DNA of 35,000 nt from the NCBI RefSeq assembly GCF_016584665.1, contig NZ_BBJB01000076.1, forward strand, positions 1 through 35,000, written 5' to 3'. This DNA comes from Pseudanabaena sp. lw0831. GTDB lineage: Bacteria; Cyanobacteriota; Cyanobacteriia; Pseudanabaenales; Pseudanabaenaceae. A program made the position numbers and the translations under genes. The notes below the pieces were generated by a model. The model was not told the origin of the DNA, did no database searches, and worked only from the letters and a program-made list of their open reading frames with translations. Position 1 is the first letter of the stretch, and each line of letters opens with the position of its first letter. Shown here piece by piece: positions 1-35,000 of the stretch.

Positions 1-27
1 GCGCCGCCACTCATCTTTTGGGTTTTG
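1..27. repeat. Right arm of a palindromic hairpin cut by the window edge
   Basis: The first bases (GCGCCGCC, then CATCTTTTGGGTTTTG) look like the right half of the hairpin family found throughout this window. They closely resemble the right arm at 31748-31774, which also runs from a GCGCC cap to TTCTTTTGGGTTTT. The left arm would lie upstream of base 1, so symmetry cannot be confirmed here. Confidence 0.55.
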
Positions 28-310
28 ATTTGTCCTAGCTATCTCTTGCTTTGCTATACACATTAATTTAGTGAGCCATATATACCTTTTTACCTGAGTG
101 TATGTGAATAATTTTAAGGAAATAGGCTCTTTTTTCGACCAGCTCTAGCAACGGCTCCAAGTCAAGCAATTTTGCTGATGTTTGCTCAATTTTTTATCGC
201 TAGTGTATTGAAATGTCTCGGATAATTCCTCTATAGCGTGGATTGCTAACTAAAACTTGGCGATACCCGCTATTTTTATTTTTTACGCAATAATACAAAT
301 TTAAAGCCCA
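28..310. other. Gene-free AT-rich stretch
   Basis: I see no convincing coding region. A minus-strand open frame overlapping the end of the neighbouring J-domain gene is a shadow. No promoter or RNA gene is recognisable. The stretch lies between the half hairpin at 1-27 and the paired hairpins at 311-377. Confidence 0.5.
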
Positions 311-347
311 AAAGAGAGTTGCGGCGCAGAACGCCGCAACTCTCTTT
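311..347. terminator. Hairpin with 16-bp arms, terminator-like on the plus strand
   Basis: Arms 311-326 and 332-347 are fully complementary (AAAGAGAGTTGCGGCG on the left) around loop CAGAA. The right arm runs into TTTTTT on the plus strand. It sits next to a second hairpin at 351-377, downstream of the minus-strand J-domain gene. It may end transcription from either side. Confidence 0.7.
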
Positions 348-350
348 TTT

Positions 351-377
351 GAAAAGCCTCGCTTTGCGAGGCTTTTC
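351..377 (-). terminator. Hairpin abutting the stop codon of the J-domain/pentapeptide gene
   Basis: Perfect 12-bp arms (GAAAAGCCTCGC at 351-362, complement at 366-377) enclose loop TTT. It starts one base beyond the stop codon of the minus-strand gene at 378, so a terminator or 3'-end stabiliser is likely. Confidence 0.65.
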
Positions 378-1274
378 TTATGAGTGAACTGAGCCATTAG
401 GCATCGTTGCCCCTTTGAAATTGACATTGGTGAGCTTGACCATAACCTTTTCGCCAAACCCAACTTTTGCGCCGCTTAAATCTGCACCGCTCAAGTCCGC
501 ACCACTTAAATCTGCACCAATTAAATTAGCACCGCGTAAATCTGCATTTTGCAAATTAGCTTGAAATAGATTTGCCCGAAACAAATTTGCACCTTGTAGA
601 TTTGCGCCTTGAAAATTGACGCGATGCAAGAAAGCATCAGTCAAGTCAGCATTACTGAGATTGGCATAACTAAGATTACGCCCCTCTAAATACTTTTCGC
701 GCAGATTTGCCCCCCTAAAATCGGCTCCAGTTAGATCGGGCTTTTGGGGCTTTTGTGAAGCTTGAGTAGATTCATACGTTTTACTATGCGGCTCTGGCTG
801 GGGATTGGCTTGCTTGCTTGTTTGCTGACGGGACTGTGCAGATTGGTAAGACTGATAGGGTTGGTACGTCTGAGACTGGTATTGCGATTGATGAGGACGA
901 TAGCTTTCTGAAGATCGTTCTGAAGTTTGTTGTTGAGATTGGTATGTGCTTTGTGCACTCTGGTACTTACTTTGATATCTAGTTTGGTGTTGGTGATATT
1001 GCCGATTACTTTGGTTTGTCGTTTGATGGGAAGCGTGATGAGTATGTTTAGCTTGTGAATTGGATACTTTCTGTTCAGCCAACCTACGTAAACTATCCCT
1101 TGCGTGGTTAATCTCTTTAAGTTTTTCTTGAGCTTGGAGTTGCTGCTGCACATTCTCTCTCGGAATGCGATCAGGATGCCACTGCAAAGCCAGCACTTTA
1201 TAAGCTTTATTGACATCTTCTAAGGTTGCGCTAGATGTCAAACCTAGAAGTTTGTAGCATTGATCGATTTCCAT
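378..1274 (-). CDS. J-domain protein with Q/S/Y-rich linker and pentapeptide repeats
   Basis: 298 residues in three parts. Residues 1-65 form a DnaJ J-domain with the HPD motif at 33-35, the motif that stimulates the Hsp70 (DnaK) ATPase. Residues about 70-178 are low-complexity, rich in Gln, Ser, Tyr and Thr with many YQS-type units. Residues about 180-285 are pentapeptide repeats of the A(D/N)LXX type, which fold into a right-handed beta-helix. There are no zinc-finger or C-terminal substrate domains of classical DnaJ, so this is a specialised (class C) co-chaperone that may bring DnaK to a target recognised by the beta-helix; the target is unknown. No signal peptide is seen, so it is probably cytoplasmic. 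Domain calls are solid; the role is inferred. Confidence 0.88.
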   Translation of the reverse strand: MEIDQCYKLLGLTSSATLEDVNKAYKVLALQWHPDRIPRENVQQQLQAQEKLKEINHARDSLRRLAEQKVSNSQAKHTHHASHQTTNQSNRQYHQHQTRYQSKYQSAQSTYQSQQQTSERSSESYRPHQSQYQSQTYQPYQSYQSAQSRQQTSKQANPQPEPHSKTYESTQASQKPQKPDLTGADFRGANLREKYLEGRNLSYANLSNADLTDAFLHRVNFQGANLQGANLFRANLFQANLQNADLRGANLIGADLSGADLSGADLSGAKVGFGEKVMVKLTNVNFKGATMPNGSVHS

Positions 1275-1405
1275 ATTTGTCGATTCCTCAGCACCAGAGA
1301 GTTTTAGTTTACGCTGACAACCGCTCCCAAGTGTATCAAAAGATCCAAGTTAAAATTCATCTAAGCTTGCAAATGCTGATTGATTCTAATGAGAAGATTT
1401 AACCG

Positions 1406-4129
1406 TCAATCAATCGCACATGTCAAACCGTTTTGCAAAATTTTAGAAGCCGTAGCCAGATCGCATGGTCTAGAGAAAAGATAGCCTTGACCAAAATTAC
1501 AACCGATCGCAATTAATTTGTCTAGTTGCGATCGCGTTTCCACTCCCTCGGCGACAGTATGCATATTTAAGCTTTGTGCTAAGGAGATAATCGTTTCGAT
1601 TATGACGGCACTATCAGATTCTGAACCGATACGTTTAACAAAAGATTGATCGATTTTGAGGGTGTCGATGGGTAAATCATGCAAGCGACTTAGGGAAGAG
1701 TAACCAGTTCCAAAATCATCGATACATAATCGAATGCCCAAGTCTTTGAGATCCTGTAGAAGATTGGTATCGGAGTCGATATTTTCTAGTAAACAACTTT
1801 CAGTAATTTCCAACTTGAGACAATGATTTGGTAAACCAGTTTCTATCAATATTTGCTTGAGAGTTTTGATAAAATCTAATTGACGCAGTTGGATCGGTGA
1901 TACATTTACATTGATCGATAAATTCATATTATTTGAATTATTTAATTGCTGATTCCATAGTTGTGTCTGCTGACAAACCTCTTGCATAATCCACCAACCT
2001 AGAGAATTAATTAAGCCAGTTTCTTCTGTGATGGGAATAAATTCACTGGGAGAGATTTGCTGACCTGCACTATTTTTCCAGCGTACAAGAGCTTCATATC
2101 CGCAGATTTGCTGCGTTTGCAGAGATACAATCGGTTGATACATTAAATAGAATTCATTTTTGTCTAAGGCTCGGCGGAGATCGCTTTCTAGGTTTAGTCT
2201 GGTCATAGCAGCAATGCGATCGCTTTGAGTAAATAGCTCATAGCGCCTTCTCCCCTTATGCTTTGCTTGGTACATGGCAAGATCGGCATCTCGGATAATT
2301 TCTTCAGGCTGCTTGTACTCTTCCGTTGATAGGTTTATGCCAATACTGGCGCTAATGAACAGTTCGTAATTATTAAGATAGAAAGGTAGTTGTAATTGCA
2401 TTTGCAGCAAATCGGCTAGTTTGGTAATACTTTCGAGATCGGTTAATTCTTCTAATAGGATTACAAATTCATCACCGCCAAATCTGGTTAATGTACCAAA
2501 ATTAGGCAAAATTGACTGCATACGAATCGTGGCGTACTTGAGTAATTCGTCCCCAACTAAATGCCCTAAGCTATCATTAATCACTTTAAAGCGATCAAGA
2601 TCGATAAAGAGAATCGCAAATTTTTGTTGTTGTTGTTGCAGCAAGTCTTGCAACCGCTGAGTTAGCCAAGTGCGGTTTGCTAGACCTGTAAGGGCATCAT
2701 GAAGAACATCATATTCTAGTTGTTTTTCTCTTTCTAATAATTGCTCTTGCGATCGCTTTAAGTCTTCATTCAATATATCTTTTTCTGCGAGAGCATGTTT
2801 TTGCGCCCGTAGTTTTTCAGCTTTCAGTAGGTTGATGCGATCGGCTAGGGCAAGCGATAAAAATACCACAGAAGCCACAATACCAACACGATAAATATCT
2901 CTAATCCATTCAAATGCAGGGATAACATTTAATTGCGATAATTGATGCGCTATAACCCCCAAGGGAAAGAAAGAAAATGAAAGTAGATAATAGCGAGCAG
3001 GTGAATAACCACGTTTAACGGCAAAAATTCCCATCATTATGGCTAAACTACAGGTAATCAAAATACCTACAGTATTAGCTACAGATACAAATTGAAAAGG
3101 TAAAATAAATATAGATAGAAATATCACCGTTAATAAAATTTGCTGGGATCTTAATATACGATGACATTGAGGCATGAAGCTTTTAGTCTCCAAAAACAAA
3201 CAAATCCATTGAATGAGACACAATGATGTTGGAAAAGCCAAAATGGCAATAGCATGTTTATTCCACCAAACTGCACTTTGCCAAACATATTGAATTCCGA
3301 ATCCATCATAAGCAAAGAGAATTAATCCAGCTCCAGTTGCGAATATTATGTAATATAAATAGACGGGATCTTGAAGAGCTGTAAATAGAAAAAAGTTATA
3401 AAGAATTGCAAATATTAGAGAGCCATAAATTAGACCGATCCAAATATTCTGATTGCCTCTATATTGCCAAAATCCAATTAAATTCCTTAAGTTAGCCTGA
3501 ATTATTAATGGAGTGGTCGTTTGTAATTGGATATAAATGTTTTGACTGGTTTTGGCGGAAATCGGAATAGAGAATGCTGGCAAGCGATCGCTGATATCTC
3601 TCGCAGAAAAGGGATACAGCAATCCACTTTTTTTGCTAATCCACCCCCCTATTTGCTGCGGACTAGGAAGATATAGTTCGATCCGATCTATTTGTGGATA
3701 CTCAAAACTGAGAACCCATTCCGCATCTAGTTCGCTAGAATTGTATAATTGCAAACGCGCCCAAAATATCGATGTACTATAACCAAAACTCGGCGGATCG
3801 CGATCGCTCTGTTTAAATTGCTTGCTAAATTCAGCACTACTAATTTGCTCTATGGTGAGATTGCTATCTTTATCTTCAAAAAATTCTAAATACTTGCTCA
3901 GGCTATAAAATGCTTGGCGATCGTTGAGGCTAACGACTGCTGATGTATCTGATAATTCTCGGGCAAATAATTCATGGGAAGATTTAACAGGAACTAACGG
4001 AAAAATCAAACTAATAAATACACTGATAAATATGAATATGGAAATAAGTATTGAGGCAACGCCAACTCTACTAGAATCGACATTGCCTATACTGGTTATC
4101 AAACTTTTTAACCAATGCGATCGCTTCAT
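1406..4129 (-). CDS. 7TM-DISM sensor with GGDEF and EAL domains (cyclic-di-GMP turnover)
   Basis: 907 residues. An N-terminal membrane segment (about 22-48) precedes a periplasmic 7TMR-DISM extracellular domain (about 60-220). About seven membrane helices follow (225-430), then a short coiled coil (435-472), a GGDEF domain with intact GGDEF at 551-555, and an EAL domain with E679-A680-L681, DDFGTGYSSL at 804-813 and AEGVET at 860-865. Both catalytic signatures look intact, so it could both make and degrade c-di-GMP. The inhibitory I-site (RxxD five residues before GGDEF) is absent; PNFG is found there. It probably senses an extracytoplasmic ligand, which is unknown. It is alone in its unit: the next gene upstream (glycosyltransferase) ends about 150 bases away. 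Confidence 0.93.
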   Translation of the reverse strand: MKRSHWLKSLITSIGNVDSSRVGVASILISIFIFISVFISLIFPLVPVKSSHELFARELSDTSAVVSLNDRQAFYSLSKYLEFFEDKDSNLTIEQISSAEFSKQFKQSDRDPPSFGYSTSIFWARLQLYNSSELDAEWVLSFEYPQIDRIELYLPSPQQIGGWISKKSGLLYPFSARDISDRLPAFSIPISAKTSQNIYIQLQTTTPLIIQANLRNLIGFWQYRGNQNIWIGLIYGSLIFAILYNFFLFTALQDPVYLYYIIFATGAGLILFAYDGFGIQYVWQSAVWWNKHAIAILAFPTSLCLIQWICLFLETKSFMPQCHRILRSQQILLTVIFLSIFILPFQFVSVANTVGILITCSLAIMMGIFAVKRGYSPARYYLLSFSFFPLGVIAHQLSQLNVIPAFEWIRDIYRVGIVASVVFLSLALADRINLLKAEKLRAQKHALAEKDILNEDLKRSQEQLLEREKQLEYDVLHDALTGLANRTWLTQRLQDLLQQQQQKFAILFIDLDRFKVINDSLGHLVGDELLKYATIRMQSILPNFGTLTRFGGDEFVILLEELTDLESITKLADLLQMQLQLPFYLNNYELFISASIGINLSTEEYKQPEEIIRDADLAMYQAKHKGRRRYELFTQSDRIAAMTRLNLESDLRRALDKNEFYLMYQPIVSLQTQQICGYEALVRWKNSAGQQISPSEFIPITEETGLINSLGWWIMQEVCQQTQLWNQQLNNSNNMNLSINVNVSPIQLRQLDFIKTLKQILIETGLPNHCLKLEITESCLLENIDSDTNLLQDLKDLGIRLCIDDFGTGYSSLSRLHDLPIDTLKIDQSFVKRIGSESDSAVIIETIISLAQSLNMHTVAEGVETRSQLDKLIAIGCNFGQGYLFSRPCDLATASKILQNGLTCAID

Positions 4130-4277
4130 ATTCTAAATCATCTTAAAAAAGTGTATTTTCAAGTAATGTCACCTGTATTTTAACAAAATATATATAGAAA
4201 TTCCGCTAATACAGCCTATAAATCATATCGATTTGGATAGGAATGAATAAGTACCTTTTGAGTTTATGGCGATTCTA

Positions 4278-5366
4278 CTAATTCAAATAATCCAAAATTG
4301 ACTGATTGATCGCAGCTTCTCCATACATGTCTAATTGCCCAGCCTCTGCTAAATCTGGAGGTTGAAACGGTGCTGTAAGAAATGACCAGTTGCCCTCATA
4401 AAATTCTTGAGGTGAAATAATTAGATGATCGGAATAGTTTTTGACACCAGCAATGAGAGTTTCTGCTTCTAAGAAACCTTCACGGGTTAAACATACAACT
4501 GGAACTCCAGCTCGTAGCGCTTCCGCTAATGTGCCATACCCTGGTTTCGTGACAAGCCGATCGCATACCACCATCAAATCCACAGGGCGCAGCCGATCGA
4601 TATTGCCTTTAGTGAGATTTGGAAGATCGGGCGCTCCGCGATCGAAGGTAATAAATTGCCAATCGGGAAAGTTTGCCAAATTTTGATAGGGAATTGATTG
4701 CAAGCTGAGTCCACCAAAAGTCAGCATAGCCGTGGGGCGATCGCGATCTAAATTAAACTTTTCGCGGATATATTCGGCGGTATATTTTGGCTTTCCGCCT
4801 GTTAGCCCAACATCTTGAATATTTGGGAATGAATGCATTGGTTCCGCAAATGGCAAACGGAACAGGCGATCGCAATGGCTATAGGTTTCTGATAAGCGAT
4901 CGGCTAACTCCATATACTTACCGCCCCAATCGCGATAAATAAAATCCCAGCCAAAATTTCCTGCCATCCAACAAGTGATTTTGGCAGCTTTAGCAATCTC
5001 TACAACCATTGGCGGAATATCACCGAAGATCAAGTCAACTTGATTTTCCTGTAAAAACTTGACTTCAGCCTCGATTAAATCTGCTTGCTGTTCGCGAATC
5101 TGTTGCCATGCGTCAAAAGTTGCCTCGCGATCGACTTGTAAGCTATCAAGCTGAATTACGCCCACATCAAACACACGCGGATGATAAACAAAGTCTCCTT
5201 CGATATATTCTTCCAATAACCAACGCGGAGCCGTCGTCGCAATAATTAATTTAATATCAGGCGATCGCTTTTGGAGTTCGGCAAGGACAGCCGCAGTGCG
5301 CGTGGCATGACCAAAACCGTGATTGGTAATTGCAGTATATAAAGTGGGCATAGAGCTTTTTCTCAT
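4278..5366 (-). CDS. GT-B fold glycosyltransferase (GT28/MGT-like)
   Basis: About 360 residues. The N-terminal NHGFGHATR loop matches the GT-B start of MurG/UGT-like enzymes and the glycosyltransferase-like half of arabinokinase-type proteins. Near the C-terminus, VTKPGYGTLAEALRAG matches the donor-nucleotide site of GT28 enzymes. Donor and acceptor cannot be told from sequence. The start used is the first ATG; an ATG five codons later (5351) gives MPTLYTAITN and is equally plausible, since neither has a clear ribosome binding site. The upstream EamA gene ends only 3 bases before this start, so the two are probably co-transcribed. Confidence 0.8.
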   Translation of the reverse strand: MRKSSMPTLYTAITNHGFGHATRTAAVLAELQKRSPDIKLIIATTAPRWLLEEYIEGDFVYHPRVFDVGVIQLDSLQVDREATFDAWQQIREQQADLIEAEVKFLQENQVDLIFGDIPPMVVEIAKAAKITCWMAGNFGWDFIYRDWGGKYMELADRLSETYSHCDRLFRLPFAEPMHSFPNIQDVGLTGGKPKYTAEYIREKFNLDRDRPTAMLTFGGLSLQSIPYQNLANFPDWQFITFDRGAPDLPNLTKGNIDRLRPVDLMVVCDRLVTKPGYGTLAEALRAGVPVVCLTREGFLEAETLIAGVKNYSDHLIISPQEFYEGNWSFLTAPFQPPDLAEAGQLDMYGEAAINQSILDYLN

Positions 5367-5369
5367 TTT

Positions 5370-6461
5370 TCAATCGCGCCGCGATTCATTGACAGGCTTC
5401 TGTAAAACTGGCATCACTGAACTAACTACAACTTGCTCAGTTGCAGACAAAATATTAGTTCCAGAAATATCTCCAGTTTCTTCATCATTACCATCTTGTC
5501 CTGACCCGCGCATACTGACAAGATAAATGCTACTTAACGTCAAAATTACCCCAATCCATTGCACCAGAGTCAAGTGTTCACCCAAAAAAAGGCTACTAAA
5601 CATAAGTGCAAATACTGGTGTCGAGAAGGTCAAGGCGCTCAAGGTGGTCAAACTTCCCGACGAAGCAAAAAAGAAGAACAATCCATAGGCGATCGCACTG
5701 CCCATAATCGCCATATATGCCATCCCTAGCCAACCCCAAGCGCTCAAGTCTTGCCATTGATTTTGTTCAATTTGAGTGGATAGAAATAATAATGGTAATC
5801 CGCCAATAATCATATGCCAACCCGTTGCCATGACTGGATCGGCGTGGCGCACAACAGGACGGATCAAAATCGTCCCGATCGCCATTGATAACGATGCACC
5901 GAGCATAAACCACTCACCGAGAGTAAACACTCCTGCTTCTAAAACTGTCGCCAAATCCCCTGCTAGCAAAGCTGTCATCAATTCTGATGGCAACCCAATT
6001 AGCCCAATTCCGACTATGCCCACAAATAACCCAAGCGTTGCGCCAATCCCAATTCTCTCTTTGTATAAAACCGCAGCCATCACAGCCACGGCGAGGGGTT
6101 GAGAATCGATCAGTAATGAGCCAAGCCCCGCATTAGTCCGCACTAAACCCTGTGCCAAAAAGCCCTGAAACATCGTGCCATCAACTAATGCAAACAAACT
6201 AATCCATAACCAAGCGTGCCAACCCTTAGGCTGCTGTCTACCAAAATAAGCTGCACCTAAAACCAGCAATATTCCTGCCGGAATCAATCGCACTGCCGCC
6301 ATGAACATCGGGCTAGTTTGAGGCAATAATGCTTTCATCACTACCATCGCTGTACCCCAAAGGAAAAATGGCGCAATTATTAAGGGGGACTGACGAGTTA
6401 GTCCAGATGTACTGGTTGGTGTTGATGTCTGCATATTGTAGGAGTTGGATAGGAATTGCAA
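5370..6461 (-). CDS. EamA/DMT-family transporter
   Basis: 363 residues, very hydrophobic, with about ten membrane helices arranged as two EamA repeats. The first begins at about residue 29 (IIAPFFLWGTAMVVMKALL) and the second at about 185. The family exports or imports small metabolites (RhaT/YdcZ/drug-metabolite superfamily); the substrate is not predictable. The C-terminal 50 residues are polar and probably cytoplasmic. An internal ATG at 6434 (MQTSTPTSTS) is a possible alternative start, because neither start has a strong ribosome binding site. It is the first gene of a likely two-gene unit with the glycosyltransferase. Confidence 0.88.
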   Translation of the reverse strand: MQFLSNSYNMQTSTPTSTSGLTRQSPLIIAPFFLWGTAMVVMKALLPQTSPMFMAAVRLIPAGILLVLGAAYFGRQQPKGWHAWLWISLFALVDGTMFQGFLAQGLVRTNAGLGSLLIDSQPLAVAVMAAVLYKERIGIGATLGLFVGIVGIGLIGLPSELMTALLAGDLATVLEAGVFTLGEWFMLGASLSMAIGTILIRPVVRHADPVMATGWHMIIGGLPLLFLSTQIEQNQWQDLSAWGWLGMAYMAIMGSAIAYGLFFFFASSGSLTTLSALTFSTPVFALMFSSLFLGEHLTLVQWIGVILTLSSIYLVSMRGSGQDGNDEETGDISGTNILSATEQVVVSSVMPVLQKPVNESRRD

Positions 6462-6970
6462 ATTTTGCTTGCGAACATGCTTATAGCTGTCGCGCTTTTT
6501 GGGTTTTGATAAGAAGTATTAACAATATTATCTCGATCAAAAACCAGAATTTTGAATCATAGCCAACAAAGCGCGTAAGAATCCATCAAAAGGAATGCAT
6601 CGCGCTCTTTTTGATGGTCAAGCTGGTGGGGCATGTTCTCAAAATTCAGGGATTTATCAGGAAAACTTGAACTTTTGTGAAGTGCTTGCCCTGTATGCGT
6701 TACACTAATTTGATTTGAAGACAAAGCCCTGAAAGTATTTCAGGGAGAGCGTTTCAGCGATCAAACAAAGAATTGTGGCAATAAGTATTTAAAAAAAACT
6801 GCTCAAATCCATACAAATTAATCGTTGTGTATATACACAAGTGGCAAGTTGCTATTAGAATGATCAAACAGAAGTCATAGTCAGTGCGGCTTCCACAAAA
6901 AGCGATCGCACAAATATTTCTTTGACATTAAACTCATACTCACAAATCATCTATATATAAGGGGAAACCT
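6462..6970. other. Divergent intergenic region upstream of the HU gene
   Basis: 509 bases between the minus-strand EamA gene and the HU gene. It holds an imperfect stem (CCATCAAAA 6583-6591 with TTTTGATGG 6609-6617), a short hairpin (CCCTGAAA 6727-6734 with TTTCAGGG 6738-6745), a 16-bp perfect palindrome at 6825-6840 and a HIP1 site at 6902-6909. A TTGACA lies at 6922-6927, but I cannot place a convincing -10 at the right spacing. I see no ORF worth calling. Confidence 0.55.
6825..6840. promoter_or_regulatory. 16-bp perfect palindrome, possible operator upstream of HU
   Basis: TTGTGTATATACACAA is a perfect inverted repeat without a spacer, about 130 bases before the HU start codon. Its TGTGT/ACACA ends resemble a CRP-family site, but it does not match the usual TGTGA-N6-TCACA. 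The binding protein is unknown. Confidence 0.35.
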
Positions 6971-7270
6971 ATGAACAAAGGTGAACTAGTTGATGCTATT
7001 GCTAAAAAAGCTGCCGAAAAGGGCTTGTCAGTCAATAAAAAGACTGCCGACGAAGTTCTTTCTGCAACGCTTGAAGTAATCATCGATACTGTAGCTGGCG
7101 GAGACAAAGTAACTTTGGTTGGATTTGGCTCCTTTGAAGCTCGCGATCGCAAAGCCCGCGAAGGTCGCAACCCTAAGACTGGCGAAAAGATGGAAATTCC
7201 TGCTACTAAGGTTCCTGCCTTCTCTGCTGGTAAGTCCTTCAAAGAACAAGTCAGTCCTCCTTCTGACTAA
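6971..7270 (+). CDS. hup: HU family DNA-binding protein
   Basis: 99 residues, normal HU length (about 90) plus a short tail. The N-terminal helices (MNKGELVDAIAKKA) and the GFGSFEARDRKAREGRNPKTG segment with the DNA-binding beta-arm match the HU/IHF family exactly. HU bends and compacts DNA and is the main nucleoid protein in cyanobacteria, probably acting as a homodimer. An AGGGG ribosome binding site lies just upstream of the ATG. A strong hairpin terminator follows 6 bases after the stop, so it is a single-gene unit with a long upstream region. Confidence 0.96.
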   Translation: MNKGELVDAIAKKAAEKGLSVNKKTADEVLSATLEVIIDTVAGGDKVTLVGFGSFEARDRKAREGRNPKTGEKMEIPATKVPAFSAGKSFKEQVSPPSD

Positions 7271-7276
7271 TTCTTG

Positions 7277-7314
7277 AAAAAAAGAGGAAGCGCTTTAGCG
7301 CTTCCTCTTTTTTT
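7277..7314. terminator. Intrinsic terminator of hup, symmetric
   Basis: Arms 7277-7294 and 7297-7314 pair perfectly: an A-tract, then GAGGAAGCGCT and its complement, ending in a run of seven T. It is immediately after the hup stop and is symmetric enough to work in both directions. An upstream reading frame of the next gene would have to run through it, which supports the later kinase start. Confidence 0.9.
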
Positions 7315-7372
7315 ATTGACAAGCTTACAAATACACTCAAGACTAGATAAAAGTCACGAGCTTGCGAGAATC

Positions 7373-9283
7373 ATGACTAATCTACTGTCCAATCGTTATC
7401 AAGTTCTGCGAGTGCTTGGCTCAGGTGGATTCGGTCAAACTTTTTTGGCGGAAGATACACAGATGCCATCGCGACGGATTTGTGTGATCAAGCAACTTAA
7501 GGCGATCGCAGATAATCCTGATGTTTATAAAATTGTGCGCGATCGCTTTCAACGGGAGGCGGCGACGCTGGAGGCCTTGGGCAAAGATAACGGACTTGTG
7601 CCAGAGCTTTATGCATCATTTTGCGAAGATAACGAGTTTTATCTTGTTCAAGAATGGATTGATGGCAAAGATCTGAGCGATATTGTTCATTCTGAAGGAT
7701 GCTTGACAGAAGCTAAGGTTAAAAAAATCTTACTGGATCTATTGCCGACATTGGGTTATATCCATGAAAAAGGGATTATTCATCGTGATATTAAGCCCGA
7801 AAATATTATTTTGCGGAATCGCGATCGCCAACCTGTATTGATCGATTTTGGGGCAGTCAAGGCAACATTGGCAACGGCGATGACGGCTCAAGGAGATGTG
7901 ACTTGCTCGGTGGTAATAGGTACTCCCACATTTATGCCCTCGGAACAGGCGATCGGGCGGGTGGGATTTGCTAGTGATTTATATAGTTTAGGCTTAACGG
8001 CGATTTTTTTGTTAACGGGAAAATTAAGTTCTGAATTAGATACCGATCCTCAAACTGGGGAATTATCATGGCAGCGCTATGCAGATAATTTTAGCCCTGC
8101 ATTTGTAGGATTTTTAGACAAAGCGATTAGGTTAAATTTTCGCGATCGCTATGCCACAGCTAACGAGATGCTGGCGGCTTTGCGATCGCTTTTTGACGAT
8201 TCAACCACGATTATTACGATGCCTCAGCAAAATTCATCAAGTGAAAGTACTGAAGGTAATGCGATCGCCTTGGAATCAACGGAAGGACAAGTAGCGATCG
8301 ATTCGCAGTTTTATATCCCATCGGGTTATGAACCTCGGTGTTATGAAGAAATCAAGAAAGCAGGATCGCTATTGCGGATTAAGTCGCCACATCGCATGGG
8401 CAAGTCTTCGTTAATGGCGCGAATTATCAATCATGCTGAAGTTCTGGGCTATCGCACGGCGGTTTTAAATCTGGAGCAAACCAATCAGAAAATCTTCGTC
8501 GATCCCGAAAAATTTATGCAGTGGTTTTGCGCTTCTGTCGGCAAGTCTTTGGGCGTGCGGGTTAAGACTGATGAATATTGGGATGATATTTTTGGCGCAA
8601 ATGATAACTGTACAGACTATTTCGAGAAATATTTATTAGAGGGTAACGAACAACCGCTAGCGATCGCGATTGATAACTTCGATCGCGTGTTTAGCTATCC
8701 CGAAATCGAGACAGATTTTTGTGGCTTGTTGCGCGGCTGGTATGAGCGATCGCGTAGTCATCCTCTATGGGGTAAGCTGCGCCTGATTATCGTACATTCT
8801 CAAGAACCTTACGCCCAAAGAGACATTAATCAATCACCTTTTAATGTCGGGTTTCCTGTGGAACTGAGCGAATTTACAACGGAGCAAGTGCGGGAACTCG
8901 TTAAGCGGCACAAGCTAATTTGGACAGACGAGGAGCTTCAACAATTTATGGAATTGATTGGCGGACATCCTTATTTAGTGAGATCGGCGCTCTATCGGAT
9001 TGCTTCGCAAGATATTACTCTGGAAGATTTTTTGCGGACTGCTCCTACTGAGGCAGGAATTTATAGCAGTTATTTAATGGGACATCTCAAAACTCTGGAG
9101 GACTATCCCGAACTGGGTGAGGCGATGCAAAAGGTGGTCGCGGCAGATGCGCCAGTGCGTTTGCGATCTGAAATCAGTTTTAAGCTCGATAGCCAAGGAT
9201 TAGTATCGCGGATTGATAATAATGTCACGCCGCGCTGTTTGCTGTATAAGTTGTATTTTCGCGATCGCTTAGGAGGTAGTTAG
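7373..9283 (+). CDS. Ser/Thr protein kinase fused to an AAA-like (AAA_35-type) ATPase domain
   Basis: 636 residues from the ATG at 7373; the frame extends upstream to 7274 but would cross the hup terminator. Kinase domain, residues 8-275: glycine loop GSGGFG 16-21, ATP-site Lys40, HRD 137-139, DFG 158-160, all intact (Hanks-type). A linker (280-305) leads to an AAA-like NTPase (about 307-635) with a P-loop variant HRMGKSSL at 340-347, typical of large cyanobacterial signalling proteins. No membrane helix. Its stop codon directly abuts the start of the next gene, whose AAA-like domain is homologous, so the two proteins are probably made together and may assemble through their ATPase domains. 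Substrate and signal are unknown. Confidence 0.9.
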   Translation: MTNLLSNRYQVLRVLGSGGFGQTFLAEDTQMPSRRICVIKQLKAIADNPDVYKIVRDRFQREAATLEALGKDNGLVPELYASFCEDNEFYLVQEWIDGKDLSDIVHSEGCLTEAKVKKILLDLLPTLGYIHEKGIIHRDIKPENIILRNRDRQPVLIDFGAVKATLATAMTAQGDVTCSVVIGTPTFMPSEQAIGRVGFASDLYSLGLTAIFLLTGKLSSELDTDPQTGELSWQRYADNFSPAFVGFLDKAIRLNFRDRYATANEMLAALRSLFDDSTTIITMPQQNSSSESTEGNAIALESTEGQVAIDSQFYIPSGYEPRCYEEIKKAGSLLRIKSPHRMGKSSLMARIINHAEVLGYRTAVLNLEQTNQKIFVDPEKFMQWFCASVGKSLGVRVKTDEYWDDIFGANDNCTDYFEKYLLEGNEQPLAIAIDNFDRVFSYPEIETDFCGLLRGWYERSRSHPLWGKLRLIIVHSQEPYAQRDINQSPFNVGFPVELSEFTTEQVRELVKRHKLIWTDEELQQFMELIGGHPYLVRSALYRIASQDITLEDFLRTAPTEAGIYSSYLMGHLKTLEDYPELGEAMQKVVAADAPVRLRSEISFKLDSQGLVSRIDNNVTPRCLLYKLYFRDRLGGS

Positions 9284-12200
9284 ATGACTAATAATTTTAG
9301 CTATCAAGTTGGCGGTAGTTTACCGATTGACAATACTGCTTATGTGGAGCGCCAAGCCGATCGCGAATTATGCGATCGCTTGAAAGCTGGTGAATATTGC
9401 TTTGTGTTTAACTCGCGACAGATGGGCAAGTCGAGTTTGCGGGTACGCACGATACAAAAGTTGCAAGAGGAGGGTTTTGCATGCGCGGTGATCGATCCGC
9501 AGACGAGGGGGACAACCTTGCGCGAGGATCAATGGTATGCGGGGACAATCAAACGCTTGATTGGAGATTTGCATTTAGAAACTGCGATCGACTTTCCGAA
9601 ATGGTGGAAGGAACTTGATGCTCAATCAATTTCAGTAGTGGAACGTTTTGACTATTTTATTGAGCAAACCTTACTGCCGAATATTCCGCAAAAGATCGCG
9701 ATTTTTATTGAAGAAGTTGATAACCTGCTCAGTCTCAAATTTGATACAGATGGATTTTTTATTTTGATTCGCTCGTTGTATGAGCGTCGTGCAGAGAAGC
9801 CAGAGTATAAGCGCTTGACCTTTACTTTTTTGGGAGTTGCCACGCCTGCGGATTTGATCCGTGGTAAGGGAAGTTCGGCATTTAATATTGGTCATGCGGT
9901 GGAGATGAGTGGGTTTACGCTGCAAGAGGCGGAACCTTTGGCGCGAGGTTTAGCAGATCGGGTTAGCGATCCAGTGGCGGTTTTGGCAGCAATTTTGGAT
10001 TGGACGGGTGGGCAACCTTTTCTGACGCAAAAACTTTTGACGTTAATCGCGGCGGCGGATGATTTGGGGAGATCGCCTGATCAGCTTGTAAGTGCGATCG
10101 CAACTGAGAAGGTGATTGAGAATTGGGAAGCTCAGGATATTCCCGCGCATTTGAAGACATTACGCGATCGCATTTTGCAGAGTGATGAGAGGGGACGGGG
10201 GCGATTATTGGGTTTGTATCAGCAGGTTTTGGATGGTGATGGTATTGCTGCGGATGAGAGTTATGACCAGATGCAGTTGCGGTTAACTGGGTTGGTGGTG
10301 AAGCGAGACGGGCGGTTGATTGTTTACAATCGGATTTATGGGGCGGTGTTTAATCAAGCATGGGTAAGTCGTGCGTTGGGGGATATGCGTCCAACTTTTT
10401 ATGGCTCGGCTTTTCAGGCTTGGCAGGAGAGCGATGAGCAGAAGGAGTCGTTTTTGTTGCGGGGTCAGGCGTTGGTGGATGCGGAGGCTTGGGCTAAGGG
10501 GAAAAGATTGAGTGATGAGGATGAGCATTTTTTGCGCGATAGTCGGGAGGTGGAGAAACAAGAAAGCTATCTCAAGCTAGAGGCGGAACAACAGGCGCGG
10601 GAGGTTGCAGAACAGGAACGGTTAATTGCGGTTAGGCAACAGAAAATAGCTGAGGAGGAGGCAAGGATTTTAGGTGATGCTAAACAAAAGGCAGATCGCA
10701 GAGTGAAGGTTGGTTCTGCGATTTTGGGGATAACGTTGTTATTGGCAACGGGTGCGGGTTTATGGGCGGCGCGATCGGTTAATGAGTCTAACCAAAGGAT
10801 TGCTAAAACGGAACAGGACGCAAAGGGGGTAATAGACAAGGCAAAAAATATTGAAGATAATGCCTATCAGGTACAGAAGAAAGCGGCGATCGATAAAAAG
10901 AAATCTGAAGATAGTGCCAAAACTGCGTTAGAGAAGAAACAGGAGGCTGATCGAAAGGTTGAGGAGGCAAAGGAAAATTTAGCGAGTGCAGAGAAAAAGC
11001 TAGAAACTGTTGATCGCGAATCGAAGGAACAATTAGATAAAGCGAGTCAAGAGGTTCAGGAAGCTAAAATAAGAGTGTCTCAAGCATTACAAGAACAGCA
11101 AAAAGCTCAGAAAGATGTAGAAGAACAAATAAGCAAATCGCAAAAAATCCAGTCAGAGATAGCAAAGAAGGCAACCGAATTCTCAAAGTTGAGTGTTGAA
11201 TTTGAACAGGTGCAAAATCAAGTGAGATTGGCTCAGCAAGCAATTATTGAAAATGTTGGTGATGCTCCAGCTAGAATTGAGCGCCAAACAGGACAAAGAC
11301 CTGCGATCGTTTATATTAGCTTCATCACTTCTGAAAGTAATAGCAAGGCGAATGACACTCTTGGGATTTTAATCATCACAGCCAAAGGTCAAGTATCAAA
11401 TCAAATACTTATAAAAAAGTCGGAATTTGACAATCTAATTGCTGATTTTCGTAATGGTATTCAAGATAAAGGCAGCGAAGACTATTTAGAGTCAGCCAAA
11501 AAGTTATATGAAATTTTGATAAAGCCTATAGATTCAGAATTGCAAAAACAGAAAATCAATAATCTTGTTTTCATTACTGACAATCCTTATTTAAGAGCCA
11601 CACCTTTGGCAGCACTATATGATGGCAAACAATTTTTAATTGAGAAATACAGTATTGGGGTGATGCCTGGTTTAAATTTAACTGACACTCGTTACACAAA
11701 TATCAGGAATTCAAATGTATTAGCAATGGGATTATCAAAAGCTAAATTTGGTTTCCCTAAACTCCCTGGTGTAGAAAAAGAACTAACTGACATTAAATCT
11801 TTTTGGAAAGGTGGATTTGAAGTTTTCTTGAATGAAGATTTTACATTAGAAAATTTTAGATCTCAGAGTCAGAAGAAATTTTTTCAAATTATCCATATAT
11901 CGTCAACTGGTCAAATTCTCGCAAGTAAAGGAGCTTATTTCTCGATGTGGGATATACATATAAGCCAAGACAAATTTGATCTTTTAGAGCTAGAAAAGTC
12001 TTCAATAGAATTGCTTGTATTAAGCATCCCTCAAACTGGTCTTGGGAATAGAGATACAAGTGGAGTTGAAACTAAGTTTGGTCTTGCGGGTCAAGCTATT
12101 AAATCTGGTATTAAATCAGTTTTAGCGAGCTTATTTAATGTGGACGATCTAGGAACAGCGACACTAATGACTGAGTTCTATAAATATTTAAAAACTGCAC

Positions 12201-12364
12201 CAACAAAATCTGAAGCACTCCGTCAAGCACAAATTTCTATGCTAAGAAACACTTTAAAAGTGAAAGAAAATATTTTTGAAATTGACGAACGACTCCCTAC
12301 TCCAGCTAATTTTTCACATCCATATTATTGGTCAGGTTTTACAATTATCGGCAATCCTTGGTAA
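9284..12364 (+). CDS. AAA-like ATPase, TM, coiled coil, degenerate CHAT domain protein
   Basis: 1026 residues, starting immediately after the upstream stop with an excellent AGGAGGT at 9271-9277. Order: AAA-like NTPase (about 8-360; P-loop RQMGKSSL 45-52), charged helical region (370-470), one membrane helix (about 474-496), long Lys/Glu-rich coiled coil (500-655) and C-terminal CHAT (caspase-HetF) fold (about 672-1026). Active CHAT proteases have HxxxH and SACQTG; here they read HISST (871-875) and SIPQTG (914-919), so the catalytic His is Thr875 and the catalytic Cys is Pro916. The domain is therefore probably a non-catalytic binding module. The 3' part is AT-richer than the 5' part and lacks HIP1 sites. 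A WD40-protein-like tail relic follows the stop codon. Domain identity is good; the role is unknown. Confidence 0.88.
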
Positions 12365-12475
12365 AAATTCTGCCTATTAATCCTTGGCTGCAATAAACTC
12401 AACGACTATCTCTCCACCAACCCCAACGCCACAGACAGCGACAGACAAATGTGTGGTATTGAGCCAAGGAAAAAG
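12365..12475 (+). pseudogene. Relic of a WD40-protein C-terminal tail, in frame after the CHAT stop
   Basis: Directly after the TAA at 12362-12364 the same frame stays open and reads LILGCNKLNDYLSTNPN, then DSDRQMCGIEP. This resembles the conserved tail found after the last WD40 blade in many cyanobacterial AAA/WD40 proteins (GCxWLxDYLxxNPN..D+.LC..I). It has no start codon or ribosome binding site of its own. I read it as the left-over 3' end of an ancestral AAA-WD40 gene. The tail family is recalled from memory, not searched. Confidence 0.6.
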
Positions 12476-12544
12476 GGGAAAATTCGGATTAAACTAGACA
12501 ACAACAGGGACAATCAAAACCTTTTCATTATGGAGGTCTGCAAG

Positions 12545-12853
12545 ATGCTCGATACACCAACCCAATATATGCACATCCAACTTCAAGGCAACGTACCCAT
12601 CATTGCAGGTACAACCATGAAAGTCGTCGAGCTAGTCACATCGCACATCACCTATGGCTGGAGTCCCGAAGAACTGCATTTTCAATATCCCCATATCGCC
12701 CTCAGCAAGATCTATTCCGCCCTCGCCTACTACTGGGATCACAAACAAGAAATTGATACCGATATCCAGCGCCGACTAGACTATGCCGAACAAATGCGCC
12801 TAAACGCTCCCATCTCACCATTGCAAGCCAAACTTCAAGCAAGACCCCATTAA
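12545..12853 (+). CDS. DUF433 family protein, probable antitoxin
   Basis: 102 residues from the ATG at 12545, chosen because GGAGGT (12532-12537) lies 7 bases ahead; longer in-frame starts (12449, 12530) run into the WD40-tail relic. The core (NVPIIAGTTMKVVELV, then GWSPEELHFQYPHI, then ALAYYWDHKQEID) matches DUF433, a winged-helix-like family commonly paired with DUF5615 PIN-like toxins. It is followed after 3 bases by such a gene, so it is the likely antitoxin and autoregulator. Confidence 0.88.
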   Translation: MLDTPTQYMHIQLQGNVPIIAGTTMKVVELVTSHITYGWSPEELHFQYPHIALSKIYSALAYYWDHKQEIDTDIQRRLDYAEQMRLNAPISPLQAKLQARPH

Positions 12854-12856
12854 GAT

Positions 12857-13204
12857 ATGGCGATCGCACTCTACATGGACGAAAACGTGCCGCGCCAAAT
12901 TTTACTTGGATTGCGTCTGAGAGGAGTAGATGTACTTTCCGTTCAAGAAGATCAGCGATCGGGCGATCCAGATCCGATAGTTTTAGCGAGAGCCAACGAA
13001 TTAAAGAGAGTCTTATTCACCAGAGACGATGATTTTTTAGCGATCGCCAATCAACTACTGCAAGACGAGACTAACTTTATTGGCATCATTTACGCAGCAC
13101 AACAAATTGCGAGTATAGGAGTTTGTGTAAGGGATTTAGAACTAATTGCCAAAGCAAGCGATTTGGAAGACTTTGCTAATCATATTCAGTATCTACCGCT
13201 ATAG
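12857..13204 (+). CDS. DUF5615 PIN-like protein, probable toxin
   Basis: 115 residues. The N-terminus ALYMDENVPRQILLGLR has the conserved Asp-Glu of DUF5615/Mut7-C-like PIN proteins. A second acidic patch, FTRDDDFLAIA (about residues 54-64), fits the PIN-like metal site. The family is thought to be ribonuclease toxins, although few members have been tested. It lies 3 bases after the DUF433 antitoxin gene, so the pair is co-translated. A gene encoding an RHH protein follows 17 bases later. Confidence 0.87.
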   Translation: MAIALYMDENVPRQILLGLRLRGVDVLSVQEDQRSGDPDPIVLARANELKRVLFTRDDDFLAIANQLLQDETNFIGIIYAAQQIASIGVCVRDLELIAKASDLEDFANHIQYLPL

Positions 13205-13221
13205 CCTACAGGAAATAAACC

Positions 13222-13536
13222 ATGAGTAGATTAACCCTTCGATTACTAGATACATTACACCAACAATTAAGCCACTTAGCCAAGAGAGAAGGAGTCTCTC
13301 TCAATCAATACATTGTCTACGCTCTAACCCGAAAATCTTCCACAGCTTACACTGTTCAACCAATTCCCCAACAAGAAGTTAAACAACAACAGTCAGACTT
13401 CACCAACCTTTTGCAAAAGCTAGGAAAAGCACCCTCCACCGAAATAGCCTTGCGCGATCGCGAAATCATTCAACCAGAAAAGGAGCTAACGCCTGAAATC
13501 ATTGCTCAGTTTCAGCAATGCCTCGCTACATCATAA
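13222..13536 (+). CDS. Ribbon-helix-helix antitoxin-like protein without an intact toxin partner
   Basis: 104 residues. The N-terminus (RLTLRLLDTLHQQLSHLAKREGVSLNQYIVYAL) is a ribbon-helix-helix DNA-binding fold of the HicB/Arc type. The C-terminal half is acidic and disordered-looking, as in antitoxins that wrap a toxin. An AGGAA ribosome binding site precedes the ATG. It is 17 bases after the DUF5615 gene, in the same unit. An overlapping ATG at 13518 opens a frame (MPRYII...) that stops after 23 codons inside the opposite hisI gene; it may be a vestige of a lost VapC-type toxin. Confidence 0.82.
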   Translation: MSRLTLRLLDTLHQQLSHLAKREGVSLNQYIVYALTRKSSTAYTVQPIPQQEVKQQQSDFTNLLQKLGKAPSTEIALRDREIIQPEKELTPEIIAQFQQCLATS

Positions 13537-13563
13537 TAGTATCCCCATATCTACATTGCTATA

Positions 13564-13902
13564 CTATTTCGTCAGCGGAACTTCTTTAAAAAAGCAACTT
13601 CTCTCGCCAGTGTGACAAGCAATATCGCCAACCTGCTCGATTTTGACCAAAATCACATCGCGATCGCAATCATAGTAGAGCTTTTTGAGCTTTTGAATAT
13701 GCCCCGAAGTTGCGCCCTTATGCCATAGCTCTTGACGCGATCGGCTCCAATAATGGACTTCACCAGTAGCGATCGTTAATTCCAAAGCATGACGATTCAT
13801 CCATGCCATCATCAAAATTGTGCCATCTTGGTGATCTTGCGCGATCGCAGGAATTAATCCTCGCTCATCATATTTGAGATTCTCAATCCAATTGTCAGAC
13901 AT
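13564..13902 (-). CDS. hisI: Phosphoribosyl-AMP cyclohydrolase
   Basis: 112 residues, the size of monofunctional HisI. It opens the adenine ring of phosphoribosyl-AMP in the third step of histidine synthesis, in the cytoplasm. Conserved metal-site elements are visible: YYDCDRD with Cys79, and ACHTGERSCFF with Cys96 and Cys103. WMNRHAL and WSRSR are typical family blocks. There is no HisE (phosphoribosyl-ATP pyrophosphohydrolase) half, so that activity must be encoded elsewhere. Its stop codon lies only 27 bases from the convergent RHH gene. Confidence 0.95.
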   Translation of the reverse strand: MSDNWIENLKYDERGLIPAIAQDHQDGTILMMAWMNRHALELTIATGEVHYWSRSRQELWHKGATSGHIQKLKKLYYDCDRDVILVKIEQVGDIACHTGERSCFFKEVPLTK

Positions 13903-13964
13903 TTTTTTAGGTAGAGATAAATTAAATAAAATCGACTTCTGAAAGTTTAGCTGTCAACGATTAT

Positions 13965-13987
13965 GTTACAGCGCTTTGCGCTGTAAC
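13965..13987. repeat. Short perfect hairpin between hisI and znuA
   Basis: GTTACAGCGC (13965-13974), loop TTT and the exact complement (13978-13987). It has the GCGC-TTT-GCGC cap seen in many hairpins here. It lies downstream of znuA and upstream of hisI on the minus strand, so it may help end znuA transcription. Confidence 0.7.
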
Positions 13988-13995
13988 AAGGAAAA

Positions 13996-14040
13996 AATTG
14001 ATGCTCTATGAGCATCAATTTTGCTCTATGAGCATCAATT
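13996..14040 (-). terminator. znuA terminator hairpin with tandem 20-base partial duplication
   Basis: AATTGATGCTC (13996-14006), loop TAT and its complement (14010-14020) form an 11-bp stem; on the minus strand it is followed by a T-run. Bases 14021-14040 repeat 14001-14020 with one difference. The znuA stop codon (14015-14017) lies inside the first copy, so the last znuA codons are written in the duplicated hairpin arm. Confidence 0.7.
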
Positions 14041-15112
14041 GAAACGCGGTGTACTTGCCTCCCAATCCTTCAACAATCGTGCGGGTATTTACAATCAACA
14101 TACCTGCATAGGTTTCAGCCTCACTACCTTTTGCTCCCAAACCATCTGCGTATAGTTCGCGTTCTGAGACTTTGACATTAGCTTCCTTCGCAACTGTCGT
14201 AATCAATTTAGGATTGATTGATACTTCCGCAAAAATGGTGGGAACTTTGCTGGTTTTAATTACCTCAACGAGTTCCTTAACTCTCGTTGGTGTTGGCTGC
14301 TCATCAGTACTAATTCCATTCAAAGCACCTTCAACAGGAATGCCATAGGCTTGGGCATAATAGCCAAGCGCATCATGAGTTGTGACCAACTTGCGCGAAC
14401 TTTCAGGAATTGTGGCGATTTGCACTTTGATCCAAATATCAATTTGTTCGAGTTCGCTGACAATTTTGGCAGTGTTTTTAGCATAGGTTTCCACTTGATC
14501 TGGGCGCAGCAAACTCAAGCTTTTACTAATTGATTGAGTGATTTTGATGCCATTCTGAGCATTGTTCCAGACATGGGGATCGGCTTCTTTTGCAGCTTTT
14601 TTGTCAGACCTTTCGGCTTTATCATGAGCATGGTCATGGGCTTCTTCAGACATCAAGGGACTCGGCACGGCAACTTCATTAACTGCTATTTTGGGTGCTG
14701 TATTAGAACTAGCTTGAATTAATTTGATCAGACTTGGCTCAAAATCATAACCACCATAGAGAACTAACTTAGCGGAGTCGATCGCTTTACGATCGTCGGG
14801 CTTAGGTTGATAAAGATGAGGATCAGTCCCAGCTTCAATCAAACATTTCAGGTCAATCGTATCGCCTGCAATTTGCTTAGCCAAAGCACATGCGACTGAG
14901 TTTGTTGCCACAACTAGAGGCAAGCTTTCAGTTTTTGCGGGAGTTGCGGCTGCGGTAGTCGTATTAGTTACGGTTGGTGTAGTCACAGTACAAGCAGTGA
15001 TGCTGCTAGCGATCGCGATTACAGCCGCCGCCGTATAAATTTTAAATCCCTTGAACGAAAATCTCTTGGAGCCTACTTTTGAGGATATTTTTGCAGATGT
15101 ATTTAAGCGCAT
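14015..15112 (-). CDS. znuA: Zinc ABC transporter substrate-binding lipoprotein
   Basis: 365 residues from the ATG at 15112. An upstream in-frame ATG (15157) is unlikely because a Zur box covers those codons. The N-terminus is a basic region, a hydrophobic segment and a lipobox-like SSITAC (Cys about 41). The cluster-9 binding-protein fold shows metal-ligand blocks DPHLYQP (His99) and DPHVWNN (His180) and a later TTHDALGY. A His-rich loop (EEAHDHAHDK) precedes the second ligand, as in zinc rather than manganese binders. It catches Zn2+ outside the inner membrane for ZnuBC. The ATPase gene is 17 kb away (31777) and no permease is in this window. The last residues lie in a duplicated hairpin. 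Confidence 0.92.
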   Translation of the reverse strand: MRLNTSAKISSKVGSKRFSFKGFKIYTAAAVIAIASSITACTVTTPTVTNTTTAAATPAKTESLPLVVATNSVACALAKQIAGDTIDLKCLIEAGTDPHLYQPKPDDRKAIDSAKLVLYGGYDFEPSLIKLIQASSNTAPKIAVNEVAVPSPLMSEEAHDHAHDKAERSDKKAAKEADPHVWNNAQNGIKITQSISKSLSLLRPDQVETYAKNTAKIVSELEQIDIWIKVQIATIPESSRKLVTTHDALGYYAQAYGIPVEGALNGISTDEQPTPTRVKELVEVIKTSKVPTIFAEVSINPKLITTVAKEANVKVSERELYADGLGAKGSEAETYAGMLIVNTRTIVEGLGGKYTAFQLMLIEQN

Positions 15113-15134
15113 CTTTTTGTTTTGCTGTAAATAA

Positions 15135-15149
15135 TGATAATCATTATCA
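15135..15149. promoter_or_regulatory. Zur-box operator of znuA
   Basis: TGATAATCATTATCA is a perfect 15-base palindrome around a central base, extended by one further matching base pair. It fits the Fur-family/Zur consensus (TGATAAT-N-ATTATCA). It ends 22 bases before the chosen znuA start, so Zur would repress znuA when zinc is plentiful. Confidence 0.85.
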
Positions 15150-15190
15150 TAATCCATTTAGGCAAAAATATAGCTATAGCAAATCAAATC

Positions 15191-15241
15191 AACCCATTCA
15201 TAGAGTTGCGGCGCTTCGCGCCGCAACTCTATGAATGGGTT
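15191..15241. repeat. Perfect 24-bp inverted repeat at the 3' end of the TPR-CHAT gene
   Basis: Arms 15191-15214 and 15218-15241 are perfectly complementary with loop TTC. The outer end reads AACCCA and the cap GCGGCGC. It touches the stop codon of the minus-strand TPR-CHAT gene and lies ahead of the znuA promoter. There is no T-tract, so it is not a canonical intrinsic terminator, although it may still block or stabilise transcripts. Confidence 0.85.
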
Positions 15242-18019
15242 TTATAAACCATTGCCGATCGCAAAGAATGCTGACCAGAAGTAGGGATGATTAAAGTCTT
15301 TGGATTTGATTAAGGCAATTTGCGATCGTCTTAATGACTCAGAAATCGCCACATTCTCTTTTTGCAGTTCTCCATAAAAAGCCATCATGAGTGAACCTGT
15401 ACCTGCGTCATTAACTGACCAAAGCGAGGCGATCGCATTTTTTGCCCCTGCTTTCTGGACTTGATAGCCAAAGCCTAATATTTCCACCCCATCACCGAGT
15501 TTACCTGTCCCTGTCTGACAGGCACTTAACACTATTAGATCTATATTCGGAATTTGCCAGTCGGTGATTTCATTGAGGCGGATTTTGTCGCCATTGCCAA
15601 AAATGATAAAGGAGTTATCAGGAACACCAGTGTTAAATTCCGCATGGGTGGCAAGATGGAGAATATTATATTTTTTGAATTTGGCTTCGATCGCTTGACG
15701 GCTGAAGTTATTCTCTGTCAGGGTGACTGAATTTTGAAAGGAGTTGGCGATCGCTTGAACTTCTTTAAGAGTAGCTGGCAATCCAATTTGCCCAAATTTT
15801 TTCTCTCCAGCTTTGCCTCCAAATGCTCCTGCGAGGATGCGGGGTTGAGATTTTGGCTTGGCTGAGAAGTCAGTGAGCGTATAAGCAATTAGATTACTGA
15901 CGCGATATTTTTCTACTAGCCACTGTTTGCCATCATAGAGAGCCGCTAGTGGAACATAGCGTAATATTCCATCTGGAGCATAGAGAATTGTATCGACTTT
16001 GGTAGCAACGAGTTCAGATTCAATCGGTTTAATCAGGACATCATAGAGAGCCTTAGAAGCATCTTTGACATCTTCGGAGCCAGCATCAAGCAGTCCCGAT
16101 CTATATTCAAGAATCAAGGATTTGAGTTTCTCTTTGGAGATTTTGACAGTACGTCTGATCGGGATAGTATTGGGGGAGAAAAAAATTAGTTCTAGTTGAT
16201 CGCCTAAAATCAAGGGGTAAAGCAGTACTGTTCCCTGTGGGATTTGTTGGAGATAATCAGGAACTTTGTTGATTTCTGATTTGGGAAGTTGTTGGATCTG
16301 GTTAACAAGTTGACGATTAAGTTCTGCGCCTTTCTCTAAGCTAACCGCAAATAGCTGAGATCTAATCGCGCTCTCTGGCTCTAAAATCCTCACGCCCTGT
16401 GCCGATCTATCACTACCTTTAATATTTTTGAGATAGTCTTCCAGTTCTTGGACTTTGAGCAGATCAAGAATCTGTAAAGCTTCCATGATTCGACCTTGGT
16501 TTAGAAGCAACGTAGCAAGGGTTTTATATCGGCTAGAGACGGTTTCCAAATAGGATCTTTGCTCTTCTTTGTCTAGTTTGCGGATATCTTTACGAATGGA
16601 TTCATACACATTGATCGATTCTTTGTAATAAAGAATTGCGAGTTCAGGTTGACTGAGATTAGCAAAAGCAAAACCTAGATTATTAAGAGATATTCCTTCA
16701 GCATTACGATCCTTGATTTCCCTTGCGATCGCTAATAATTGCAGGTATGAATCAATCGCTTTGTCATATTTTCCGAGATGATAATAAGCGACACCTATAT
16801 TTCCCAAAGACTGCCCCTTGCCACGACGATCTTTGATTTCTTGTGAGATCGCTAAATATTGCAAACTATAGTCAATTGATTTTTCATATTTGCCCAGAGA
16901 GTTATAAGTAGCGCTCAGATTTCCCAAGGCAAGTCCCTCATCATCACGATCTTTGATTTCCCTTGCGATCGCTAAAAATTGCAGATGGTGCTCAATCGCT
17001 TTGTCATACTTACCGATGAAATCATAAGCGTTTCCCAGATTGCCTAGCGCCTTTCCCTCACCCTGTCGATCCTTGATTTCCCTCGCGATCGCTAAACTTT
17101 GGAGATAGTACTCAATCGCTTTGTCATATTTACCGAGGGACTTATAAGTGACACCCAAATTTCCCAGAGCCGCTCCCTCACCTAGTCGATCTTTGAGATC
17201 CCTCGCGATCACCAAAAATTGCTGATGGTACTCAATCGCTTGGAAATATCTGCCTAGAGCTTGGTAAGCAATACCCAGATTGCCGAGGGACTGTCCCTCA
17301 CTCAGACGATCTTTGATTTCCTTTGCGATCTCTAATCTTTGCATCTGGTGCTCAATCGATTGGTCGTATTTGCCAAGAGCATAATAAACGAGTCCCAAAT
17401 TTCCTAGAGACTTTCCCTCACTGAGGCGATCTTTGAATTCCCTTGCGATCGCTAATAATTGCTGATGGTATTCAATCGCTTGGTCATATTTGCCGAGAGA
17501 GTAATAGGCGAGTCCCAGATTTCCCAGATCCTGCCCCTCGCTCAATCGATCTTTAATTTCTCGATTAATGGTCAAAGATTGCAGATGGTAATCAATCGCT
17601 TGGTCATATTTGCCAAGAGCTAAATAAACAACTCCTATATTTCCCAGCGCTTTTCCCTCTGCCAATCGATCTTTAATTTCCCTCGCGATCGTTAAGCTTT
17701 GCTGATAGTAGTCAATTGCTGTGTCATATTTACCAAGCGCATAGTGAGCAACTCCCAGATTTAAATACGACTTCGATTCTCCACCTAAGTTTCGAGAAGC
17801 TTTGAAAGCTTCTAAAGCTCTTTGGCAACTCTGTAAAGCCTGTTGATTTTTGCTCGTTTTTAAGTCATTTCGGCAAGCTTCCAAAAGTCGATCTGCTTCT
17901 GCTTTGAGATCTTTCGTTGTTTGTGCTTGAGCAATTACAAAGGGCAGATCTGGTAACATCACCATCCCACAAAGCCCAGTTACCACCACAAACATCAGCG
18001 TATAGAAACGAGAAATCAT
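15242..18019 (-). CDS. Secreted-type TPR protein with intact CHAT protease domain
   Basis: 925 residues from the ATG at 18019, preferred over 18073 because GAGGA lies about 8 bases ahead and a signal-like hydrophobic segment (residues 4-32) then falls at the N-terminus. Ten consecutive 40-residue TPR units span about 81-480, each like LGNLGxAYxxLGKYDKAI..IAREIKDR. A helical linker follows, then a CHAT domain (about 600-925). The catalytic dyad is present: His792 in HLATHAEF and Cys834 in SACQTG. CHAT enzymes are caspase/separase-like cysteine proteases; the TPR superhelix probably recognises a partner. Substrate unknown. This common cyanobacterial design contrasts with the degenerate CHAT protein at 9284. 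Confidence 0.92.
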   Translation of the reverse strand: MISRFYTLMFVVVTGLCGMVMLPDLPFVIAQAQTTKDLKAEADRLLEACRNDLKTSKNQQALQSCQRALEAFKASRNLGGESKSYLNLGVAHYALGKYDTAIDYYQQSLTIAREIKDRLAEGKALGNIGVVYLALGKYDQAIDYHLQSLTINREIKDRLSEGQDLGNLGLAYYSLGKYDQAIEYHQQLLAIAREFKDRLSEGKSLGNLGLVYYALGKYDQSIEHQMQRLEIAKEIKDRLSEGQSLGNLGIAYQALGRYFQAIEYHQQFLVIARDLKDRLGEGAALGNLGVTYKSLGKYDKAIEYYLQSLAIAREIKDRQGEGKALGNLGNAYDFIGKYDKAIEHHLQFLAIAREIKDRDDEGLALGNLSATYNSLGKYEKSIDYSLQYLAISQEIKDRRGKGQSLGNIGVAYYHLGKYDKAIDSYLQLLAIAREIKDRNAEGISLNNLGFAFANLSQPELAILYYKESINVYESIRKDIRKLDKEEQRSYLETVSSRYKTLATLLLNQGRIMEALQILDLLKVQELEDYLKNIKGSDRSAQGVRILEPESAIRSQLFAVSLEKGAELNRQLVNQIQQLPKSEINKVPDYLQQIPQGTVLLYPLILGDQLELIFFSPNTIPIRRTVKISKEKLKSLILEYRSGLLDAGSEDVKDASKALYDVLIKPIESELVATKVDTILYAPDGILRYVPLAALYDGKQWLVEKYRVSNLIAYTLTDFSAKPKSQPRILAGAFGGKAGEKKFGQIGLPATLKEVQAIANSFQNSVTLTENNFSRQAIEAKFKKYNILHLATHAEFNTGVPDNSFIIFGNGDKIRLNEITDWQIPNIDLIVLSACQTGTGKLGDGVEILGFGYQVQKAGAKNAIASLWSVNDAGTGSLMMAFYGELQKENVAISESLRRSQIALIKSKDFNHPYFWSAFFAIGNGL
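16580..17779 (-). repeat. Ten tandem 120-bp repeats encoding TPR units
   Basis: The coding DNA repeats with a 120-base period (40 codons), for ten units. Many units contain GCGATCGC within the codons for AIAREI, so HIP1 sites recur at the repeat period. The units differ enough to suggest old duplication with some homogenisation rather than a recent expansion. Confidence 0.88.
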
Positions 18020-18096
18020 GACATCGTCCTCAACTATGTACTTCTTGTTCCAATCCTCAAAAGACAACGTCATTTTGAGGATTTTAAACCCTTAAC

Positions 18097-18993
18097 TCAG
18101 TAAGAGCAATCAACACCAGTGCAAAGTCTTGTAAACCAATTTTTCGCAATTACTCTCAGGGCAAAGTCATGACCTAATGTGCCACCCGTAACTGCATAGC
18201 GCAAAGCAAATTCTAGACTGGGGTTGTATTGATCTCTCACAATTGGACGCAATTGCTTTAAATCAAAGACAGGGATTTTAAAATCGTTAGGAAGCTCCTT
18301 CGCCTCCCATAATTCCTTGAGGGCAGTCCATCGGTGATGTCCAGAATCCAGCATCATTTTAGTAGGATCTTTGCGATCGCAAATCATCAGGCTCACAAGG
18401 GGAATTCCCCTCCATCCATTTGTCAAGATGCTGGATTTATATGTGCTTACTAAATCTGGGCTATCTGCACCACCCTTGCCATATTGACTAAATGCATTAA
18501 AAAAAACCTCAGGTGCAAACCAATATGAAGCAGCCAACATCTTTTTAACTGTTATAACAGCATGTAATTTCTGCTCTTCTGAGAACTTATTCTCATGTTC
18601 ATCTCGAAAATATTCCCATTGAAAATCAACCCAATCCGCTGTTTTTAAGTCTGATAGTCCACCATCAAAATCAAAAGCTTCAATTTGTGGGGCTTGTCTA
18701 GTCGCAATAGCCTCAGTCTTAGAAACTACTTCAATATTGGCAACAGCTTGTTTTTGCTTTGAGGTTGATGATTGTTTCTTGCTTTGCCATTCAATGAAAG
18801 CCCGATCTGCTAAAACTGCGTTAACCCGTTCAATGCTATATAGTCTAATCGGAGCCGCACTTTTGCTTTTGGGATTGCTCTGAGTCATATCGCATTCACC
18901 CAAAAACTTTTTGATCGACGGGTCAGTAAAACCATGCAACTCTTTGAGTTCTTTAGAAGATATATATTCCGTCTCTGTAATTGCAATAGCCAC
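18097..18993 (-). CDS. ParB/Srx-fold-like protein of unknown role
   Basis: 298 residues from a GTG at 18993 with AGGAG/AGG upstream (19006-19013 region). The N-terminal 65 residues look like a helix-turn-helix module (ISSKELKELHGFTDPSIKKF, then YSIERVNAVLADRAF). A charged linker follows. Residues about 190-235 hold GWRGIPLVSLMI and LDSGHHRWTALKEL, resembling the ParB-family segment in which a GxHR-type motif binds nucleotide. The rest is not recognised. It may be a nucleotide-dependent DNA-binding or modifying protein. It is alone between the TPR-CHAT gene (78 bases downstream) and the hairpin-rich region before ssrA. Function not assigned. Confidence 0.7.
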   Translation of the reverse strand: MAIAITETEYISSKELKELHGFTDPSIKKFLGECDMTQSNPKSKSAAPIRLYSIERVNAVLADRAFIEWQSKKQSSTSKQKQAVANIEVVSKTEAIATRQAPQIEAFDFDGGLSDLKTADWVDFQWEYFRDEHENKFSEEQKLHAVITVKKMLAASYWFAPEVFFNAFSQYGKGGADSPDLVSTYKSSILTNGWRGIPLVSLMICDRKDPTKMMLDSGHHRWTALKELWEAKELPNDFKIPVFDLKQLRPIVRDQYNPSLEFALRYAVTGGTLGHDFALRVIAKNWFTRLCTGVDCSY

Positions 18994-19125
18994 TTGATCA
19001 GCCTCTCCTTATCGTTATTTTCTCTACAGCAACAAGTGCTGAAACAAAAAAAATTATTTTATCCCTTTTGCAAGCAAAAGAACGTAGCTCGTGAGACTTA
19101 CAGCAATTTTCGAGCAAACGAACCA

Positions 19126-19176
19126 CAATAAACTTTTTGAAAGTGTCGCTTTGCAACACTTTCAAAAAGTTTATTG
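19126..19176. repeat. Inverted repeat with 21-bp arms
   Basis: Arms 19126-19146 and 19156-19176 (AATAAACTTTTTGAAAGTGT on the left) pair perfectly. The inner part is one C/A mismatch, then GC-TTT-GC. It lies between divergent genes, so it does not follow any gene in this window. Confidence 0.85.
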
Positions 19177-19221
19177 GTTTGGGTTTAAGCGCAAAGCGCT
19201 GTAACAGCAATTCTCATTATG

Positions 19222-19270
19222 AAACCAATTTGAGGGGGAGAGCCTGCGGCTCTCCCCCTCAAATTGGTTT
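19222..19270. repeat. Perfect 23-bp inverted repeat, overlaps the next one
   Basis: Arms 19222-19244 and 19248-19270 are perfectly complementary with loop TGC. The outer end is AAACCAATTTGA and the core GGGGGAGAGCC. Its right arm shares ten bases (19261-19270) with the left arm of the next hairpin, so both cannot form fully at once. Confidence 0.88.
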
Positions 19271-19313
19271 TGATGAAATTACGTCGTCGGCGTAATTTCA
19301 TCAAAACCAATTT
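19261..19313. repeat. Perfect 23-bp inverted repeat upstream of ssrA
   Basis: Arms 19261-19283 and 19291-19313 pair perfectly (AAATTGGTTTTGATGAAA, then TTACG). The outer 18 bases are identical to those of the hairpin at 30630-30690, although the cores differ. It ends 9 bases before the likely ssrA -10 box and may overlap its -35 region. Confidence 0.88.
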
Positions 19314-19339
19314 TTATTATGCTATTATTAAAAACATAA

Positions 19340-19724
19340 GGGATCGTAAGGGTTTCGACGTGTTAGTAGAAGCTATCCTTTGATGCAGGTCGAGAGCGAA
19401 TTATCTCTCGTAAATCAATGATTCAAACAAGTACATGCGAACAACATTGTATCTTTCTCTCGTAAAGCCGCTCCTGTAGCTGCCTAAGAACCTTTTCGGT
19501 TTCGAGGTGTGATGTATGACTCCGTTAAATATGTCACTCCAACCCCCAACGGATGCTGCTTATAACTTTCTCTGGTAGGTTATTTGCTCAAGACTTTATC
19601 AGTGCATCTTTGGCTACTAGAGATAATTAGTAATTCCCTCCGTGAGGATCAAATCGGATAAACCTGTGAATGACTGGGAGGTTAGGCGCTAGTGCGGACG
19701 GCAGTTCGACTCTGCCCGATTCCA
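19340..19724 (+). ncRNA. ssrA: Transfer-messenger RNA (tmRNA)
   Basis: 385 bases in one piece. The 5' end GGGATCG pairs with CGATTCC near the 3' end (one G-U) to form the tRNA-like acceptor, with discriminator A at 19724. The CCA is not encoded. The T-arm (GGCAG-TTCGACT-CTGCC) precedes it. The tag frame, 19437-19487, reads ANNIVSFSRKAAPVAA and a TAA stop, ending in the small non-polar residues recognised by proteases such as ClpXP. With SmpB it rescues ribosomes stalled on broken mRNAs and marks the product for degradation. A strong terminator follows directly. Confidence 0.96.
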
Positions 19725-19731
19725 TTAACCT

Positions 19732-19770
19732 AATAAAAAAGGCACTTGCTTAGCAAGTGCCTTTTTTATT
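19732..19770. terminator. ssrA terminator, symmetric
   Basis: Arms 19732-19749 and 19753-19770 pair perfectly: AATAAAAAAGGCACTTGC, loop TTA, then the complement with a run of six T. It starts 7 bases after ssrA. The converging GNAT pseudogene ends 6 bases later, so it serves both directions. Confidence 0.93.
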
Positions 19771-19776
19771 TCATCG

Positions 19777-20195
19777 CTATAACCGTAATGCATAGTGATT
19801 GAAATCTTGATCCTTGATATAACCAAGCGATTCATACAGAGCTTGAGCTGCAACATTAGAGATTTGTGTTGCTAAAACAAGTCGGACTGCTCAGCCGCAT
19901 TCATCAGTAATTTGGCAATTCCCTGCTTTCGGTAGAGTGCGTCTACAAATAAATCATTCAAAATCCAGACTCGCTTCATCGACACAGAGGAAAAGCTAGG
20001 ATAAAGTTGGGTAAATCCAACCACGCGATCGCAGTCACGAGCTATAAGAACAGTTGAATCTTGATTTTGAAACCTTTCCTGAAGAAACTTTGTAGCAGCG
20101 TCGAGATCTGAAGACTGATTGTAAAAAACACGATATTGGTCAAACAGTCTAGAAACTTCGTCAAGATCCTCAAGACTAGCCAAAGTAACCTGCAT
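19777..20195 (-). pseudogene. GNAT acetyltransferase broken by a frameshift
   Basis: The intact frame (19872-20195, 107 residues) starts with a good GGAGA site and encodes the first three-quarters of a GNAT N-acetyltransferase: an N-terminal helix, VLIARDCDRVVGFTQLY, and the acetyl-CoA loop region DALYRKQGIAKLLMNAAE. It then stops at QSDLF. In another frame, from about 19890 down to the TAG at 19777-19779, the expected C-terminus is preserved: VRLVLATQISNVAAQALYES, then LGYIKDQDF. Homologues usually have several more residues between NAAE and VRL, so a small deletion (not a multiple of three) near 19893 probably caused the break. Acceptor substrate unknown. A sequencing error is possible but would not explain the missing residues. 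Confidence 0.82.
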
Positions 20196-20269
20196 CTATA
20201 TCTCCTCGAAACTTACAACAGCCTATATTTATAGCAAACTGCTATGAAATACTGAGGAACAACCAAAAA

Positions 20270-20875
20270 GTGCGTAAACAAATATTCACAAATCCTCAAT
20301 ATCTAAAGCAGATAATTCTCCTATCTTGCTTGCCTGCGCTTGTCGGTATGTGGTTTGTGCAGATGATTCCGACATGGGAAATAGTCCAGCCGATCGCTAT
20401 ATTGATATTTTTTATCCTGACGATAGTTTTTGCATTCAGGTGGCGATCGCAGACTGCACCTAGCCAGAGAATCAAGCTATTTCGCCCATTTATCTTTTTC
20501 CCATTTTTAGCAATTTTCGCAATTTCCGTTTTAGTTTCACCACTACTGTACTTTCTCTTAACATTTAGAATTTTTGATTACGTCTACGTTGCTACATACC
20601 AATTTCAAGGGCTACCCACGACTCTATATATTTATGAAACTTCCTGTTTCCCTGATACTCGTGGTTCCTGTAGAGTTTATGACAACGACATCAAGATTAG
20701 GGTTGGGATTTTGCCAATCATGACAAATCTTATATCTTCTCCTTGCTTATTTAATAAACCTTATCTTCAAGGCGATATTGCAACTTTTACAATTGAGAAA
20801 AGCCGTGACAAATGCAAGGTTGCTGTCTCTATAGACATGAGACATGGCAAAGTAGTAAAGGTAGCTGATAAGTGA
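20270..20875 (+). CDS. Membrane protein of unknown function
   Basis: 201 residues from a GTG, with GAGGA about 11 bases upstream. Three hydrophobic segments are visible (about 14-34, 40-58 and 72-96), followed by a polar C-terminal domain of about 100 residues with four cysteines (near CFPDTRGSC, SPCLF and DKCKV) that could form disulfides if outside the cytoplasm. I do not recognise a family. The stop codon lies 13 bases before the DUF29 start, so the two genes may be co-transcribed. Confidence 0.65.
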   Translation: MRKQIFTNPQYLKQIILLSCLPALVGMWFVQMIPTWEIVQPIAILIFFILTIVFAFRWRSQTAPSQRIKLFRPFIFFPFLAIFAISVLVSPLLYFLLTFRIFDYVYVATYQFQGLPTTLYIYETSCFPDTRGSCRVYDNDIKIRVGILPIMTNLISSPCLFNKPYLQGDIATFTIEKSRDKCKVAVSIDMRHGKVVKVADK

Positions 20876-20888
20876 TGAGGTGATCTTA

Positions 20889-21395
20889 ATGCTGAAATCA
20901 GACTTTAAGCAAAATTTGCAAGGCGATCGCCATAATAATCAGGCTAGTAATCAAGTTAGTCCCGCAGCTAATCAATACGAGCAAGATTTTTATGCTTGGA
21001 CGCAGGAACAGTCTGAGTTATTACGTTTGGGGGAATGGCAGATGTTAGATATTGAAAATTTGGTAGAGGAGATTTCATCCTTGGGCAAGCAGCAAAAGCA
21101 GGAACTACGCAATCGATTAGGGATTTTAATTGGACATTTGTTGAAATGGCAATTTCAGCCTGAGTTGCGTGGCAAAAGCTGGAGAGCGACTATTCGCGAG
21201 CAAAGGGACGAAATTTTGGATGTTTTACAAGAAAATCCCAGCTTAAAGCCTTATCTTAATGAAGCTGTTCAAAAGGGCTTTCGACAGGGGATTAATTTGG
21301 TTTTGCGAGAAACGCCCCTAGATATTGATGATCTGCCTCCAGAATGCCCCTACACGATCGCCCAAATTCTCGATCTACAATTTCCGTTTGAGTAG
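20889..21395 (+). CDS. DUF29 family protein
   Basis: 168 residues from the ATG at 20889, chosen because GAGG (20877-20880) lies 8 bases ahead; a GTG at 20880 is in the same frame. The pattern DFYAWTQEQSELLRLGEW, then IENLVEEISSLGK, then LLKWQFQPE and SWRATIREQR is characteristic of DUF29, a family very common in cyanobacteria and of unknown role. It is mostly helical and soluble, and is often found in several copies per genome near mobile or toxin-antitoxin genes, so it could be an accessory gene. Confidence 0.88.
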   Translation: MLKSDFKQNLQGDRHNNQASNQVSPAANQYEQDFYAWTQEQSELLRLGEWQMLDIENLVEEISSLGKQQKQELRNRLGILIGHLLKWQFQPELRGKSWRATIREQRDEILDVLQENPSLKPYLNEAVQKGFRQGINLVLRETPLDIDDLPPECPYTIAQILDLQFPFE

Positions 21396-21514
21396 AGCAT
21401 TGCGATCTCTATATAGCAAGCATCAGAAAAAGATTTTGATTTTACCATCTAACTTCTTGACGTTTATAGGAACTTTGCGTCAAACTGTCTATTAATTAAA
21501 CAGCTAGAATCAGT

Positions 21515-21748
21515 ATGGAAACTCTGGAATTCATTATCTACCCAGATGGACGAGTCGAAGAGCGTGTCACAGGCATTATCGGTTCTAGTTGTGCTGAAGT
21601 AACCGCCGCGATCGAAGCAAAGCTCGGCATAGTCGCTCATCGAGAGTTAACTTCTGAAAATTTTGCTCAACAGCAGGTAACATCTCAGTCGGCTACGCAA
21701 CTCGATCGCGTGTCAGACACAGAAGCTTCTGACTTTAGCCAATGGTAG
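21515..21748 (+). CDS. DUF2997 family protein
   Basis: 77 residues. The start METLEFIIYPDGRVEERVTG and the following GSSCAEVTAAIEAKLG match DUF2997, a small protein normally encoded just before ycf35 (DUF1257) in cyanobacteria. The C-terminal 25 residues are polar and variable. It is the first gene of a DUF2997-Ycf35-ferredoxin cluster, 98 bases ahead of ycf35. Function unknown; the conserved order suggests it works with the ferredoxin. Confidence 0.85.
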   Translation: METLEFIIYPDGRVEERVTGIIGSSCAEVTAAIEAKLGIVAHRELTSENFAQQQVTSQSATQLDRVSDTEASDFSQW

Positions 21749-21846
21749 TTAAAAAAGATAAAATCACCAGTTTCCGCAGATATATAAGATAAAAAAGTTA
21801 TAGTTTTCGCCCATTAGCCATTTAGATCGAAGTCAGGATAAACCCT

Positions 21847-22233
21847 ATGTCACATTTTAGCCAAGTAAAAACCCAAATCCGCAGTCTAGAACCTTTGCAA
21901 AAAGCCCTAACCGATCTTGGAGTCAACTGGAAATCTGGCACTACGCCCATGCGTGGACACGAAGGCTCGACCACATCTGCTGAAGTGGTAATTGAGCAAG
22001 ACAATGGTTATGATGTCGGGTTTCAGTGGAATGGCGCTGAATATGCCCTAGTTGCGGACATGCAATTTTGGCAACAGCCTTGGACAGTAGAGAGTTTCTT
22101 GAGAAAAGTCACTCAAGGCTATGCGATAGCCACCGTCATGGGTGAATCTAGCGAGCAAGGATTTGCTCTATCTGAAAAGCAAGTACGTGAAGATGGCTCA
22201 GTACGCCTAGTTTTACAGCGCTGGAATGGATAA
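21847..22233 (+). CDS. ycf35: Ycf35 / DUF1257 protein
   Basis: 128 residues, full length for Ycf35, a protein conserved in cyanobacteria and encoded in some red-lineage plastids. Recognisable blocks are MSHFSQVKTQIRSLEPLQKAL and GYDVGFQWNGAEYALVADMQFW. Its function is unknown. Its last codons overlap the start of the ferredoxin gene by 8 bases, implying coupled translation and a shared role, perhaps in an iron-sulfur or redox process. Confidence 0.9.
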   Translation: MSHFSQVKTQIRSLEPLQKALTDLGVNWKSGTTPMRGHEGSTTSAEVVIEQDNGYDVGFQWNGAEYALVADMQFWQQPWTVESFLRKVTQGYAIATVMGESSEQGFALSEKQVREDGSVRLVLQRWNG

Positions 22234-22618
22234 TTTGTCGATACATACTGCGATAACCACTAGTTCAGAGTCAGAGATGAGCGATCGCTCAGGCTTTGAA
22301 CCTGAACTTGGTGGAGAATTGCGACAAAACGCTGTGTTTGTTGACGAAACAGTATGTATTGGTTGTGGTCACTGTGCTCATACGGCAAGCAGTACTTTTT
22401 TTTTAGAAGAAGATTATGGACGCGCTAGAGTAATCGCCCAAGACGGGGATGAAGAGGATCTAGTGCAAGAGGCGATCGATACCTGTCCAGTAGACTGTAT
22501 CGCTTGGGTCAATTACAACGACCTGAACAAACTCGAAGAAGCTCGAAAGCATCAAATTATTCAAAATTTAGGAATTATTGGCGATGGTTCAGCCCTGAGG
22601 CGTGCCATCAATTCATAA
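22226..22618 (+). CDS. 4Fe-4S ferredoxin linked to Ycf35
   Basis: 130 residues. CIGCGHC provides Cys44, Cys47 and Cys50, and TCPVDC provides Cys87 (followed by Pro) and Cys91. The first four would hold one [4Fe-4S] cluster of bacterial type; no second cluster motif is present. It is not the plant-type [2Fe-2S] photosynthetic ferredoxin. The start overlaps the end of ycf35; a later ATG (22277) would remove a weakly conserved N-terminus and is a possible alternative. The partner enzyme is unknown. Confidence 0.9.
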   Translation: MDNLSIHTAITTSSESEMSDRSGFEPELGGELRQNAVFVDETVCIGCGHCAHTASSTFFLEEDYGRARVIAQDGDEEDLVQEAIDTCPVDCIAWVNYNDLNKLEEARKHQIIQNLGIIGDGSALRRAINS

Positions 22619-22651
22619 AAAAGAAGGGGTGCTAAGCACCCCTTCTTTTTT
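22617..22651. terminator. Bidirectional terminator between the ferredoxin and RRM genes
   Basis: Arms 22617-22632 and 22636-22651 pair perfectly (A-tract, GAAGGGGTGC, loop TAA, complement, T-tract). Two convergent genes end on its two sides (22618 and 22655), so one hairpin ends both. Confidence 0.93.
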
Positions 22652-22654
22652 TAT

Positions 22655-22990
22655 TTAGTAACGACGACCGCCGCCGCCACCGCCGCCAGACGGACGACCA
22701 CCGCCGCCCTTAAAGCCGCCACGGCCACCACCAAAGGAGTCAGAGCTTTCGCGAGGCTTAGCCTTATTGACTTTGAGGGCACGACCCATCCATTCGGCTT
22801 CGTCTAATGCTTCAATCGCAGCATCTTCTTCTTTTTCATCAGTCATTTCAACGAAAGCGAAACCGCGTGGACGACCCGACTCGCGATCAATCGGTAGATG
22901 AACGCGGGTGATTTTGCCGTATTCTGCAAATACGGATTTCAAATCATCTTCTGTAACCTCATAAGAGAGATTACCAACATAAATAGACAT
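22655..22990 (-). CDS. rbp: Glycine-rich RRM RNA-binding protein
   Basis: 111 residues. A single RRM (1-80) with RNP2 IYVGNL at 3-8 and RNP1 RGFAFVEM at 42-49 is followed by a Gly/Arg-rich tail ending in RRY. This is the cyanobacterial Rbp type, often cold-induced and involved in RNA metabolism and, for some members, in placing photosynthetic mRNAs at membranes. Which paralogue this is cannot be told. The 5' side is a long gene-free region, which fits a long regulated leader. Confidence 0.93.
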   Translation of the reverse strand: MSIYVGNLSYEVTEDDLKSVFAEYGKITRVHLPIDRESGRPRGFAFVEMTDEKEEDAAIEALDEAEWMGRALKVNKAKPRESSDSFGGGRGGFKGGGGRPSGGGGGGGRRY

Positions 22991-23376
22991 AATACTTGCT
23001 TCAACAATCAGATATGTGTAGAGATAGAGATTTCGGAAAGAAGCCTGTCACGATGAAACAGAAGACGACTGTCAATACTGAAAACAAACATGCGATCTAG
23101 AAATACTCATCCGCACATATTCTAGCGTAGTCATCTTAAATTAGTTACTTAATCTTGAAAATATTTACGCAATCTCACGGCAAAAGAGAAGAAGTGAGAA
23201 GTAACACCTATATTTTTTGATTTTTAGGTTGTTCAGAATACCAATCCAACAATATTTTTGCTTACTTTTTTTACATAAAAACGTAATGAGTGATACCGTT
23301 TTACCTGAATTTCAAGAATCACATTCAAATCCGAAATGCGATCGCTTTTACGAAAGCATCATTATCACCTTCACCT

Positions 23377-23423
23377 CATAAAAATGTGAGTGTGGGGCTT
23401 AGCCCCACACTCACATTTTTATG
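23377..23423. repeat. Perfect 22-bp inverted repeat
   Basis: Arms 23377-23398 and 23402-23423 pair perfectly (CATAAAAATGTGAGTGTGGGGC on opposite strands; loop TTA). It is about 80 bases beyond the doxX terminator hairpin and far from the rbp start, so its role as a terminator would be redundant. Confidence 0.88.
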
Positions 23424-23502
23424 ATTTTCACTAAGTACATTGGCATAATTAAAGAACAAGTAGAAAGGTGTTTAGCATCACATATTTTGATTTTATAGAG
23501 AT

Positions 23503-23551
23503 ATCTAAAACAGAAAAAGGGGCGCAAAGCGCCCCTTTTTCTGTTTTAGAT
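23503..23551. terminator. doxX 3' hairpin with 23-bp arms
   Basis: Arms 23503-23525 and 23529-23551 are perfectly complementary around loop AAA. The inner part AAAAAGGGGCGC and its complement form a normal terminator core with T-tract; the outer part (ATCTAAAACAG) extends it. It ends 6 bases from the doxX stop. Confidence 0.9.
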
Positions 23552-23557
23552 AAATAT

Positions 23558-24085
23558 CTACTTATTAGCTGTCACTCTTACTGATTGAGCGATCGCGTTA
23601 ACATTTGAAGAACCTGACAAAAATTTATCTAATGATTTCGCGATCAAAGTGTCAATCGCATAGTTGCCCCCACCATAAACTGCGAAAAAGGCAAAAGACA
23701 CTGCATAAATTGAGGATAACTCAATGGATGGGATCGAGAAACCACCAATCAAGATGTGGTGATAGTTAGCTACAAGCATAGTTGTAAATAAACCTAAAGC
23801 CGCTGGTCTAGTTAAAAACCCAAGAATTAGCAAAGGCGCGGCAACCACTTCAGTAATTGCTGCGCAGTAGGCAAAGAAAATCGGAAAAGGTAACCCGATC
23901 GCCTCGACATAGGCTTCAGCAAATCCAGAAATATCCGCAAGTTTATCGAAACCGTTATGAATAATCATCGTCCCAAGGACAACCCTAAGCAGAAGAAGAG
24001 AGGCTTGAGTTAACGAGACTGGGGCAGAGTCTGAACCGAGAATTAGGCGAACGATTGAAGCGGCGATGCGAGTTGTATTGTTCAT
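23558..24085 (-). CDS. DoxX family membrane protein
   Basis: 175 residues with about four membrane helices. RVVLGTMIIHNGFDKLADISGF and AAPLLILGFLTRPAALGL are typical DoxX/DoxX-like blocks. The family is broadly linked to thiosulfate:quinone oxidoreductase subunits and to redox stress, but most members are uncharacterised. No oxidoreductase partner is next to it; it is followed by its own hairpin and preceded by a 354-base divergent gap. Confidence 0.88.
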   Translation of the reverse strand: MNNTTRIAASIVRLILGSDSAPVSLTQASLLLLRVVLGTMIIHNGFDKLADISGFAEAYVEAIGLPFPIFFAYCAAITEVVAAPLLILGFLTRPAALGLFTTMLVANYHHILIGGFSIPSIELSSIYAVSFAFFAVYGGGNYAIDTLIAKSLDKFLSGSSNVNAIAQSVRVTANK

Positions 24086-24439
24086 TTCAGCGCATTAGGT
24101 AATAGTTTAGTTAATAAAACTTAAAAGATTGCAATAATTCATAACTTATATACATTAATCTTAACATAAGTTTTTATAATGCCACTCATCCAATAATTAA
24201 AAAAGTATTGAGGCTTATGGGTCTTGCCATTCTTTGGGTTAGATGACGCGCTAAAAGCTTTGTCAAACATTTGACTTTTTGGTTGTGCTACGATCGCAAA
24301 CTAAGCAATCTTTATATATTGCCTAAAATATAAAATCCCAGAAGTTGGGCTGCCCGCCGTGCGGGCAGCCCAACTTCTGGGTCTGTGTTACTTACAACAT
24401 TAAAATTCTAAGAAATTCTTAACTATTAGAGCGAAGTCT
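24086..24439. other. Divergent intergenic region between doxX and rseP
   Basis: 354 bases that should hold both promoters. Its main feature is the perfect hairpin at 24337-24381, 58 bases before rseP. The AT-rich part near doxX (24100-24200) is likely its promoter region, but I cannot place clear -35/-10 boxes. I see no ORF worth calling. Confidence 0.55.
24337..24381. repeat. Perfect 21-bp inverted repeat upstream of rseP
   Basis: Arms 24337-24357 and 24361-24381 pair perfectly (CCCAGAAGTTGGGCTGCCCGC, loop CGT). It is GC-rich, has no T-tract and lies between two divergent genes, so no gene ends here. It may lie in the rseP leader. Confidence 0.88.
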
Positions 24440-25528
24440 ATGTCTGCCTTGCCTGCAATTGCCGTTCTTGCGATTCTGATTTTAGTTCACGAACTCGGTC
24501 ACTTCATGGCTGCTCGCGTACAGGGCATTCATGTCAATCGATTTTCGATTGGGTTTGGTCCCGTGTTATGGAAATATCAAGGCAAACAAACAGAATATGC
24601 ACTCCGAGCAATTCCCCTTGGCGGCTATGTTGGCTTTCCTGATGATGATGAAGAGAGCAACATTCCTAATGACGACCCCAATTTGATGAAAAATCGTCCG
24701 ATCATGGATCGAGCGATCGTAATCAGCGCAGGAGTAATTGCCAATTTTGTCTTTGCTTACTTAGTTTTATTAGTAATGACATTGAGTGTTGGCATCGGCA
24801 CAGTCGATCAACCAGGGGTAAGAATCACAAAAATTCTTGAGCCAAATGCACCCGCAGCGGTTTCAGGTCTGCAAGCTGGCGATATCGTCCTATCAGCAAA
24901 TGGGACAAACTTTGACACTAACCTCACGACGCTCGATCGCTTTCAAACTTTGATTTCTAAAAATGCCAATCAAAACGTTGATTTGCAAGTAATGCGCGAT
25001 GGCAAATTGTTACAAGTGCCAATCTTGCCCGATGGCGAATCAGGCAAAGGTCGAATCGGCGTAAGACTAGACTTCACTGGAAAGCCTCACCGTCGAGCTG
25101 TGAAAAACCTTGCCGAAGCTTTTGACAATGCTACCCAGAGTTTTGAGCGTTTAGTAGTGATGACTGTCCAAGGGCTGAAACAACTGGCTACCAATTTTAA
25201 GAATACGGCTTCTCAACTATCTGGCCCCGTAGCGATCGTGGCGATGGGTTCTGAGTTAGTTAAGTCTGATGCCGCAGCATTATTTGATTTCACAGCAATT
25301 ATTAGTATTAACCTCGCAATTATCAATATTTTGCCCTTACCTGCTCTGGATGGTGGTCAATTAGTATTTTTGGCGATCGAGGCTTTACGCGGTGGTAAGC
25401 CATTGCCTGAAGAATTACAAAATAATGTCATGCAAGGCGGCTTAGTAATTCTCCTCGGTTTAGGCGTAGTGATGATTTTCAAAGACTCATTTAACTTGCT
25501 TCAACAAAGCGGATTAAGTCCTTTATAA
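24440..25528 (+). CDS. rseP: RIP metalloprotease (site-2 protease)
   Basis: 362 residues, normal for the short single-PDZ forms. The zinc motif HELGH is at 17-21 in the first membrane helix, a PDZ domain lies at about 124-200 (PGVRITKILEPNAPAAVSGL), and LPALDGG near 305 in a later helix supplies the third zinc ligand. It cuts membrane-spanning substrates such as anti-sigma factors within the inner membrane, releasing stress regulators; the substrate here is unknown. It is a single gene between hairpins at 24337 and 25530. Confidence 0.95.
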   Translation: MSALPAIAVLAILILVHELGHFMAARVQGIHVNRFSIGFGPVLWKYQGKQTEYALRAIPLGGYVGFPDDDEESNIPNDDPNLMKNRPIMDRAIVISAGVIANFVFAYLVLLVMTLSVGIGTVDQPGVRITKILEPNAPAAVSGLQAGDIVLSANGTNFDTNLTTLDRFQTLISKNANQNVDLQVMRDGKLLQVPILPDGESGKGRIGVRLDFTGKPHRRAVKNLAEAFDNATQSFERLVVMTVQGLKQLATNFKNTASQLSGPVAIVAMGSELVKSDAAALFDFTAIISINLAIINILPLPALDGGQLVFLAIEALRGGKPLPEELQNNVMQGGLVILLGLGVVMIFKDSFNLLQQSGLSPL

Positions 25529-25529
25529 A

Positions 25530-25578
25530 AACCCAGAAAATAAAGGCGGCGCTTTGCGCCGCCTTTATTTTCTGGGTT
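25530..25578. terminator. rseP 3' hairpin with 23-bp arms
   Basis: Arms 25530-25552 and 25556-25578 pair perfectly around loop TTT; outer end AACCCAGAAAATAAA, cap GGCGGCGC. It begins one base after the rseP stop. There is no terminal T-run, but TTTATTTT lies in the right arm. It shares the AACCCA end with hairpins at 15191 and 31720. Confidence 0.88.
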
Positions 25579-25677
25579 GATGATTGCAACGTAGGTATAA
25601 ACACAAAGTTTTTTGTCAACTTCAAGCATAATAGATAAAGAAATAATAAGTTTTTCGATCAACTCGATACATCACCC

Positions 25678-27471
25678 ATGTCTCTCCCTATCCGCAATGT
25701 CGCCATCATCGCCCACGTCGATCACGGCAAAACCACTCTAGTAGACGCACTTCTCAGACAGTCAGGCGCTTTTCGTGAAGGTGAAGCCCTTGTCGAATGT
25801 GTGATGGACTCCAACGACTTAGAGCGTGAGCGGGGCATTACCATACTTTCAAAAAATACTGCTGTTAAATACAAAGACACTTTAATCAACATCGTTGATA
25901 CCCCAGGACACGCCGACTTCGGTGGCGAAGTTGAGCGCGTACTTGGCATGGTTGAAGGATGCTTGCTAATCGTTGATGCCAATGAAGGTCCCATGCCTCA
26001 AACTCGCTTTGTGTTGAAAAAGGCGTTGGAAAAAGGCTTGCGTCCAATGGTAGTAATCAATAAAATTGATCGCGAATTTGCCGATCCCCATGTTGCAGTC
26101 AGTAAAGTACTCGATCTGTTCCTTGAACTTGGTGCAGATGACGATCAGTGCGATTTCCCATACCTATTCGCCTCAGGAATGGGTGGATTCGCCAAAGAAA
26201 AATTAGAAGACGAAAGTGTTGATATGAAGCCGCTGTTTGAGGCGGTCTTACACCATGTGTCTCCACCTGTTGGCGATCCTGAAAAGCCTTTGCAGTTGCA
26301 AGTAACCACCCTCGACTATTCCGATTATCTTGGTCGCATTGTTATCGGTAAAATTCACAACGGGACAATTACCTCTGGACAACAGGCAGCGCTAATCTCT
26401 GAAGATGGCAAAATCGTCAAAGGTAAAATCACCAAGCTTTTGGGGTTTGACGGGCTCAAACGGGTTGAGATGCAAACCTCTTCCGCAGGTAACATTGTTG
26501 CGGTTTCAGGTTTTGCAACCGCTAACATCGGCGAAACCATCACTTGCCCTAACGAGCCTTTAGCTCTGCCGATGATCAAGGTTGACGAACCCACTTTGCA
26601 GATGACTTTCTGCGTCAACGATTCGCCATTTGTTGGACAAGAAGGCAAGCTAGTTACCACTCGTCAAGTACGCGATCGCCTGATGCGCGAACTCGAAACC
26701 AACGTGGCTTTGCGTGTCCAAGAAAATCCTGAATTCCCCGATCGCTTTGCGGTAGCTGGACGTGGCGAATTGCACCTTGGCATCTTGATCGAAACCATGC
26801 GTCGTGAAGGATACGAATTCCAAGTTACGCAGCCTCAAGTTATTTACCGTGAGCTTAACGGCAAACAGTGCGAACCTTACGAATGTCTCGTCCTTGATGT
26901 CCCCGAAGATGCGGTCGGTGGTTGTATCGAGCGTCTCGGTCAACGTCGCGCCGAAATGGTTGATATGCAAATGTCGAGCAGTGGTCGCTCTCAGCTAGAG
27001 TTTGTCGTTCCGGCCCGTGGACTAATCGGCTTCCGTGGTGACTTCATGCGCGCTACTCGCGGCGCTGGCATCATGAACCATAGCTTCCTCGATTACCGTC
27101 CTTCGGCTGGTGAAATCAGCGCCCGTCGCAATGGCGTATTGATTTCCTTTGAAGAAGGCGTAGCTACTGAGTTCTCCTTGAAGAATGCTGAAGATCGCGG
27201 CGTGTTCTTCATCAAACCAGGCACTAAGGTTTATAAGGGCATGATCATTGGTGAGAACAATCGTCCTCAAGATATGGAGCTAAACGTATGTAAGAGCAAG
27301 CAGCTCACGAACATGCGTGCGGCTGGTGCCGATGACATCGTACAGTTGCAAGCGCCTATCGAGATGAGTCTGGAACGAGCCTTGGAATACATTGGTCCCG
27401 ATGAAATCCTTGAGGTTACACCAGAATCAATTCGTTTACGCAAGCTCACCAAGAAATTTGCGAAGCGCTAA
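25678..27471 (+). CDS. typA: Translational GTPase TypA/BipA
   Basis: 597 residues, full length. GTPase motifs: G1 AHVDHGKTT (12-20), G2 RGITI, G3 DTPGHADF, G4 NKID. EF-G-like domains follow, with the BipA-specific C-terminal region ([16 protein letters not shown] and later). It binds the ribosome like EF-G/LepA and helps 50S assembly and translation at low temperature or under stress. The codon use is richer in C-ending codons than its neighbours, as expected for a highly expressed gene. Confidence 0.97.
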
Positions 27472-27486
27472 ATTCTAGTGACACCA

Positions 27487-27534
27487 GTTTTCAAAATGGC
27501 AAGCCATTTTGAAAACCCAAAAAATTACTGGGTT
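27487..27534. repeat. Inverted repeat after typA, followed by AACCCA/TGGGTT
   Basis: GTTTTCAAAATGGC (27487-27500) pairs with 27503-27516, leaving only AA between, so the real loop must open a pair or two. The sequence then continues into AACCCA (27514-27519) facing TGGGTT (27529-27534). It probably ends typA together with the next hairpin. Confidence 0.6.
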
Positions 27535-27588
27535 TAATTTTTAATTTTCAAAAGTCTAGCCATACTTTCGAGAATTGGTAAAACTCCT

Positions 27589-27628
27589 ATAAAGTAAAAG
27601 GGGGCGCTTTGCGCCCCTTTTACTTTAT
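27589..27628. terminator. Terminator-like hairpin with one bulged G
   Basis: ATAAAGTAAAAG then GGGGGCGC, loop TTT, GCGCCCC then CTTTTACTTTAT's complement. The left arm has five G and the right four C, so one base bulges. T-tract in the right arm gives a terminator core. It lies between typA and the small ORF at 27689. Confidence 0.78.
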
Positions 27629-27688
27629 GAGTTTATATTTGCTAAACTATTTTTTAAAGTTTTAAGGCTATTTCCTAAATATTTACTT

Positions 27689-27856
27689 ATGCATCAAGTT
27701 ATCCTCGAGCTAACGGGCAGTCGAAAAGTGCATGTCATTTCTGAACATGCGACTAAGGAGGAAGCTTTGGATAAATACATCAAGCTCGTAGAGTCAAACA
27801 AAGGTTCGCCAATTACGACTAAAGGAAAATATTCAATTCGCAAAAAGCCAGAGTAG
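27689..27856 (+). CDS. Small protein of unknown function (55 residues)
   Basis: The frame runs from ATG at 27689 to TAG at 27854-27856. It begins MHQVILELTGSRKVHVISEH and ends in a basic stretch (GKYSIRKKPE). It looks like a compact alpha/beta protein with regular codon use. I do not recognise a family. A weak ribosome binding site makes the start uncertain. It precedes the J-domain gene by 55 bases and follows a terminator-like hairpin, so it may be the first gene of a two-gene unit. Confidence 0.55.
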   Translation: MHQVILELTGSRKVHVISEHATKEEALDKYIKLVESNKGSPITTKGKYSIRKKPE

Positions 27857-27911
27857 CGGCAAATTTCTGACCAGCCCTGTTATCGGCTTCTTAATAATCA
27901 AATTTCACTTC

Positions 27912-28568
27912 ATGCACTTATCCGAATGTTATCGACTCTTGGGAGTTCCCCGCAATGCCACTTTAGATGATATTAAAGTGGCTTATCGACGTTTGGCGCG
28001 GAAGTATCACCCCGATGTCAATCAGAATGATCCGACAACAATAGATAAGTTTCGACTAGTGCAGGAAGCTTACAAAATGCTTAAAGATTCTGATAAAGAA
28101 GATTTGAGTAAGGAGTTATTTTCTAAAAAAGAAGCTGCAAATGCGCCGAGATCTCAACCTACACCACCACCACCTAAAGCTCATAGCAAACCTCAACCCC
28201 ATCCCAAAATCAAGATCGAGGTGAAGCAAGTCAATAATCAAGTCGATCCGATTAATAGCGATCCAGAACTAAGGCTAAAATTAGATATGTTGCGGCGCGT
28301 GCAAGATCTACTCAAGCAAAAAAAATATGTCGTAGCGATCGCGGTTGTCGAGGGAATGAGCGAAAGGTTTCCTACTTCTCCAGAGGTAATCCATTGGAAA
28401 GCAGTTACTTACCACCGATGGAGTAGCGAATTAATTTTGGTGGGTAAATTACGCGAAGCGGAAATCTACCTCAATAAAGCACTAAATACTGATCCTAAAA
28501 ATCGCGAACTTAGTTTTGAAGTTAAGCGAGACTTAGAGAGAGTCCAATTACTGAAAACAAAAAATTGA
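27912..28568 (+). CDS. J-domain protein with TPR-like C-terminal region
   Basis: 218 residues. Residues 1-65 form a J-domain with HPD at 33-35 and helix III QEAYKMLKD. A Pro/Lys-rich linker (about 78-105) follows. The C-terminal 100 residues (RVQDLLKQKKYVVAIAVVEGMSERF and onwards) look like two or three TPR-type helical hairpins. Zinc-finger and C-terminal substrate domains are absent. It would stimulate a DnaK at a partner bound by the TPR part; the partner is unknown. It converges on the PspA-like gene at 28636. Confidence 0.9.
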   Translation: MHLSECYRLLGVPRNATLDDIKVAYRRLARKYHPDVNQNDPTTIDKFRLVQEAYKMLKDSDKEDLSKELFSKKEAANAPRSQPTPPPPKAHSKPQPHPKIKIEVKQVNNQVDPINSDPELRLKLDMLRRVQDLLKQKKYVVAIAVVEGMSERFPTSPEVIHWKAVTYHRWSSELILVGKLREAEIYLNKALNTDPKNRELSFEVKRDLERVQLLKTKN

Positions 28569-28635
28569 GATCAGGCAATATCGTTTTTACTTTTATCAAA
28601 AACAATGGCGAGAAGCGCTTCTAGTGCTGTATTAA

Positions 28636-29355
28636 CTAAGTGGCATCCGATGGTGGCAAAGCATTCTGAGAAGCAGAACTAACGATCGCTATTTTGGCTT
28701 TTAGCTCCGCCAATTCGTCATCAATATCGCTAACTGATTCTAGCTGTGCAAACTTAGAGCCTAGCTCATCAGCACTAAGCTCAGCATTAGCACTTGCCAA
28801 AGCTTCAGCTTTTAAAACCTTTTCTTCCATGCGTGCAAAAGTAGCCTCTGCCGAATTAGCCCCTCCCAAAGTAGTATTTACACTGCCGAGTATATTGTTG
28901 AGATTTTCTTGAGACTTACTAGTTTGTAAACGGACTTTAAGCAGTTCTTTCTTGGTTTTTGCCTCAGAAATCTTACCTGCGATCGCAGTTAGATTTTTCT
29001 TGAGCAACTCCACTTGCCCTGTTTGTTGCTGCAATCCTGCTTTTAGAGTATTTGCTGATTCCGTGTGAGTCTTTTTACGACTGAGAGCTTCCTTCGCAAG
29101 AGCATCATCTCCCTTTTGGATAGCCAACATTGCTCGTTTTTCCCATTCTTGAGCCTGTGTTGTACTTTGGTTATATTGCTGCTCTTGGACTTTCAAGGCT
29201 GCGATCGCCTGCGCGACAGATTGGCGCAATTGCGCCAAATCTTCTTGCATGTCAAAGATTAATTGCTCCAAAATCTTTTCAGGATCTTCGGCAGCCGAGA
29301 CAATTGCATTGAGATTGGACTTGAGCACCATAATAATGCGTTCTGGTAGTCCCAT
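28636..29355 (-). CDS. PspA/IM30 family protein lacking the Vipp1 C-terminal helix
   Basis: 239 residues from the ATG at 29355, chosen by AAGGACAGG just upstream and by alignment with the neighbour (MGLxxRI..VLKSNxNAxVxAAEDPEKILEQ). It is nearly all helical, as expected of PspA/IM30 proteins, which assemble into membrane-binding rods or rings of the ESCRT-III superfamily. It ends at ALPPSDAT, lacking the extra helix that distinguishes Vipp1 from PspA. It is the downstream copy of a tandem duplication with the gene at 29619, and the leader DNA is duplicated too. Confidence 0.92.
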   Translation of the reverse strand: MGLPERIIMVLKSNLNAIVSAAEDPEKILEQLIFDMQEDLAQLRQSVAQAIAALKVQEQQYNQSTTQAQEWEKRAMLAIQKGDDALAKEALSRKKTHTESANTLKAGLQQQTGQVELLKKNLTAIAGKISEAKTKKELLKVRLQTSKSQENLNNILGSVNTTLGGANSAEATFARMEEKVLKAEALASANAELSADELGSKFAQLESVSDIDDELAELKAKIAIVSSASQNALPPSDAT

Positions 29356-29506
29356 AATCCTGTCCTTTGTCCTAAAAGTGAATTGTCTACATAATATCAT
29401 GCACAAGTTTTCAGCTTTTCCTCTCTTTACAGCGAGCTTCAAGCAAGTCAGATCGAATTGGCAATGATGTTAAATCAGACAAAATGGCTTGGTTTAGGCA
29501 AATCAC

Positions 29507-29557
29507 AAATCAAAAAATAAGAGTCAGCGCTGAGCGCTGACTCTTATTTTTTGATTT
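29507..29557. terminator. 24-bp perfect hairpin between the two PspA/Vipp1 genes
   Basis: Arms 29507-29530 and 29534-29557 pair perfectly around TGA (AAATCAAAAAATAAGAG then TCAGCGC). It is about 60 bases after the vipp1 stop. It contains an A/T-tract terminator core and would separate the expression of the two genes. Confidence 0.88.
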
Positions 29558-29618
29558 GACATTCTAAATCATTGGCGTTAATTAATAAAAAAACACATCG
29601 CAACCTAATTTCGAGTAA

Positions 29619-30383
29619 TTAACCCATTTGACGACGAAGAGCTTCTAGCTCAGCATCGATCGCAGCACCGACAGTTGGCTTAGATGCATCCGATGGAGGC
29701 AAAGCACCTTGAGATGCTGGACTGCCCGTCATCATTTTCGCTTTGAGTGCGGCTAATTCATCATCAACCCCGCTACCAGCCTCTAGCTGAGCAAACTGAG
29801 ATTCCAGATTATCCATCCCAAGTTCGGCACTGGCTCCAGCCCTAGCCTCAGCCATAAGGACTCGCTCTTCCATCCGCTCAAAAGTAGCGGCGGCGGAGTT
29901 GGTATTAACCTTGCCCAGCATATTGTTAAGGTTCTCTTGAGCCTTAGCAGACTGCATACGAGCCTTGAGCATCTCTTTCTTGGTTTTTGCCTCAGAGATC
30001 TTGCCTTCGATCGCAATTAGATTTTTCTTGAGCAGATCTACTTGACCTGACTGCTGATCTAAGCCAGTTTTTAAGGTTGCTGCCGAATCGCCGTGGGTTT
30101 TCTTACGGCTCAGGGCTTCCCTTGCTAAGTTTTCATCCCCTTTTTGGAGAGCTAGCATCGCCCGTTTTTCCCACTCTTGAGCCTGAGAAGCGCTTTGATT
30201 ATATTGTTGCTCTTGGCGCTTCAGAGCAGCCATTGATTGCGCGACAGCTTGGCGCAATTGCACCAAATCTTCTTGCATATCAATGATTGATTGCTCCAGA
30301 ATTTTTTCTGGATCTTCAGCAGCCGTAACCATTGCATTTACATTGGACTTGACCACCATACCAATGCGATCGAGTAATCCCAT
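29619..30383 (-). CDS. vipp1: Vipp1/IM30 membrane-remodelling protein
   Basis: 254 residues. It starts MGLLDRIGMVVKSNVNAMVT, is continuously helical, and has the C-terminal linker and extra helix (GAAIDAELEALRRQMG) that mark Vipp1. Vipp1 is an ESCRT-III homologue that forms rings and carpets on membranes and is needed for thylakoid formation and protection under stress. A ribosome binding site AAGGACAGG lies before the ATG. It is the upstream member of a tandem pair with 28636. Confidence 0.95.
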   Translation of the reverse strand: MGLLDRIGMVVKSNVNAMVTAAEDPEKILEQSIIDMQEDLVQLRQAVAQSMAALKRQEQQYNQSASQAQEWEKRAMLALQKGDENLAREALSRKKTHGDSAATLKTGLDQQSGQVDLLKKNLIAIEGKISEAKTKKEMLKARMQSAKAQENLNNMLGKVNTNSAAATFERMEERVLMAEARAGASAELGMDNLESQFAQLEAGSGVDDELAALKAKMMTGSPASQGALPPSDASKPTVGAAIDAELEALRRQMG

Positions 30384-30438
30384 AATCCTGTCCTTTGCGT
30401 TAGGGAGTAAATTGTTTACATACTATCATGAACACCAT

Positions 30439-30475
30439 AAAAGTATAGGTGAAGCAGAGCTTCACCTATACTTTT
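30439..30475. terminator. Hairpin downstream of the tRNA gene
   Basis: AAAAGTATAGGTGAAGC (30439-30455), loop AGA and the exact complement (30459-30475). It lies 9 bases beyond the 3' end of the minus-strand tRNA and on that strand is followed by T-containing sequence, so it probably terminates the tRNA transcript. Confidence 0.85.
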
Positions 30476-30484
30476 TAGTCTATA

Positions 30485-30558
30485 TAGCAGCTCCGGGATT
30501 TGAACCCGGGACCTACGGATTATGAGACCGTCGCTCTAACCACCTGAGCCAAGCTGCC
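30485..30558 (-). tRNA. tRNA with CAT anticodon (Met elongator, possibly Ile2)
   Basis: 74 bases. The acceptor GGCAGCT pairs with AGCTGCT (one G-U), the D-arm is GCTC..GAGC, the anticodon arm ACGGT-CTCATAA-TCCGT carries CAT (30522-30524 on the plus strand), and the T-arm CCGGG-TTCAAAT-CCCGG is perfect. CCA is not encoded. The loop CTCATAA occurs both in elongator Met tRNA and in Ile tRNA whose C34 becomes lysidine; the sequence alone does not settle it. It is not the initiator, since the three G-C pairs at the base of the anticodon stem are missing. Confidence 0.93.
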
Positions 30559-30629
30559 GTGCATTTCTTAATATAGCATAACGGATGTAAATATTTTGCA
30601 GTATTTGCTTATAGTCAGCAACTCTCATT

Positions 30630-30690
30630 TTTAAAATTGGTTTTGATGAAAGTCTTCCTACGGCAGACTTTCATCAAAACCAATTTTAAA
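30630..30690. repeat. 26-bp inverted repeat with modular arms
   Basis: Arms 30630-30655 and 30665-30690 pair perfectly; the inner part is one T/C mismatch, then CC-TAC-GG. The segment AAATTGGTTTTGATGAAA is identical to the outer arm of the hairpin at 19261-19313. It lies just beyond the stop codon of the minus-strand gene at 30695, so it may also act as its terminator. Confidence 0.9.
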
Positions 30691-30694
30691 TTTT

Positions 30695-31189
30695 TCACAC
30701 TCTGCCATAACACATAGTCCCTTCGTGATGAAACTCAATACACCAACCAGCGACTGGATCAAAGATCCATGTATCCCAATCTTCTTCCACAATTGCTTCT
30801 AGAGAAAGCTTGACCAAATCCAATGGCATTTCTAGAATTGGATGAGCAGCCGAGAACCACATTACATTCACAATAGGATTACCAAGCTGCTGGGTTTGGC
30901 AAAGTTCATGAAAGGCAGAAGCTGTTTGATCATGCCGACCCGCGCAAATACTCTCAGAAATCTGTTGCCAATCGATCTGTCCATATTGCCAAGGAAATGA
31001 TTGACTCAGCCACTGCACAAGGTGATTTGATGCGTCATTATTTGGTAAAAATATTTTGCAAAGCTCTAAGGGAATATCTAATGCAATCAGCAATTGCTGA
31101 GCTTCTTTTAGCTGCGATCGCTGTCGAAATTCAGCTAATTTTTGTGCTAGTTTAGCCTTCCGTCCTGATGAATTAAGCATCTGCTTCAT
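30695..31189 (-). CDS. Protein of unknown function coupled to arfB
   Basis: 164 residues from ATG at 31189; a GTG at 31192 overlaps the arfB stop (TAGTGATG), so translation is coupled either way. The first 45 residues are basic and helical (AKLAQKLAEFRQRSQLKEAQ). The rest is acidic with several Trp and ends in WCIEFHHEGTMCYGRV. No domain is recognised and no membrane helix is visible. The tight coupling suggests a cytoplasmic role connected with ribosome rescue, but this is only context. Confidence 0.75.
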   Translation of the reverse strand: MKQMLNSSGRKAKLAQKLAEFRQRSQLKEAQQLLIALDIPLELCKIFLPNNDASNHLVQWLSQSFPWQYGQIDWQQISESICAGRHDQTASAFHELCQTQQLGNPIVNVMWFSAAHPILEMPLDLVKLSLEAIVEEDWDTWIFDPVAGWCIEFHHEGTMCYGRV

Positions 31190-31191
31190 CA

Positions 31192-31605
31192 CTACTCGGT
31201 AATGTTACCTCTTAAAGCCTTAATTTCTCCGCGCTTAGTTTTATTTTCGATGCGTCGATTTTGAGCACTTCGTGATGGTTTTGTTGGCTTACGTTTAATT
31301 GGTACGATCGCCACACTTTGGATTAACAACTGAAGACGTTTTAGAGCATCTTCTTTATTTTGTTCTTGAGTACGATGCTGTTGTGCCTTAATGATCAGAA
31401 TGCCATCTTTGGTGATGCGTCGATCGCTTAAGCTGAGTAAGCGTTCTTTATAGATAGGTGATAAGGAAGATGCATTAATATCAAAACGCAAATGAATCGC
31501 TGTCGAAACTTTATTAACGTTTTGACCACCTGCACCTTGCGATCGGATGGCAGTAATACTAATTTCGTCGATCGCAATAGACTTATGTTTGGAGATTTGA
31601 AGCAT
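31192..31605 (-). CDS. arfB: Alternative ribosome-rescue factor B (peptidyl-tRNA hydrolase)
   Basis: 137 residues, the normal size of ArfB/YaeJ. The GGQ motif sits at 26-28 within RSQGAGGQNVNK, which releases the nascent peptide from the ribosomal P-site tRNA. The C-terminal basic tail (about 105-137: KRKPTKPSRSAQNRR, then KTKRGEIKALRG) is the part that enters the empty mRNA channel of stalled ribosomes. It has no stop-codon-recognition domain, unlike RF1/RF2. It acts as a backup to tmRNA, whose gene is also in this window. Confidence 0.94.
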   Translation of the reverse strand: MLQISKHKSIAIDEISITAIRSQGAGGQNVNKVSTAIHLRFDINASSLSPIYKERLLSLSDRRITKDGILIIKAQQHRTQEQNKEDALKRLQLLIQSVAIVPIKRKPTKPSRSAQNRRIENKTKRGEIKALRGNITE

Positions 31606-31719
31606 GCAATTATCTAAAGCGAATCGAGCTGTCTATTGTGTCTATTTTATAGTGAAAGAACAAAATGTCATTGCGAGCAAAGCGCTGACCGCCCTCCCTA
31701 ATTATTCACTGGGAAGTGA

Positions 31720-31772
31720 AACCCAAAAGAATAATGACAGCGCGAAGCGCCGTCATTATTCTTTTGGGTTTT
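31720..31772. terminator. znuC 3' hairpin, 20-bp arms plus GCGC cap
   Basis: AAACCCAAAAGAATAATGAC (31720-31739) pairs with 31753-31772; after one A/C mismatch, GCGC-GAA-GCGC closes the cap. It ends 4 bases before the znuC stop codon. The outer arm AAACCCAAAAGA matches the half hairpin at 1-27. Confidence 0.88.
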
Positions 31773-31776
31773 ATGA

Positions 31777-32529
31777 TTAACAAAATAGTAATTCTTCTCC
31801 AGCGCGATCGCTATGATTGATTTGCTCAACCGATGCACCATAGGCGGCTTGAATATTTGCTGGAGTAAGTACTTGGCGAGGTGTACCACTTGCCACCAAA
31901 TGACGATTGAGTAGTAATAACTGATCATAGCGATCAAGAGTATCACCCCATTCATGACAGCTAATCAGCAAGGTCTTACCCTCCTGCTTTAGCTCATTAA
32001 AAATATTCCACATTAACGCCTCAGTCTTTTTATCCACTGCGGTCATTGGCTCATCCAGCAATAAAATATCTGCTTGTTGCGCTAAAGCTCTCGCTAAAAA
32101 CACACGCTGCTGCTGTCCGCCTGAAAGCTGTTTAATTGGGCGATCTCGTAAGTCATAAAGTTCAACACGCTCCAATACTTCACGCACAATTTCCTTTGAT
32201 TGACGGCTGATTTTCCCAAACCAGCTACTGTGCAAAGTACGTGACATCATCACCACATTCCAGACAGTCACAGGGTAGTCCCAATCAATCTGCGATCGCT
32301 GTGGAAGATAAGCAATTTTTTGACGTTGCAGCTTAAGTGGTCTTTCTTGATAAAAGACTTGACCTTTTTGAGCAGGAATCAGATAGAGCATCGACATAAG
32401 TAAAGTGCTTTTGCCTGCTCCATTGGGACCAATCAATCCCACTAACGAGGAAGATTTGAGGCTAAAAGAAATATCTGACAAAGCTGAAGCTTCGCGATAG
32501 TCCACCGACAGGTTTTGCACTTCAAGCAT
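31777..32529 (-). CDS. znuC: Metal (zinc) ABC transporter ATP-binding protein
   Basis: 250 residues. Walker A GPNGAGKST, signature LSGGQQQRV and Walker B ILLLDEP are intact, and the overall sequence (QKIAYLPQRSQIDWDYPVTVWNVVMM) is that of the Mn/Zn (MntB/ZnuC) ATPase group. Zinc is inferred from the Zur-like box upstream and from znuA in this window; manganese cannot be excluded. No permease gene follows: the next feature is the hairpin and then arfB. Confidence 0.88.
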   Translation of the reverse strand: MLEVQNLSVDYREASALSDISFSLKSSSLVGLIGPNGAGKSTLLMSMLYLIPAQKGQVFYQERPLKLQRQKIAYLPQRSQIDWDYPVTVWNVVMMSRTLHSSWFGKISRQSKEIVREVLERVELYDLRDRPIKQLSGGQQQRVFLARALAQQADILLLDEPMTAVDKKTEALMWNIFNELKQEGKTLLISCHEWGDTLDRYDQLLLLNRHLVASGTPRQVLTPANIQAAYGASVEQINHSDRAGEELLFC

Positions 32530-32549
32530 AGATGCTGATGCTCAAACAA

Positions 32550-32564
32550 TGATAATCGTTTTCA
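32550..32564. promoter_or_regulatory. Zur-like operator of znuC
   Basis: TGATAATCGTTTTCA matches the znuA Zur box at 13 of 15 positions, with the left half intact. It lies 21 bases upstream of the znuC start, a suitable operator position. The right half has two mismatches, so binding may be weaker. Confidence 0.65.
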
Positions 32565-32596
32565 AAATTATACCTATAATTTAGCGCTCCACCAAT

Positions 32597-32633
32597 AAAA
32601 AATGGGAGCGTGCTTTGCACCCTCCCATTTTTT
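32597..32633. terminator. Hairpin downstream of the Hlip gene
   Basis: AAAAAATGGGAG (32597-32608) pairs with 32622-32633; a C/C mismatch precedes the inner GTGC-TTT-GCAC. It has A- and T-tracts on the two sides. It lies about 110 bases after the Hlip gene and ahead of znuC's promoter. Confidence 0.8.
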
Positions 32634-32744
32634 GGAATATTTTTTACTAGTTATCGAAGGTCTGACTAAACTTTCGAGAATTAAACATCAAACTCAGTAA
32701 GGGTTTGGAGCCTCAAAATGGCATTACTATTTTGAACATTGGTA

Positions 32745-33065
32745 TTATTCAGCATTTTGAGTAGCTTTAACTGCATAGTAACCAAGCAAAGTTGCAACTG
32801 TGAAACCTGCAAAGAAAAGCGTAAATAATACACTAATACCCCCAGTAATGCCAACTTGAGCGAGGATACCTTTGCCAGTCAAAACTTCATTGGCAAAGCC
32901 CGCAACTAATCCAATCATTGCCATCCGACCGTTCCAAGTCTCAGCAAAGTTGCTGAAACCAAATACGCCTGCCCCTGTAGGATTTACATTAAGACCAACA
33001 GTTTTGCTGGAGGGCTTGGAAGTATTGTTATCAACTGCTGAGATTTTAGTTGGTGTGTTTACCAT
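32745..33065 (-). CDS. High-light-inducible (CAB-domain) protein
   Basis: 106 residues. The chlorophyll-binding helix ETWNGRMAMIGLVAGF (42-57) contains the ExxNxR signature of the light-harvesting/Hlip superfamily. A second hydrophobic helix (about 73-98) follows, so it is longer than one-helix Hlips (50-70 residues); the first 35 residues are polar. Such proteins bind chlorophyll and carotenoid at the thylakoid, protecting photosystem assembly and quenching energy in high light. It is divergent from the GUN4-kinase gene, 86 bases apart, so the two may share regulatory DNA. Confidence 0.9.
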   Translation of the reverse strand: MVNTPTKISAVDNNTSKPSSKTVGLNVNPTGAGVFGFSNFAETWNGRMAMIGLVAGFANEVLTGKGILAQVGITGGISVLFTLFFAGFTVATLLGYYAVKATQNAE

Positions 33066-33151
33066 AATTAATTCCTTTCCTACAGAAGCTTTATATTATT
33101 TAACTAAACCTTATATTTAATGTAAACAAATGTAAATCTACCATCAGAAAT

Positions 33152-34654
33152 ATGCCCTACTGCCTCAACCCTAGCTGCCAGAAGCCAAACAATCCCGAAG
33201 GCGGGAGATTTTGCATGAATTGTGGTAAAAACTTGCAGCTTAAAGGTCTATATGAGGCAATCTCCTTAATTGGGCAGGGAGGCATGGGGCGAGCTTTTCA
33301 AGCAAAAGATTTAGGGCGGTTGGGGCAACCCTGCGCAATCAAGCAATTTCTGCCCCAGTTTCAAGAGTCTGAGTTAATGAAAAAGGCGATCGCTCTATTT
33401 GAAAGCGAAGCCGCTCAACTTAAAGCATTAGGATCTCATCCACAGATTCCTGAGCTAATCGCCTATTTTGGAGAAGATGGATGTCTATATCTAGTGCAAG
33501 AACTCATCGAAGGCGAAAATCTCTATATCGAATTGCAGCGCAATGGCATATTTATCGAAGCACAGATCTACGAATTATTGGCAAATATCCTGCCAGTTCT
33601 CCAATTCATCCATGATCGCCAAGTTATCCATCGCGACATCAAACCCGACAATATTATTAGGTGTTCTTTAACAGCTCCTGAGTTAGTTCAAGAAGCGGGA
33701 AAAGCCAATTACCAATCACCAATTACCAATTCCCCTCAAGTCAATTTTGTTCTCGTTGATTTCGGAGCCGCTAAAGCTTTTACTACCGATACAGCCAATC
33801 GCACAGGCACTTTAATTGGCAGTGCCGAATATATCGCTCCCGAACAAGCAAGGGGAAAGGCTTTCCCTCAAAGCGATCTCTATAGTTTGGGAGTTACTTG
33901 CATTTATTTACTAACAGGAATTTCACCTTTTGATTTATATGACGATGAAAGCGATCGCTGGATTTGGAGAGAAAAGTTACAAACTCCTATATCTAATCAT
34001 TTAGCAGTAATTCTTAATCGTCTCTTAGAAAGAGCGATCTCTAATCGTTACAGTTCCGCTAACGAGGTCATGCATGATCTCCAATCTGTAACAATTAGTT
34101 CAGACAATAATTCCAATAGTTTAGAAGTTAGTTGTATTAATCTACATAACAGCCCTCAGATCAAAAAATTAATAGAATCTCTAAATTTAGGGCAATGGCA
34201 AGAAAGCGATCTGCTAACTAACACAATCATTTTGGAACTCGCAAATAAAAATAGAATTGCCGAATTAACTTCCAATGACATCGATCAGATTTCTTGTGAT
34301 ATATGGGTAGCGATCGACCAAGCATGGATGCAAGCCAGTAATAATCGCTTTGGTTGGAGTATTCAGAAACAAATCTGGAAAAGTCTCAGCGGCAGGTTGA
34401 TTTATGAAGAAAATAACTATTGGGAATTTGCCAAGATCTATGAGAAGTTTGCTGATCGTGTTGGATGGCGCAAACCACGTTGGTTAAATCTAGAATTCTC
34501 TCCAAAGATTTGGCGTAAATATGAGAATCTAACCTTTTCGATCTCTGCGCCACGAGGTCATTTGCCAAGCCTATTTTTCTGGGAAGGATTTAATTTAGTC
34601 GATACAGTTCTCTATCGCTTAGAAATCTGCCGTCAAAGTCAGGACAATTCATAA
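33152..34654 (+). CDS. Zinc-ribbon / Ser-Thr kinase / GUN4 fusion protein
   Basis: 500 residues. A zinc ribbon (Cys4, Cys9, Cys21, Cys24) precedes a Hanks-type kinase (about 33-312) with GQGGMG loop 41-46, Lys64, HRD 160-162 and DFG 203-205, all intact. A GUN4 domain (about 343-490) follows, including LGQWQESDLLTNTI, then RFGWSIQKQIWK. GUN4 domains bind porphyrins and, in the free-standing protein, activate Mg-chelatase; here it probably senses a tetrapyrrole and controls the kinase. An insert of about 28 residues (171-198) sits between the catalytic loop and DFG; its middle is encoded by four tandem heptamers at 33705-33732. Next to an Hlip gene, a link to chlorophyll stress is plausible. 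Confidence 0.93.
   Translation: MPYCLNPSCQKPNNPEGGRFCMNCGKNLQLKGLYEAISLIGQGGMGRAFQAKDLGRLGQPCAIKQFLPQFQESELMKKAIALFESEAAQLKALGSHPQIPELIAYFGEDGCLYLVQELIEGENLYIELQRNGIFIEAQIYELLANILPVLQFIHDRQVIHRDIKPDNIIRCSLTAPELVQEAGKANYQSPITNSPQVNFVLVDFGAAKAFTTDTANRTGTLIGSAEYIAPEQARGKAFPQSDLYSLGVTCIYLLTGISPFDLYDDESDRWIWREKLQTPISNHLAVILNRLLERAISNRYSSANEVMHDLQSVTISSDNNSNSLEVSCINLHNSPQIKKLIESLNLGQWQESDLLTNTIILELANKNRIAELTSNDIDQISCDIWVAIDQAWMQASNNRFGWSIQKQIWKSLSGRLIYEENNYWEFAKIYEKFADRVGWRKPRWLNLEFSPKIWRKYENLTFSISAPRGHLPSLFFWEGFNLVDTVLYRLEICRQSQDNS
33705..33732 (+). repeat. Four tandem heptamers (CCAATTA type) inside the kinase gene
   Basis: CCAATTA, CCAATCA, CCAATTA, CCAATTC run head to tail for 28 bases, in frame, encoding part of NYQSPITNS. 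Heptameric short tandem repeats of this sort (STRR) are known in filamentous cyanobacteria, usually between genes. Here it lies within a kinase domain, in a loop ahead of DFG. Confidence 0.85.
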
Positions 34655-34711
34655 ATTACACCTACTTTGATAGACTGATCCGAGTAACGCTATTTTAAGG
34701 CTTCTTAAATT

Positions 34712-35000
34712 ATGGCAAAATCTATCAAACAACTCTTTGGCTATGCGATCGTAGCCTTTATGGCCTGCTTGCTAGCAGTGGCTTGCACTCCAACAAATAA
34801 TACTACCTCAACTACTTCTAATAGTCCCACCACAAGCGGAACTCAAACCCCAATCCCTATTGGCATCGCTGTTGCTCAAACTAGCAATGTCGCTTTGCTA
34901 GGACAAGAACAGGTCACAGGTGCAAAAATTGCTGAGGCTTATTTCAACAAACGAGGTGGCATCAATGGCACTCCAATTCGCCTGATCTTTCAAGATACCG
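34712..35000 (+). CDS. Periplasmic binding lipoprotein of an ABC transporter (partial)
   Basis: The ATG at 34712 opens a frame that runs off the window; the first 96 residues are visible. The N-terminus is a lipoprotein signal with lipobox LAVAC. A Thr/Ser/Asn-rich linker follows. PIGIAVAQTSNVALLGQEQV then begins a type I periplasmic-binding fold (LivK/amide/urea group), including AKIAEAYFNKRGGINGTPI. The substrate cannot be told from this part. It could be sensor-like rather than a transporter subunit, since the neighbouring genes are out of view. Confidence 0.85.
   Translation, partial: MAKSIKQLFGYAIVAFMACLLAVACTPTNNTTSTTSNSPTTSGTQTPIPIGIAVAQTSNVALLGQEQVTGAKIAEAYFNKRGGINGTPIRLIFQDT

Follow-up and report, generated by a model that had tools for sequence, protein, structure and literature searches.

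Apparent replacement of a WD40 propeller by a CHAT cassette in an NLR-like AAA_35 gene of Pseudanabaena, with the end of the old gene stranded behind the stop codon

The window analysed here is a contig of 35,000 bases from Pseudanabaena sp. lw0831, the contig ending with the window. It carries a two-gene module on its forward strand (Table 1). The stop codon of the first gene, which encodes a protein kinase fused to AAA_35, adjoins the ATG of the second, in which AAA_35 is followed by a predicted transmembrane (TM) helix, a coiled coil and CHAT. The kinase contains VIKQ, HRDIKPEN and DFGAVK, which we take to be kinase motifs, and its gene matches kinase-domain models of PADLOC-DB, such as PD-T4-6. 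In the second protein, both domains score far above the curated Pfam cut-offs (AAA_35, PF14516, 90.5 bits against 27; CHAT, PF12770, aa 736-1024, E = 1.1e-56, 192.9 bits against 24); the protein gave no match to an NCBIfam family or to a PADLOC-DB defence family (E <= 0.001). Having a P-loop NTPase (AAA_35 with RQMGKSS) and a variable, sensor-like C-terminal module, it is built like a STAND/NLR-like protein. The C-termini on related AAA_35 fronts include WD40, TPR, CHAT and others.

Table 1 Features of the AAA_35-CHAT locus (positions in the window)
Feature	Position	Strand	Evidence or remark
Upstream partner gene, protein kinase + AAA_35, 669 aa	7274..9283	+	Pfam Pkinase 4.4e-34, AAA_35 3.3e-125
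Receptor-like gene, AAA_35 - TM - coiled coil - CHAT, 1026 aa	9284..12364	+	
AAA_35 (PF14516), aa 11-357	9314..10354	+	Pfam E 1.2e-25; RQMGKSS at aa 45, IFIEEVD at aa 140
Segment closest to WD40 alleles, includes the TM helix	10544..10783	+	G005 90-95%, G025 second gene 85-88%
Predicted TM helix, aa 476-496	10709-10771	+	Sequence and hydropathy
Left breakpoint region, without near relative among compared alleles	10784..10963	+	
Putative imported cassette, coiled coil + CHAT, aa 561-1026, AT-rich	10964..12361	+	Relatives only in G012 and G025
Thr875, at the position of the second (putatively catalytic) His in other CHATs	11906..11908	+	
Pro916, at the position of the catalytic Cys in other CHATs	12029..12031	+	
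Native CHAT stop codon, TAA	12362..12364	+	75/78 related CHATs stop directly after the same residue
Relic tail, stranded WD40-gene 3′ end	12372..12475	+	96.2% identity with the 3′ end of the G019 WD40 gene over 104 bp
DUF433, DUF5615 and HicB-like genes; flank, outside the receptor	12530..13536	+	Pfam; common to the WD40-bearing G005 locus

Behind the TAA, the frame used by CHAT reads KFCLLILGCNKLNDYLSTNPNATDSDRQMCGIEPRKK. A sequence-only reading of this DNA had taken the in-frame peptide for the tail of a WD40 protein. We translated 12365-12475 and searched with it, and the similarity to WD40 tails was there: within the same genome the peptide gave six other matches at E <= 10, of which four had E < 0.05 and the best was the end of the WD40 protein C44 (65% over 34 aa, E = 3.7e-10). 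At the DNA level, the relic matches the WD40 gene that G019 carries at the orthologous locus, at its 3′ end (E = 2e-42; Table 1) and, with 89.4% identity, a tail in G004. Thus, a conserved C-terminal tail of WD40 genes lies behind the CHAT stop. In all three CHAT alleles (window, G012 and G025), the LLI of the tail starts three codons past the stop. The G012 relic is in frame with CHAT and cut short, its frame stopping after 35 codons; that of G025 keeps the spacing, is frame-shifted and has decayed on its left side. Since the same junction is present in three assemblies, an assembly chimera is very unlikely. The window relic has lost the WD40 stop codon, and its frame continues into the DUF433 gene (ATG at 12530; region 12365-12853), for which reason the ORF caller puts the DUF433 start at 12449, within the relic. 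Over the short stretches that could be aligned (75-111 sites), the window relic has 8 differences from the G019 WD40 tail in 108 sites, compared with 16 in 75 from the G012 relic and 26 in 111 from the G025 relic; the divergence from the G012 relic is marginally under the synonymous level of AAA (P = 0.03). The simplest origin of the CHAT alleles is one joining of CHAT to the WD40 tail.

The AAA front was matched in 21 of the 26 genomes of the genus, the window's own included (E <= 1e-30). Among the loci retrieved, a kinase gene with 86-95% identity to that of the window precedes a close AAA gene in five other species, directly except in G003, where the distance is about 1.4 kb. The six species with the locus comprise three with WD40-type ends (G019, G005 and G003) and three with CHAT (window, G012 and G025). 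In G019 and G005, the front is followed by WD40 arrays terminating in the tail (1411 and 1333 aa); G003 has a diverged WD40-like end, judged by reading, and a different tail; G012 and G025 have CHAT and then the tail past the stop. G019 and G005 are the relatives, with front, repeats and tail in one gene, that the sequence-only reading had proposed to look for. Together with G012 and G025, they are decisive in favour of its central proposal, that WD40 blades were replaced by CHAT and the old 3′ end was stranded. AAA-type CHAT was found in the same three genomes whichever set was surveyed (genus, 3/26; family, 3/38; sample of the class, 3/291). The flank at 12533-13524 is 87.3% identical over 998 bp to the WD40-bearing G005 locus. 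At two loci the arrangement differs in other ways. In G016 (L079), little is left of the kinase gene, and the AAA gene survives in fragments. In G025 (L068), AAA-CHAT and its relic are followed by a tandem AAA-WD40 gene with its own tail and, about 260 nt on, a further tail fragment.

We compared the window allele with the other alleles in 60-nt blocks. Up to about 10543, it is mostly nearest to G012. Over 10544-10783, the WD40 allele of G005 is far closer (90-95%, against 35-58% for G012); 10784-10963 has no close relative, and from 10964 the sequence is CHAT-like. The imported piece thus starts at about 10.8-10.96 kb, not at 10172 as had been proposed. Synonymous divergence (dS) from G012 is 0.42 in the kinase, 0.42 in AAA, 3.2 (near saturation) in aa 400-480 and 0.88 in coil plus CHAT, whereas dS from G005 is 0.87 in the kinase, 0.65 in AAA and 0.25 in aa 400-480. 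CHAT groups with CHAT alleles, and the sequences on either side of it, the left neighbour and the tail, are closest to WD40 alleles, as would be expected had a CHAT cassette come into a resident WD40 gene by crossing over in the coil and in the tail. These alignments identify the window gene as a mosaic allele of a two-gene locus (kinase-AAA_35, then AAA_35-TM-coil-variable C-terminus), in which the C-terminal WD40 propeller has given way to a coil plus CHAT cassette carrying its own stop, with ~104 bp from the 3′ end of the WD40 gene left behind that stop.

Two WD40 alleles point to the tail as one of the recombination arms. From the kinase through AAA and up to the coil, a stretch of 3.3 kb, G005 and G019 share 90% identity; their WD40 arrays gave no blastn match (E <= 1e-5); and identity returns, at 91.5% for 376 bp, from ~60 nt before the gene end, inside the tail. 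Since identity resumes there, this WD40-for-WD40 exchange had its right border in the same tail, and the tail is probably the right-hand arm, the recombination mechanism being read from the three CHAT alleles and a few pairs.

The composition of the gene is not uniform along its length, as the sequence-only reading had expected. GC and GC3 are 0.479 and 0.486 for aa 1-420 and 0.335 and 0.240 for CHAT, compared with means of 0.430 and 0.386 (minimum GC3, 0.323) in 19 other window ORFs of at least 150 aa, and GC3 is 0.302-0.565 in 24 generic CHAT stretches of the genus. The drop in CHAT is thus real. We rejected it as sufficient evidence of import, for which it is weak on its own, since the WD40-like end of G003 is equally AT-rich (GC 0.29-0.34). 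The reading had also pointed to a gap in HIP1 sites. Complete HIP1 is indeed absent between 10172 and 12859 (52 sites in the window), but 52 random sites would give 0.80 gaps of such size per window (P of at least one, 0.60), and a longer HIP1-free gap lies at 23597-26671. Because a gap of this size is expected by chance, it is uninformative, and we dropped HIP1 depletion as a sign of import. The WD40 halves of G019, G005 and G003 have no HIP1; the C-terminal halves of the second G025 gene, of G017 and of the window genome's own TPR paralogue C77 have one or two. We found no close donor of the CHAT: among the matches listed, the best non-AAA CHATs are ~35-47% identical, and an AAA front or tail like that of the window was seen in the DNA retrieved for none of 79 named cyanobacterial CHAT loci (tblastn, E <= 1e-3), a set in which close records of the window's genome may be missing.

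We then considered whether the CHAT could be a protease. Related CHATs carry the motifs H..TH and SAC.T, whereas the window has HISST and SIPQT; G012 has HIASQ and NVGQA, and G025 has HIASP with the Cys kept. We take the second His to be the catalytic one because of its invariance and because of the caspase/separase pattern, which presumably marks it as such. In the AAA-CHATs, this His is lost in three of three and the Cys in two of three. By contrast, His and Cys are both present in 25 of 25 generic CHATs listed for the genus (rows with the same motifs and identity collapsed), in 79 of 79 named cyanobacterial CHATs among the matches listed, and in 15 of 15 CHATs encoded by the upstream (effector) gene of CHAT-AAA_35 loci (distinct loci with both motifs in view, the upstream gene being assigned by Pfam for one and by tblastn for the others). 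The window CHAT thus lacks the His-Cys dyad of an active CHAT protease. Its frame is intact nevertheless, and a dN/dS of 0.21-0.27 over coil and CHAT indicates that the AAA-CHAT frame is under purifying selection. An AlphaFold2 model of the CHAT (29 sequences; pLDDT 85.7, pTM 0.90) aligns with TPR-CHAT/Csx29 (8eey_B; VIA-align Z 25.6, rmsd 3.6, 310 aligned) and with separases (Z about 23), giving it a predicted CHAT/separase fold. A PDB sequence search with the CHAT profile returned no match at E <= 0.01, so the fold assignment rests on the model. The window CHAT is folded and kept but, very probably, is not a protease. CHATs in the sensor slot that have lost catalytic residues, next to generic and effector-gene CHATs that keep both, are what is new here; given this loss, the change would be a swap in the sensor slot, not the gain of a working protease.

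We consider it quite likely that the locus records a sensor-cassette exchange at a WD40 gene by homologous recombination, in which CHAT became a non-proteolytic, putative sensor or bait of an NLR-like receptor. Recombination between alleles or paralogues would use the conserved AAA/TM/coil as the left arm and the conserved WD40 tail as the right arm, and the same arms would serve the exchange of one WD40 array for another. Elsewhere, too, a gene for an output domain plus AAA_35 lies upstream of a gene for AAA_35 plus a variable C-terminus, the output domain being a kinase in the window, CHAT at another locus type and trypsin plus TIR on a Nostoc plasmid; this recurrent layout suggests that the first gene acts and the second senses. 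In this view, the protein would be a STAND/NLR-like membrane receptor that meets its putative ligand through the C-terminus and has its putative output in the neighbouring kinase. Because the cytoplasmic NTPase is followed by RRVK and a single TM helix, the C-terminus may face the periplasm, and a Nostoc homologue ending in WD40 plus Amidase_3 fits this orientation (L232, an AAA_35 fusion on a plasmid of Nostoc sp. ATCC 53789). In STAND proteins, ligand binding leads to NTPase-dependent assembly and output. By analogy, a ligand bound to WD40, TPR or dead CHAT would trigger the same kind of assembly here, with the kinase as output. As the C-terminus would face the ligand and the kinase would provide the output, a CHAT in the sensor slot would work without proteolysis, as a putative binding or bait module, which fits both the catalytic loss and the purifying selection.

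More tentatively, the sensor slot might be a plug-in site for WD40, TPR, dead CHAT and other modules, which would be traded among members of the genus by recombination in the constant front and the tail, with the dead CHAT as a putative bait for attackers that target CHAT proteases and the tail as a landing pad for re-switching. Plant "integrated decoys" are the counterpart for a dead enzyme domain in the sensor position of an NLR. We regard this extension as possible, although we would not call it likely.

Alternatively, the exchange could have been one of effectors, the receptor losing its sensor and gaining CHAT as an executioner, perhaps a non-proteolytic one or one whose active site is rearranged. 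In favour of this, CHAT is a known effector that elsewhere stands at the N-terminus of the protein encoded by the upstream AAA_35 gene, and G025 retains the Cys. The 15 effector-gene CHATs with both residues in place, set against the losses in the AAA-CHATs, speak against such a role, as does Craspase, which, according to the accessible part of the report, is inactive once Ala or Ser stands in place of its catalytic Cys (PMC9729208). We therefore think an executioner role unlikely.

The tail might instead have come separately, travelling with the DUF433-DUF5615 unit and lying behind CHAT by chance, in which case it would say nothing about the module that was replaced. Tails do occur stranded elsewhere in the genus. 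The cleanest independent case is G020, with a tail 40 nt past the stop of a gene with an unassigned C-terminus; others lie 833 nt past a short TPR-like C-terminus in G015, at 687 nt in G004 and at 259 nt behind the second gene of G025, and G017 (L076a) has a weak match 996 nt on (E = 0.004), this tally leaving out G009 L125. Behind five non-WD40 AAA genes (three TPR genes, the second AAA gene of G003 at L069, and L132), no tail was found, which speaks against stranding as a general rule. A 6.2-kb contig of G021 (L124) carries two orphan WD40 tails beside PIN-like genes (reverse complement, 132-239 and 2455-2562), and the AAA front was not found in it. Orphan tails near DUF433 or PIN genes in G015, G004 and G021 are what would favour separate arrival. 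The equal spacing from stop to tail in three species argues against it, however, and no DUF433 gene was found behind CHAT in G012 and G025. Moreover, WD40 genes at the same locus end in this tail in G019 and G005, and WD40-like sequence (10544-10783) lies on the other side of the CHAT cassette. Separate arrival is thus very improbable, and we retain the exchange of sensor cassettes as the origin of the junction.

Several candidates for orphan tails were dropped: G014 L122 and G004 L121 because of runs of N, G014 L126 and G019 L127 because they lie at contig starts, and G005 L123 because a WD40 gene is split there by an insertion sequence. In the last, a 353-aa insertion-sequence-like ORF lies inside the second-locus WD40 gene, and an identical ORF is found ~3.7 kb on (6546-7607 and 10247-11308). 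Several AAA loci of the genus (window 12530-13536; L073, L076, L120, L121, L126 and L129) are followed by DUF433 together with DUF5615 and/or HicB-like genes, the tail at times lying directly before or after the DUF433 unit; this set may be a mobile toxin-antitoxin-like unit that uses AAA loci.

The direction of the exchange could also be reversed, with CHAT ancestral at the locus and WD40 derived. A tree built from 35 AAA fronts requires no fewer than 11 changes of C-terminal type, compared with a mean of 14.6 when types are shuffled; CHAT is nested among WD40 fronts, its label needing two changes, and WD40 is the commonest C-terminus (20 of 35). The types were set partly by Pfam and otherwise by tblastn with repeat queries or by reading (e.g. 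G003); the label "SPOR" is by reading only, Pfam finding no domain there, and L137 has a very long branch. The tree is unrooted, and its change counts cannot separate gain from loss, which leaves room for a CHAT ancestor. A WD40 3′ end behind CHAT, however, requires an earlier WD40 gene, and AAA-type CHAT has the sparse distribution given above (3/26 in the genus, 3/291 across the class) while WD40 predominates on the tree; we give the reversed order hardly any credence. Least probable of all is that a new stop codon later divided a protein that once comprised both CHAT and tail. In the window and G012 the two do share a frame, but the chance of this is one in three, and the stop follows the same residue in 75 of 78 related CHATs and in all three AAA-CHATs.

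The nearest mechanistic precedent, as far as the accessible text of that report goes, is the C-terminal displacement of Rhs proteins, in which a G+C-richer constant core has an AT-rich variable C-terminus that is replaced by recombination, with the displaced sequence found downstream (Jackson et al. 2009, PMC2935791). The window gene shares the constant core, the swapped AT-rich C-terminus and the displaced remnant downstream. In the Rhs case described there, whole tips with core fragments accumulate downstream, whereas the window retains only the terminal ~100 bp of the old module (the last ~104 bp, with no AAA fragment); also, Rhs is a secreted toxin and the window gene encodes an AAA_35 membrane protein. 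NTP-dependent conflict systems of multicellular bacteria combine a constant NTPase with variable, often inactive enzyme modules, and about 70% of caspase domains in the effector position are inactive, for which a decoy role was suggested, according to the portion of Kaur et al. (2020, PMC7159879) available. The two genes of the window differ in that they showed no MoxR-vWA core, and that portion contains neither a description of AAA_35-WD40/CHAT exchange nor the word "chat". Variable C-terminal sensors on NTPase conflict proteins are also reported, in the accessible part of PMC10907252, for DGR-diversified STAND and ternary sensors; variation at the window locus, unlike theirs, consists of the exchange of whole modules. 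The window CHAT shares its predicted fold with TPR-CHAT/Csx29 (Craspase) and separase; it differs from them in the replaced His and Cys (T875, P916) and in standing behind an AAA_35-TM front in place of a TPR fusion. Among the matches listed from the open-licence literature, we found no description of AAA_35-WD40/CHAT exchange. C-terminal module exchange as such is known; at this locus it concerns an NLR-like receptor, a stranded tail bears witness to it, and the sensor slot holds a dead protease.

The exchange of C-terminal sensors on bacterial NLR-like proteins has mostly been deduced from comparing architectures. In the present case, the swap left behind a fossil of the module it displaced; the two crossover arms can be located on the sequence, and a single locus offers different alleles from several species for comparison. 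The division between intact effector-gene CHATs and dead sensor-slot CHATs yields a testable prediction of which half senses, and tails stranded past stop codons offer a simple signature for finding further sensor swaps.

Other AAA_35 proteins encountered in this survey vary as well. AAA_35 of G012, G019 and G005 (L071, L072 and L073) has an in-frame insertion, PPQPPL.KGGEE, at window position ~10240; it is absent from the window AAA_35, and a like peptide occurs in the genome's own paralogue C88 (L078). AAA_35 is joined to a C-terminal Peptidase_C14 in L137 (G015) and to TPR, GUN4 and Macro in L134 (G004). Two AAA_35 proteins encoded on the reverse complement, L119 3102-5510 and L069 14766-17045, share a C-terminal domain that has no Pfam match.
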